Assembly (NCBI GenBank): GCA_016190175.1
Contig: JACPRC010000084.1
Span: 1-40,595 of the forward strand
Reading direction: 5' to 3'
DNA length: 40,595 bases
DNA from: Planctomycetota bacterium
Lineage (GTDB): Bacteria > Planctomycetota > MHYJ01 > JACPRB01
Positions 1 through 40,595 of the stretch are shown piece after piece (position 1 is the stretch's first letter; every line of letters begins with the position of its first letter). The notes below the pieces were generated by a model. The model did not search any database. It was not told the DNA's origin and saw only the letters and a list, made by a program, of their open reading frames with translations. A program made the translations under genes and the position numbers.

Positions 1-1
1 C

Positions 2-394
2 GGGCTCCTGCACGCCCTGCTGAACGTGCCCGACGAGCGGACGCTCCTGGGTCAACCGTGGGTCGGCGCAAGCTGGGAAGGGTTCGTGATCGAGCAGGCC
101 CTCGGGGCGCTCTCCTCCGCCGAGGCTCGCGTCGAACCGTACTGGTTCCGGACCAGCGATCAGCACGAGATAGATCTGGTCCTCGATTTCGGGCGGGAGC
201 GCTGGGCCATCGAGGTGAAGCTGACCGCGTCGCCCCGCCCCGATGACATGGACCGGCTGAACCTGGCCGCCGACATGATCGGCGCCTCGCGGCGATTCCT
301 CGTCTCGAGGACGAGTCGTCCGGCAAACGGGGGGAAGTGCGTCTCCTGCGACCTGGACGGGTTGATCGCGCACCTGCGCCGGCCGCCCGGCTAG
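2..394 (+). CDS. DUF4143-type AAA ATPase, C-terminal part (partial)
   Basis: The frame is open from the left edge to a TAG at 392-394, so the N-terminal ATPase domain lies outside the window. What remains is the end of the DUF4143 domain: a WEGFVIEQ segment, then DQHEIDLVLDF and WAIEVKLT, the E-x-D-L-V...V-E-x-K pattern of the nuclease-like fold that closes this family. These proteins are stand-alone P-loop ATPases of unknown cellular role. A complete relative is encoded at 29348-30556, where the matching part is REVDFLVARDRE and FLVEAKLG. An internal GTG at 26 could be read as a start but would leave half a domain, so a partial gene is the better reading. Confidence 0.8.
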   Translation, partial: GLLHALLNVPDERTLLGQPWVGASWEGFVIEQALGALSSAEARVEPYWFRTSDQHEIDLVLDFGRERWAIEVKLTASPRPDDMDRLNLAADMIGASRRFLVSRTSRPANGGKCVSCDLDGLIAHLRRPPG

Positions 395-410
395 TGCTTC
401 CCCGCCGGGC

Positions 411-444
411 CTTGCAGAATAGAAATCGGGTTCTGTTCTGCAAG
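411..444. terminator. Strong hairpin between convergent genes
   Basis: CTTGCAGAATAGAA (411-424) pairs with TTCTGTTCTGCAAG (431-444) over 14 positions with one mismatch, around the loop ATCGGG. It lies between the stop of the ATPase (394) and the stop of the convergent acyl-CoA dehydrogenase (499). No U-tract follows on either strand, so this is a hairpin terminator without a classical tail or simply an mRNA 3'-end stabiliser. Confidence 0.5.
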
Positions 445-498
445 CGGCCATCCCTCACGCGCCCGGAACCGCGACGGTCGGCCTCTCCGCGGGCTGCT

Positions 499-1650
499 CT
501 ACCCCGCCGCCTCCCCCAGGAGCTCCTTCGCGATCACGAGGAGCTGCACCTCCGTCGTCCCGGCGCCGATGTCGAGGAGCTTGACGTCCCGGATCGCGCG
601 CTCGATCCCGGTCTCCTCGATGTAGCCGTAGCCGCCGAAGAGCTGCATCGCCTCGAGCGAGTTGCGGACCGCCAGTTCTCCCGCGAGGATCTTCCCCGCC
701 GAGACGAGCTGCCGGATGTCCCGCCCGGACTCGATGCCGGAGATGACCTCGCGGAGCATCGCGGTGAGGACGAGCTGGTCCGCCCGCATCCGCGCGATCT
801 TGAACTGGATCGCCTGGAACGCGCCGATGGGGCGGCCGAACTGGACGCGCTCGCCCGCGTAGCGGATGCATCGCTCGAGAAGGTAGTCCAGGACGCCGAT
901 CGCCATGGCCGGCGCCAGCGCCCGCTCGTTCGTGAGCGGCCACATCGCCTGCGCGAAGCCGCGCTTCGGGTCGCCGATGACGTTGGCCGCCGGGACCCGC
1001 ACGTCCTCCAGCGAGATCTCGGAGGTGGGCGAGCCGCGCATCCCGAACTTCGCCATCGGCCGGCCCGGCGTGAGGCCGGGCGCGCCCTTCTCGATGAGGA
1101 ACTCGCCCATCGTCTTGCGCCCCTTCTCCTCGCCCGTCACCGCGAAGATGAGGAAGAGGTCCGCGTCCGGCGCGTTCGTGATGAAGGTCTTCTGCCCTCG
1201 CAGCACCCACGAATCGCCCTCGCGCGTCGCGCGCGTGGAGATCGACATCACGTCCGAGCCCGCGCCCGGCTCCGTGAGGCCGAGGCAGGTGATGCACTCG
1301 CCGCGCGCGATCCGTGGGAGGTGCTTCTTGCGGTGATCCTCGGTGCCGAACCGGAGGATCGAATTGCCGCCGAGGACGACGCTCGCGCCGACGGAAAGGG
1401 CCGTCGCGGAGCACGCGCGCGAGAGCTCCGCCATCAGGATCGCGAGCATCGTGACGTCGCCGCCCCCGCCGCCGTACGCCTCGGGGTAGTGCGGCGCGAG
1501 GAGCCCCGCCTTCCCGAGCGCGCGGTAGGTCTCCCACACGGAGCGCTCGCGGCGGTCCACCGCCATCGCGTGCGGCGCGACCTCGCGGTCGCAGAACTTC
1601 CGCACGGTCTCCTGATACGCCTTCTGTTCGTCGGTGCGGGCGATGTCCAT
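499..1650 (-). CDS. Acyl-CoA dehydrogenase, isovaleryl-CoA-dehydrogenase-like
   Basis: A 383-residue FAD flavoprotein that should oxidise an acyl-CoA to the 2-enoyl-CoA in the cytoplasm. Full family length: N-terminal helical domain, the FAD motif CLGLTEPGAGSD (about 122-133), middle beta domain, then the C-terminal four-helix domain with FGGYGYIEE. At the usual Glu-base position (YEGT in most members) it reads IGAGT, so that Glu is Ala. A Glu sits instead in TNERALAPAM (about residue 242), where isovaleryl-CoA dehydrogenase keeps its base. A branched-chain substrate is inferred from this. ATG 1650 is chosen because GGAG precedes it by 5 nt; an upstream ATG at 1671 falls in the TCAGC repeat. 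It is the last gene of the TetR-thiolase-DUF35 run. Confidence 0.9.
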   Translation of the reverse strand: MDIARTDEQKAYQETVRKFCDREVAPHAMAVDRRERSVWETYRALGKAGLLAPHYPEAYGGGGGDVTMLAILMAELSRACSATALSVGASVVLGGNSILRFGTEDHRKKHLPRIARGECITCLGLTEPGAGSDVMSISTRATREGDSWVLRGQKTFITNAPDADLFLIFAVTGEEKGRKTMGEFLIEKGAPGLTPGRPMAKFGMRGSPTSEISLEDVRVPAANVIGDPKRGFAQAMWPLTNERALAPAMAIGVLDYLLERCIRYAGERVQFGRPIGAFQAIQFKIARMRADQLVLTAMLREVISGIESGRDIRQLVSAGKILAGELAVRNSLEAMQLFGGYGYIEETGIERAIRDVKLLDIGAGTTEVQLLVIAKELLGEAAG

Positions 1651-1658
1651 GTTTTCTC

Positions 1659-1750
1659 CAGCTTTCAGCAATCGGCTTTCAGCAATCAGCTTTCAGCCGT
1701 CAGCTCTCAGCCGTCCGCGGCTGAAGGCTGAAAGCCGACGGCTGACGGCT
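1659..1750. repeat. TCAGC-type degenerate tandem/inverted repeat array
   Basis: Units of the form GCTTTCAGCAATC and TCAGCCGTCAGCTC recur head to tail, then reverse as GGCTGAAGGCTGAAAGCC. AGCCGTCAGC (1695-1704) is an exact inverted repeat of GCTGACGGCT (1741-1750), and TCAGCCG (1707-1713) of CGGCTGA (1718-1724), so the array can fold into a long hairpin. It fills the gap between the DUF35 and acyl-CoA dehydrogenase genes and may attenuate transcription between them. Repeats of this kind are common intergenic filler in several environmental phyla. Confidence 0.8.
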
Positions 1751-2201
1751 ATTCGAGCGCCCTGAAATGCAAGAGGTCGCCGAGTTCCCCTTTCCGCACC
1801 TCGTTGAAGACGGCCTCCACGCGCTGTCCCACGCGCAGCTTCGACGGGTCCTTCTCGGAAAGGAAATACTGGAACGTGTTGTCCGTGCCCTCGAACTGCA
1901 CCATGCCGTAGCAGTACGGGATGGGGCGCTGGACGCCCGTGAACGGGTCGAGGAACGGGAAGGCGACGAGGGTGAAGGCGAGGAGCGTCCCGCGCGGCGG
2001 GACCTCGACGATCTCCTCCATCTTCCCGAAGCAGTGCGTGCACGCGACCCGCGGCGGGACGAGCGTGCGCGGGCAGCGGGCGCAGCGGCTGGCGAGGATG
2101 CGGCCCTCGCCGAGGCCGCGGAGGAAGAGGCTCCCGTACCGGCCGGCCGCGTAGCGGAAGTGGAGTTCCGGGGTCGCGCGCACCGCGATCGGTTCGCTCA
2201 T
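1749..2201 (-). CDS. DUF35 zinc-ribbon/OB-fold protein (thiolase partner 1)
   Basis: 150 residues. The N-terminal zinc ribbon has two Cys pairs, CARC and CTHC (about residues 38-60), followed by an OB-fold in which GTLLAFTLV and YCYGMVQFEG are typical strands. DUF35 proteins bind CoA-type substrates and bridge thiolase-fold enzymes to partners, as in archaeal thiolase/HMG-CoA-synthase complexes and the ChsH2-Ltp2 aldolase of steroid side-chain breakdown. Its ATG overlaps the stop of the upstream thiolase gene in ATGA (2198-2201), so the two are translationally coupled and probably form a complex. The stop falls inside the inverted-repeat array at 1741-1750. Confidence 0.85.
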   Translation of the reverse strand: MSEPIAVRATPELHFRYAAGRYGSLFLRGLGEGRILASRCARCPRTLVPPRVACTHCFGKMEEIVEVPPRGTLLAFTLVAFPFLDPFTGVQRPIPYCYGMVQFEGTDNTFQYFLSEKDPSKLRVGQRVEAVFNEVRKGELGDLLHFRALE

Positions 2202-3346
2202 GGCTTCGCTCCGAGAATCATGACCTCGTTCCAGAACGATCCGCCGAAGCCGGTCGCCATCGCCGTCTCGACGCCGTCCACCTGCCGCGCGCCGGCGATC
2301 CCGCGGACCTGCATCGCCGCCTCGGCCACGCGGACGAGGCCGGTCGCGCCGATCGGGTTCGTGCAGAGGACGCCCCCGGACGGATTGACCGGGATGTCTC
2401 CGTCAAGTCGCGTCGCGCCGCTCGCCCAAAGCCCCGCAGCCTCGCCGGGACCGCAGAGTCCGAGCGCCTCGGCCCAGTCGAGCGCGGCCCAGGTGCAGGG
2501 CTCGTACATCTCGACGACGTCGATCTCCTTCCGCGGATTCGACATCCCGGCCAGTCGGTAGGCTTCCGCGGCGGCCAGCTTCAAGGTGTGCTTGAAATCG
2601 GCGGAGCCCTCCGCGACGTCGCCGAGATAGGTGTGGTTGTGCCGCGACGCGACCCCGCGCGCCCACGCGGACTTGCGGTCGCCCGGATCGCTTGTGAAGA
2701 CGACGGCGCACGCGCCGTCCGACGTCGGGCACATGTCGAGGTAGCGGATCGGCGACGAGAGGAGCGGCGACTTCACGACGTCGGCCACCGTGACGGGCTT
2801 CGTCAGGTGCGCGTGCGGGTTGCGCGCCGCGTTCTCGCGCGCCTGGACGACGACGAGCGCCGCGTCCTCCGCGCGCGTCTTGAACTTGGCCTGGTACTGG
2901 CACGCGAGGATGGCGAGCCCGCTGACGGCGCCCGCGAGCGTCGGCCGCTCGTAGATCGGATCGAACGCCGTGACGATGCCGGTGGTCGTTTCGCCCTCGG
3001 AGTCCGAGAGGCGCTCCCATCCGACGGCCATCACCGTGCGGTAGAAGCCGGAGGCGACGAGGTAGTACGCGGCTTGCGCGAGCGACGAGCCCGTGGTGCC
3101 GCCGGTCGCGACCTTGATCTGGGGCTTGCCGACGCCGCCCGTGCCCTCGACCGCCCAGAGGTCGGAGAGGTGGATCCCTTCGAAGTGCTCCATGTTTCCG
3201 ACGACGATGGCGTCGATGCCGTCGGGGCCGATCCGCGCGTCGGAGAGGGCAAGCTGGACCGCCTCGTCGATAAGCTCCGGCGCGCTCACGTCGAGCCTGC
3301 GCGAGCGGTGGTTCGTCTGTCCGCAGCCGATGATCGCGACGTTCAT
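2198..3346 (-). CDS. Thiolase-fold protein lacking catalytic Cys (SCP2/Ltp2-like)
   Basis: 382 residues with thiolase-superfamily features: N-terminal VAIIGCGQT, the central YLDMCPTSDGACAVVF, DVVEMYEPCTWAALDWAEALGLC and the C-terminal NPSGGV loop. The region that normally carries the nucleophilic Cys (VATGGTTGSS, about 79-88) has none, and the C-terminal GHPIGATG is TNPIGATG, so the second catalytic His is also absent. Conventional thiolysis is therefore unlikely. Ltp2-type retro-aldolases have a similarly altered site and use a DUF35 partner, so an aldol-type C-C cleavage or condensation on a CoA ester is plausible. Start and stop both lie in ATGA overlaps with neighbours. Confidence 0.85.
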   Translation of the reverse strand: MNVAIIGCGQTNHRSRRLDVSAPELIDEAVQLALSDARIGPDGIDAIVVGNMEHFEGIHLSDLWAVEGTGGVGKPQIKVATGGTTGSSLAQAAYYLVASGFYRTVMAVGWERLSDSEGETTTGIVTAFDPIYERPTLAGAVSGLAILACQYQAKFKTRAEDAALVVVQARENAARNPHAHLTKPVTVADVVKSPLLSSPIRYLDMCPTSDGACAVVFTSDPGDRKSAWARGVASRHNHTYLGDVAEGSADFKHTLKLAAAEAYRLAGMSNPRKEIDVVEMYEPCTWAALDWAEALGLCGPGEAAGLWASGATRLDGDIPVNPSGGVLCTNPIGATGLVRVAEAAMQVRGIAGARQVDGVETAMATGFGGSFWNEVMILGAKP

Positions 3347-4359
3347 GAGCGCCTCCGGAGGATCCAGACGCAGTGGGCCTGTCCGACGAAGCCCGTCATG
3401 CCGTGGGCGAGGCCGGTGCGGCCCTCGCCGCGCGCGAGCCGCTCGCAGACCTCCGCGACGCGGACGAGGCCCGTCGCGAAGCCCGGCTGCGCCCCCATGG
3501 CGCCGCCGGAAGGGTTGAGCGCAACGCGCTCGGGCAGACCGAGCCCCTCTCTCCAGAGCAGGGTCTGCGCGCTCGACGCGTCGTGGATTTCGGCGACATC
3601 GACCTCGCGGACGCCCGCCATGCGATGAGCTTCCAACGAGGCTCGCGGCAGGACGCCGGGGTCGCCGAGGTCGCGCTCGCCGAGCTGGTGCGCGTCCGTG
3701 GCGCATCCGAAGCCCGCGAGTTCCACGGGCCCGCCTTCGCCGAGAAGGAGAGCGCACGCGCCGTCCGAGTCGGGCGCGATCTCGTCCTCGTGAAGCGGAT
3801 CGGCGGCGAGGACGTGCTTCGCCGCCCGGCGATGCGCGTTGGGGTTCTTCGCCGCCGCGGCCGCGGATTGTGCCGCCGCCTCCGCAAGGACCGATCCCAA
3901 CATCCCGCGCTTTTCGAGAAAGCGGCGCGCCTGGAGTCCGAGCGCCGTGTGGTCGTCGATCCCGATCGGCCGCTGGAAGAGCGGGTCGAAGCCGGCGTTC
4001 GCGATCGCGCGCGGCTCGCCCTCGGAGGCCTTGCCGTGCGCGACGACGAGGCAGGTCTTGAAGGCACCGGAGGCGATGCGCGCGGCGGCGTAGATGAGCG
4101 CGAATGCGCCGTCCATGGAGACCTTGGAAGCCGACTTCCCGGGCGCGCCCGCGGGATCCTGGATCGCGATCTCGGAGATCGTGCGGCCGTCCCAGAAATC
4201 GCTGGAGGCGCTGATGATCGTGTCGACGCGGTCGTGGGACCAACCCGTTTTCCGGAAGAGATCCTGGATGACCTCGAACGCGAGTTCCATGTAGTTCGCG
4301 TCGTCGCGGCGGGCGCAGTGTTTCGTTTGCGCGACGCCGAGGATGGAGACGGGTTTCAT
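3343..4359 (-). CDS. Second thiolase-fold protein lacking catalytic Cys
   Basis: 338 residues, paralogous in fold to the next gene. It opens VSILGVAQTKH and contains PDSDGACALLL, VDVAEIHDASSAQTLLWREGLGL and NPSGGAMGAQPGFATG. At the nucleophile site it reads KVSMDGAFAL with no Cys, and the GHP motif is AQP, so Cys and His are both lost. It may be a non-catalytic or aldolase-like subunit, pairing either with the following thiolase-like protein or with the DUF35 protein encoded immediately upstream. ATGA overlaps join it on both sides (3343-3346 and 4356-4359), which argues for obligate co-expression. Confidence 0.83.
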   Translation of the reverse strand: MKPVSILGVAQTKHCARRDDANYMELAFEVIQDLFRKTGWSHDRVDTIISASSDFWDGRTISEIAIQDPAGAPGKSASKVSMDGAFALIYAAARIASGAFKTCLVVAHGKASEGEPRAIANAGFDPLFQRPIGIDDHTALGLQARRFLEKRGMLGSVLAEAAAQSAAAAAKNPNAHRRAAKHVLAADPLHEDEIAPDSDGACALLLGEGGPVELAGFGCATDAHQLGERDLGDPGVLPRASLEAHRMAGVREVDVAEIHDASSAQTLLWREGLGLPERVALNPSGGAMGAQPGFATGLVRVAEVCERLARGEGRTGLAHGMTGFVGQAHCVWILRRRS

Positions 4360-4841
4360 CGCGCGCCCCCTGCGGGTTTACCCGCCGAAGCCGATGGCGG
4401 TTCGGCGGGGGCGGGCCGGAAGCCCGCGAGATCGAGGATGGAGCCCCGGCGGTCCTTCTCGAAGACCGCCTCGACCCGCATTCCGGAGCGGACGTCCTCC
4501 GGCTTGAGGCCGATGAGGCGGTGGAGGAGGGCGGTGTCGGCGCCGTCGAGGCGGACGAGGGCGAGGATTTGCGGCGGCGAGGTGCGGCGCGAGAGGGTCC
4601 ACGTGGTCACGCTCCCTCCGGGTCCGACGGGAACCTGCTCCTCGCACGCGGCGCGGCAGGAGTTGCAGCGCGCCGTCGGCGGGACGGCGACGCGGCGGCA
4701 CGTCGGGCACCGGAGGCCGACGAGGCGCCCTTCGGCGGCGAGGAGGGAGAGGAACGTCCCGGCCGCCCTGCCGGCGGGCCACCGGTAAGGGATCCTGATC
4801 CGCCCTTCCACGGCGACCGGTTCGACCTGTTCCGGGTTCAT
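4356..4841 (-). CDS. DUF35 zinc-ribbon/OB-fold protein (thiolase partner 2)
   Basis: 161 residues. A zinc ribbon with CPTC and CNSC (about residues 39-56) precedes an OB-fold (SVTTWTLSRR, ILALVRLDG) and a Pro/Ala-rich tail. It is coupled to the thiolase-like gene downstream by an ATGA overlap, repeating the DUF35/thiolase pairing seen at 1749-3346. ATG 4841 is chosen because AAGGAG lies 6 nt upstream, overlapping the TAA of the TetR gene; a longer frame opens at 4895 but would run into the TetR gene. Probable role: CoA-substrate-binding subunit of a thiolase-fold complex. Confidence 0.82.
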   Translation of the reverse strand: MNPEQVEPVAVEGRIRIPYRWPAGRAAGTFLSLLAAEGRLVGLRCPTCRRVAVPPTARCNSCRAACEEQVPVGPGGSVTTWTLSRRTSPPQILALVRLDGADTALLHRLIGLKPEDVRSGMRVEAVFEKDRRGSILDLAGFRPAPAEPPSASAGKPAGGAR

Positions 4842-4851
4842 CGCGTTCTCC

Positions 4852-5475
4852 TTATTTTCGGGCGGGGGAGAGGCCGTTGTAGAGGATGGAGACACCGTCG
4901 TTCAGCACGCCGGCGGCTTCTGAGTAGCCGCCCTTGACGAGGTGGGCGATGCCGACGCAAAAGGCCCAGAGGATGAGGGCGACGCGGCGACCTTCGGGGC
5001 CCACGAGGTCGTTCTTGGTCCGCGCCTCGTCGACCACGGAGGCGATGCGCGCGAGGACGTCCTCGAGCCTCCGGCGCGCCTCGGCGCGCAGCTCCGGCGA
5101 GAGGTCGCGGGAGATGTCGCCGCGGTCGAGCTGGAGGAAGAAATCGAAGATCTCGGAGCGGCCTTCGAGGCAGAGTTCGCGGAAGGAGCGGGAGAAGTCG
5201 AAGAGGGTGGAGGAGGGGGTGCGTCCGGCGCGGAAGGTCCCTTCCAGGGCGCGGGTGAAGACGTCGAAGCCGTGCTCCAGGAGAAGGGCAGCGAAGAGGT
5301 CGGCCTTGCTCTTGAAGTAGAGGTAGAGGGTGCCCTTGGCGACCTCGGCGAGGGCGCCGACCTCGTCGAGGGTGGTGCCGTCGTAGCCCTTCTTCGCGAA
5401 GCACTTGATCGCGGCGCGGACGATGGCGCGGCGCTTGGCGTCCTTTTCGCGGGCCCGGCGTTCGACGGTCCCCAT
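4852..5475 (-). CDS. TetR/AcrR-family transcriptional regulator
   Basis: 207 residues. The N-terminal helix-turn-helix is clear: IVRAAIKCFAKKGYDGTTLDEVGALAEVAKGTLYLYFKSK in two runs, about residues 15-55, with the KGTLYLYF recognition-helix signature of fatty-acid and CoA-type TetR repressors. The helical ligand domain follows. It is first in the minus-strand run of DUF35/thiolase genes and diverges from an acyl-CoA ligase. The intergenic region carries five TGAC...GTCA boxes, so it probably represses both directions and is relieved by an acyl-CoA; this is inference. ATG 5475 gives the usual family length; a longer frame to 5595 would translate the operator boxes. Confidence 0.88.
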   Translation of the reverse strand: MGTVERRAREKDAKRRAIVRAAIKCFAKKGYDGTTLDEVGALAEVAKGTLYLYFKSKADLFAALLLEHGFDVFTRALEGTFRAGRTPSSTLFDFSRSFRELCLEGRSEIFDFFLQLDRGDISRDLSPELRAEARRRLEDVLARIASVVDEARTKNDLVGPEGRRVALILWAFCVGIAHLVKGGYSEAAGVLNDGVSILYNGLSPARK

Positions 5476-5481
5476 CTCGGA

Positions 5482-5594
5482 TGACTCCCGGTCAGAAAAT
5501 GACTCGCGGTCACTTTCCGTCGGGCCCCCGCCCGCACAAGAAGATTGACTCGCGGTCAGAAAATGACTATAAGTCAGTTTATGACTGAGAGTCA
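5482..5594. promoter_or_regulatory. Array of five 13-bp TetR-type operator boxes
   Basis: Five boxes of the form TGACT-N3-RGTCA lie at 5482-5494 (TGACTCCCGGTCA), 5500-5512 and 5546-5558 (TGACTCGCGGTCA), 5564-5576 (TGACTATAAGTCA) and 5582-5594 (TGACTGAGAGTCA). Starts are spaced 18, 46, 18 and 18 bp. The last two have perfect 5-bp arms. The array fills the gap between the divergent TetR and ligase genes, and its right end is 18 bp before the ligase ATG. The palindromic form fits a dimeric TetR repressor. Confidence 0.75.
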
Positions 5595-5612
5595 AGAGAA
5601 AAGGGAGAACCG

Positions 5613-6974
5613 ATGACGATCCACGACCTCCTCCGCCGCCGCGCCGCCGAGGCCCCCGACCGGCCCTTCCTCCTCTTCGAGGGCCGCGAGTTCACCCACC
5701 GCGAGATCGACGACCGCTCCACCCGCGTCGCCGCGCGCCTCGTGCGCCTCGGCGTCCGCAAGGGCGACCGAGTCGCCGTCGTCATGGACAACCGCCCCGA
5801 GTTCTTCCTCGCCTGGCTCGGCATCCTCAAGGCCGGCGCCGCCCTCGTCCCCGTCAACCCCACCCTCACCCCGCCCGAGGTCGAGTACATCGTCTCCAAC
5901 TCCGAGGCGCGCCTCACGATCACGCCGAAGGAGTTCGAGGCCGGTTTCGAGGACGACCCCGCGACGCTCCCCGAGGTCGGCCCGCACGACCTCGCGGCGA
6001 TCGTCTACACCTCCGGCACCACGGGCAAGCCCAAAGGAGCGATGCTGACGCACGCGAACTACCTCTGGGACGCGGAGGCGATCGTGAAGGCCGCGGGCAT
6101 GACGCCCGAGGACCGCTTCGTCTGCATCCTGCCCGTCTTCCACGTGAACGCCCAGGTCGTGACCTTCCTCGCGCCGCTCGTCGGCGGCGGCAGCATGGTC
6201 CTCCTTCGCCGCTTCCACCCCCTCGAGCTCCTGGAGGCGCTGGCCAAGACGCGCGCGACCGCCTTCAGCGGCGTCCCCACCGTCTACACGATCCTCAACC
6301 AGCTCCCCGGCGCGGAGAAGTTCGACCTCTCGCGCCTGCGCTTCTGCATCTGCGGCGCCGCCCCCATGCCCGTCGAGGTCTTCGAGACCTTCGAACGCAA
6401 GTTCCGCGCGCGCATCCTCGAGGGCTACGGCCTCACCGAGGCGACCTGCGCGAGTTCGATCAACCCGCTCGACCGCCGCAAGGTCGGCTCCATCGGCGTC
6501 CCGCTCCAGGGCCAGGAGATGAAGCTCGTCGAAGGCGAGATCGTCGTCCGCGGCTCGAACGTGATGAAGGGCTACTGGCGCAACCCCGAGGCCACCGCGG
6601 AGGCGATCCGCGACGGATGGCTGCACACCGGCGACCTCGGCCGCATCGCCGCGGACGGCTACTTCGTCAACTCCGGCCGCAAGCAGGCCATGATCAACCG
6701 CGGCGGACAGAAGGTGTGGCCCAAGGAGATCGAGGAGGTTCTCTTCGCGCACCCCGCCGTCGCCGACGCCGCGGTCGCGGGCGTCGCCGACCCGAAGTAC
6801 GGGGAAGAGGTGGCCGCCTACGTCGTCCGCAAGTCCGCCGTCACGGAGGCGGAGATCCTCGATTTCTGCCGCGGCCGCCTCGCGGAGTACAAACGCCCCA
6901 AGGCGGTGCTCTTCCGCGAGTCGCTCCCGAAGACGGCGACCGGGAAGGTCCAGAAACACCTGCTGCGGGGGTGA
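5613..6974 (+). CDS. AMP-dependent acyl-CoA synthetase/ligase
   Basis: 453 residues of the ANL superfamily, activating a carboxylic acid with ATP and then forming the CoA thioester. The P-loop YTSGTTGKPKGAMLTH lies at about 137-152, LEGYGLTEAT at about 269-278, the TGDLGRIAADGYF hinge at about 337-349, and the C-terminal catalytic Lys in TATGKVQKHLLRG. It is some 50 residues shorter than typical members because the linker between the N-terminal subdomain (NSEARLTIT) and the P-loop is compact; no motif is missing. GGGAG precedes the ATG by 6 nt. Divergence from the TetR gene across five operator boxes makes it the likely fuel-entry step for the dehydrogenase/thiolase-like enzymes. Confidence 0.92.
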   Translation: MTIHDLLRRRAAEAPDRPFLLFEGREFTHREIDDRSTRVAARLVRLGVRKGDRVAVVMDNRPEFFLAWLGILKAGAALVPVNPTLTPPEVEYIVSNSEARLTITPKEFEAGFEDDPATLPEVGPHDLAAIVYTSGTTGKPKGAMLTHANYLWDAEAIVKAAGMTPEDRFVCILPVFHVNAQVVTFLAPLVGGGSMVLLRRFHPLELLEALAKTRATAFSGVPTVYTILNQLPGAEKFDLSRLRFCICGAAPMPVEVFETFERKFRARILEGYGLTEATCASSINPLDRRKVGSIGVPLQGQEMKLVEGEIVVRGSNVMKGYWRNPEATAEAIRDGWLHTGDLGRIAADGYFVNSGRKQAMINRGGQKVWPKEIEEVLFAHPAVADAAVAGVADPKYGEEVAAYVVRKSAVTEAEILDFCRGRLAEYKRPKAVLFRESLPKTATGKVQKHLLRG

Positions 6975-6986
6975 GGTCCCGGTTCC

Positions 6987-7145
6987 TCACCGGGGACGGC
7001 GATCCGGGGACGTTCCCTTTGGCTCCTCCTGCCGCTCGACCGAGCAGGACTGCGACATTCAGGTCGGCACGCCGAGCTTCGGAAGGACGAAGATCTGCAG
7101 CACGAACCAGGCGACCACGATCCCGACGACGACGAGAATCTCCAC
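6987..7145 (-). CDS. Candidate 52-aa membrane selenoprotein (in-frame UGA)
   Basis: A GTG at 7145 with GGGAGG 7 nt upstream opens a peptide of one membrane helix, VEILVVVGIVVAWFVLQIFV, then LPKLGVPT, and meets a TGA at 7059-7061. Reading through as selenocysteine (Sec, U) gives U-MSQSCSVERQEEPKG and a hydrophilic tail to TGA 6987-6989. The nucleotides just after the UGA form a SECIS-like hairpin with a GGUC loop (see 7028-7048). Sec would sit right at the membrane exit with a Cys five residues later, a possible redox pair. It follows the DUF302 lipoprotein gene by 96 nt. If the UGA is a plain stop, the product is a 28-aa membrane peptide. No sel genes are in the window, so Sec decoding is a prediction. 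Confidence 0.55.
7028..7048 (-). promoter_or_regulatory. SECIS-like hairpin downstream of in-frame UGA
   Basis: Ten nucleotides after the UGA at 7059-7061, CCT (7048-7046) can pair with AGG (7030-7028) and GCTC (7045-7042) with GAGC (7037-7034) around a GGTC loop (7041-7038). An alternative fold is TCCTGC with GCAGGA and a bulged U. The loop GGU starts 17 nt after the UGA; in the E. coli fdhF element the loop is also GGUC and starts 18 nt after. Distance, loop and stem all match bacterial SECIS rules. Confidence 0.5.
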
Positions 7146-7241
7146 GGCTCCGCCTCCCTTCCTTGCCCGGCGTTCGTCCGTCATGCCGCGGGACCAGCTC
7201 GCCTCCCTTCGCGCGGCGGACGAGGTCGAGATCTTCGTCCG

Positions 7242-7712
7242 TCAGCGTGCCGCCTCTATCATGATCGCCTCCAGCGTCTCCTCGACCTCCCGGGCGGTCT
7301 GCTGGAGCTCTTTCGTCCCGAAGAGATCGATGAGCTTCGTCGGCCGGAGCGTCGCCAGGCGCACCCCCCCGTCCTTCGTGCGGTACGCCGAGATGCGGCA
7401 GGGGAGCGCCGTCGATATGTCGGGGTTCGCTTCGAGGACCTGTTTCGCCTTCTGCGGGTTGCACACCTCGAAGACGAGGCATTCGCCCGCGTAGTCGACG
7501 CCCTTCTCCCTCATCTTCTCCTTGAGGTCGTGGACGCCGAGGACGCCGAACTTGCGCGCCGCGCATGCCTTCGGCAGGTCCTCGCGAAGCTGCGCCAGGG
7601 ACTTCTTCGAATCGACGGCGATGAGCATGTCATGGCCCTCCATCGACGGCGGATCGCGCCGGTCCGGCGCGCACCCCGTCAGAACGAGCAGCGCCAGGCT
7701 CCATCGGGGCAT
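7242..7712 (-). CDS. DUF302-domain lipoprotein
   Basis: 156 residues. MPRWSLALLVLTGC is a lipoprotein signal with a lipobox (LTGC, Cys 14), so the protein is probably lipid-anchored in the envelope. The rest is one DUF302 domain: FGVLGVHDL, VFEVCNPQKAKQVL and ALPCRISAYRT, including the two Cys positions (CNP and LPC) that many members keep. DUF302 has no settled biochemical function and is often near redox or metal genes. GGAGG lies 6 nt before the ATG. The UGA-containing ORF 96 nt downstream may be co-transcribed. Confidence 0.85.
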   Translation of the reverse strand: MPRWSLALLVLTGCAPDRRDPPSMEGHDMLIAVDSKKSLAQLREDLPKACAARKFGVLGVHDLKEKMREKGVDYAGECLVFEVCNPQKAKQVLEANPDISTALPCRISAYRTKDGGVRLATLRPTKLIDLFGTKELQQTAREVEETLEAIMIEAAR

Positions 7713-7808
7713 CCGGGGCCTCCATATTACGATAACGAAGAAAGCGGATCACGGGAACCGCGACCGGGCCGGCGGTCCATCCGGAATGACCCGCGAAGGG
7801 GACGGGGG

Positions 7809-8717
7809 TTACACGGATTCGGGCGGCGCCGGGGGGTCCTTCCGGAACAGCGCCCCGGACAGGAGCTTCTCCGTCCACGTCCTCTTCGCAGGCGCGAACG
7901 CGTCCGCGACCGCGTCGACGTACGGTTTCGTTTCGGCCGCGAGGAAATCCGCGAACCCGCGCATGCGCACGGAGGCGATCGAGTCGGCGTAGGAGCGCAC
8001 GATCGTCTCGTAGAGGAGCCCGCCGGAGGCCTTCCCCGCCGCCTTCGCCGAGGCCAGCGTCATCGCGCCGGCGAGACGGAGAAGCTCGACCGGCTCGCGC
8101 TTGCGGACCTCCTCGATCCCGGCCCAGAGCGACTCCGCGGTCGGGAGCGCCTTCGCGCCGCCCGCGTACAGCCGCCGGTAGCCCGCGGCGATCTCCGCGG
8201 CGGCGGCCTTCAGTTCCTTCACCGAGAGGGGCGGCGCGTCGAACGGGATCGCGGACTTCGCGCCTGCGTGCGCGAGCGCGTCGAGCAGTTCCTGCGCCGA
8301 GGCGAAAGCGGCGTCCGGCGCGATCGCCCCTTCCCGCTTGAGCTCCGCGACCACGCGGTCGAAAACGGAGCGCGCGCCGCCGGCGACGTCGCTCACGATC
8401 GCGAAGAACCAGAGCGGCGAGAAGTGGAAGGCGAGCAGCCCCGCGTTGTCGACGACGCTGCCCACGATCGCGCGCGGGACGTGGCCGTCGGGGAGCTTCT
8501 CCGCGCCCGCGGACTTCACGCCTCCGAGCGTCTGGATCACGAAGCGCTGGGTGTTCCCGAGGACGTGGCGGTAGACGGCGGTCCCGCGGAGCGACTTCGG
8601 GAGGAGCGTGTCGGTGAGGAGCTTCGAGGCGCCGCCGACGGAGGCCGCGAGCCCCCGCACGGTCCGCTCCGGGAGCGACAGAGCATACCCCAGGGCGCGC
8701 AGGATCGGATTCGTCAC
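7809..8717 (-). CDS. Uncharacterised 302-aa protein
   Basis: I do not recognise a family. Residues 1-60 are amphipathic (ALGYALSLPERTVRGLAASVGG), then a hydrophobic stretch AIVGSVVDNAGLLAFHFSPLWFFAIVSDVAGG (in two runs, about 88-119) may dip into the membrane. The remainder is Ala-rich and helical, with a second weakly hydrophobic stretch near 215-245. There is no signal peptide. GTG 8717 is the start because it forms a GTGA overlap with the stop of the lipoprotein gene upstream, so the two are coupled and likely act together at the envelope. Confidence 0.75.
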   Translation of the reverse strand: MTNPILRALGYALSLPERTVRGLAASVGGASKLLTDTLLPKSLRGTAVYRHVLGNTQRFVIQTLGGVKSAGAEKLPDGHVPRAIVGSVVDNAGLLAFHFSPLWFFAIVSDVAGGARSVFDRVVAELKREGAIAPDAAFASAQELLDALAHAGAKSAIPFDAPPLSVKELKAAAAEIAAGYRRLYAGGAKALPTAESLWAGIEEVRKREPVELLRLAGAMTLASAKAAGKASGGLLYETIVRSYADSIASVRMRGFADFLAAETKPYVDAVADAFAPAKRTWTEKLLSGALFRKDPPAPPESV

Positions 8718-9952
8718 TCGGGTTCCTTTTCCAGCTCCGCGAGCGGCCCGTCGAACGCGGCCGCGACGGGGTCGCGGAGGACCTCGCGGATGACGTCCGC
8801 CATCGCCTGCCGCGAGATCGAGATCATGCCGTCCCGGAACTCGCGCGAGGCGCCGAGGTCGCGCAGGACCTCGCGGACGAGGAACCGTCCGTAGTTCTCC
8901 TGGATCTTCTCCTCGAGCGCGTCGATCTGGTCCAGGCTCACGGCGCGCAGGGTGCGCATCTTCTCGATATAGTAGGCCTTCGCCGAGGCGCGGTCGGCGC
9001 TCCGGGCGATTTCGGCGCGGGCGCGCTCGAACTCCTTCTGCTGGTTTTGCCGCACGAGGGCGGCCATGGCCGCGGGGTCGTACGTGCGCGGAAGGTCTGC
9101 GCGAAAGTACGCGGCGAAGATGTCGCGGATCCGCTCGACGGGCGCGTCCTTCCAGCGCGCGCCGTACCGGGCCGCGAGCGCCCCGACGATTGCGTGCTCG
9201 ACCAGGTCGGCGAGCGTCCCGCGGAGCTTCTCGATCGCGGCGGGAGACTGGTCGAGGGCGTCGCTCACGGGCAGGGCGAAGGCGTCGTCGGGGACGGGAT
9301 CGAAGCTCGCGCGCGTGAGCTCGATCGTGAAGCCGCGGTGGCCGGCGGGTCCGCCCAGGACGCGGGCCCGCGACAGGAGTCCGTGCGGCTCCAGGAGGAC
9401 CTCCACGGCCGCCCGGGTCGCATCTCCCTCGCGACGGAACGCGTCCCGCCCGTCGAAGACGAACGCGGGATCCCGGAGAGCGCGGAGCCAGCCGAATCGG
9501 AGCGTCCCCGCGGCGAATCCGAGCTGGGGACGGATCGCCTGGAGCGCGACCGCGCGGTCCCAGTCCGCGAAGTCGAAGGAGAACGCGAGCGCGCGCGGGG
9601 CCTCCGCGGCCTTCAGGACCGGGTCGAACCGCTCCAGCGCGCGGCTCCACTCGTCGAGGAGCGGCACCTCGTAGCGGTACGCCTCGGAGGCGAAGCGGAG
9701 GGTCCCCCCGGAGACGAGGATCTCGTGGCTCCCGGGGAACGAAACCCGCGCGGTGTGCGGCGCGCGGAAGGCGATCTCGACGAGCCGCGCCTCGCCCGAC
9801 GACTCGTCGCGCAGCTCGTACCAGGCGCGGAACGAGGCGAGCTTCGCCGCGGCCTCCTCGAAGCCGTCGAGCCGGTTCCGCTCCGGTTCCGGCTCCGTCC
9901 GCGGCGGCGCGGAGCAGCCGAGGAGCATCGCGAGGATCGCGGCGCGCTTCAT
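8714..9952 (-). CDS. Uncharacterised lipoprotein with a LolA-like N-terminal half
   Basis: 412 residues. MKRAAILAMLLGCSAPP is a lipoprotein signal with Cys 13 as the lipidation site. Residues about 30-225 read as alternating beta strands (WYELRDESSGEARLVEIAF, ARVSFPGSHEILVSGGTLRF), reminiscent of the LolA/LolB lipoprotein-carrier half-barrel, but I see no decisive signature. Residues 230-410 are strongly helical and charged (QQKEFERARAEIARSADRA). It is coupled to the downstream 302-aa gene by a GTGA overlap and diverges from the MobA-like gene. Role unknown; envelope lipid or lipoprotein handling is a guess. Confidence 0.75.
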   Translation of the reverse strand: MKRAAILAMLLGCSAPPRTEPEPERNRLDGFEEAAAKLASFRAWYELRDESSGEARLVEIAFRAPHTARVSFPGSHEILVSGGTLRFASEAYRYEVPLLDEWSRALERFDPVLKAAEAPRALAFSFDFADWDRAVALQAIRPQLGFAAGTLRFGWLRALRDPAFVFDGRDAFRREGDATRAAVEVLLEPHGLLSRARVLGGPAGHRGFTIELTRASFDPVPDDAFALPVSDALDQSPAAIEKLRGTLADLVEHAIVGALAARYGARWKDAPVERIRDIFAAYFRADLPRTYDPAAMAALVRQNQQKEFERARAEIARSADRASAKAYYIEKMRTLRAVSLDQIDALEEKIQENYGRFLVREVLRDLGASREFRDGMISISRQAMADVIREVLRDPVAAAFDGPLAELEKEPE

Positions 9953-10007
9953 GAGGATCTCATCCTACTGGACGGCCCGCGGCGGTGCCAATCCCGCATT
10001 CGTGTGG

Positions 10008-10013
10008 TATCCT
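10008..10013 (+). promoter_or_regulatory. -10 box of a probable leaderless transcript
   Basis: GGTATCCT ends 7 nt before the GTG at 10021, with no Shine-Dalgarno in between. A transcript starting 6-7 nt after the hexamer would begin at the start codon. No convincing -35. Confidence 0.45.
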
Positions 10014-10020
10014 AACGGAA

Positions 10021-10629
10021 GTGATCACGCCCGTCCTCCTCGCCGCAGGCGCCTCGACCCGCATGGGGAGTCCGAAGGCCCTGTGCGACTTCGACGGGAA
10101 GGCGGCGCTCGATCTCGTCCTCGCCGCGTGCGGCGGGCTCGGCCCGCCCGTCGTCGTCCTCGGCGCGGCGCGCGAGGAGATCCAGAAGCGCGTGGACCTC
10201 TCGCGCGTCGTCGTGCGGCTCAACGACGAGTGGGAGGCGGGGCAGACTTCCAGCCTGAAGGCGGGCCTCTCGGCGCTCTCGCCTGCGGCCGAGGCGTTCC
10301 TGATCTTCCCGGTGGATTTCCCCGTCGTGATGCGGGAGGACGTCGAGGCGGTCGAGGCGGCGTACCGGAAGAACCGCAACCCGCGGAAGACGATCTTCGT
10401 GCCGTCGTACAGCCTCCAGCGGGGCCATCCCGTCCTCTGCCGCCGCGAGCTGGCGGACGAGTTCCTCGCGCTGGCCGACGACGCTCCGGCACGGACCGTG
10501 ATGAACCGCGGACCGGACCGTATCCGCTACGTGGAATTCGAGAAGCCGTACGTCCTGATGGACATGGACACGCCGGAGGACTACGAGAAGTGTCTCGATG
10601 CGTACCGGGAGCGGACGCGAGCCCGCTGA
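10021..10629 (+). CDS. MobA/MocA-like nucleotidyltransferase
   Basis: 202 residues of the GT-A nucleotidyltransferase fold. The nucleotide loop LAAGASTRMGSPKAL lies at residues 6-20, GQTSSLKAGL at about 75-84, the acidic metal site FPVDFP at about 97-102, and GHPVL at about 137-141. Those motifs match MocA-type molybdopterin cytidylyl- or guanylyltransferases, which transfer CMP or GMP to molybdenum cofactor. No molybdoenzyme or moa gene is nearby, so the substrate is uncertain. GTG 10021 is preferred over a GTG at 9985 because it starts directly before the conserved loop and is placed just after a -10 box. Confidence 0.82.
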   Translation: MITPVLLAAGASTRMGSPKALCDFDGKAALDLVLAACGGLGPPVVVLGAAREEIQKRVDLSRVVVRLNDEWEAGQTSSLKAGLSALSPAAEAFLIFPVDFPVVMREDVEAVEAAYRKNRNPRKTIFVPSYSLQRGHPVLCRRELADEFLALADDAPARTVMNRGPDRIRYVEFEKPYVLMDMDTPEDYEKCLDAYRERTRAR

Positions 10630-10706
10630 ACAGGAGGACGGGGAGAGCGGGAGAAGCGGCGCACTCCCCAGGTCTCCCGGTCAGGTCCCCGGGTCTCCGC
10701 CGGTTT

Positions 10707-11660
10707 CTACTTCATCTTCTCGAGAAAGTACGCGGCCCCCTCGTCGTCCTTGTTCCTCTCGCGCAGCCCCTCGAAGACGGCCTTCGCCTTCGCGCGGCCG
10801 GGAGAGAAATAGATCTGGAACCCCAGGAGGAAGCGGGCGTCGAGATCGGCCGGGTTCTTGGCGACGTGCTCGTCGAGCTTGCGGAGGTACGAGTCGTAGT
10901 CCTCCGCGTTCTTGTGGAGGTCCCGGAGGTGGATCTCCTCGTCGGCGAGGTCGGGCACGAGGCGGACGCCGCGGCGCGCGGCGGCGCCGGCCTCGGCGTA
11001 GCGCCCCGTCGCGAGGTAGGTCTGGGCGAGGATCATCGAGGCGAAGCGCGCGTTCTTGTCGGTGGTCTCGAGGTCGCGTCCGAGGATCGCGGGAAGCCGC
11101 TCCTCGGCCTCCTTGAGGGCCTCTTCGGCCTCCTCGAACTCCCCCTCGCGGAAGCAGTCCAGGCCGAGGCTGACGAGGGCGCGAAGCTCCGCGGACTCGA
11201 CCTGGAACGCCAGCGCGATGCGGTCGAAGGCGTAGCGCCACGCGCCCACGCGCGCCTCGTCCGTCTTCTTCTTTTCCGCGCGGCGCGAGGCCTTCTGGAG
11301 CGTGAGGACCGCCTTGCGCAGCGGCCCCGTGCGCGCCTCCTGCGCCTCCAGGGCCCGGGCGAGGGCGTCGGCGGCCTGGGCGTAGAGCGCGGCCTGCTCC
11401 TTCGCCTTCTTCTGGCTCTCCAGGAACGTCCCCTCGTTCCGGATGACCTTGAGCAGCTCGACGGTCCGGGCGAGGTTGATGGACCGGGTCTCGCCGATCG
11501 CCTTGCGGATCTTCTCCATCGCCTGGGCGACGGGGTCGTCCTGCCCTCGACACAGGCCGGTCCCGCGTCGCGGGCCGTCCGCGAAGCGGACGCGCCCTCC
11601 GGGCGCGGCCTGTGTCAAGGGTCCTGCGAGGAGCAGCAGCGCGAGCAGGGCGGTCTTCAT
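10707..11660 (-). CDS. Exported TPR-like protein
   Basis: 317 residues. MKTALLALLLLAGPLTQAA is a Sec signal peptide. After a short linker the protein is helical throughout, with tetratricopeptide-type pairs such as ALVSLGLDCFREGEFEEAEEAL, MILAQTYLATGRYAEAGAAA and ARFLLGFQIYFSPGRAKAKAVF (each run continues in register). It probably acts as a periplasmic or surface scaffold. Residues about 17-42 are encoded by the cloverleaf repeat at 11544-11621, whose length (78 bp) is an exact multiple of three, so the insertion kept the frame and only lengthened the linker after the signal peptide. The stop at 10707 faces the MobA-like gene. Confidence 0.82.
   Translation of the reverse strand: MKTALLALLLLAGPLTQAAPGGRVRFADGPRRGTGLCRGQDDPVAQAMEKIRKAIGETRSINLARTVELLKVIRNEGTFLESQKKAKEQAALYAQAADALARALEAQEARTGPLRKAVLTLQKASRRAEKKKTDEARVGAWRYAFDRIALAFQVESAELRALVSLGLDCFREGEFEEAEEALKEAEERLPAILGRDLETTDKNARFASMILAQTYLATGRYAEAGAAARRGVRLVPDLADEEIHLRDLHKNAEDYDSYLRKLDEHVAKNPADLDARFLLGFQIYFSPGRAKAKAVFEGLRERNKDDEGAAYFLEKMK
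11544..11621. repeat. Three-armed cloverleaf repeat, copy 1 (inside TPR gene)
   Basis: Terminal inverted repeats CCCTCGACACAGGCC (11544-11558) and GGCCTGTGTCAAGGG (11607-11621) pair with one mismatch. Everything between is used up by three abutting hairpins: 11559-11576 (GG.CCCGC, loop GTC, GCGGGCC), 11577-11591 (GTCCGC, loop GAA, GCGGAC) and 11592-11606 (GCGCCC, loop TCC, GGGCGC). All 78 bp are accounted for. It sits in-frame in the exported TPR gene. Copy 2 is at 12332-12419. Confidence 0.85.
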
Positions 11661-11734
11661 CGGGGCCTCCCACGGGGTTCGGTAGATATACGACGGCGAC
11701 CGCGGGGGCCGTCAACGTTTTCGATCCGATGTGA

Positions 11735-11740
11735 TACACT
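11735..11740 (+). promoter_or_regulatory. -10 box of a probable leaderless transcript
   Basis: GATACACT ends 7 nt before the GTG of the AlkD-like gene at 11748. No ribosome binding site fits in the gap, so the mRNA probably starts at or next to the start codon. Confidence 0.5.
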
Positions 11741-11747
11741 CCTCCGC

Positions 11748-12326
11748 GTGAGGGGCGAACTCGACGAGATCCGCGCGCGCATCGGCGCCGCGGGGGACGA
11801 CGAGGCCGCGCTGCGGCGGGTCGCGAGGCGGGCGGCGCGGCGCCACGGCCGGGGGCCGGACCTCTCGGCGCCCCTGGCGCTGGCGCGGAAGCTCTGGGCG
11901 GCCGACGGCGCGGAACGGAGCGTGGCGATCGGGATGATCGCGGAGCTGGAGCGGTTCCTGGACGGGGCGCACTGGGCCCTGTTCAAGCGGTGGACGGAAG
12001 GGTGCCGTTCGAGGCGGCAGGCGGACGCGATCGCCGTGGAGATCCTGGGGGCGATCGTGGCGCGCGACCGGACGTTCGTGCGTGTGTTGCGCCACTGGAG
12101 CCGGTCGCGGGACCCGAAGATCCGCCGCGCGGCGGTCCTGGGGGTCCTCCTGCGCACGCGGAGGATGGGAGACGCAGAGGCGGCGCTCTCCGTATGCGAG
12201 GCGCTCATGCGGGACCGGAACCCCGGGGTGGCGGAGGCGGTTGAGCGGGTCCTCCGGGAGTCCGCCGAGGCGGACGCGGAGGCGACCCGGGAGTTCGTGG
12301 AGCGCTGGCGCGGCCCGCGCCGGTGA
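11748..12326 (+). CDS. AlkD-like HEAT-repeat DNA alkylation repair protein
   Basis: 192 residues, all helical HEAT-like repeats. The order resembles AlkD: an N-terminal ALARKLWAADGAERSVAIGMIAEL, a central SRRQADAIAVEILGAIVARD, then LRHWSRSRDPKIRRAAVLGVLL, where AlkD relatives have a WA(x)S(x)N(x)W(x)RR helix. AlkD glycosylases excise N3- and N7-alkylpurines without base flipping. The protein is somewhat shorter than E-coli-sized alkylation-repair HEAT proteins and the catalytic Asp is not obvious, so a non-enzymatic HEAT protein cannot be excluded. GTG 11748 follows a -10 box directly. A cloverleaf repeat begins 5 bp after its stop. Confidence 0.65.
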   Translation: MRGELDEIRARIGAAGDDEAALRRVARRAARRHGRGPDLSAPLALARKLWAADGAERSVAIGMIAELERFLDGAHWALFKRWTEGCRSRRQADAIAVEILGAIVARDRTFVRVLRHWSRSRDPKIRRAAVLGVLLRTRRMGDAEAALSVCEALMRDRNPGVAEAVERVLRESAEADAEATREFVERWRGPRR

Positions 12327-12331
12327 GCCTT

Positions 12332-12419
12332 GCCCTTGACTCGGGGCTGCGGCCCCAAGGGCCGCCGCCCGCCGCAGGCGGGCGCGTCCCGCTTTCCGGG
12401 GCGGCCCCGTGTCAAGGGC
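12332..12419. repeat. Three-armed cloverleaf repeat, copy 2
   Basis: Terminal inverted repeats GCCCTTGACTCGGGGC (12332-12347) and GCCCCGTGTCAAGGGC (12404-12419) pair with one mismatch. Inside are three abutting hairpins: 12349-12365 (GCGGCCC, loop CAA, GGGCCGC), 12366-12384 (CGCCCGCC, loop GCA, GGCGGGCG) and 12385-12403 (CGTCCCG, loop CTTTC, CGGGGCG, with one T-G wobble). Arm sequences differ from copy 1 but the architecture and the CCCTTGACA-like tips are the same. It lies between the AlkD-like stop and the greA promoter and may terminate transcription. Confidence 0.85.
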
Positions 12420-12448
12420 TTGCCCTCGCCGGGCGCCTCCGATACACT
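12420..12448 (+). promoter_or_regulatory. greA promoter, TTGCCC-N17-TACACT
   Basis: -35 TTGCCC (12420-12425) and -10 TACACT (12443-12448) are separated by 17 bp, giving a leader of about 35 nt before the greA ATG at 12489. The -35 abuts the right end of cloverleaf copy 2. Confidence 0.65.
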
Positions 12449-12488
12449 GCGGTCGAATTCGATCCCAGGACGCGAGGAAACGACGACC

Positions 12489-12962
12489 ATGGAACGCGTG
12501 CCGATGACTCCGGAGGGGTTCGCGCAGCTCCAGGAGAAACTGGAGCGTCTCAAGAACGTGGAGATCCCGCGGCTCCAGAAGGCGCTGGGGGACGCCCGCG
12601 AGCTGGGCGACCTGTCGGAGAATGCGGAGTTCGAGACCGCGCGCGCGGAGCTGTGGACGACGGAGCGGATCATCGCGGAGCTCGAGGACCGGGTCGGCCG
12701 GGCGGAGATCCTCGACTCGAAGCGGGCGCCCGCGGACTCCGTGGCGATCGGCGCGCTCGTCAAGGTCCAGGAGATCGGCGCGCGGAAGCCCGAGGAAATC
12801 CTCCTCGTGGGCGAGGGCGAGACGCGGAAGGAGTACGACTGCGTCTCGGTGACGTCGCCGCTGGGGCGCGCGTTCGTCGGGAAGAAGGTCGGCGAGATGG
12901 CGGAGGTGCAGGCGCCGCGGGGGACCCTCCGGTTCCAGATCCTCGAGCTCCGGTATCCGTAG
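12489..12962 (+). CDS. greA: Transcription elongation factor GreA
   Basis: 157 residues, the normal family length. The N-terminal antiparallel coiled coil holds the tip motif ARELGDLSENAEFETAR (about residues 38-54), with the acidic tip residues that reach into the RNA polymerase secondary channel and promote cleavage of backtracked RNA. The C-terminal FKBP-like domain follows (VSVTSPLGRAFVGKKVGE). GAGGAAA precedes the ATG by about 11 nt. It has its own promoter and is followed without a gap by queF, so the two are co-transcribed. Confidence 0.96.
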   Translation: MERVPMTPEGFAQLQEKLERLKNVEIPRLQKALGDARELGDLSENAEFETARAELWTTERIIAELEDRVGRAEILDSKRAPADSVAIGALVKVQEIGARKPEEILLVGEGETRKEYDCVSVTSPLGRAFVGKKVGEMAEVQAPRGTLRFQILELRYP

Positions 12963-13355
12963 ATGGCCGGCTACGCCCCGCACGCGCGCTCCGGACTCGA
13001 CGCGAAGCTCCCCCGGATCGGGGCGTGGGAGAACCAGTTCCCGGGTTATACGGTTACGATCGTCGATCCGGAGTACAACGCGATCTGCCCGAAGACGGGG
13101 CTGCCCGACTTCGGGACGGTGACGGTGGAGTACGAGCCCGACCGCTGGTGCATCGAGTTGAAGTCCTTCAAGGGGTACATGACCGCGTACCGGAACGTGG
13201 GGATCTTCTACGAGAACGCGGTGAACCGGATCCTGCGGGATCTCGTGCGGGCCTGCCGGCCGAAGCGGATGAAGGTGACGGGGCAATTCAACGCGCGGGG
13301 CGGGATCGGGACGCGGGTCGAGGCGCGGTACGAACGTCCGACCGGGAACGTCTGA
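12963..13355 (+). CDS. queF: NADPH-dependent preQ0 reductase QueF
   Basis: 130 residues, the short single-domain (YkvM-type) form. QueF reduces the nitrile of 7-cyano-7-deazaguanine to preQ1 in queuosine biosynthesis. The catalytic region AICPKTGLPDFGTVTVEY (about 39-56) has the nucleophilic Cys and the downstream Asp, and CIELKSFKGYMTAYRN (about 62-77) is the family substrate/NADPH signature. The ATG at 12963 follows the TAG of greA directly, so the gene depends on greA transcription. No other queuosine gene is in the window. Confidence 0.95.
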   Translation: MAGYAPHARSGLDAKLPRIGAWENQFPGYTVTIVDPEYNAICPKTGLPDFGTVTVEYEPDRWCIELKSFKGYMTAYRNVGIFYENAVNRILRDLVRACRPKRMKVTGQFNARGGIGTRVEARYERPTGNV

Positions 13356-13368
13356 GGCGCCGCGCGGC

Positions 13369-13977
13369 CTACCGGAGAAGCGCCTCGTGATCGTCCGAGG
13401 CGTCGTGGATCGAAGGGGGGAACGGGGTCCGGTTCAGGCAGGCGTCGATCGCGGCGCGCATCTGCCGGGCGCACACGGCGGGCGGCACGGCTCCGATGCC
13501 GGTGCCCATGCCCGGGAACGCCACGCGGCGGACCACGTCGCGGACCGGCCTCCCATCCTCGTCGCCGTCCGCAAACGTCCCATGGAGCACGAGGAGGAGA
13601 GCGGCTCGCGTCGCGAGATACGGGTTCGCGCTCGCGACGAGGCGCATGGGGACCCTCATCGTCGGCGACGCGATGAGGTAGGGGATCCGGGCATCGAAGG
13701 TCTCGAGGATCTCCGCGTTGCCCACCGGCAGTTCTCCGTGATGGCGCCGCACGATGCGGTCCTGGAGGCGGCCCTGGAGTTGAGGGCCGAACCTCATCGT
13801 GTAGGCGAGGTCGATGCCGCCGTCCATGAAGCCGAAGCTGTTCGCGGGGCTCACGACGGCGTCCACTTCGAGATCGAGGATCGAGCCTTCATGGATCGTC
13901 CCCATCGACAGGTCGCGGCACTCGATGCGCCACGCGGTGGCGAGCTCGGGTTCGACGGCGGCGAGGATGATCTGCAC
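13369..13977 (-). CDS. Macro-domain protein
   Basis: About 202 residues. A macro fold is indicated by ILDLEVDAVVSPANSFGFMDGGIDLAYTMRFG (two runs, about 30-61), with the PANS and GGID loops that contact ADP-ribose, and later RRVAFPGMGTGIGAVPP for the phosphate loop. Macro domains bind or hydrolyse ADP-ribose, O-acetyl-ADP-ribose or related nucleotides. GTG 13977 is preferred because GGAGG lies just before it; an ATG at 14016 would add 13 residues with no recognisable content. It is convergent with queF, 13 bp away. No partner ADP-ribosyltransferase is seen. Confidence 0.85.
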   Translation of the reverse strand: MQIILAAVEPELATAWRIECRDLSMGTIHEGSILDLEVDAVVSPANSFGFMDGGIDLAYTMRFGPQLQGRLQDRIVRRHHGELPVGNAEILETFDARIPYLIASPTMRVPMRLVASANPYLATRAALLLVLHGTFADGDEDGRPVRDVVRRVAFPGMGTGIGAVPPAVCARQMRAAIDACLNRTPFPPSIHDASDDHEALLR

Positions 13978-14064
13978 GGTTCCTCCAGCGACGATTCCCC
14001 CGGACGGCGCGAGCATGATACGGCGGCCGCGGCGGAACGGGAAGTCCGAACGACGAGGATGTTA

Positions 14065-14093
14065 TTGTCGCATCGAGGAAGCCCGGATAGGAT
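14065..14093 (+). promoter_or_regulatory. tRNA promoter, TTGTCG-N17-TAGGAT
   Basis: -35 TTGTCG (14065-14070), 17-bp spacer and -10 TAGGAT (14088-14093), ending 20 bp before the tRNA-Lys gene. Confidence 0.55.
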
Positions 14094-14113
14094 GTCGTCC
14101 GCGCCGGAGACCC

Positions 14114-14185
14114 GAGGACGTAGCTCAGTGGTAGAGCAACGGTCTTTTAAACCGTGGGCCGAGGGTTCGAGCCCCTCCGTCCTCA
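14114..14185 (+). tRNA. tRNA-Lys (anticodon TTT)
   Basis: All arms pair: acceptor GAGGACG with CGTCCTC and discriminator A; D-arm GCTC AGTGGTAGA GC; anticodon stem ACGGT with ACCGT around the loop CTTTTAA (anticodon TTT); T-arm GAGGG TTCGAGC CCCTC. CCA is not encoded. It reads AAA and AAG. Confidence 0.96.
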
Positions 14186-14197
14186 TCCGCCTTCGCC

Positions 14198-14212
14198 CGC
14201 CGAGCTTCGGCG
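14198..14212 (+). terminator. Short hairpin after tRNA-Lys
   Basis: CGCCGA pairs with TCGGCG around a GCT loop, 12 bp after the tRNA. Only CGATTCTC follows, so the U-tract is poor. It is a possible 3'-processing or termination signal. Confidence 0.3.
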
Positions 14213-14362
14213 CGATTCTCCCGCCTTGGCCGGCCAAGCGCGCCGGCACACTCATTTCGACTCGCCTTCGCCGGGTCCCTACCGGGCCCGATGCGGTTGT
14301 CCTTGAATCCCGGGGCGATTCCGCGGAAACTCCCGCCTCGAACTTCACGGAAGGGGAAGCAG

Positions 14363-14446
14363 ATGAGAACGCGCTCGAACCTGCGGGCCGGGGGGCTCAA
14401 GGAGAAAGTCCATTCGCCCGGCCACAACCGGCCGACGAAGACCTGA
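14363..14446 (+). CDS. Possible 27-aa peptide with NLRAGGL...HN pattern
   Basis: ATG 14363 is preceded at 6 nt by AAGGGG, a good ribosome binding site, and runs to TGA at 14444-14446. The peptide begins MRTRSNLRAGGLKEK and ends HSPGHNRPTKT. Short bacterial peptides of the form (K/R)T(N/G)(V/L)KAGG...NHN are, from memory, widespread and of unknown function, and this one has the same order of elements. It lies alone between tRNA-Lys and the convergent NERD-kinase, 15 bp from the kinase stop. Coding status rests on the binding site and this pattern only. Confidence 0.4.
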   Translation: MRTRSNLRAGGLKEKVHSPGHNRPTKT

Positions 14447-14460
14447 TCGGCCGCCGGAAC

Positions 14461-15870
14461 TCAATCCCCGATCAGATCCAGATCCTCGATGACATCGCCC
14501 ATCGAGGAGTACCGCGCGGCGGCGTCGAAGGAGCACATCCGCGCGATCGCTTCCGCGGCGTCGGCGGGATGCCGCATGAAGTCCTCGCTTCCCGGTGTGG
14601 ACAGCTCCCGCAGTAGCAGCTCCCGGTCCAGCGGCACCGCCTTCCGCGCGATCGCCTCGTCCACATGCGCGTACGGGCGCCGGCTCGTGATGAGCTCGTA
14701 GAAGAGGATCCCGAGCGAGTAGACGTCCGAGGCCTCGTTCGCGGCGGAGGCGGCGTGCCACACCTCCGGCGCCGTGTAGCGCGGGTCGAGGCGTTCCTCG
14801 ATCTCGGCGACCTGGAGTTCGGCCGGGGCGCCCTTGATCCTCGCGAGGTCGAAGTTGACGAGCTTCACGTCGCCGGACGGCGCCACGACGACGTTGAGCG
14901 GCCGCACGTCGCGGTGGATCACGCCGCCGCGATGGCAATGCCGCAGACCCTCGGCGATGCCCTGCACGATGCGGCGCTTCTCGGACCACGAGATCTTGCG
15001 GTCCTCCTCCTTGTCCAGGAGCGACTCCAGCGGCCGCCCCTGCTCGATGTACTCGGTCGGCAGGACGAACTTGTCGCCCTCCCAGGCGAAGAAGTCGCCG
15101 GTCTGCAGGATGTTCGGATGGCTCGAGAGGAGCCGGAGCGCCTCCTGGTCGTGGAAGATCATCCGGATCTGCGTGTCCTTCGAGCCCTTCGAGGCGTAGA
15201 CGTTGTAGTGGAAGACCTTGAGGACCGTCTTCGGCCGCATCCTGATGTACCGGTGCTCCGCGAGGTAGGAAACGCGGTTTCGGAACTGGCCGATCTTCTC
15301 GAGGACGGTGTAGAGGCCGATCTCCTTCACCTTCTTCGCGGGCCGCGTTCCGAAGACGACCTCGCAGATCTCGTTGTGCAGCGGGAGGATCGACTCCGTG
15401 CGCACCGGCAGGCGGGAGGGATCGGTCAGGTAGGCCGCCGCCTCGCCGAGGTGCAGGACGCGCGAGGCCTGCTCGTCGCGGATCTTCACCCGCGCCTGCT
15501 CGTCCGTGAGGAGGATCACGGTCTCGACCCACACCTTGTCGAGCCCCCGCGTCCGCGCGGCCAGCCGCGTCGAGAGGATCTTGGACTTCTTGTTGGCGAG
15601 GGGGATCGGGCTCGGATAGACGCCTCCGTTCTCGAAGCGCCACTGGAGGCGGTCGCCGGAAATGGGGCCGCGATACCCCTTCACCTCGCAGTGGTAGACC
15701 GCCCACTCGCCGATGACGACGACGTCGAATTCGTACGGCAGGCCGTGGTCGGTCGCGACCTCGAAGTTGTGGGCGACGACGTAGTCGGCGGGCAGCGAGC
15801 GCGCGAGTTCCTGGATCGCCTTCGCCTCCGACTCGTTCTCGGGGTCGCCGATGCGCTGGACGATGGCCAT
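14461..15870 (-). CDS. NERD-domain protein kinase-like protein
   Basis: 469 residues. The NERD (nuclease-related) domain, about 15-120, shows EFDVVVIGEWAVYHCEVKGY, the D...E-x-K core of restriction-endonuclease-like folds. The kinase domain, about 190-440, has LKVF (Lys about 218), HRDVRPLNVVV (about 319-329, catalytic Asp kept), VNFDLAR where DFG is expected (339-341 NFD) and APEVW. The metal-binding Asp of DFG is thus Asn with a compensating Asp two residues on, so activity may be altered. Similar NERD-kinase fusions occur in phage-defence contexts such as PglW, but no defence partner is here. ATG 15870 starts before the NERD fold; an upstream ATG at 15972 would overlap the divergent gene. 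Confidence 0.85.
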   Translation of the reverse strand: MAIVQRIGDPENESEAKAIQELARSLPADYVVAHNFEVATDHGLPYEFDVVVIGEWAVYHCEVKGYRGPISGDRLQWRFENGGVYPSPIPLANKKSKILSTRLAARTRGLDKVWVETVILLTDEQARVKIRDEQASRVLHLGEAAAYLTDPSRLPVRTESILPLHNEICEVVFGTRPAKKVKEIGLYTVLEKIGQFRNRVSYLAEHRYIRMRPKTVLKVFHYNVYASKGSKDTQIRMIFHDQEALRLLSSHPNILQTGDFFAWEGDKFVLPTEYIEQGRPLESLLDKEEDRKISWSEKRRIVQGIAEGLRHCHRGGVIHRDVRPLNVVVAPSGDVKLVNFDLARIKGAPAELQVAEIEERLDPRYTAPEVWHAASAANEASDVYSLGILFYELITSRRPYAHVDEAIARKAVPLDRELLLRELSTPGSEDFMRHPADAAEAIARMCSFDAAARYSSMGDVIEDLDLIGD

Positions 15871-15936
15871 GGGGCCGGGATCATCGCACGGGATGGCCGG
15901 AAGAGCAAGCTCCGGCGGCGCGCAGGCGGATTCCGG

Positions 15937-15942
15937 TACAAT
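15937..15942 (+). promoter_or_regulatory. -10 box of a probable leaderless transcript
   Basis: GGTACAATGAG: the hexamer TACAAT ends 8 nt before the GTG at 15951. No ribosome binding site is present in the gap. Confidence 0.5.
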
Positions 15943-15950
15943 GAGTAGCC

Positions 15951-16571
15951 GTGGAACCGACGCCTGCTCCACTCCCGAAGCCGCGCGCGCTCGCGGTCGC
16001 CCAGATCTTCTCCGTCCTCCTCGTGCTTGGGGCCGCTTCTGTCGTGATCGTCGCCGCGCTGCGGAATCTCCGCGACTATCCGACGGTTCCGTACGCGATC
16101 ATCGCAGGCGCGGTCGCGGCGGCGGTGGCCGGGCTGATCTGGTTGTTGCCCCGGAAACGCGGCCGTCCGCGAACGTGGATCGCGGCGCTGGCCGCCCTCA
16201 GCACGGTTCTTGTCATTCTGCCGCTTTCGACGCTCCGGCCCGGCGGCATCACGACCTCCGGATTCGGCTACACGGTGGTCGGAGCCTGTCCCATCCCCGC
16301 GTTTGACTTCACGATCAGCGGCCGAGGGACGATCGCGCCGAGGAACAAGACCCACCACGTCACGGCGGAAGAGGTCCGGCCGCTCGCCGAAAACGCGGAC
16401 GAGGTCGTGATCGGCACGGGATGGCAGGGCGTCGCGGAGGTGGACGCGGATGTCCTGCGGCTCCCGAAGGTGACGGTCCACGTCATGAAGACCCCCGAGG
16501 CGTTCGAGCTCTACAATCGGTTGCGGAAGCAGGGAAAGCGAGTCGCGTTGCTGGCGCATACGACATGTTGA
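15951..16571 (+). CDS. Membrane-anchored Mth938-like domain protein
   Basis: 206 residues. Three membrane helices fill the N-terminal half: AVAQIFSVLLVLGAASVVIV (about 15-34), AIIAGAVAAAVAGLIWLLP (about 49-67) and WIAALAALSTVLVILPLSTL (about 75-94). The C-terminal part, about 110-206, reads as an Mth938-like domain: DEVVIGTGWQGVAEV, VTVHVMKTPEAFELYNRL and KRVALLAHTTC. Mth938-type proteins (NDUFAF3 in mitochondria) are usually small and soluble, so the membrane anchor is unusual. Function in bacteria is not established. It diverges from the NERD-kinase gene. Confidence 0.7.
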   Translation: MEPTPAPLPKPRALAVAQIFSVLLVLGAASVVIVAALRNLRDYPTVPYAIIAGAVAAAVAGLIWLLPRKRGRPRTWIAALAALSTVLVILPLSTLRPGGITTSGFGYTVVGACPIPAFDFTISGRGTIAPRNKTHHVTAEEVRPLAENADEVVIGTGWQGVAEVDADVLRLPKVTVHVMKTPEAFELYNRLRKQGKRVALLAHTTC

Positions 16572-16645
16572 TCGCCTGTCGGCGTGTCGCCGCCGAATCG
16601 CCACCAAGGGGACGCCGGGTCGATTCGGAAGGAGAATGACGAGTC

Positions 16646-17107
16646 GTGGACCATCCCTGTCGCTGCATCGCACGCGCGCTTGCCGCACCCGCTTCGCCCC
16701 TCCGATACGACGAGAGGTTGAACGAATACCACCTCGTTTGGGAATCAGACGACAAGACGCGACGCACCATGATCGTCCGATACTGCCCTTTCTGCGCCAT
16801 ACGGATGCCGGAGTCGAAGCGGGGGGAACTGTTTCACACGGTCTCCGAAGACGAAGCGGCGGCGGTGAGACTCAGGATCGGCGGGGCGACTACGGAAGCC
16901 GAAATCGTGGCCGCACTGGGGCCTCCGGACCGGGTCTTAGAGCTGGACCAGATCCATGGAGGGACTTGGTGGGAGGGGTTTGAAGCCCCGGCGTTCAAGA
17001 CGGTGAAGCAACTCGACTGGCTGAATCTGGGGCGGACGATCGTCTTCACGTTGCAGGTGGACGCGGACGGGAAGATCCAGTGGATCTTCGGGCCGAAGCC
17101 GAAATAG
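16646..17107 (+). CDS. Small zinc-ribbon-like protein, possibly DUF6980-related
   Basis: 153 residues, no signal peptide. An early MDHPCRC and a central IVRYCPFCAIRMPESKRGELF resemble the CPWCG...LPESKR ending of DUF6980-type proteins, with a CxxC that could bind zinc. The C-terminal half (EIVAALGPPDRVLELDQIHGG, then IVFTLQVDADGKIQWIF) looks like an added beta-rich domain of the SmpA/OmlA sort. AAGGAG lies 11 nt before GTG 16646. The gene is followed at once by the antisense remnant of the HExxH membrane gene. Function unknown. Confidence 0.65.
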   Translation: MDHPCRCIARALAAPASPLRYDERLNEYHLVWESDDKTRRTMIVRYCPFCAIRMPESKRGELFHTVSEDEAAAVRLRIGGATTEAEIVAALGPPDRVLELDQIHGGTWWEGFEAPAFKTVKQLDWLNLGRTIVFTLQVDADGKIQWIFGPKPK

Positions 17108-17154
17108 CGACCGGGTTCCGAATCCAGCGGGCCGAGGGAGGCGCTCGCCCCCCC

Positions 17155-18108
17155 GACCTCCCCTCCCACTCCTCCCACGCGATCGGCCGCAGGAAGACCT
17201 CGTCCGCGCGCAGTTCCGGGCCCGGACCGCGCGGCCGCAGCACGTCGAGCGCGCGCGAGAGCGGATAGACGATCTCCGCGCCGTCCCGCCACACGACGAG
17301 CCCTTCCTCGGAGACGTCGTATCGGTCGGTGCCGAGCCGCTCCGCGAGCGCAGTCGCGGAGAGGTCCGCGCCCGCCATCCGCCAGAGGTCGCCGAACGCC
17401 TCCGGCCCGCGCGCCATGAGCCGCCCCGACGCCTCCTCGAACGCGAGTTCGACGACGCGCTCCCCGTCGCGCACGTCGACGGCGATCCGGGTCGGCGAGA
17501 CCCGCACGTCGGAGAGCGCGCCGCCCGCGAGCGCCAGGAAGTCGCGCTCGACGAACCGCCGCACGGCCTCCTCGACGTGACGCAGCGCCGCCTCGTGCTT
17601 CGCGACGGCGCGCCGCTCGCCGCGCCGCGCCCGCCGGAGCTTTGCGAAGAGCTTCGGCACCGTCCCCGAGTGGAAGCCCGGACGCAGGAGGCGCGGGACC
17701 GTCTCGCCGTGGCCCCCGACGACGACGGGGCGCAGCGTCCTCGGCCGGTTCGCGCGGTAGAGGCGCCAGTTCTCCTTGAGCTCCCAGACGAGGAAGCCGA
17801 AGACGCCCGGCAGGAGGAAGACCGTCGAGACCGCGAGCGCATTGGCGACCACGGGCCCGAGCGGCATCAGCGGCGCCCGCAGGAACTTCGTCAGCGTCAC
17901 CGACATCGGCAGGATGATCTTGTGCGAAACGGTCACGACGGGAAAGTGCTTGACCGGGTTCACCTGCGGCTCGACGAGGAGGTTGAGGTAGATCCGCACG
18001 ACGTACGAGACGGCGGACCAGACGAGACCGGCCGCGCCCTTCGCGACGATCGAGACGGCGCTCTCGCCCGGACGGAAGCGGAGAAGGTTGTCCACGCGAT
18101 GGATTCCG
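17155..18108 (-). pseudogene. Truncated copy A of the large HExxH membrane gene (3' third)
   Basis: Over about 950 bp this segment matches the 3' end of the gene at 24407-27376 almost base for base with scattered substitutions. In translation it runs from RVDNLLRFRPGESAVS through VNPVKHFPVVTVSHKIILP and FLLPGVFGFLVWELKENW to LRADEVFLRPIAWEEWE. It has no counterpart of the first two thirds, no promoter and no proper stop: the open frame continues past the homology to 17046, antisense to the preceding gene. Internal stops have not accumulated, so the duplication is recent. Homology breaks near 18108, where the first PIN cassette begins. Confidence 0.85.
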
Positions 18109-18169
18109 CGCGGGCGCATTCGTGAGGGAGAACAAAGCCGGGATGCTCGACGGCATGGTCGTTGACGGA

Positions 18170-18175
18170 TAGGAT
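18170..18175 (+). promoter_or_regulatory. -10 box before PIN gene 1
   Basis: TAGGAT, with TCGACG 17 bp upstream (18147-18152), ends 9 nt before the GTG at 18185. There is no Shine-Dalgarno, so a leaderless start is likely. Confidence 0.4.
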
Positions 18176-18184
18176 GCGGTCCGG

Positions 18185-18673
18185 GTGAAGCGCAAGTTCC
18201 GGCTGTATCTGGACACCTCGGTATGGGTCCGTCTCGCGGACCGGGCGAGATGGGTGGAGCGGCGGGCGACGTACCATTTCCTCAATCGGTCTTGCCAAGG
18301 ACACGAGGTGCTTATTTCGCCTCTCGTTGCGGTCGAGGTGAACCGCACCCCCGATCCCGAAGAGCGGAGAACCATCCTGCGGCAGATTGCCAAGGACCGC
18401 CGCGAGGAAATCACGGGGCGTGCCTGGGCGCAGCGATTCGCAGGGTTGCTGACGGAGGTGGGCGGCTTCGGTCCGCGGATGCTTGCGGACCTGACCCATG
18501 TCGGCTATGCTGTTCTTGGAAACGCCGATGCGATCGTGACGTGGGATCGCCGGACCCTCGCCCGGGACAAGGTGCGGCGAACGGTACACGCCGTCTGCCG
18601 TCGCGAAGGGCTTGAAGTCCCGCTCATCGGCCGGCCCGAGGAAATAGTCGAATGGCTCGGACTGAGGATCTAG
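18185..18673 (+). CDS. PIN-domain ribonuclease toxin (VapC-like), copy 1
   Basis: 162 residues. PIN fold with acidic residues in the expected places: FRLYLDTSVWVRL (Asp about 10), ISPLVAVEVNRT (Glu about 47) and MLADLTHVGYAVLGNADAIVTWDRRTL (in two runs, Asp about 102 and 120). It ends EEIVEWLGLRI. Proteins of this branch are usually encoded with a small partner directly downstream, and here the partner ATG at 18652 overlaps the last 22 bp. The predicted activity is Mg-dependent RNA cleavage as the toxin half of a toxin-antitoxin pair. It sits at the edge of duplicated DNA, and a frameshifted paralogue is at 23701. Confidence 0.8.
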   Translation: MKRKFRLYLDTSVWVRLADRARWVERRATYHFLNRSCQGHEVLISPLVAVEVNRTPDPEERRTILRQIAKDRREEITGRAWAQRFAGLLTEVGGFGPRMLADLTHVGYAVLGNADAIVTWDRRTLARDKVRRTVHAVCRREGLEVPLIGRPEEIVEWLGLRI

Positions 18674-18870
18674 CGATGAGGGACTACCGGCGCATTCGCG
18701 CCCAGATGAGCGATCGATTGGCTCGCGCGCGCAGGCAAGGTCGACTCGACGAAGAGATGGCGGCCATCGAGCGCGAGGGGCGGCGCGTCTACCGCGAGGC
18801 GTTGGCAGAGGTCCGCAAGGAACGATTGCGCGCGAAGAAGCACACCCGGCGCAAGATCGCCACCGCTTGA
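18652..18870 (+). CDS. Small basic partner of PIN protein, putative antitoxin 1
   Basis: 72 residues, highly charged and helical: YRRIRAQMSDRLARARRQG, DEEMAAIEREGRRVYREA, then a Lys/Arg-rich tail. It overlaps the PIN gene end, and its relative at 24172 has the same overlap, size and layout (MAR-ED start, IRRKIS, EEI...READ). This toxin-first order with a short downstream helical protein fits PIN modules whose small partner neutralises the nuclease. No DNA-binding fold is visible. ATG 18676 is an alternative start. Confidence 0.65.
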   Translation: MARTEDLAMRDYRRIRAQMSDRLARARRQGRLDEEMAAIEREGRRVYREALAEVRKERLRAKKHTRRKIATA

Positions 18871-19067
18871 CCCCGCGTCGGTTGCATCGAGGCTCATGGT
18901 GGTCCGGGACGTTCCGCGCAGACCAGGGGCGGAACGGGGTTGTTTGACGGCCGGCCCTCGGCGTGCATGCCGGCAAGGGGACTACGGCGGATCCACCCCT
19001 GCGAGCGGTGCTTTCTGTCCAAACCCCGGCGCGCACCTCGAGAACGGGCTTCCCGGGCTCGACCGCG
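18871..19067. other. Intergenic stretch after PIN cassette 1
   Basis: No gene seen. It carries GTCGGTTGCATCGAG (from about 18877) and CTACGGCGGATC (from about 18980), both also found just after the second PIN cassette, at about 24388 and 24408. There they lie close together. These shared pieces mark the right flank of the duplicated cassette. Confidence 0.6.
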
Positions 19068-19445
19068 TCAGCGTTTCGTGCGCTTCGTCCTTCTGCGTCG
19101 TGACCAGCGCAGGATCATCCTCGCGATCTCCAACGCAAGGGGCCGTGACGCCCGGTCCGTGTCCCGGAAGGTGCGGAGCATCGCCGCTTCCTCCGCATTC
19201 CTTTCCGGCCGGCCGGCCTCGGGGGCGACCTTCAGAAGCGACGGATTCTCGGCGCCCAGGGCGTTCAGGATCCGCTCGATCGTGTCGAGAGTCGCGTTCC
19301 TCACGCCGCGCTCGTACTCCCCGAGGACCTTGGGATCCGTGCCGGCGCGCCGGCCCAGTTCCTCCTGGGTCCAGCCCGCCGCCTTGCGCAACTGCCGGAT
19401 GACGCCGCCGACGTAGACCCGCAGCGAGCCCGGCTTTCCTGCCAT
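19068..19445 (-). CDS. XRE-family transcriptional regulator
   Basis: 125 residues. The helix-turn-helix occupies about 10-66: IRQLRKAAGWTQEELGRRAG, then DPKVLGEYERGVRNATLDT and IERILNALG, a standard Cro/C1-type sequence. A short acidic linker and a very basic C-terminus (RWSRRRRTKRTKR) follow. It diverges from the GYF-domain gene. The gap contains CCATGTATAATATGG, a partial palindrome over a -10 sequence, which could be its operator. A TATGAT hexamer 8 nt before the ATG suggests a leaderless message. Confidence 0.88.
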   Translation of the reverse strand: MAGKPGSLRVYVGGVIRQLRKAAGWTQEELGRRAGTDPKVLGEYERGVRNATLDTIERILNALGAENPSLLKVAPEAGRPERNAEEAAMLRTFRDTDRASRPLALEIARMILRWSRRRRTKRTKR

Positions 19446-19453
19446 GACCGAGG

Positions 19454-19459
19454 ATCATA
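19454..19459 (-). promoter_or_regulatory. -10 box of XRE gene, probable leaderless transcript
   Basis: On the minus strand TATGAT ends 8 nt before the ATG at 19445, with no ribosome binding site between. Confidence 0.4.
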
Positions 19460-19517
19460 GGGGGCGGGAAGCGGGGCGAACACCCACCGATGCGATGGCA
19501 ACGACATTTGGCATAAG

Positions 19518-19547
19518 ACCCATGTATAATATGGTACGGCGCCCATG
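19518..19547. promoter_or_regulatory. TATAAT -10 and repeated CCCATGT half-sites before GYF gene
   Basis: A perfect TATAAT lies at 19525-19530, about 56 nt before the GTG at 19587. CCCATGT occurs on both sides of it (19519-19525 and 19542-19548), and CCATGTATAATATGG is partly palindromic. No good -35 is seen, which would suit an activated or repressor-controlled promoter such as a target of the adjacent XRE protein. Confidence 0.4.
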
Positions 19548-19586
19548 TGAATCCGGCCGCGATCGAAGCGCGAAAGGGGGTACGCC

Positions 19587-20468
19587 GTGGGTGAAGGGAC
19601 CCGGTGGTATCTCGCCTCCTCGGGCAAGTCGTACGGGCCGTTCTGCTTCGATGAGATGAAGAGATTCGTGACCGACGGAAGCGCGACGCGCGAAACACAT
19701 GTCTGCGTCGCGGGGGCTTCGGAATGGGCGCCTCTCGCGAAGGCTCTACCCGAGCTGTTCGCGGCGAAGCCCCTTCGGAGCGAGCCCCCACGCCCCAACT
19801 CTGATGCCGCCGGTCGCGTCTGGTGGTTAGCCGTTCGCGGACAACGATCCGGTCCGCATTCCCTGGATGAACTGAATGGGCTCGCGGCCAGCCACGAACT
19901 GGCAGGCGAGACAATGGTCTGGAGAACGGGCATGAGCGAGTGGAGCCGCGCAACCGGTGTTCCGGAGATTGCGGGACTCTTTGGCCCCCCTCCGCTGCCG
20001 GTCCCATCAGCAGAACGCGTCCCGAAGAAGAAATGCATCTGGTGTATGGAGTCCGTCCCCTTCTCGTCCGTCATCTGCACATGCTGCGGTGCAAACTTCG
20101 CGACCGGCAGCCCGCCCCCGGGGGCTGAGATACCACCCGCATATGCGCCCGAGTCGACCCCCTCCATTTCCGTCGCGCTTGAACGCGCGCGACTGCGAAA
20201 GCGAAGTCCGGTGGCCTTGTGGCTCCTGAATCTTCTCTGGCCTGGTCTTGGGAACTTGGTCATGGGTCAAGTCGTCGCGGGCATCGCTTGGGGATTGCTC
20301 GGCTTGGTCGGTATCGTGGCAACTGTTCTTTCCGGAGGAATCGGTTTCTGCATCAACATAGTGTTTTGGGTATGCGCCAGCCTTAACGGACAGGCCCAAC
20401 TCAACGCCGAATACGATCGGGAACTCGCCTCGATCCAAAACGGGATGGCACGGCAGGGAAGGCGGTAG
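19587..20468 (+). CDS. Twin GYF_2 domain, zinc-ribbon, membrane protein
   Basis: 293 residues in four parts. Two GYF_2 (DUF4339) domains come first: WYLASSGKSYGPFCFDEMKR (about 7-26) and WWLAVRGQRSGPHSLDELNG (about 79-98), each ending in a EW(A/S) motif. A zinc ribbon follows, CIWCMESVPFSSVICTCCG (about 150-168). Last come two membrane helices, ALWLLNLLWPGLGNLVMGQV and IAWGLLGLVGIVATVLSG, resembling TM2-type domains. GYF domains bind proline-rich peptides. The FHA protein encoded next has a long proline-rich linker, so binding between the two is a testable inference. AT-richer codons than the core genes suggest transfer. Confidence 0.85.
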   Translation: MGEGTRWYLASSGKSYGPFCFDEMKRFVTDGSATRETHVCVAGASEWAPLAKALPELFAAKPLRSEPPRPNSDAAGRVWWLAVRGQRSGPHSLDELNGLAASHELAGETMVWRTGMSEWSRATGVPEIAGLFGPPPLPVPSAERVPKKKCIWCMESVPFSSVICTCCGANFATGSPPPGAEIPPAYAPESTPSISVALERARLRKRSPVALWLLNLLWPGLGNLVMGQVVAGIAWGLLGLVGIVATVLSGGIGFCINIVFWVCASLNGQAQLNAEYDRELASIQNGMARQGRR

Positions 20469-20571
20469 TGACGGTGGAGTTCAGAGTTCATCGTCGGCGC
20501 GTGACTTGAAGCCAAGCGTCCGGATACAGCCCATCGTGATCGGGTAACTGAGTCGTCTTGGAGGCGACGCC

Positions 20572-23514
20572 ATGTTTGTTCTCCGCGTGCTCACCGGGTC
20601 CGCCGCGAACGCGCAGATCAAGCTCCGGGACGGCAAGACCGTCCGGTTCGGCAGACTCGATTCGTGCAACGTCCGCATCCACGATTCCGCGTGCTCGAAG
20701 CTGCATTGCGAGTTGTCCCGCGACGGCGATGGTCTGATGCTGCGCGATCTCGGCAGCAGCAACGGCACGCGGGTGAACGGGACGAAGATCGCTTCGCCGA
20801 CCCGCCTCAAGATCGGGGACCGCATCGCCGTCGGCAAGTGCGAGTTCGTCGTGGAGGAATTGCGCGACGATCCCCCCCGGCATGCTGTCATCCCCGAAAC
20901 TACGGCCATCGAGTCTGAGCCGCGCGGCGAGGAAGGAACGGATCGGGCTCCGCTCGCGGACACCAAGCAGCTCGAGTCGGATCTGCCTGCCGAGCCGCCT
21001 GCCGTCGACTCGGAGCATGCGCCGGTGAAATTGCCCCCAACCCCGGTGTCGGACGCGGGCGCGGAGCCGCCGCCGGTGCCGCCAAGGGATGAAGCTCAAG
21101 TCGATCACGGTGATCCCTCACCCGCACCCATCTCGCTTCCACCGACGGCGCCTCCTCCCGCGGACGGCGCCGTTTCGAGGTCTACGCGGGGCCGGAAGCT
21201 GCTGTTTGCGGCCGCTGCCGCGGCCGTGCTCACGACAGCGGCCGGGATCGCCGGTGCGGTGCTCCTTCTCAAGAAGGGCGGCGAGCCGGCCTCCGGCTCA
21301 AGCGCCGGGTCCGCGGACTCCAGCGGCCCCAAGACATGCAACCTCAAATGGAAGCTGGAGGAAGGTCGTCAGTTTTTCATGGCGTGGAAGATGCAGTCCG
21401 ATGTCCGGGTGAGCGGCAAGTGGTCAAGCATGGTCATGGAATCGGCAGGCCCGCTCAGGGTATTGCACGTGGGCGAAGGGAAGGCAAACTGTGAGTTCAT
21501 TGCTTCCAAGGCGGCGATGAAGACGTCGGGCTCGGATCTTGCGGGACCACCCGTGGACTACTTGTTCGAGGATGGGGAGCGGAAGCGTCACAACGGAACC
21601 ACCGATGAGTTGGCCGTGGTCTTGCAGCTTCTGGAAATGCCTCAATCGGTGACGATCAGCCCTCGCGGGGACTGGGAGGTGCTGAGAGTGGGTGTGAATC
21701 TCGACGCGAAGGGCGTTGTGGCACCCTCTTACGTAGGGCCCTTGCTGCCTTGGAGGCAGGTCGGAGTCGGAGATACGTGGGAATGGGATCTCCCTGTCGA
21801 AGGGCGACGCCCGATCCGACTGACCTGCAAGCTCGCCTCCTTGGAAAACGGCCGCGCGAGAATCACGGTCGATGGCACACAAGAGCTGGAGGGAGAGTGG
21901 ACTCAGGTTCGCGTTGAAGGCGAGGCGTTCTTTCAAGTCGGCGAAGGATACTGCGCCGGTTCGAGCCTGATGATGCGGTTCCATACCAAGGACGGGACTA
22001 TGGAGATGAAGTCCGAGTTCACGGCGGAGCCGAGATCGGAACCCCACCCCGCATGGGCTCGCGAGCGCAAGGGACCAGGTATCTCGGCGAACGGCGAGGC
22101 GTGCGCCGACAAGGTCAACGAGATCATGGTTGCGCGCATCAAGAGCGGTAAGATCAAGAGCCGCGCGGACGTCGCCGCCCAGATAGATGAGGTCGTCCGC
22201 GAGGCCGCCAAGGCGATGGGATTCGAGGCCGGTGTGGTCGACCTGACCCGATCCGAGCGGAAGAAATACGAAGACAAGCTCGGGAAGTACGCCGACGGTT
22301 GGATCAAACTTGTCGAGGAACCCGCGACCACTCCCTCGTCCGGCGAGACGAGGATCAGCTACGCGTGGAGCTTGAACCTGCAGCGCGACGGTGAACTGCA
22401 GGGAAGAGTCGTTGCGCAAGAAAGACTGTGGTTGCCGATCCAGTCGCGTCGCTACGACGTGAGAAGCCGCACCGTCGTCCTGGATCTGAAGAGCGGCGTG
22501 AAGCTTGGCGAGATGGAGTATGACTCGAGAACGGTGCGATTCCTCGGCGCCACGGAGGATCGAGCCTTCTTTCAGTACAAGGGCCGGATCCGGTGTCTGG
22601 ACCACACCCTCACGACGAAGTTGTGGGAACTGGAGAGACGGGTGAGCGAGGACGTCGGGGGGAGCGATCCCCGCTGGGTCACCGTGGACAATAGTCTGGG
22701 GCTCCTCTGTCTCTCCGGGGACGTTCACGCCATCGCGCTAAAGACGGGGAATGAGCTCTGGACCGCCCGCAAGCGGGCTTGGTGCAGTACCGCCGGTGCG
22801 TCTCTTCTTTTCGCGTTCGTCGACGAGGATGGTCGTGGGCTGGTCCTTGTCGATAGATACGGGAAGGACGCATGGACGAAGCCCTTCCGCCAACCGGGCA
22901 TTGACGTGGTTCGCTCCTGGAAGTCCGGGATTCTCGCGGTCGGCTACCAACATCAAGATTCAGGCATCGGGTTTCGGGACGCGGAGTGGCACCTGCTTGA
23001 CCCGCAAACGGGAGAGACGCTGTGGTCCGTGCGTCAGAGCAACAACGACTTCGTCCGACCCCTCGTTCACGAAGATGCCCTGCTGCTCATCAAGAACACA
23101 TATCCAAAGGAGGTCGCCGCCGTGGACTGGAAGGACGGGAAGGTACGGTGGCGCTTCTCGGAACCAGACGTGGAGGACTACTCGCTTGTCGAGAACACGC
23201 TGATGGCTCAATCTCGCGCATGGCTGTACGGACTCGGGGTCGCGGACGGAAAGAAGCTGTGGGAGTCTGAGGATCTTCGGTATGTCGGCTCGCTGAGCAG
23301 CAACGGTCGGACGTTCGCCGTTGCGATGAAGGGAGATAGGGGTCTGCTTCTTGACCCATCCGACGGCAGGGTGGTTGGGGAAAACAAGAACCTCCCCTGG
23401 CTGGCTTCCGACTCCATCGCGGGACCGGATGGGGCCATGATCTACGCACGAAGCAGCAGGCACCACGAGGACCCCGTTTCGATCATGGCCTGGAGGGTCG
23501 ATCTGAAGAAGTGA
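20572..23514 (+). CDS. FHA-domain, single-TM, PQQ-like propeller protein
   Basis: 980 residues. The FHA domain (1-97) keeps the phosphothreonine-binding residues: RFGR (25-28), SKLH (42-45) and GSSNGTRVNG (61-70). A proline-rich acidic linker (about 100-200) leads to one membrane helix (about 209-233, LLFAAAAAAVLTTAAGIAGA). The exterior part begins with a beta-rich region (about 250-500), then a helical segment rich in Lys/Glu, and ends in a PQQ-type beta-propeller (about 590-980) with repeats such as VLDLKSGVKLGEMEYDS, AIALKTGNELWTARKRAW and LLDPQTGETLWSVRQ. It looks like an envelope sensor linking outside binding to phosphopeptide binding inside. GGAGG precedes the ATG by 7 nt. It is probably transcribed with the GYF gene. 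Confidence 0.88.
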   Translation: MFVLRVLTGSAANAQIKLRDGKTVRFGRLDSCNVRIHDSACSKLHCELSRDGDGLMLRDLGSSNGTRVNGTKIASPTRLKIGDRIAVGKCEFVVEELRDDPPRHAVIPETTAIESEPRGEEGTDRAPLADTKQLESDLPAEPPAVDSEHAPVKLPPTPVSDAGAEPPPVPPRDEAQVDHGDPSPAPISLPPTAPPPADGAVSRSTRGRKLLFAAAAAAVLTTAAGIAGAVLLLKKGGEPASGSSAGSADSSGPKTCNLKWKLEEGRQFFMAWKMQSDVRVSGKWSSMVMESAGPLRVLHVGEGKANCEFIASKAAMKTSGSDLAGPPVDYLFEDGERKRHNGTTDELAVVLQLLEMPQSVTISPRGDWEVLRVGVNLDAKGVVAPSYVGPLLPWRQVGVGDTWEWDLPVEGRRPIRLTCKLASLENGRARITVDGTQELEGEWTQVRVEGEAFFQVGEGYCAGSSLMMRFHTKDGTMEMKSEFTAEPRSEPHPAWARERKGPGISANGEACADKVNEIMVARIKSGKIKSRADVAAQIDEVVREAAKAMGFEAGVVDLTRSERKKYEDKLGKYADGWIKLVEEPATTPSSGETRISYAWSLNLQRDGELQGRVVAQERLWLPIQSRRYDVRSRTVVLDLKSGVKLGEMEYDSRTVRFLGATEDRAFFQYKGRIRCLDHTLTTKLWELERRVSEDVGGSDPRWVTVDNSLGLLCLSGDVHAIALKTGNELWTARKRAWCSTAGASLLFAFVDEDGRGLVLVDRYGKDAWTKPFRQPGIDVVRSWKSGILAVGYQHQDSGIGFRDAEWHLLDPQTGETLWSVRQSNNDFVRPLVHEDALLLIKNTYPKEVAAVDWKDGKVRWRFSEPDVEDYSLVENTLMAQSRAWLYGLGVADGKKLWESEDLRYVGSLSSNGRTFAVAMKGDRGLLLDPSDGRVVGENKNLPWLASDSIAGPDGAMIYARSSRHHEDPVSIMAWRVDLKK

Positions 23515-23518
23515 CCTC

Positions 23519-23600
23519 CGTGCTCTCCCACCTTCGCTCCCACTTCTCCCACGCGATCGGCCGCAGGAAGATCTCGTCCGCGCGCAGCTCCGGGCCCGCG
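23519..23600 (-). pseudogene. Remnant C of the HExxH membrane gene 3' end
   Basis: About 82 bp matching the last 27 or so codons of the gene at 24407-27376; reversed it reads GPELRADEIFLRPIAWEKWERR. It begins 5 bp after the FHA gene stop and breaks off at 23600, where the upstream region of the second PIN cassette begins. It is therefore a third copy of the same gene end, and the second one fused to a PIN cassette. Confidence 0.8.
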
Positions 23601-23664
23601 AACCCGGCGCGCGCGAGAACGGTCGCCCGCTTTCGTCCGCGAAACCCCATGCCCGCGATAACGC

Positions 23665-23692
23665 TTGCGCGCCGCGAAGGTCCCGATACGAT
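23665..23692 (+). promoter_or_regulatory. Promoter of PIN cassette 2, TTGCGC-N16-TACGAT
   Basis: -35 TTGCGC (23665-23670) and -10 TACGAT (23687-23692). The GTG at 23701 begins 8 nt later, so the transcript is probably leaderless. Confidence 0.5.
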
Positions 23693-23700
23693 GGGCGCGC

Positions 23701-24196
23701 GTGAAGAAGCGGCTCCGGTTCTATTTCGAGACGAGCGTGTGGCGCCGGCTGGTCGAGGAGCCCTCGAGCCTGCGCAGGACCCTGTCCTATCGCTTGATGA
23801 CCGTGGCGCGGCGCCGCCATGTGATCCTCGCCTCGCGCGAGGTCGCCCGGGAACTGGGCGAGATCTCCGACGGCGCCCTGCGCAAACGCGCCCTGGACCG
23901 CTTTCGGCGCACGGCGCCGGAGATGGTCACCACACGGCCGCTCGTCCGCGACATCGCGGAAGAGCTTCTTCGCCGAGGAGGCTGGGGCGACGGCGATCTT
24001 GCGGGACATGCTCCACATCGGATACGCTGCGATGGGCGGAGCGGACGTGCCGGTGTCCTGGGACAAAGCGGATCTGGCGCGACCGAAGACCCGGCGAGTC
24101 GCGACGGCTTTGGCTCGCGAATGGGATCTGCCGGCCCCGGATATCGCCACGCCCCTTGAGGTATTGGAAGAATGGCTCGGCATGAAGACCCGGTAG
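23701..24196 (+). pseudogene. PIN-domain toxin copy 2, frameshifted
   Basis: The paralogue of the PIN gene at 18185. It reads VKKRLRFYFETSVWRRL from GTG 23701 and stays in frame to GGWGDGD, then the homology moves to the next frame as LRDMLHIGYAAMGGADVPVSWD and ends LEVLEEWLGMKTR at 24196. One extra base in GACGGCGATC (near 23988-23996) explains the shift. The first catalytic Asp is also Glu (FETSVW against LDTSVW). Both changes point to an inactive toxin. A sequencing or assembly error could account for the frameshift but not for the substitution. Confidence 0.8.
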
Positions 24197-24369
24197 TGGC
24201 GGACGTCAAGCGAATCCGGCGAAAGATCTCCCGGAAACTGGCGGCCGCGATGAAGAAGGGCCGCCTTTACGAGGAGATCCTGAAGATGGACCGGGAGGCG
24301 GACGAGATTCTCCGCAACGGGGACCGTCCGCAGGCTCGGCGCGCGAAAGCACCTGCGTCGAGAAGGTGA
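24172..24369 (+). CDS. Small partner of PIN protein, putative antitoxin 2
   Basis: 65 residues, charged and helical (VKRIRRKISRKLAAAMKKG, EEILKMDREADEIL), with a basic tail. It overlaps the end of the PIN reading frame by 25 bp exactly as the copy at 18652 does. Unlike its toxin it has an intact frame, which would be expected if an antitoxin outlasts a dead toxin or protects against copy 1. Confidence 0.6.
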   Translation: MARHEDPVVADVKRIRRKISRKLAAAMKKGRLYEEILKMDREADEILRNGDRPQARRAKAPASRR

Positions 24370-24406
24370 CAGGAAGAGGCTCTCGGGGTCGGCTGCATCG
24401 GGCGCG

Positions 24407-27376
24407 CTACGGCGGATCAGTTGACGGGGTCGAAGAAGCGATCCCTGTGGTCTCCCACCTCCGCTCCCACTCCTCCCAAGCGATCGGCCGCAGGAAGATC
24501 TCGTCCGCCCGCAGTTCCGGACCCGGGCCGCGGGGTCGCAGCACGTCGAGCGCCCGCGAGAGCGGGTAGACGATCTCCGCGCCGTCCCGCCACACGACGA
24601 GCCCTTCCTCGGAGATGTCGTATCGGTCGGTGCCGAGCCGCTCCGCGAGCGCGGTCGCGGAGAGGTCCGCGCCCGCCATCCGCCAGAGGCCGTCGAACCC
24701 CGCCGGCCCGCGCGCCACGAGCCGCCCCGAACGCTCCTCGAACGCGAGCTCGACGACGCGCTCCCCGTCGCGCACCGCGACCGCAATCCGGGTCGGCGAG
24801 ATCCGCACGTCGGAGAGCGCGCCGCTCGCGAGCGCCAGAAAGTCGCGCTCGACGAACCGCCGCACGGCCTCCTCGACGTGACGCAGCGCCGCCTCGTGCT
24901 TCGCGACGGCGCGCCGCTCGCCGCGCCTCGCGCGACGGAGCTTGGCGAAGAGCTTCGGCACCGTCCCCGAATGGAAGCCCGGCCGCAGGAGGCGCGGGAC
25001 CGTCTCGCCGTGGCTCCCGACGACGACGGGGCGCAGCGTCTTCGGCCGGTTCGCGCGGTAGAGCCGCCAGTTCTCCTTGAGCTCCCAGACGAGGAAGCCG
25101 AAGACGCCGGGCAGGAGGAAAACCGTCGAGACCGCGAGCGCATTGGCGACCACGGACCCGAGCGGCATCAGCGGCGCCCGCAGGAGCTTCGTCAGCGTCA
25201 CCGACATCGGCAGGATGATCTTATGCGAAACGGTCACGACGGGAAAGTGCTTGACCGGGTTCACCTGCGGCTCCACGAGGAGGTTGAGGTAGATCCGCAC
25301 GACATACGAGACGGCGGACCAGACGAGCCCGGCCGCGCCCTTCGCGACGACCGAGACGGCGCTCTCCCCCGGGCGGAAGCGGAGGAACTCGTCGACGCGG
25401 TAGATCCCCTGCTCGACGAGGTCGGTCGCCGCGTGGAAGAGGTCGAGGACCCACCGCAGCACGCCGGGCACGAACTCGCGCGTGACCTGGTGCCAGCTCC
25501 GGAGGAGCCAGTCCGCGACGCGCTCGGCCAGTTCTTGCCCGAGCGGGCTGTTGAGGAGCAGGTCGACGATGAGGAACGTCGCGACCGACGCTGCGATCGC
25601 CGCGCGGCGCGGGAGAAGGAGAAAGACCGGCACGGCGAGCGGCGCCGCCAGGAGCGCGGGGCCCACGGCGAAGCGCATGAGCCACTTCCACGGCCGCGTC
25701 CGGCGCAGCCACCGCATCGGCGGGAGGTCGAACACGGTGCGCGGCAGGTCGAGGAGAACGAGGTGCGCCGCTGTCCACGCCGCGCGCAGGATCTCGGCGA
25801 CCGCATGGCGGAACCGCGCGAGATGGATGAGTCCGAGCAGGAAGAGGCCGACGAGGGCGAACGAGACGGGCGTGAGGAGATGCACGTGGATCCGGACCAT
25901 CGCGATCAGGTGCTGGAGGCCTTCCAGCACCACGAAGGCGCCGCCGAACGGGAGCGCGACGTAGCGCGTCAGGAAGCGGCCGGGCCGGGTCCCGAACGCC
26001 AGCGAGCTCAGGCGCTGGAGCCACCGCAGGTAGATCTCCCCGCGGCGGTAGACGCCCTCCAGCGGCGCCGCGAAGTGGCGGTCCATCCGGAGGAGCGGAT
26101 CGCCCAGAAGAAACTCGCGCGGGCCCGACAGGTCCGGGAGCTTCGCCGGGTTGCGCGCCACCGCGTCGCGCAGCTCGCCGAACGTGAAGAAGCCGCGCTC
26201 GATCACGCGGTCGGCGAGTTCGTCGGCGAGCTTGCGGGCCGCCGCGCGCTCGACGGCGCACCCGATCCGCAGGCCCGAGGCCGCGATCCCCGCGTCGAGG
26301 ACCGGACGCAGCCGCGCGCGGATGCGCTCCTCCAGCGCGTGCTCCGCCCGCTCGAGGACCGACGCGACCCGCGCGCGGTCGGTGGAGGACGCGCGGATCG
26401 CGTCGAGCCGCCTCCACGCGCGGCGGACTCGGTGTATCGCAGACACTTCCGCAAGTGTCTCGAGCGGACGGCGGACGGGCCTGCGTCCGAACGACAGGGC
26501 CCACTCGACGACGTCCACGCGGTACGGCGTGGTCTCCGCGTCGTGGCAGGCGGCCTGGAGGTCGAAGAGGAGGCGCGCCTCCGCGGACGAGGTCGCGCCG
26601 CGGGAAGCCGCGAGGAGCGGGCGAAGGGCGTCGCTCCAGTCCGGGCCGAGCGCCTCCAGCTTGCGCGACAGTGCGGCAAGGTCCTCCTCCGGCGAAAGGC
26701 CCGCCGCGACGGAACGGACGGCGGCGCCGACGGGGTTGCCGCGCTCCCGCTCCTCCCGCGCACCCGCGGCGAGCGCCGGGACCGGCGCAGGCGGCGCCGC
26801 CACCACGCGCGTGGCTTCGGACGCGACCTGCGGGGGCCCGTCGAATCCCTCGGGCCGCGACGCTCGGAGGAGCGCCTCCGCGTCGAAGTCCTCGGCGAGG
26901 AGCGCCTCGACCTCCTCGCGGCGCCGGCCGATCGCGGGGAAGAAGCGGTCGAGCGCCTCGGAGTCGAAGCGGCGCAGCTCGAGGTAGCGCGCGGCGAACT
27001 CGGCGTAAACCTCCGCGTCGTCGTGCGGCGGCAGGAGGAGATGGTCGTGGCGCAGGACGCGGCGGATCTCGTCGAACTCGACGATCCCGAGACGGTGGAT
27101 GCGCTCCCGGAGGCGCGCGGGCGTGAGCTTCCCGGCGAAGTCGAGGTGGAGGCGCTCGTGGAAGACGCGGCGCCAGAGCCGCCGGGGATCGCGGCTCTCC
27201 TCCTCGGCGACGAGGATCGCCGCATCCGCGGCGGAGACGTCGGGGAGGATGCGGCGCAGGTCGGCGCCCGGGAGGGAGTACGACTCCGCGTGGGGGACGC
27301 GGAGCCCGAGCCCGACGACGGCGCGGTGACGCTTGATGACGCGGCGGACGAGGCGGGCGGGGAGGACTAGGTGCAC
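24407..27376 (-). CDS. Large polytopic membrane protein with HExxH motif
   Basis: About 989 residues; no family recognised. A soluble N-terminal third contains VFHERLHLDF (HExxH at about 73-77) followed by EVYAEFAARYLELRRF, whose Glu could be a third zinc ligand, so a gluzincin-type metalloprotease is possible. A low-complexity helical middle follows. From about 600 come several membrane helices, for example FALVGLFLLGLIHL, LLAAPLAVPVFLLLP, GAAGLVWSAVSYVVRIYLNLL and VFLLPGVFGFLVWEL, with NPVKHFPVVTVSHKIILP between the last two. The end is soluble and beta-rich. GTG 27376 overlaps the radical-SAM stop by 10 bp; ATG 27406 is the alternative. The final residues (SSTPSTDPP) come from DNA shared with the PIN cassette flank. 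Its 3' end recurs at 17155 and 23519. Confidence 0.75.
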   Translation of the reverse strand: MHLVLPARLVRRVIKRHRAVVGLGLRVPHAESYSLPGADLRRILPDVSAADAAILVAEEESRDPRRLWRRVFHERLHLDFAGKLTPARLRERIHRLGIVEFDEIRRVLRHDHLLLPPHDDAEVYAEFAARYLELRRFDSEALDRFFPAIGRRREEVEALLAEDFDAEALLRASRPEGFDGPPQVASEATRVVAAPPAPVPALAAGAREERERGNPVGAAVRSVAAGLSPEEDLAALSRKLEALGPDWSDALRPLLAASRGATSSAEARLLFDLQAACHDAETTPYRVDVVEWALSFGRRPVRRPLETLAEVSAIHRVRRAWRRLDAIRASSTDRARVASVLERAEHALEERIRARLRPVLDAGIAASGLRIGCAVERAAARKLADELADRVIERGFFTFGELRDAVARNPAKLPDLSGPREFLLGDPLLRMDRHFAAPLEGVYRRGEIYLRWLQRLSSLAFGTRPGRFLTRYVALPFGGAFVVLEGLQHLIAMVRIHVHLLTPVSFALVGLFLLGLIHLARFRHAVAEILRAAWTAAHLVLLDLPRTVFDLPPMRWLRRTRPWKWLMRFAVGPALLAAPLAVPVFLLLPRRAAIAASVATFLIVDLLLNSPLGQELAERVADWLLRSWHQVTREFVPGVLRWVLDLFHAATDLVEQGIYRVDEFLRFRPGESAVSVVAKGAAGLVWSAVSYVVRIYLNLLVEPQVNPVKHFPVVTVSHKIILPMSVTLTKLLRAPLMPLGSVVANALAVSTVFLLPGVFGFLVWELKENWRLYRANRPKTLRPVVVGSHGETVPRLLRPGFHSGTVPKLFAKLRRARRGERRAVAKHEAALRHVEEAVRRFVERDFLALASGALSDVRISPTRIAVAVRDGERVVELAFEERSGRLVARGPAGFDGLWRMAGADLSATALAERLGTDRYDISEEGLVVWRDGAEIVYPLSRALDVLRPRGPGPELRADEIFLRPIAWEEWERRWETTGIASSTPSTDPP

Positions 27377-29289
27377 GGATTCGTCGCGGGCCGCACCTCG
27401 AACCATCGGCTGAGCTGGGACCAGTTGCCGGGCGCCGCCGGCACGACGACCGAAAGACGGTGGCGGAGGTTCCGGAGCTTCTTCCCCAGGAGACGGAGGT
27501 GGCGCTGCGAGGCGCTCGTCCCGTCCGCGATCACGAGTTCGATCCGGCCCTGCGTGCCGCGGAGATAGGTCTTGATGCCCGCGGCGAGTTTGCGGGCGCT
27601 CCAGCGGTCGAGCGCCCCGTCGAGGGAGACGACCATCCCGCGGACGGCGCGTTCGAGGCGCACCCGAAGCTCCTTGAGGTCTCCCGTCCGGAGGGCCCAA
27701 GGCGAGGTCCGGTACGCGTTGCGCCGGACCTTCGGATGCTGGAAGCGGTCCCGCGTCAGCGTGTAGCGGGTCCAGGACGCGGCGACGGGCGCCAGGACCG
27801 AAAGGAAGCGGCGCCACAGGTTCGGCGGCCCGAGGGCCGACTCGATCTCCGCCTCGAAGCGCGCCGTCGCCTCCGGGATCGGTCCGTGCCGCCGCGCCAC
27901 GCGCAGCACGGGGATCGCGCCGCGGATCTCCTGCGCCCACCGCACGGCCTTCGCGCGCAGGTAGGGCGAATCGGAGTCGTGGTAGCGCTTCCATCCCTCG
28001 AAGTACGCCTCGACCGCGCGGATGATCGACGGGCCGAGCGTACGGTAGTCGGCCTCGAAGCACTCCTGCTGGAGCGCCTCGATCTCGGCGGGCGCGAGGG
28101 TCGGGTGACGCACGACCGCGGTGAAGCCGTCGGCCTTCCGGTACATCGAGACGGGGTCGTCGGCGTACGGCTGGTGAAACCGCCCCTCGCGCACGACGCG
28201 ATCGAAGAAGGGCGTCCCCGGCGTGGGGCCGTAAATGAGGAACTGCGAGAACGCGGGCCTGAGCGCCAGGAGCCCCGCCAGTTCCTCGCGTATGATTTCG
28301 GGCGTCTGGTAATCGAAGCCGAGGATCATCGACGTGAGGACCGTGATGCCGTGGGATCGCAGCTCGGGGATGAGCTCGTGTACGGGTCGTCCTTGCTGCT
28401 TGGCGAAGCCGGAGCGCGTCCCCTCGTACCCGATCCAGACGCCGTCGATCCCGGTCTCGAGAAGCTCCCGCGGCGTGTAGCGGCTCAGGGCCTTCACGGA
28501 GGCGAAGGCGAAGATCGACAACGGCGTTCCGCGTTTCTGCACCAGCTCGCGGAGGCGCGCCGCGCGGTCCTTCACGACCAGGAAATCCTCGTCCAGGATC
28601 GTGAAGCTCATCTTCGGGTTGATTTCGAGATATCGCTCGATGACGCGGAAGACGTCGTCGCCCGTGGGGAGGAGCCGGATGTGGCGCCGTTTGAAGAAGT
28701 GCGACGTGCAGCAGAAGTCGCAGCCGTGCGGGCAGCCGAGTCCCGCGAAGATCATCCCCGTCTGTCCCACGGGGGCGGAGAGGACCCGCAGGGTGCTCAC
28801 GACGAGCGGGTGATCGTACGGCATCGCGCGCGGGGGCTCGCCCAGGAGCGCGCGGAAGAAGCCGACGCCCTCCTCGCGGCAGATGCGGTCCGAGTGGGGC
28901 GCGAGCATGCCGTCGTCGAGGACGGTCCCGTAGCCTCCGAGGACGATCTTTGCCTGCGGCGCGTGCTCGCGGATGAGCGCGGCCATCTCCTTCATCCGGT
29001 GGAAGGTGGCGAGAATGAAGGAGATTCCCACGTATTCGGGTCCCTTGCGGAGTTCCTTCACCAGCTCGTCCTTCGACGGGTAGTGGAGGACGACGGTGGG
29101 GGCGTCCAGGTTGGCGGCGATGTAGTCGAGCCCGAAGGTCAGGTGGGTGGCGCGCGGGCTGAAGATCCCCTGCGCGCGGGTCACCTGGCGATGGAGAAGC
29201 TCGTAGCCGACGGTCGTGCCGTCGCCGTGGGCGGGGCCGATGGGGCGGCAGACGCTGGTGAGGAGGACGCGCGCGTGACGGAAATCCAT
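27367..29289 (-). CDS. B12-binding-type radical SAM protein
   Basis: 640 residues. The N-terminal Rossmann-like region (VLLTSVCRPIG, YVGISFILATFHRMKEMAAL, KIVLGGYGTVL, about 5-150) has the layout of cobalamin-binding domains, though no clear DxHxxG is visible. The radical-SAM core, about 180-400, has the cluster motif CPHGCDFC (Cx3Cx2C) followed by TILDEDFLV and a TSMILGFDYQTPE strand. A C-terminal helical extension of about 200 residues is not assignable. Proteins of this class modify lipids, cofactors or peptides. The stop overlaps the start of the HExxH membrane gene, so the two form an operon, and a membrane-linked substrate is an inference. The ATG follows a TATAAT box by 6 nt. Confidence 0.85.
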   Translation of the reverse strand: MDFRHARVLLTSVCRPIGPAHGDGTTVGYELLHRQVTRAQGIFSPRATHLTFGLDYIAANLDAPTVVLHYPSKDELVKELRKGPEYVGISFILATFHRMKEMAALIREHAPQAKIVLGGYGTVLDDGMLAPHSDRICREEGVGFFRALLGEPPRAMPYDHPLVVSTLRVLSAPVGQTGMIFAGLGCPHGCDFCCTSHFFKRRHIRLLPTGDDVFRVIERYLEINPKMSFTILDEDFLVVKDRAARLRELVQKRGTPLSIFAFASVKALSRYTPRELLETGIDGVWIGYEGTRSGFAKQQGRPVHELIPELRSHGITVLTSMILGFDYQTPEIIREELAGLLALRPAFSQFLIYGPTPGTPFFDRVVREGRFHQPYADDPVSMYRKADGFTAVVRHPTLAPAEIEALQQECFEADYRTLGPSIIRAVEAYFEGWKRYHDSDSPYLRAKAVRWAQEIRGAIPVLRVARRHGPIPEATARFEAEIESALGPPNLWRRFLSVLAPVAASWTRYTLTRDRFQHPKVRRNAYRTSPWALRTGDLKELRVRLERAVRGMVVSLDGALDRWSARKLAAGIKTYLRGTQGRIELVIADGTSASQRHLRLLGKKLRNLRHRLSVVVPAAPGNWSQLSRWFEVRPATNPCT

Positions 29290-29295
29290 CGGTGG

Positions 29296-29301
29296 ATTAT
29301 A
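29296..29301 (-). promoter_or_regulatory. TATAAT of radical-SAM gene, probable leaderless transcript
   Basis: A perfect TATAAT on the minus strand ends 6 nt before the ATG at 29289. No ribosome binding site can fit in the gap. Confidence 0.55.
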
Positions 29302-29347
29302 GGCGTTGCGAGTGGCCGCGTACAGGGTTCTGTCGAGACCGAGGGGC

Positions 29348-30556
29348 CTACACGAGTTGAGCCAGGAGCGTGCGTGCGGGTACTCGGACAGGCGACTTCT
29401 CCGTGAAGACGTCCCGATCGACGTAGTCGAGGTTCGCCGCGGCCTCGAACGCATGCCGTACGTTCAACTGACGCGCGAAATGCCCGAGAGCAGGGCTGAG
29501 AGCTCCGCCGGCACCCAGCTTGGCCTCGACGAGAAACCAGGGCTCGCGGTCGCGGGCCACGAGAAAGTCCACTTCCCGCTTCTCCTTGTCCCGGAGGAAG
29601 TGGAGCGAGAAGTCGCCGAGGCCGGCATCGGTCCAGAAATGGACCGCCTTCAGGAGATGGGAGGCCACGAGATTCTCGTATCTTCGTCCGGGATCCTCGA
29701 TCCGGCTCCAGTCCCACAGATAGACCTTGGGCTCCTTGAGAAGCGAGCGGGCGACGTTCCGGGACCACGGTCGGACGAAGAACACGAGGTAGAAAGCCGC
29801 GAGGGTGTCGCACCACCGGCGGACCGAATCGACCGATGCTTGCAGGCGGCTCGCCAGGTGGGTGTAATTCACCAGGCCCCCGGCCTGTTCCCGCAGGGAG
29901 ACGTGCAGGAGTTCCAGTTGCGTCATTTCGCGGATCGAGGTGAGATCCCGGACGTCCTGGCGCAGGATCATCTCCTCGCGCGTCCGCTGCCATTGCCGCC
30001 GGAAGGAGTCGCTGCGCTTGAGGTAGGGCTCGGGGAAGCCGCCGAATCGCATGAGCGACTCCCATTCGGTCTGCGAGCACGGCACCGGCGGGCGGATGAG
30101 GCTCGACGAGACGGCGGCGTCCTTGATCTCGCGGAGGCTCAGAGGGTGCACGCGCCACGCGAAGTAGCGGCCGGCGAGACTTTCCCCGCTGCGCCGGTAG
30201 AGGTCCAGCCGGGCGCTCCCGGTGGCCACGATCCGGCATCGGGTCTGGTACGCGTCGAAGAGTCCTTTCAACCATCCCTTCCAGCGCGGGTACTTGTGGA
30301 TCTCGTCGAAGACGAGAATGGCCGGATCTTCGCCGACCTCGTCGAGGCGGCAGGCGGCGGCGATGCGGGTCAGGCCGCCCAGGACCATCGCACGGTCCTC
30401 GGGAACGTCCCAGTTGAAGTACCGGTGCCGCCCCCTGGGACGGGGCGCGGTCTGGGCGATCGTGGTCTTCCCGACCTGTCTGGGCCCGGAGAGGAACAGC
30501 ATCTGGCGATGGTTCGCCAGGTGTTCCCGGAGGACGGCGTCGTAGATCCGGTCCAT
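29348..30556 (-). CDS. DUF4143-type AAA ATPase
   Basis: 402 residues, complete. Walker A is FLSGPRQVGKTTIAQ (about 21-35), Walker B ILVFDEIHKYPRWKGWLKGL (about 80-99), with the sensor ATGSARLDLYRRSGESLAGRY after it. The C-terminal DUF4143 domain has MRFGGFPEPYL and the closing REVDFLVARD...FLVEAKLG pattern. Such ATPases are common, often solitary, and of unknown role. A second, partial member starts this window. It has its own promoter (30563-30590), separate from the T6SS operon upstream. Confidence 0.9.
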   Translation of the reverse strand: MDRIYDAVLREHLANHRQMLFLSGPRQVGKTTIAQTAPRPRGRHRYFNWDVPEDRAMVLGGLTRIAAACRLDEVGEDPAILVFDEIHKYPRWKGWLKGLFDAYQTRCRIVATGSARLDLYRRSGESLAGRYFAWRVHPLSLREIKDAAVSSSLIRPPVPCSQTEWESLMRFGGFPEPYLKRSDSFRRQWQRTREEMILRQDVRDLTSIREMTQLELLHVSLREQAGGLVNYTHLASRLQASVDSVRRWCDTLAAFYLVFFVRPWSRNVARSLLKEPKVYLWDWSRIEDPGRRYENLVASHLLKAVHFWTDAGLGDFSLHFLRDKEKREVDFLVARDREPWFLVEAKLGAGGALSPALGHFARQLNVRHAFEAAANLDYVDRDVFTEKSPVRVPARTLLAQLV

Positions 30557-30562
30557 GCGACC

Positions 30563-30590
30563 ATTGTACGAGATATCGCATTCTGGTCAA
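30563..30590 (-). promoter_or_regulatory. Promoter TTGACC-N16-TACAAT before DUF4143 ATPase
   Basis: On the minus strand -35 TTGACC (30590-30585), 16-bp spacer and -10 TACAAT (30568-30563). The ATG at 30556 is 6 nt from the -10 box, so the message is predicted to be leaderless. Confidence 0.6.
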
Positions 30591-30725
30591 GACCGATCTA
30601 CGATGTTCCGTAGGAGGGTCATGCAATCCCACCGGCATCGCCCGCGGCCGTTCGGTGGTGGACAGGAGAAAGCGCGGGAGCCAAGAGGACCACCAAGGCA
30701 AGGACGCGTGCGGTCGATGCTCGTT

Positions 30726-30875
30726 CTACTTGTAGCGGTCGAGCTGGATCTGATCCACGGTGATCCTCCGGATGCTCCGGAAGTCGTCAAAGGGTACGAC
30801 GAAATCCTCCGGATTCTCACCCAACGGAACGCTTTCGAACAAGTCCAGTTCGGGATCGGCATCAAGGGAAGCTTC
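30726..30875 (-). pseudogene. Frameshifted C-terminal tail of the TIGR02270-like gene
   Basis: A 49-codon open stretch without a start, beginning at a TGA (30878-30876) and ending in TAG 30728-30726. It reads EASLDADPELDLFESVPLGE, then ENPEDFVVPFDDFRSIRR and ITVDQIQLDRYK, well-formed acidic protein sequence. It lies in the next frame after QKREL of the upstream HEAT protein. Removing one base near 30876-30880 would join them as QKREL-EASLDAD. It is best read as the original C-terminus, detached by a 1-nt insertion or a sequencing error. Confidence 0.65.
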
Positions 30876-31854
30876 TCAACTCCCGCTTCTGCCGGAACCC
30901 GGGCGCGCGCACCTCGAAGACCGGCTTGCCGGGTTCGAGGGCCGCGAGTTCCAGCGCGGCGGCCGCGCGGTGGCGCTGGCGGCCGGTGCGGAGCACCTCC
31001 CGCGCCCACGCGGCATCGATCGGCCGGCCGAGGAGAAGGCGGAGGCCGGGCGCGAAGCGGCCGCCCATGGCGCTCCACCACTTCCGCACCTTGGCGGCGT
31101 CGGGCCAGGGGAGGTTCGCGTCCGGATCCATCGCGACCTTCTCGTCGGCAGGGTCCTCGGTCGGACCCGCCTGGAACCCCGTGGGAGGAGGAGCGTCGAG
31201 CTTGAGCTCCTCGATATCGGCGCCGGTGATGAAGGTGAACGCCTCGCCCGCGGTCCGCGCGCTCGCGGGCACGGACATCTTGTCGATGAGCGAGGGGACG
31301 GTCGCGGGGTCGAGATCGACGGCGGCGCGCGGCGGCGCGACGCGGCCCAGGAGCTCCGCGGCGCGGCGGCCGGTCTTGCGCAGCGCCTCGTCGGAGGAGG
31401 CGAGCGCCGCATCGAGCGCGGGGCCGGGGTCGAGGCGCCGGACGGCGCAGCCCGCGAGGGCCAGCCGGCGCAGGCGCGGCGAGTCGGACGCGAGGAGTTT
31501 CCGCAGCGCCGGAGGTTCGGACGGCGCCCATCCGATCGCCGAGACGACGGCGCGTTCCAGTTCGGGCGACTTCGCGGCGTCGAGGACGGTGCGGAACCGC
31601 GCTTCGTCGTCGGTCGCGAGCGACGCGGCCGCGAAGACCTCGCCGGGCTCGCCGTGCTTCAGCTCGTCGAGGGCGCGCTTCCATCCGTCCTCGCCCGCGA
31701 CGCGGAGGCCGTCGAGATGCGCCTCGACGCGCGAATCGAGCCGCGCGAGTTGAGGGAGGTCGTAGTGCGGCGCGCGGACGGCGTTGTCGCGGAGGATCCA
31801 GAGGAAGGCGGTCTCCTCGGCGTGCTGGTCGAGGACGGCGGGATTCGTCTTCAT
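30862..31854 (-). CDS. TIGR02270-like HEAT-repeat protein of T6SS loci
   Basis: 330 residues to the present stop. Helical repeats (ALRKLLASDSPRLRRLALAG, ALDAALASSDEALRKTGRRA) are followed by the recognisable end of the TIGR02270 family: DPDANLPWPDAAKVRKWW, RFAPGLRLLLGRPI and HRAAAALELAALEPGKPVFE, then VRAPGFRQ. These proteins accompany T6SS effector genes with unknown function, perhaps as adaptors or immunity-related factors. The frame ends early (RSFP, TGA 30862) through an apparent frameshift. The ATG shares its A with the stop of the propeller gene (TGATG). Confidence 0.8.
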   Translation of the reverse strand: MKTNPAVLDQHAEETAFLWILRDNAVRAPHYDLPQLARLDSRVEAHLDGLRVAGEDGWKRALDELKHGEPGEVFAAASLATDDEARFRTVLDAAKSPELERAVVSAIGWAPSEPPALRKLLASDSPRLRRLALAGCAVRRLDPGPALDAALASSDEALRKTGRRAAELLGRVAPPRAAVDLDPATVPSLIDKMSVPASARTAGEAFTFITGADIEELKLDAPPPTGFQAGPTEDPADEKVAMDPDANLPWPDAAKVRKWWSAMGGRFAPGLRLLLGRPIDAAWAREVLRTGRQRHRAAAALELAALEPGKPVFEVRAPGFRQKRELRSFP

Positions 31855-32765
31855 CAATCTATCCGGGTCCAGTTCTTGCCGTCGAAGGCCATGACGTCCT
31901 TGGCGCCGATGGACCAGAGGACGCCGTCGGCGGCGCTGAGGTGGTAGCAGGTCTCGGGGATGTCCTCGCCCATCTTGACGCGCTGGAGATGGTCGCCGTC
32001 GAGGACCCACACGGAACGCGTCGAGGAGAGATGGAGCCTCTCTCCGAACCACGCGAACCCCCAGAAATCCTGCTTGGTGTCTTCGTGGTCCACGACCTCC
32101 CAGTCCGCGCCGCGCCCGCGAACGAGGAGCCCCTTCCCGCCGCACGCGTAGACCTTGCCGTCGCCCGCGCAGCAGACGTTCGTGAGGATCGCATTGGTCG
32201 GGCTGTCCGCCTGTTTCCAGGCGCGACCGTCGTAGTGCCAGATCTCGCCTTCCCATCCGACCGCGTAGAGGTCCTTCGCGGAGAAGCCGTCGATCGCCTC
32301 GAAGCCGACGACGTCCTCGCTTCCGGCGGGAGGGCGCATGGTCTCGTCGATGCAGGTCCACTTGTCCCGATCGTCCCGCCGGTACACTTGCCGGTGCATT
32401 CCGGCCGCGTAGGCCTTGCCCTCCACCGCGCGGACGCAGCGGAGCGTGCCGCGGGTCTGGGGCGAGAGCTTCCCGTCGGCGACGGTCTCTTCATGGTCGT
32501 CCTTCCGGCCGGTGACGTACGCCTCGCCCATCTCCCCGATGGCGACGCCCTGTTCCTTGGGATGTTTGACCACGCACACGGAAGGGCAAGTCCACTTGTT
32601 CTGGATCTGATACCACGGTTGCGCGGGATCCCACGTGGCCAGGATCGAGTACGCGACGCGGTCCTCCGCCAGCGCGTCGTTGGTGAGGATGAGATACGCC
32701 AGGTCGCGGTATCGCACTGCGCCCGTGGAGAAACTGAACTTGTCCGTCCAAAATGCGGCCATCAT
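31854..32765 (-). CDS. Propeller-like protein of the T6SS operon
   Basis: 303 residues, cytoplasmic by sequence. Repeated strands of the Kelch/WD type occur about every 40-45 residues: TLRCVRAVEGKAYAAGMHRQ, DGFSAKDLYAVGWEGEIWHY, NVCCAGDGKVYACGGKGLL, LHLSSTRSVWVLDGDHLQ and GVLWSIGAKDVMAFDGKNW. I do not recognise a named family. Its position directly after the toxin-bearing PAAR-like gene makes it a candidate immunity protein or effector adaptor. GGAGG precedes two ATGs (32765 and 32762), and the second has the better spacing. Confidence 0.75.
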   Translation of the reverse strand: MMAAFWTDKFSFSTGAVRYRDLAYLILTNDALAEDRVAYSILATWDPAQPWYQIQNKWTCPSVCVVKHPKEQGVAIGEMGEAYVTGRKDDHEETVADGKLSPQTRGTLRCVRAVEGKAYAAGMHRQVYRRDDRDKWTCIDETMRPPAGSEDVVGFEAIDGFSAKDLYAVGWEGEIWHYDGRAWKQADSPTNAILTNVCCAGDGKVYACGGKGLLVRGRGADWEVVDHEDTKQDFWGFAWFGERLHLSSTRSVWVLDGDHLQRVKMGEDIPETCYHLSAADGVLWSIGAKDVMAFDGKNWTRID

Positions 32766-32777
32766 GAGCCTCCGCCG

Positions 32778-34001
32778 TTATCTCGGGTTGCCGCCGGAAC
32801 GGGTGTTGCGACGCTCGACTTCCTTTCCCGCCTTCTCGACGTCCTTGTCGCTGGTCCTTCCCGTGACCACCGCCTTGGTCTGCGTGTCGTCGTCGATGCC
32901 CTGCTTGTTGTGGTAGTCGTCGAGCTGCGCGATGAGGCACTTCTCGGCGCAGCCGGAGGCGGGGAAGACCTTGCCCACCGCCTTGACGCCCTCCTCCTTC
33001 GCCTCCTTGTAGGTCACCTTGTCCGTGTTCTCCGCCTGCATCTGCTTGAGCGTCTTCCCGGGATTGCGCTTCTGCATCTTCGTCAGCGTCGCGTTCGCCT
33101 GGAAGGTGTGCATGAGGCCGTGGGTGGCGACGGTCTGGCTCGGGCCCTCGGCGCAGATGCAGGGTGCCTTGTCCGTGTTGTACTTCCCGCATCCCGGGAG
33201 CGGCTCGGATCCCTCGCCGCCGCGTCCGGTCTTGAAGAAGCCGCTCGCCTCCACGAGGTGGTGGCCGGTCTGTCCCGTCTTGCAGCACTTGCTGGGTTTG
33301 TACGGGCTCAGCCGGCAGCGGAGCGCGGTGTGGCACTCGCTCTCGGCGATCGCATCCGCATACTCCTCGAACGCCTTCTCGGTCGCGGCCTTCGCCTTGA
33401 TGTGCTCCGGGCTGTTGTCGCCGTGCTTCGCCTTCGCCTCGGCCATCCGCTTCCGCGCCTCCTGGATCTTCTTCGTGTCCGGGCACTTCGACTTCTCCTT
33501 CCAGGGATCGCATTTCTCCTCGACCTTCTTCTTGTCGTCGGCGCACGGATCGCCCTCGCCGCCCGAGGCGCCGGAGTCGGCGTAGAGCCACGGCGGCGTG
33601 TTGCCCGGCGCCGACGCGTGGTTGTGGGTCATCATGTCGAGGTGGCGGACCGCGTTGTCGCCCTCGAGGATCACGTCGGGCGACCAGGCGACGAAGTAGG
33701 CCTTCCCCTTGATGACGCCGGTGACGAGGCCCTGTCCGAGCGCGTTGGTGGCGGGCTCGTCCCCGGTGCTCGTGCTGAAGTACGACGTGTCCTTGATCAT
33801 CACCTCCTTGTCGGTGATGTGCACCGTCCTCGTGCCGTTGCTCGTGTCCGACGAGAAGGCCGTGTTCGGATAGGGGACAGGCACGGGGCCCGCGATGGGG
33901 GGCGGCGGGCTCCAGCAGGTGTCCGGGAAGGCGGCGGCGGACTGGCCCGCGGCGGCCTTGCACGAGATTTCGCGCCCGTTCGCGAAGACCTGGTTGGCCA
34001 T
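32778..34001 (-). CDS. PAAR-like (DUF4150) T6SS effector with GHH-type nuclease toxin
   Basis: 407 residues. The N-terminal DUF4150 domain (about 1-130), with VFANGREISCKAAAGQSAAA and PNTAFSSDTSNGTRTVHIT, is the PAAR-like tip that caps VgrG. A charged, coiled linker follows (about 140-225). The C-terminal toxin domain starts near 235: CCKTGQTGHHLVEASGF carries the GHH signature (246-248) and APCICAEG...HGLMHTF a second His set, as in Tox-GHH2 nucleases of the HNH/EndoVII fold. It would cut DNA in a recipient cell. GGAGG lies 6 nt before the ATG, which overlaps the upstream stop as TGATG. Confidence 0.88.
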   Translation of the reverse strand: MANQVFANGREISCKAAAGQSAAAFPDTCWSPPPPIAGPVPVPYPNTAFSSDTSNGTRTVHITDKEVMIKDTSYFSTSTGDEPATNALGQGLVTGVIKGKAYFVAWSPDVILEGDNAVRHLDMMTHNHASAPGNTPPWLYADSGASGGEGDPCADDKKKVEEKCDPWKEKSKCPDTKKIQEARKRMAEAKAKHGDNSPEHIKAKAATEKAFEEYADAIAESECHTALRCRLSPYKPSKCCKTGQTGHHLVEASGFFKTGRGGEGSEPLPGCGKYNTDKAPCICAEGPSQTVATHGLMHTFQANATLTKMQKRNPGKTLKQMQAENTDKVTYKEAKEEGVKAVGKVFPASGCAEKCLIAQLDDYHNKQGIDDDTQTKAVVTGRTSDKDVEKAGKEVERRNTRSGGNPR

Positions 34002-35002
34002 CAGGCGCCTCCCTCTTTGCGCAGCACGATCGCCGCGCGCGCGCCGTCGTCGCCGGAGACGTGGCAGAGGACGCCGGGACCGGGCGCGTAGTCCTTCCGC
34101 GCGGCCGCGAGCGCGACCGCGAGCGCGACGGGGACGGTCGCGGCGCCGACTTCGCCCAGGCACTCCGCGGGCTGCCATATTGGAAACGTGGTTTTACGTT
34201 GCCGGAGCCCGCGGCCGACGACGAGGGCCGCCTCCTTCATGCCGTACTGCTCGCCGCAGGCGTCCGAGATCCGATAGTCGATCGCGTCGAACGTGGTCCC
34301 CGCGTCGGCGAGCGCGGCGCGGGCCGCCTCGAGGAGACCGTCGCCGCGGAGCGGCTCGCCGGAACCCCCGAACGCCTTCTCGGTGCCGAAGCCGATGCCG
34401 ACGCAAAGGAGTGCGCCCGACTCCGCGGGTCCGAGCGCGACGGCGGCGGCGGCCTCGCCGGGGAGGAAACCGTCCGAGTTGCGGCTCGTCATGAGCCGCT
34501 CCCGCTTCTCGTACGCCGCGAGGGTCGGTCCGACGAGGAAGGTGTCCACGCCCGCGACGACGACGCGCGGGTGCTTCGATTCGTGCACAAGCTGCTCCGC
34601 GCGGCGGAGCGCCTGCGCGCCCGCGACGCGCCCATCAGCGAAGACCATCGAGTGCTCGTGGAAGTCCGCCTTGAGCCGCTTCGCCAATTCCCAGAGCAGA
34701 GACTCGTCGAGGCCGTCGAGCCGGCCGGGGCGCTCCGCTTCGGGCAGACAGAGAAGGACCGGGACCTTCCCCGGCGGCAGGCACTCGCCGATGGCGGAGA
34801 CCGCCAGTTCCAGCAGCTTCTCGCGGCCGCGCACGGGCGTGTCGAGCGGCACGGCGCCGCCGCGGATCCACTCCCCGCCGCGGTCCATGAAGCGCGTGTC
34901 GGCGATGCCGCGGACGGCGGCGCGAATCGCGGCGCAGCTCGCGGGCGCGGTCGGCCCGACGCTCGTGACCATTCCGGAGGCGAGAACGGCCAGCGGCCTC
35001 AT
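34001..35002 (-). CDS. Beta-ketoacyl-synthase-like protein of T6SS loci
   Basis: 333 residues of the thiolase/ketosynthase fold: VLASGMVTSVGPTAPASCAA at the N-terminus and RNSDGFLPGEAAAAVALG near 190, then IDYRISDACGEQYGMKEAAL. The nucleophile region reads FADGRVAGAQALRRA with no Cys, so condensation chemistry is unlikely. Catalytically altered ketosynthase-like proteins recur in T6SS accessory operons next to DUF2169 and PAAR-like genes, where they probably help load or fold effectors. The ATG overlaps the DUF2169 stop (ATGA, 34999-35002), and its stop overlaps the effector start. Confidence 0.85.
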   Translation of the reverse strand: MRPLAVLASGMVTSVGPTAPASCAAIRAAVRGIADTRFMDRGGEWIRGGAVPLDTPVRGREKLLELAVSAIGECLPPGKVPVLLCLPEAERPGRLDGLDESLLWELAKRLKADFHEHSMVFADGRVAGAQALRRAEQLVHESKHPRVVVAGVDTFLVGPTLAAYEKRERLMTSRNSDGFLPGEAAAAVALGPAESGALLCVGIGFGTEKAFGGSGEPLRGDGLLEAARAALADAGTTFDAIDYRISDACGEQYGMKEAALVVGRGLRQRKTTFPIWQPAECLGEVGAATVPVALAVALAAARKDYAPGPGVLCHVSGDDGARAAIVLRKEGGA

Positions 35003-36000
35003 CGCACCTCCCGGAGTGTCGCGGCGTACCGCTTTCCGCAGCGCATGGCGCGCAGCCACCCGCGAGACTTCCGGCCGACCACCACCTGCGCGACCTCGAA
35101 GACGTTGCGGCGGAGCGGCCGCGAGGCGCGCCACGCCAGCGTGAACCGGCCGAGGTCGGGCTCGATGAGGAGCGTGTCGCAGACCGCGCAGGTCTCCTCG
35201 TGTTCCCCGCTCTTGAGCATGAAGACGACGGGGACGTCGATCTTCGGAATTGCGAACGACAGCTTCCCCTGCGGCGCGAGGTTCTCGAGCTCGACCGTCT
35301 CGCCGCCGCGGAGAAAATCGGTCTGCTGGTCTTCCGGCGCGCACTGGTAGAAGCGGTCGTCGAAGTCGGCGGGGAGGAACGGCGCGACGTTCTCGATCCA
35401 GTTCTTGTCGTACGTGCCCGCGAGCTTCGCGCGCGGCTGCCAGGAGCGCCCGAGCGGACCGAACGCCATGGGCCGGTACCGCTCGTCGGGTTTCGCGACC
35501 GGCTTTCCGGGCTCCTCGGTGTTCGGAAGCGGCTTGTCCTTCGCCTCCTTCGGATCGTGGAAACCGACCCCGACGGGGTTCTCCGCGTACTGCGGCCCGC
35601 CGAATGCGACGGCGTAGGAGATCGGCATCGTCGTGAAGGGCTGCGCGGGCGAGGGCCCCTGGTCGGTCCAGACGCGCGGACCGACGACGTCGAAGCTCTT
35701 GGCGAGCGCGCCGACGCGCAGCGCCACCGTCACCCGCTCGGAAGGCTGCGCCGCGTACGCCCTTCCGTTGAGGAGGACGTCGCACTTCGCCTTGACGGGG
35801 GCCAGGTCGCTCTCGGCGGCGGGCGGGGAGAGGCCGGGGAGGCCGGCGGCCTCGTCGGCGGCGAGGATCGGCACGGGTTCCGGCGCGGTCTTGCCGATCG
35901 GGAACGTGCCCTTGACGGCGACGACGAGGAGCTCGCGGCCGTCGGGCCGCAGGCCCATCGCGATATCGGCGGCAAGACCGGTGGCGTTCGTGAGTTCCAT
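34999..36000 (-). CDS. DUF2169 T6SS adaptor protein
   Basis: 333 residues. Typical DUF2169 features: an N-terminal ELLVVAVKGTFPI, PFTTMPISYAVAFGG with the conserved NPVGVGF and E-x-P segments, then AFGPLGRSWQPRAKLAGTYD, FLPADFDDRFYQCAPEDQQ and a C-terminal LAWRASRP. DUF2169 proteins act as chaperones or adaptors that help mount PAAR-like effectors on VgrG. Its place between the spike-associated DUF6484 gene and the ketosynthase-like and effector genes fits that. Stops and starts overlap on both sides. Confidence 0.9.
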   Translation of the reverse strand: MELTNATGLAADIAMGLRPDGRELLVVAVKGTFPIGKTAPEPVPILAADEAAGLPGLSPPAAESDLAPVKAKCDVLLNGRAYAAQPSERVTVALRVGALAKSFDVVGPRVWTDQGPSPAQPFTTMPISYAVAFGGPQYAENPVGVGFHDPKEAKDKPLPNTEEPGKPVAKPDERYRPMAFGPLGRSWQPRAKLAGTYDKNWIENVAPFLPADFDDRFYQCAPEDQQTDFLRGGETVELENLAPQGKLSFAIPKIDVPVVFMLKSGEHEETCAVCDTLLIEPDLGRFTLAWRASRPLRRNVFEVAQVVVGRKSRGWLRAMRCGKRYAATLREVR

Positions 36001-36395
36001 CAGTTGATCTCGACGGATCCGCCCTTCACGCGGTTCACGCCGGACGAGCGGCTGAGGACGTACGCGCCGCGGATGAGCACCTTCCCGGCGCGCGTGAGGG
36101 TGAGGCTCGCCTTGCCGCACTTCAGGGCGATCTCCTCGTCCGCGGAGAGGACGAGTTTCTCCGGGGTCTGGAGGAGGCCGAGGATGATGGGCCGGCGCGG
36201 GTCACCCTCCTCGAAGATGAGGACGGCGTCGCGGCCCGCCGCGTCGGCCGGGACGGGGATGGTGGAGCGGGCGCGCACGGCCGACTCCGCGGGGTTGCCC
36301 GGGAAGTTCACGAAGGCGACCCCGTGTCGGACCTCGTGAACGACTCCGACCTTGGGGTGGTGGATCTTGAGGGTGCGCGAGAGAGTCTTCGGCAT
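36000..36395 (-). CDS. DUF6484-type spike-associated protein
   Basis: 131 residues. KVGVVHEVRHGVAFVNFPGN and AVLIFEEGDPRRPIILGLLQ resemble the OB-fold of gp5/VgrG and DUF6484 proteins, and the C-terminal half (IALKCGKASLTLTRAGKVLIRG) reads as a VgrG-like beta-helix of short strands. It may add to or pair with the VgrG needle. GGAG lies 7 nt before the ATG, inside the end of vgrG, with only one base between the genes. Confidence 0.8.
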   Translation of the reverse strand: MPKTLSRTLKIHHPKVGVVHEVRHGVAFVNFPGNPAESAVRARSTIPVPADAAGRDAVLIFEEGDPRRPIILGLLQTPEKLVLSADEEIALKCGKASLTLTRAGKVLIRGAYVLSRSSGVNRVKGGSVEIN

Positions 36396-36396
36396 C

Positions 36397-38412
36397 TCAG
36401 TTCTCCAGGATCTTCTTGGCCTTCATGGTGATGTTGCCCGATCCCGTGATCGTGATCTCCTTGCCGTCGATCGTGATGTCGCCGTTCTTCTTCATCACGA
36501 TCGTGGCCTTGCCCGTGTTGAGGACGATCTCGTCCTTCGCGACCTCGTTGATCGTCTTGGCGTTGATGACGAGTCCTTTGACGACCGTGTGCGAGTGCTC
36601 GCCGCTGATCGTCTCCGTCAGGTCCTTCTTGATCGCGACGGTCTTGTTCTCGCCGACCGTCTCCTGGCGGTTCTTGTGGATGTCCTCCGACATGTTCGCC
36701 TCGACGGTGAGGGACATGTCGACGCCGACGCTCTCCGTAAGGTTCTTGTCGATGCGGATCTTCTCGTCGTTGCCGACCTTGCGCGTGCGGTCGTGCACGA
36801 CCTCGGCCTCCTCGTCGTGGCCGATCTTCTGGGCCTTGTCGTTCTCGACGAGGATGTGCCAGTCCTTCTGCGCGTGGATGTAGACGATCTCCGCGTCCTT
36901 CGTCATGTCGAACATGATCTCGTTGGTGGCGGGGTCGATCCACCGGCACTGGACCTGGTTCTTGTCGACGACGGGGGAGGCGGTGTCGGGGTTGGGGACG
37001 GCGGACGCGATGATGGGCCGGTCCGGGTCGCCGTTGACGTGCGTGAGAAGGACCTCGGCGTTCTTGTGGAGCGGGTTGTGGATGCCGTAGTCGGGTCCGG
37101 CGTAGGGCTGGGCCATGCGGACCGGATGGGAGGCGGTCGCCTTGTCGCGGCCCGAGAGGTCGAGCGGAAGCCGCACGTGATAGCGGCCCATCTCGTCGAG
37201 TTCGGCGTATTCGCTGTCGCAGGAGTCGTCGACCCACGCGGTCGTGGCGCCGGCCATGCGCGGCTTCGGCGTCTGGCGTTCGGGGCGGAAGACCTGGTCC
37301 GACGGGATGCAGGCGAACTCGTTGCGGTATTCCGCGACGATGGGGGCGGGTCCCCCGAGGGAGACGATCTGCTTGCCGTGGTGGCAGACCTCGGTAAGCA
37401 CGTACTTCCGGTTGAAGTCGTCGCGGTAGTGTTCGGACAGTTTGAAGATCGAACCCGCGCCGAAGGCCCGGCCCGTGGACGCGCCGCGGTAGACGACCTC
37501 GCGGCACTTCCATTCCTCGGCGCGCACCTTGGCGAGCGACTTGCCCTCGCCCTGGGTCTTGACGTTGGGGCCGTACTCGTAGACGGTGCCGAACCCCTTG
37601 GGGACGATCTCCTGCTCGACCTTGAGTTCCGTGGTCGGGGTCCGGTAGTTGTAGTCGCGGAGGACGACCTTTTTGGGGATGAGGGAGCGCGTCGCGCTGA
37701 AGGAGGGGACGATCTCGGGGAGGAACCACGTCTCCGGTCCCAGCACCGGAGCGGGGCCGGGGCCCGCGCGGTACGGGAGGGTATCCTCGATCTCGATGGG
37801 GAGATAGGCGGTGGGGTCGTCGGAAAAGACGACCTTCTCGTGGTCGTCCTCCTGCTTGAAGATGTAGAACAGGCCGTCGTGCTCGAGGAGGCGGGAGACG
37901 AAGTCGAGGTCGGACTCGGCATACTGCACGACGTACTCGCGTTTGGGGTACGTCCCGACGGTCTTGAACTCGTAGTCCTTCCCTTCGAAGCCGTTCTCCT
38001 TGAGGACCTCCTCGACGATCTCGAGGACGGACTTGTCGAGAAAGACGCGGTTCTGGTGGGAAAGGGAGAGTTTCCAGAAGCGGGGGACGAGGACCGCGGT
38101 GCAGAAGAACAGGTTGCTCTGCCTGTCGGGCTGGCGGTCGCACAGCCGGAACGAGGAGAGGGCGCCGTGAATGCGGAGTTCGAAGAGCCTCTTCGAGGGG
38201 AGGCCGCGCTTGACGCGGAGAAAGGCCGGTTTCTCGATGAGGGCTTCCGAGTCGATGTCCGCCTTCGTCGAGATGAGTTCGAGGTCGAAGCGGTAGGGGC
38301 GCGAGACGGCCTCGGTGCCTTCGAACGAGACGAGGCGCAACGTGTTGGAAGGGACCGCGTCGGTGCCGAGGCCGAAGACGAGGCCCCCCTTGGTGCTGGC
38401 CTTGAGGACCAT
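36397..38412 (-). CDS. vgrG: T6SS spike protein VgrG (TssI)
   Basis: 671 residues. The gp27-like base includes RPYRFDLELISTKADID (about 38-54), VLEIVEEVLKENGF and EYVVQYAESDLDFVSRLLEHDGLFYIF (two runs, about 160-186). The gp5 OB-fold and neck are around 420-500 with DEMGRYHVRLPLD, HPVRMAQPYAGPDYG and VLLTHVNGDPDRPII. The C-terminus is a long beta-helix needle of repeating polar strands (KIRIDKNLTESVGVDM, NKTVAIKKDLTETISGEHSH), without an extra toxin domain. It punctures target membranes as a trimer. AGGAG lies 7 nt before the ATG. As first gene behind a good promoter, it leads the whole operon. Confidence 0.95.
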   Translation of the reverse strand: MVLKASTKGGLVFGLGTDAVPSNTLRLVSFEGTEAVSRPYRFDLELISTKADIDSEALIEKPAFLRVKRGLPSKRLFELRIHGALSSFRLCDRQPDRQSNLFFCTAVLVPRFWKLSLSHQNRVFLDKSVLEIVEEVLKENGFEGKDYEFKTVGTYPKREYVVQYAESDLDFVSRLLEHDGLFYIFKQEDDHEKVVFSDDPTAYLPIEIEDTLPYRAGPGPAPVLGPETWFLPEIVPSFSATRSLIPKKVVLRDYNYRTPTTELKVEQEIVPKGFGTVYEYGPNVKTQGEGKSLAKVRAEEWKCREVVYRGASTGRAFGAGSIFKLSEHYRDDFNRKYVLTEVCHHGKQIVSLGGPAPIVAEYRNEFACIPSDQVFRPERQTPKPRMAGATTAWVDDSCDSEYAELDEMGRYHVRLPLDLSGRDKATASHPVRMAQPYAGPDYGIHNPLHKNAEVLLTHVNGDPDRPIIASAVPNPDTASPVVDKNQVQCRWIDPATNEIMFDMTKDAEIVYIHAQKDWHILVENDKAQKIGHDEEAEVVHDRTRKVGNDEKIRIDKNLTESVGVDMSLTVEANMSEDIHKNRQETVGENKTVAIKKDLTETISGEHSHTVVKGLVINAKTINEVAKDEIVLNTGKATIVMKKNGDITIDGKEITITGSGNITMKAKKILEN

Positions 38413-38437
38413 CAGTCGACTCCTGAAGAAGGAGGAT

Positions 38438-38467
38438 GTTATAGCAGACGGCTTGCCATGGGCTCAA
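38438..38467 (-). promoter_or_regulatory. Promoter of vgrG operon, TTGAGC-N18-TATAAC
   Basis: Minus-strand -35 TTGAGC (38467-38462), 18-bp spacer and -10 TATAAC (38443-38438). The leader is about 20 nt and contains AGGAG before the ATG at 38412. The promoter overlaps the 3' end of the decayed kinase reading frame. Confidence 0.65.
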
Positions 38468-39301
38468 CGATTCCGGAACGGCGGCGGTGCCACGGGGCGT
38501 GGCGCCCCGGGGAGATGCGATGATGCGCTCGTTTCCCGGCGAGTCCGGCCTGTCGGGGCGGCGGGGGCGAAGATGGCCGCCCGGATGCGCGAAGATCCAT
38601 GGAAGTTCGTCTCCGCGGCGACCCGTGGTGGAAGCCGCGCTCGTGCATCTCCGCAAGGACGCGCCCCGCCTTCTCCGCCGGCGCCAGTCCCTCCCGCGCG
38701 GTGAGCTTCCGTCCGCGGACGATCTTGGAGAGCGGCTGTCCCTCGACGAGTTCCATCACGACGAACGTGAACCCTTCCGCCTCGCCGATGTCGAGGATCC
38801 GCACGATGCCCGGATGCCGCTCGCCGAAGCGGATCTTGAGACCCGAGGGTGCCGACCCTTGCCGGAAGACCTTGAGCGCGACGTCCCCGTGCACCGGGTG
38901 GGAGCCGTGAAAGACGCCGGGATGCGCGTCGCGGCGGACCTCCCACCGGACCTCGTACTCCCCCAGCTTCGGGGGGACTTCGATCGGCGGGTGGATCCCG
39001 GACGACATGACGGCCGAGACGGAGGCGGCCATCTTCTCGAACTCCGCCGCCGTCATCGCCCCCTCGTCCACGACGATCTTCGGGATCTCGTCGAGGAGCG
39101 CGCGGTCCGCCCGCGACTCGGAGGCGCGGATCGGATCCACGACGGCGTCGGGGACCTTCAGTTCGGAACGGAGAACATCGGAGAGGGAAGCCCGCACGGG
39201 CAGGGCGTTCCGGCGGCGCACCGCCTTGCGCAGGTCCCCGGCCGGGAACCCGCCCTTGAGCGCCGGAAGGCCGGAAGCACGTCCTCGCGGTCCATCGACA
39301 T
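38439..39301 (-). pseudogene. Decayed Ser/Thr protein kinase
   Basis: An N-lobe is recognisable: GEYEVRWEVRRDAHPGVFHG, VALKVFRQGSAP (catalytic Lys), HPGIVRILDIGEAEGFTFVV, MELVEGQPLSKIVRG and VLAEMHERGFHHG. After that the HRD loop, DFG and the whole C-lobe are missing, replaced by SPRRR and low-complexity sequence until a stop next to the vgrG promoter. The start is also broken: MSMDREDVLPA begins at 39301 with GGGAGG upstream, but the continuation (LKGGFPAGDLRKAVRRRNAL) is in the next frame. It is probably a former T6SS-linked signalling kinase, cut at both ends. Confidence 0.7.
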
Positions 39302-39339
39302 GGCCTCCCCTCATTATCCGGAGCCCGATCCGGAGTGCA

Positions 39340-39378
39340 CATAAGGAATACTTCTGCTTGACATAAGAACTGCTTATG
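39340..39378. promoter_or_regulatory. Paired CATAAG-N5-CTTATG operators
   Basis: CATAAGAACTGCTTATG (39362-39378) is a perfect 6-5-6 inverted repeat lying between the -35 and -10 of the porin promoter. CATAAGGAATACTTCTG (39340-39356), 22 bp upstream, is the same with one mismatch. Two sites on one helix face inside a strong promoter suggest cooperative repression. Confidence 0.6.
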
Positions 39379-39386
39379 GCTACAAA
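39358..39386 (+). promoter_or_regulatory. Porin promoter, TTGACA-N17-TACAAA
   Basis: A consensus -35 TTGACA (39358-39363), 17-bp spacer and -10 TACAAA (39381-39386), about 29 nt before the ATG at 39416, leaving room for GAGGAAA as ribosome binding site. Confidence 0.65.
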
Positions 39387-39415
39387 GCTCGGAACTCCGC
39401 CCTTTTGAGGAAACC

Positions 39416-40595
39416 ATGATCCTTCTCATGCTCGCCCTGGGCGTCCTCGCCGGAGACGACGAGGAGAAGCTGAAGTCGGAAATCCGCGACCTCCGGCGCG
39501 AACTCCGCCGCACCCTCGACCGGCTCGACGAGCTGGAACGGAAGGTCGCGGCGCTCGACAAACGCCGGCCGTCCCAGGAGGAGAAGCGGACGCCGCCGAA
39601 GCAGGACCCGCTTGACGAGCCCGCGAAGTGGAACGAGCTGACGGTCGGGAAGGGCGTGAAGTTCGAGCTCTACGGCTTCCTCCGCCTGGACGCCATCTAC
39701 GACGACTCGCGGCCCAACAACTCCCAGATCATCTCCTCCGTCCGCTCGGAAGATCCCGCGGCCCCCTCCTCCATCGGCGCGGACTCCGGCGACGACGACC
39801 TGACGATCCACCCTCGGCTTACCCGCCTCGGGATCGACTTCGACGGCCCCAAGGTCGATCCGCTCGGAGGCGCGAAGCTGGACGGCAAGTTCGAGATCGA
39901 CTTCTACAACCTCGTCTCCGGCACGATCACCTCGAACTCACGCGAGTTCATCCGGATGCGCCACGCGTGGCTCAAGCTCGCGTGGGAGCGGTTCAGTGTC
40001 CTGGCCGGCCAGCGCGAGGACGTCATCTCCCCGATCTTCCCGGTCGTGAATCCCGACTTCACGATGTGGGGCGCCGGCAACCTCGGCGACCGCCGCCCGC
40101 AGATCCGCCCCGAGTGGTCGAACGGCACGTTCACCGCGACGGGCATGATCGGTCTCACCGGCGCCGACGACGGGCAGGACGCGGACGGGGACGGGATCCT
40201 CGACGGCGAGGACTCGTCGCTCCCGACGCTCCAGGCCCGCTTCGGGCTCTCCATCGACGGATGGGTCGAGAAGCAGAGGATCGCCGCAGGCGCCTGGGGC
40301 CACTGGGCCCGCGAGGAGACGAGCCTCACGCTCGCGGGCGAGCGGAAGTTCGACAGTTGGGCCTTCGGCCTCGACCTCACGCTCCCGATCCTCGCGAACC
40401 TCTGGTTCAAGGGCGAACTCTGGACCGGCAGCAACCTCGACGACGTCCGCGGCGGCATCCTCCAGGGGATCAACGCGACGACGGGCGACGAGATCGCCTC
40501 CACGGGCGGGTGGGCGGAACTGGGTTGGAAGCCCCTCGACTGGTACGCGGTGTCTCTCGGATTCGCGATCGACGACCCGGTTTCGGACGATCTTC
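39416..40595 (+). CDS. Outer-membrane porin, DcaP/OprP-like (partial)
   Basis: 393 codons to the right edge, still open. A short signal (MILLMLALGVLAG) is followed by a coiled coil (EEKLKSEIRDLRRELRRTLD, RLDELERKVAAL), the trimerising stalk seen in DcaP-type porins, then barrel strands: VKFELYGFLRLDAIYDDSRP, LTRLGIDFDGPKV, GKFEIDFYNLVSG and FIRMRHAWLKLAWERFSVLAGQ. DVISPIFPVVNPDFTMWGAGN is typical of this porin group. An insertion with DADGDGILDGEDS is a calcium-type D-x-D-x-D-G loop. GAGG lies 5 nt before the ATG. It would carry small anions or acids across the outer membrane; the substrate is unknown. Confidence 0.85.
   Translation, partial: MILLMLALGVLAGDDEEKLKSEIRDLRRELRRTLDRLDELERKVAALDKRRPSQEEKRTPPKQDPLDEPAKWNELTVGKGVKFELYGFLRLDAIYDDSRPNNSQIISSVRSEDPAAPSSIGADSGDDDLTIHPRLTRLGIDFDGPKVDPLGGAKLDGKFEIDFYNLVSGTITSNSREFIRMRHAWLKLAWERFSVLAGQREDVISPIFPVVNPDFTMWGAGNLGDRRPQIRPEWSNGTFTATGMIGLTGADDGQDADGDGILDGEDSSLPTLQARFGLSIDGWVEKQRIAAGAWGHWAREETSLTLAGERKFDSWAFGLDLTLPILANLWFKGELWTGSNLDDVRGGILQGINATTGDEIASTGGWAELGWKPLDWYAVSLGFAIDDPVSDDL

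What the first reader, a model, noticed from the sequence alone, without database searches (positions are those of the whole stretch)
6987..7145. Candidate new small membrane selenoprotein with its own SECIS
A 28-codon membrane peptide with a strong ribosome binding site ends at a UGA, and the frame continues 23 more codons. Directly after the UGA a hairpin with a GGUC loop places the loop 17 nt downstream, almost exactly as in E. coli fdhF (18 nt). Read through, Sec stands at the membrane exit followed by MSQSC, a potential Sec-Cys redox pair. Gene callers would miss it because it is short, starts with GTG and contains a stop. The neighbour is a DUF302 lipoprotein with two Cys motifs. Seen: the ORF, the binding site and the hairpin. 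Inferred: Sec decoding.
Basis: partly seen in the sequence, partly recalled or inferred. Interest (0 to 1): 0.8.

Follow-up and report, generated by a model that had tools for sequence, protein, structure and literature searches.

The report
New tiny membrane selenoprotein family
The window encodes a roughly 52-residue, single-span membrane protein that contains selenocysteine; it belongs to an apparently undescribed selenoprotein family found in at least ten bacterial phyla, often beside sulfide- and persulfide-handling genes, and gene callers would read it as ending at the UGA.

Summary
Window 7145..6987 (minus strand) encodes MEILVVVGIVVAWFVLQIFVLPKLGVPT-U-MSQSCSVERQEEPKGTSPDRRPR. A profile with no preference at residue 29 finds 38 strong relatives in 392 genomes of the phylum: 29 carry in-frame UGA there, 9 carry Cys. 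A DNA pattern scan of named genomes gave 118 hits, all family members (111 UGA, 7 Cys), across many phyla. UGA forms occur in genomes with SelB (39/45); Cys forms mostly do not (2/15; Fisher p = 4e-7). After the UGA lies a bacterial SECIS-like hairpin, stronger than protein-preserving recodings (p = 6e-14); Cys forms show no such excess. The host genome has tRNA-Sec, SelA and a SelD with in-frame UGA; SelB was not found (64% complete MAG). No Pfam or NCBIfam model and no entry in a 2026 catalogue of 119 prokaryotic selenoprotein families resembles it. Recurrent neighbours: MBL-rhodanese, thioredoxin, TauE, type III SQR, ArsR, DsbD/CcdA, DUF302. Best functional guess (inferred): a membrane-anchored selenol/thiol pair that relays or reduces sulfane sulfur.

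The parts
6987..7145 (-). Small selenoprotein gene: 52 residues MEILVVVGIVVAWFVLQIFVLPKLGVPTUMSQSCSVERQEEPKGTSPDRRPR plus stop; single TM helix followed by LPxLGVPTUMSxxC and a hydrophilic tail
   Evidence: homologues
7059..7061 (-). In-frame UGA read as selenocysteine (residue 29)
   Evidence: aligned UGA in relatives, Cys in others:
7022..7053 (-). Putative bacterial SECIS hairpin; GGUC at 7041-7038, 17 nt after UGA; a sibling from the same family (L091) has CUGCUCGGUCGAGCGG with a GGUC loop at the same distance
   Evidence: alone not significant
7044..7046 (-). Conserved Cys codon of the UxxxxC motif (residue 34, TGC)
   Evidence: TGC/TGT at this position in 93 of 103 UGA members
7146..7159 (-). 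Purine-rich ribosome-binding stretch AGGGAGGCGGAGCC
   Evidence: sequence
7242..7712 (-). Upstream same-strand gene: DUF302 protein, probable lipoprotein (LTGC lipobox by eye); probable operon partner
   Evidence: Pfam PF03625 E=2.7e-18; DUF302 also adjacent in L075 and L112

Best explanation
Shown by comparative evidence: the gene encodes a genuine selenoprotein. SelB reads UGA at codon 29 as selenocysteine with the help of the hairpin just downstream. The product is a ~52-residue protein with one membrane helix, a conserved LP[RK]xG[VI]xTU[ML]SxxC motif and a charged tail. It belongs to a family present in at least ten phyla, with Cys versions mainly in SelB-lacking genomes. Inferred: the N-terminus is outside and the Sec/Cys tail lies at the cytoplasmic membrane face. 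Inferred: Sec29 and Cys34 form a reversible selenenylsulfide or carry sulfane sulfur (Se-S-), passing it from membrane enzymes such as SQR to cytoplasmic rhodanese/persulfide dioxygenase, with thioredoxin as reductant. Probability of real Sec decoding about 0.96; probability that it acts in sulfane-sulfur/persulfide chemistry about 0.5; the specific relay about 0.35. The confidence below is for the selenoprotein claim with a thiol/sulfur redox role in general.
For: Unconditioned profile search: 38 strong hits, every one UGA (29) or Cys (9) at residue 29. Named genomes: 111 UGA and 7 Cys members, no false positive among 118 pattern hits (that pattern itself required TGA/TGC/TGT). SelB present in 39/45 UGA genomes against 2/15 Cys genomes, p=4e-7; within family f32, G307 and G343 have UGA + SelB while G364 and the Cys genomes of genus g63 lack SelB. 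SECIS-like hairpins: mean -13.0 kcal/mol against -10.0 for synonymous recodings (p=5.6e-14), 89% with loop 16-24 nt from UGA; Cys forms show no excess (-8.95 vs -8.82, p=0.42). Host has tRNA-Sec, SelA, SelD with in-frame UGA. Cys34 codon kept in 93/103 UGA forms. Neighbours: MBL-rhodanese, Trx, TauE, SQR, ArsR, concentrated close to the gene. P-[RK] follows the helix in 101/118 members and net charge after the helix is +1.2 against -0.4 before it.
Against: SelB not found in the host MAG (64% complete). Six UGA-form genomes lack a SelB over cut-off, though two have short SelB-like fragments. Two Cys genomes do have SelB. Window hairpin alone not better than shuffles. No proteomics or 75Se data. 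Functional link rests on neighbours, seen only in a minority of loci; in the window itself the only close operon partner is DUF302. A few members lack Cys34 (L065, L075, some), so the Sec-Cys pair is not universal.
Confidence: 0.9

Rival explanations
1. The same selenoprotein is a general membrane thiol/selenol reductant (thioredoxin- or peroxiredoxin-coupled peroxide defence) and not a sulfane-sulfur carrier.
For: Thioredoxin, AhpC/TSA-redoxin and CcdA/DsbD-type genes are recurrent close neighbours.
Against: Rhodanese, MBL-rhodanese, TauE, SQR and BigR/TsoR-like ArsR neighbours point to sulfide/persulfide handling.
Confidence: 0.3
2. The UGA is a true stop: the gene is a 28-residue membrane peptide and the conserved downstream sequence is an RNA element or a separate feature.
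For: GTG-UGA is a legal short ORF; the hairpin is weak evidence in the window alone.
Against: Cys replaces UGA in homologues that continue in the same frame with the same [ML]SGxC motif; SelB partition; Cys34 codon conserved as TGC or TGT; hairpin excess only in UGA forms.
Confidence: 0.02
3. UGA is read through by another route (near-cognate Trp or Cys insertion, or UGA reassignment).
For: Only in-frame reading is directly shown.
Against: Replacements at the site are Cys, never Trp, in the unconditioned search; UGA forms track SelB and SECIS-like hairpins; UGA is also the commonest terminal stop of these genes (44 of 101), which speaks against reassignment.
Confidence: 0.02

Closest known systems
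Bacterial SelB/bSECIS-dependent selenoproteins as a class (FdhF and the 119 families of PMC13188914)
   Same: In-frame UGA, hairpin 16-37 nt downstream with G at the start of the apical loop, Cys homologues, SelB genomes
   Different: No family in that table has this motif or this build (about 50 residues, one TM helix, Sec just outside the helix); not similar to any Pfam or NCBIfam model
Sulfur-related selenoproteins TsoA/TsoB/TsoC/TsoX and rhodanese-like selenoproteins
   Same: Sulfur/thiol context, rhodanese and DsbD relatives; the ArsR-type regulator TsoR resembles one neighbour
   Different: Different Sec motifs in Table 1 (LULAxC, UxxxxU, NEPxGxxU, HSGNPxU); NCBIfam models do not match
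cst/bigR-type sulfide detoxification operons (CstB or Blh MBL-rhodanese, SQR, TauE, regulator)
   Same: In the f32 genomes the Cys form sits in the order tauE - MBL-rhodanese - small protein - SQR; one ArsR neighbour resembles BigR
   Different: Known operons (e.g. PMC5823870, PMC5480029, found and not read in full) are not described, to my knowledge, with a small selenoprotein; the window locus has only DUF302

Membership tests
Bacterial selenoprotein | In-frame UGA conserved at one aligned residue across distant homologues | tested here: met
   29 of 38 strong phylum hits and 111 named-genome hits
Bacterial selenoprotein | Cys in place of Sec in homologues | tested here: met
   9 of 38 phylum hits, 7 of 118 named hits
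[quoted passage not shown]
   90% of 102 UGA members <= -7.5 against 64% of recoded controls; window -13.9; model from PMC13188914; my scan also allowed 14-15 nt spacing
Bacterial selenoprotein | Sec machinery in the host | tested here: met
   tRNA-Sec, SelA and SelD met; SelB not found in this 64% MAG but present in all four family relatives G001-G004
Bacterial selenoprotein | Selenium in the purified product | not testable with these tools
   Needs 75Se or mass spectrometry
Known selenoprotein families (NCBIfam, Pfam, 2026 catalogue) | Match to a model or a listed motif | tested here: not met
cst/bigR-type sulfide operon component | Adjacency to MBL-rhodanese, SQR, TauE or BigR-like regulator | tested here: inconclusive
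   Met in a subset of loci (MBL-rhodanese in 19, TauE 11, SQR-like 10 of 118), not in the window (DUF302 only)

The most novel reading that the evidence does not exclude
A widespread, previously unannotated class of ~50-residue membrane-anchored selenoproteins that uses a UxxxxC pair to carry sulfane sulfur (as a selenosulfide) between membrane sulfide oxidation by SQR and cytoplasmic rhodanese/persulfide dioxygenase: a new role for selenium in reactive-sulfur handling.
Probability: 0.35. Interest if true: 0.9.

Novelty: new variant of a known kind. Interest (0 to 1): 0.84.

Why it matters
It adds an apparently undescribed selenoprotein family that spans Desulfobacterota/Geobacterales, Planctomycetota, Acidobacteriota, Spirochaetota, Verrucomicrobiota, Armatimonadota, Gemmatimonadota, Myxococcota, KSB1, Zixibacteria and others, yet would be missed because it is tiny and carries an internal UGA. 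It includes cultured hosts (Geomobilimonas luticola, Pelotalea chapellei, Thermodesulfatator autotrophicus), so 75Se labelling is feasible. It links selenium to sulfide/persulfide handling and shows that bacterial selenoproteomes remain incomplete at the microprotein end.

Tried and rejected
Folding the window hairpin alone against shuffles gave no signal, so I used family-wide recoding controls. SelB in the host MAG was not found; its hits, including the C98 frame near tRNA-Sec (TypA-like by reading, not tested), fell below cut-off. The in-frame ORF after UGA is not longer than one other frame (p=0.66 against +1), so ORF length is not used as evidence. First attempt at the recoding script failed on an empty slice and was rerun. 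Weak hits below about 35 bits were not counted. Literature searches found no description of this family; the held library lacks most subscription papers, so prior description cannot be fully excluded. Plasmid search found nothing.

Full report
WHAT IS THERE. On the minus strand a GTG ORF starts at 7145 behind AGGGAGGCGGAGCC, runs 28 codons to UGA at 7061-7059, continues 23 codons and stops at 6989-6987. Read through it is MEILVVVGIVVAWFVLQIFVLPKLGVPT-U-MSQSCSVERQEEPKGTSPDRRPR. A DUF302 gene (7712-7242, same strand; Pfam E=2.7e-18) lies 96 bp upstream; a convergent AMP-binding gene lies on the other side.

FAMILY. A search of 149 relatives with the read-through protein returned 15 further genomes with convincing homologues, all with an in-frame UGA at the same residue. 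A profile with X at residue 29, searched in 392 genomes of the phylum, gave 38 strong hits (E<=2e-8): 29 UGA and 9 Cys at that residue, nothing else. Examples: GVPTUMSGSC and GVKTUMSGSC against GIRTCMSGAC, GMKTCLSGFC, GIPTCMSGGC. Record titles include Geobacter, Desulfobacterales, Syntrophaceae, Thermodesulfatator autotrophicus, Geomobilimonas luticola, Pelotalea chapellei, Planctomycetota, Acidobacteria, Spirochaetes, Verrucomicrobia, Armatimonadota, Gemmatimonadetes, Myxococcales, KSB1, Zixibacteria and Eisenbacteria. The codon for Cys34 is TGC or TGT in 93 of 103 UGA members.

SEC MACHINERY. The host MAG (64% complete) has tRNA-Sec with anticodon TCA, SelA (568 bits) and a SelD with an in-frame UGA in its active-site region (SGGUAAKL). 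SelB was not found there but is present in all four same-family relatives. Across the tested genomes SelB over cut-off is present in 39 of 45 UGA-form and 2 of 15 Cys-form genomes, p=4e-7. The nine Cys genomes of the phylum are 99-100% complete and have only EF-Tu-sized hits. Genomes are not phylogenetically independent, so the p-value is indicative.

SECIS. For 102 UGA members the best hairpin with G in the first two loop positions averages -13.0 kcal/mol, against -10.0 when codons are recoded synonymously (Wilcoxon p=5.6e-14) and -8.7 for shuffles. The loop starts 16-24 nt after UGA in 89% of native sequences and 62% of recoded ones. Cys members show no excess (-8.95 vs -8.82, p=0.42). This fits the published bSECIS model (PMC13188914). 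In the window the GGUC starts 17 nt after UGA; the family sibling L091 has the same CUGCUCGGUCGAGCGG hairpin with a GGUC loop at the same spacing.

NEIGHBOURS. In 118 loci the recurrent neighbours are an MBL-rhodanese protein of the Blh/ETHE1 type (19 loci, usually upstream and often overlapping or within 15 bp), thioredoxin (18), TauE (11), type III SQR-like (10), ArsR (10), CcdA/DsbD (6). Pfam counts on immediate same-strand ORFs agree: Rhodanese 11, Lactamase_B 7, thioredoxin-fold families, TauE, Pyr_redox_2 7. The f32 Cys genomes show tauE - MBL-rhodanese - small protein - SQR; several are near-duplicates and one search counts them once. DUF302 also adjoins the gene in L075 and L112. No formal genome-wide background rate was computed.

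MECHANISM. Shown: selenoprotein family with Sec/Cys interchange. Inferred: P[RK] directly after the helix in 101 of 118 members and positive net charge behind it suggest N-out/C-in, so Sec29 and Cys34 would face the cytoplasm at the membrane. Given the neighbours, the most likely role is a membrane-tethered selenol/thiol pair in sulfane-sulfur relay or persulfide reduction. A general thioredoxin/peroxiredoxin-linked role is the main rival.

KNOWN OR NEW. No model in Pfam or NCBIfam (June 2026) matches any member tested above cut-off, and the 119-family table of PMC13188914 has no such motif or description. The kind (SelB-dependent selenoprotein) is known; the family, its size and its single-span build appear new. 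Prior description in papers not held here cannot be excluded.

Noticed in passing
L228 (G000:C225:19805-20722, minus): The host genome's SelD carries an in-frame UGA (MPCDIRDLASSGGUAAKL) and also an in-frame TAG a little downstream (FRQI*PRTDKD), perhaps an assembly error.
   Followed up: partly
L124 and L170: One Planctomycetales MAG (isolate clean5766) holds both a Cys form and a Sec form of the family, and has SelB.
   Followed up: partly
L084:1968 and L085:1688: Possible divergent subfamily with Sec shifted in the motif (FPKSGUGTSACSG; LGIGGGUGPTGC).
   Followed up: no
L115, L120, L145, L152, L164: Desulfobacterales-type members are followed by an ECF sigma factor at about +127 and a zf-HC2 anti-sigma-like gene at about +725, a conserved order.
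   Followed up: no
L065, L075, L112, L146, L165: Some UGA members lack the Cys five residues after Sec, so the UxxxxC pair is not universal.
   Followed up: no
L096:3651-4085: In a class relative the gene directly upstream matches YedE/TsuA (selenium or thiosulfate transporter) weakly.
   Followed up: no
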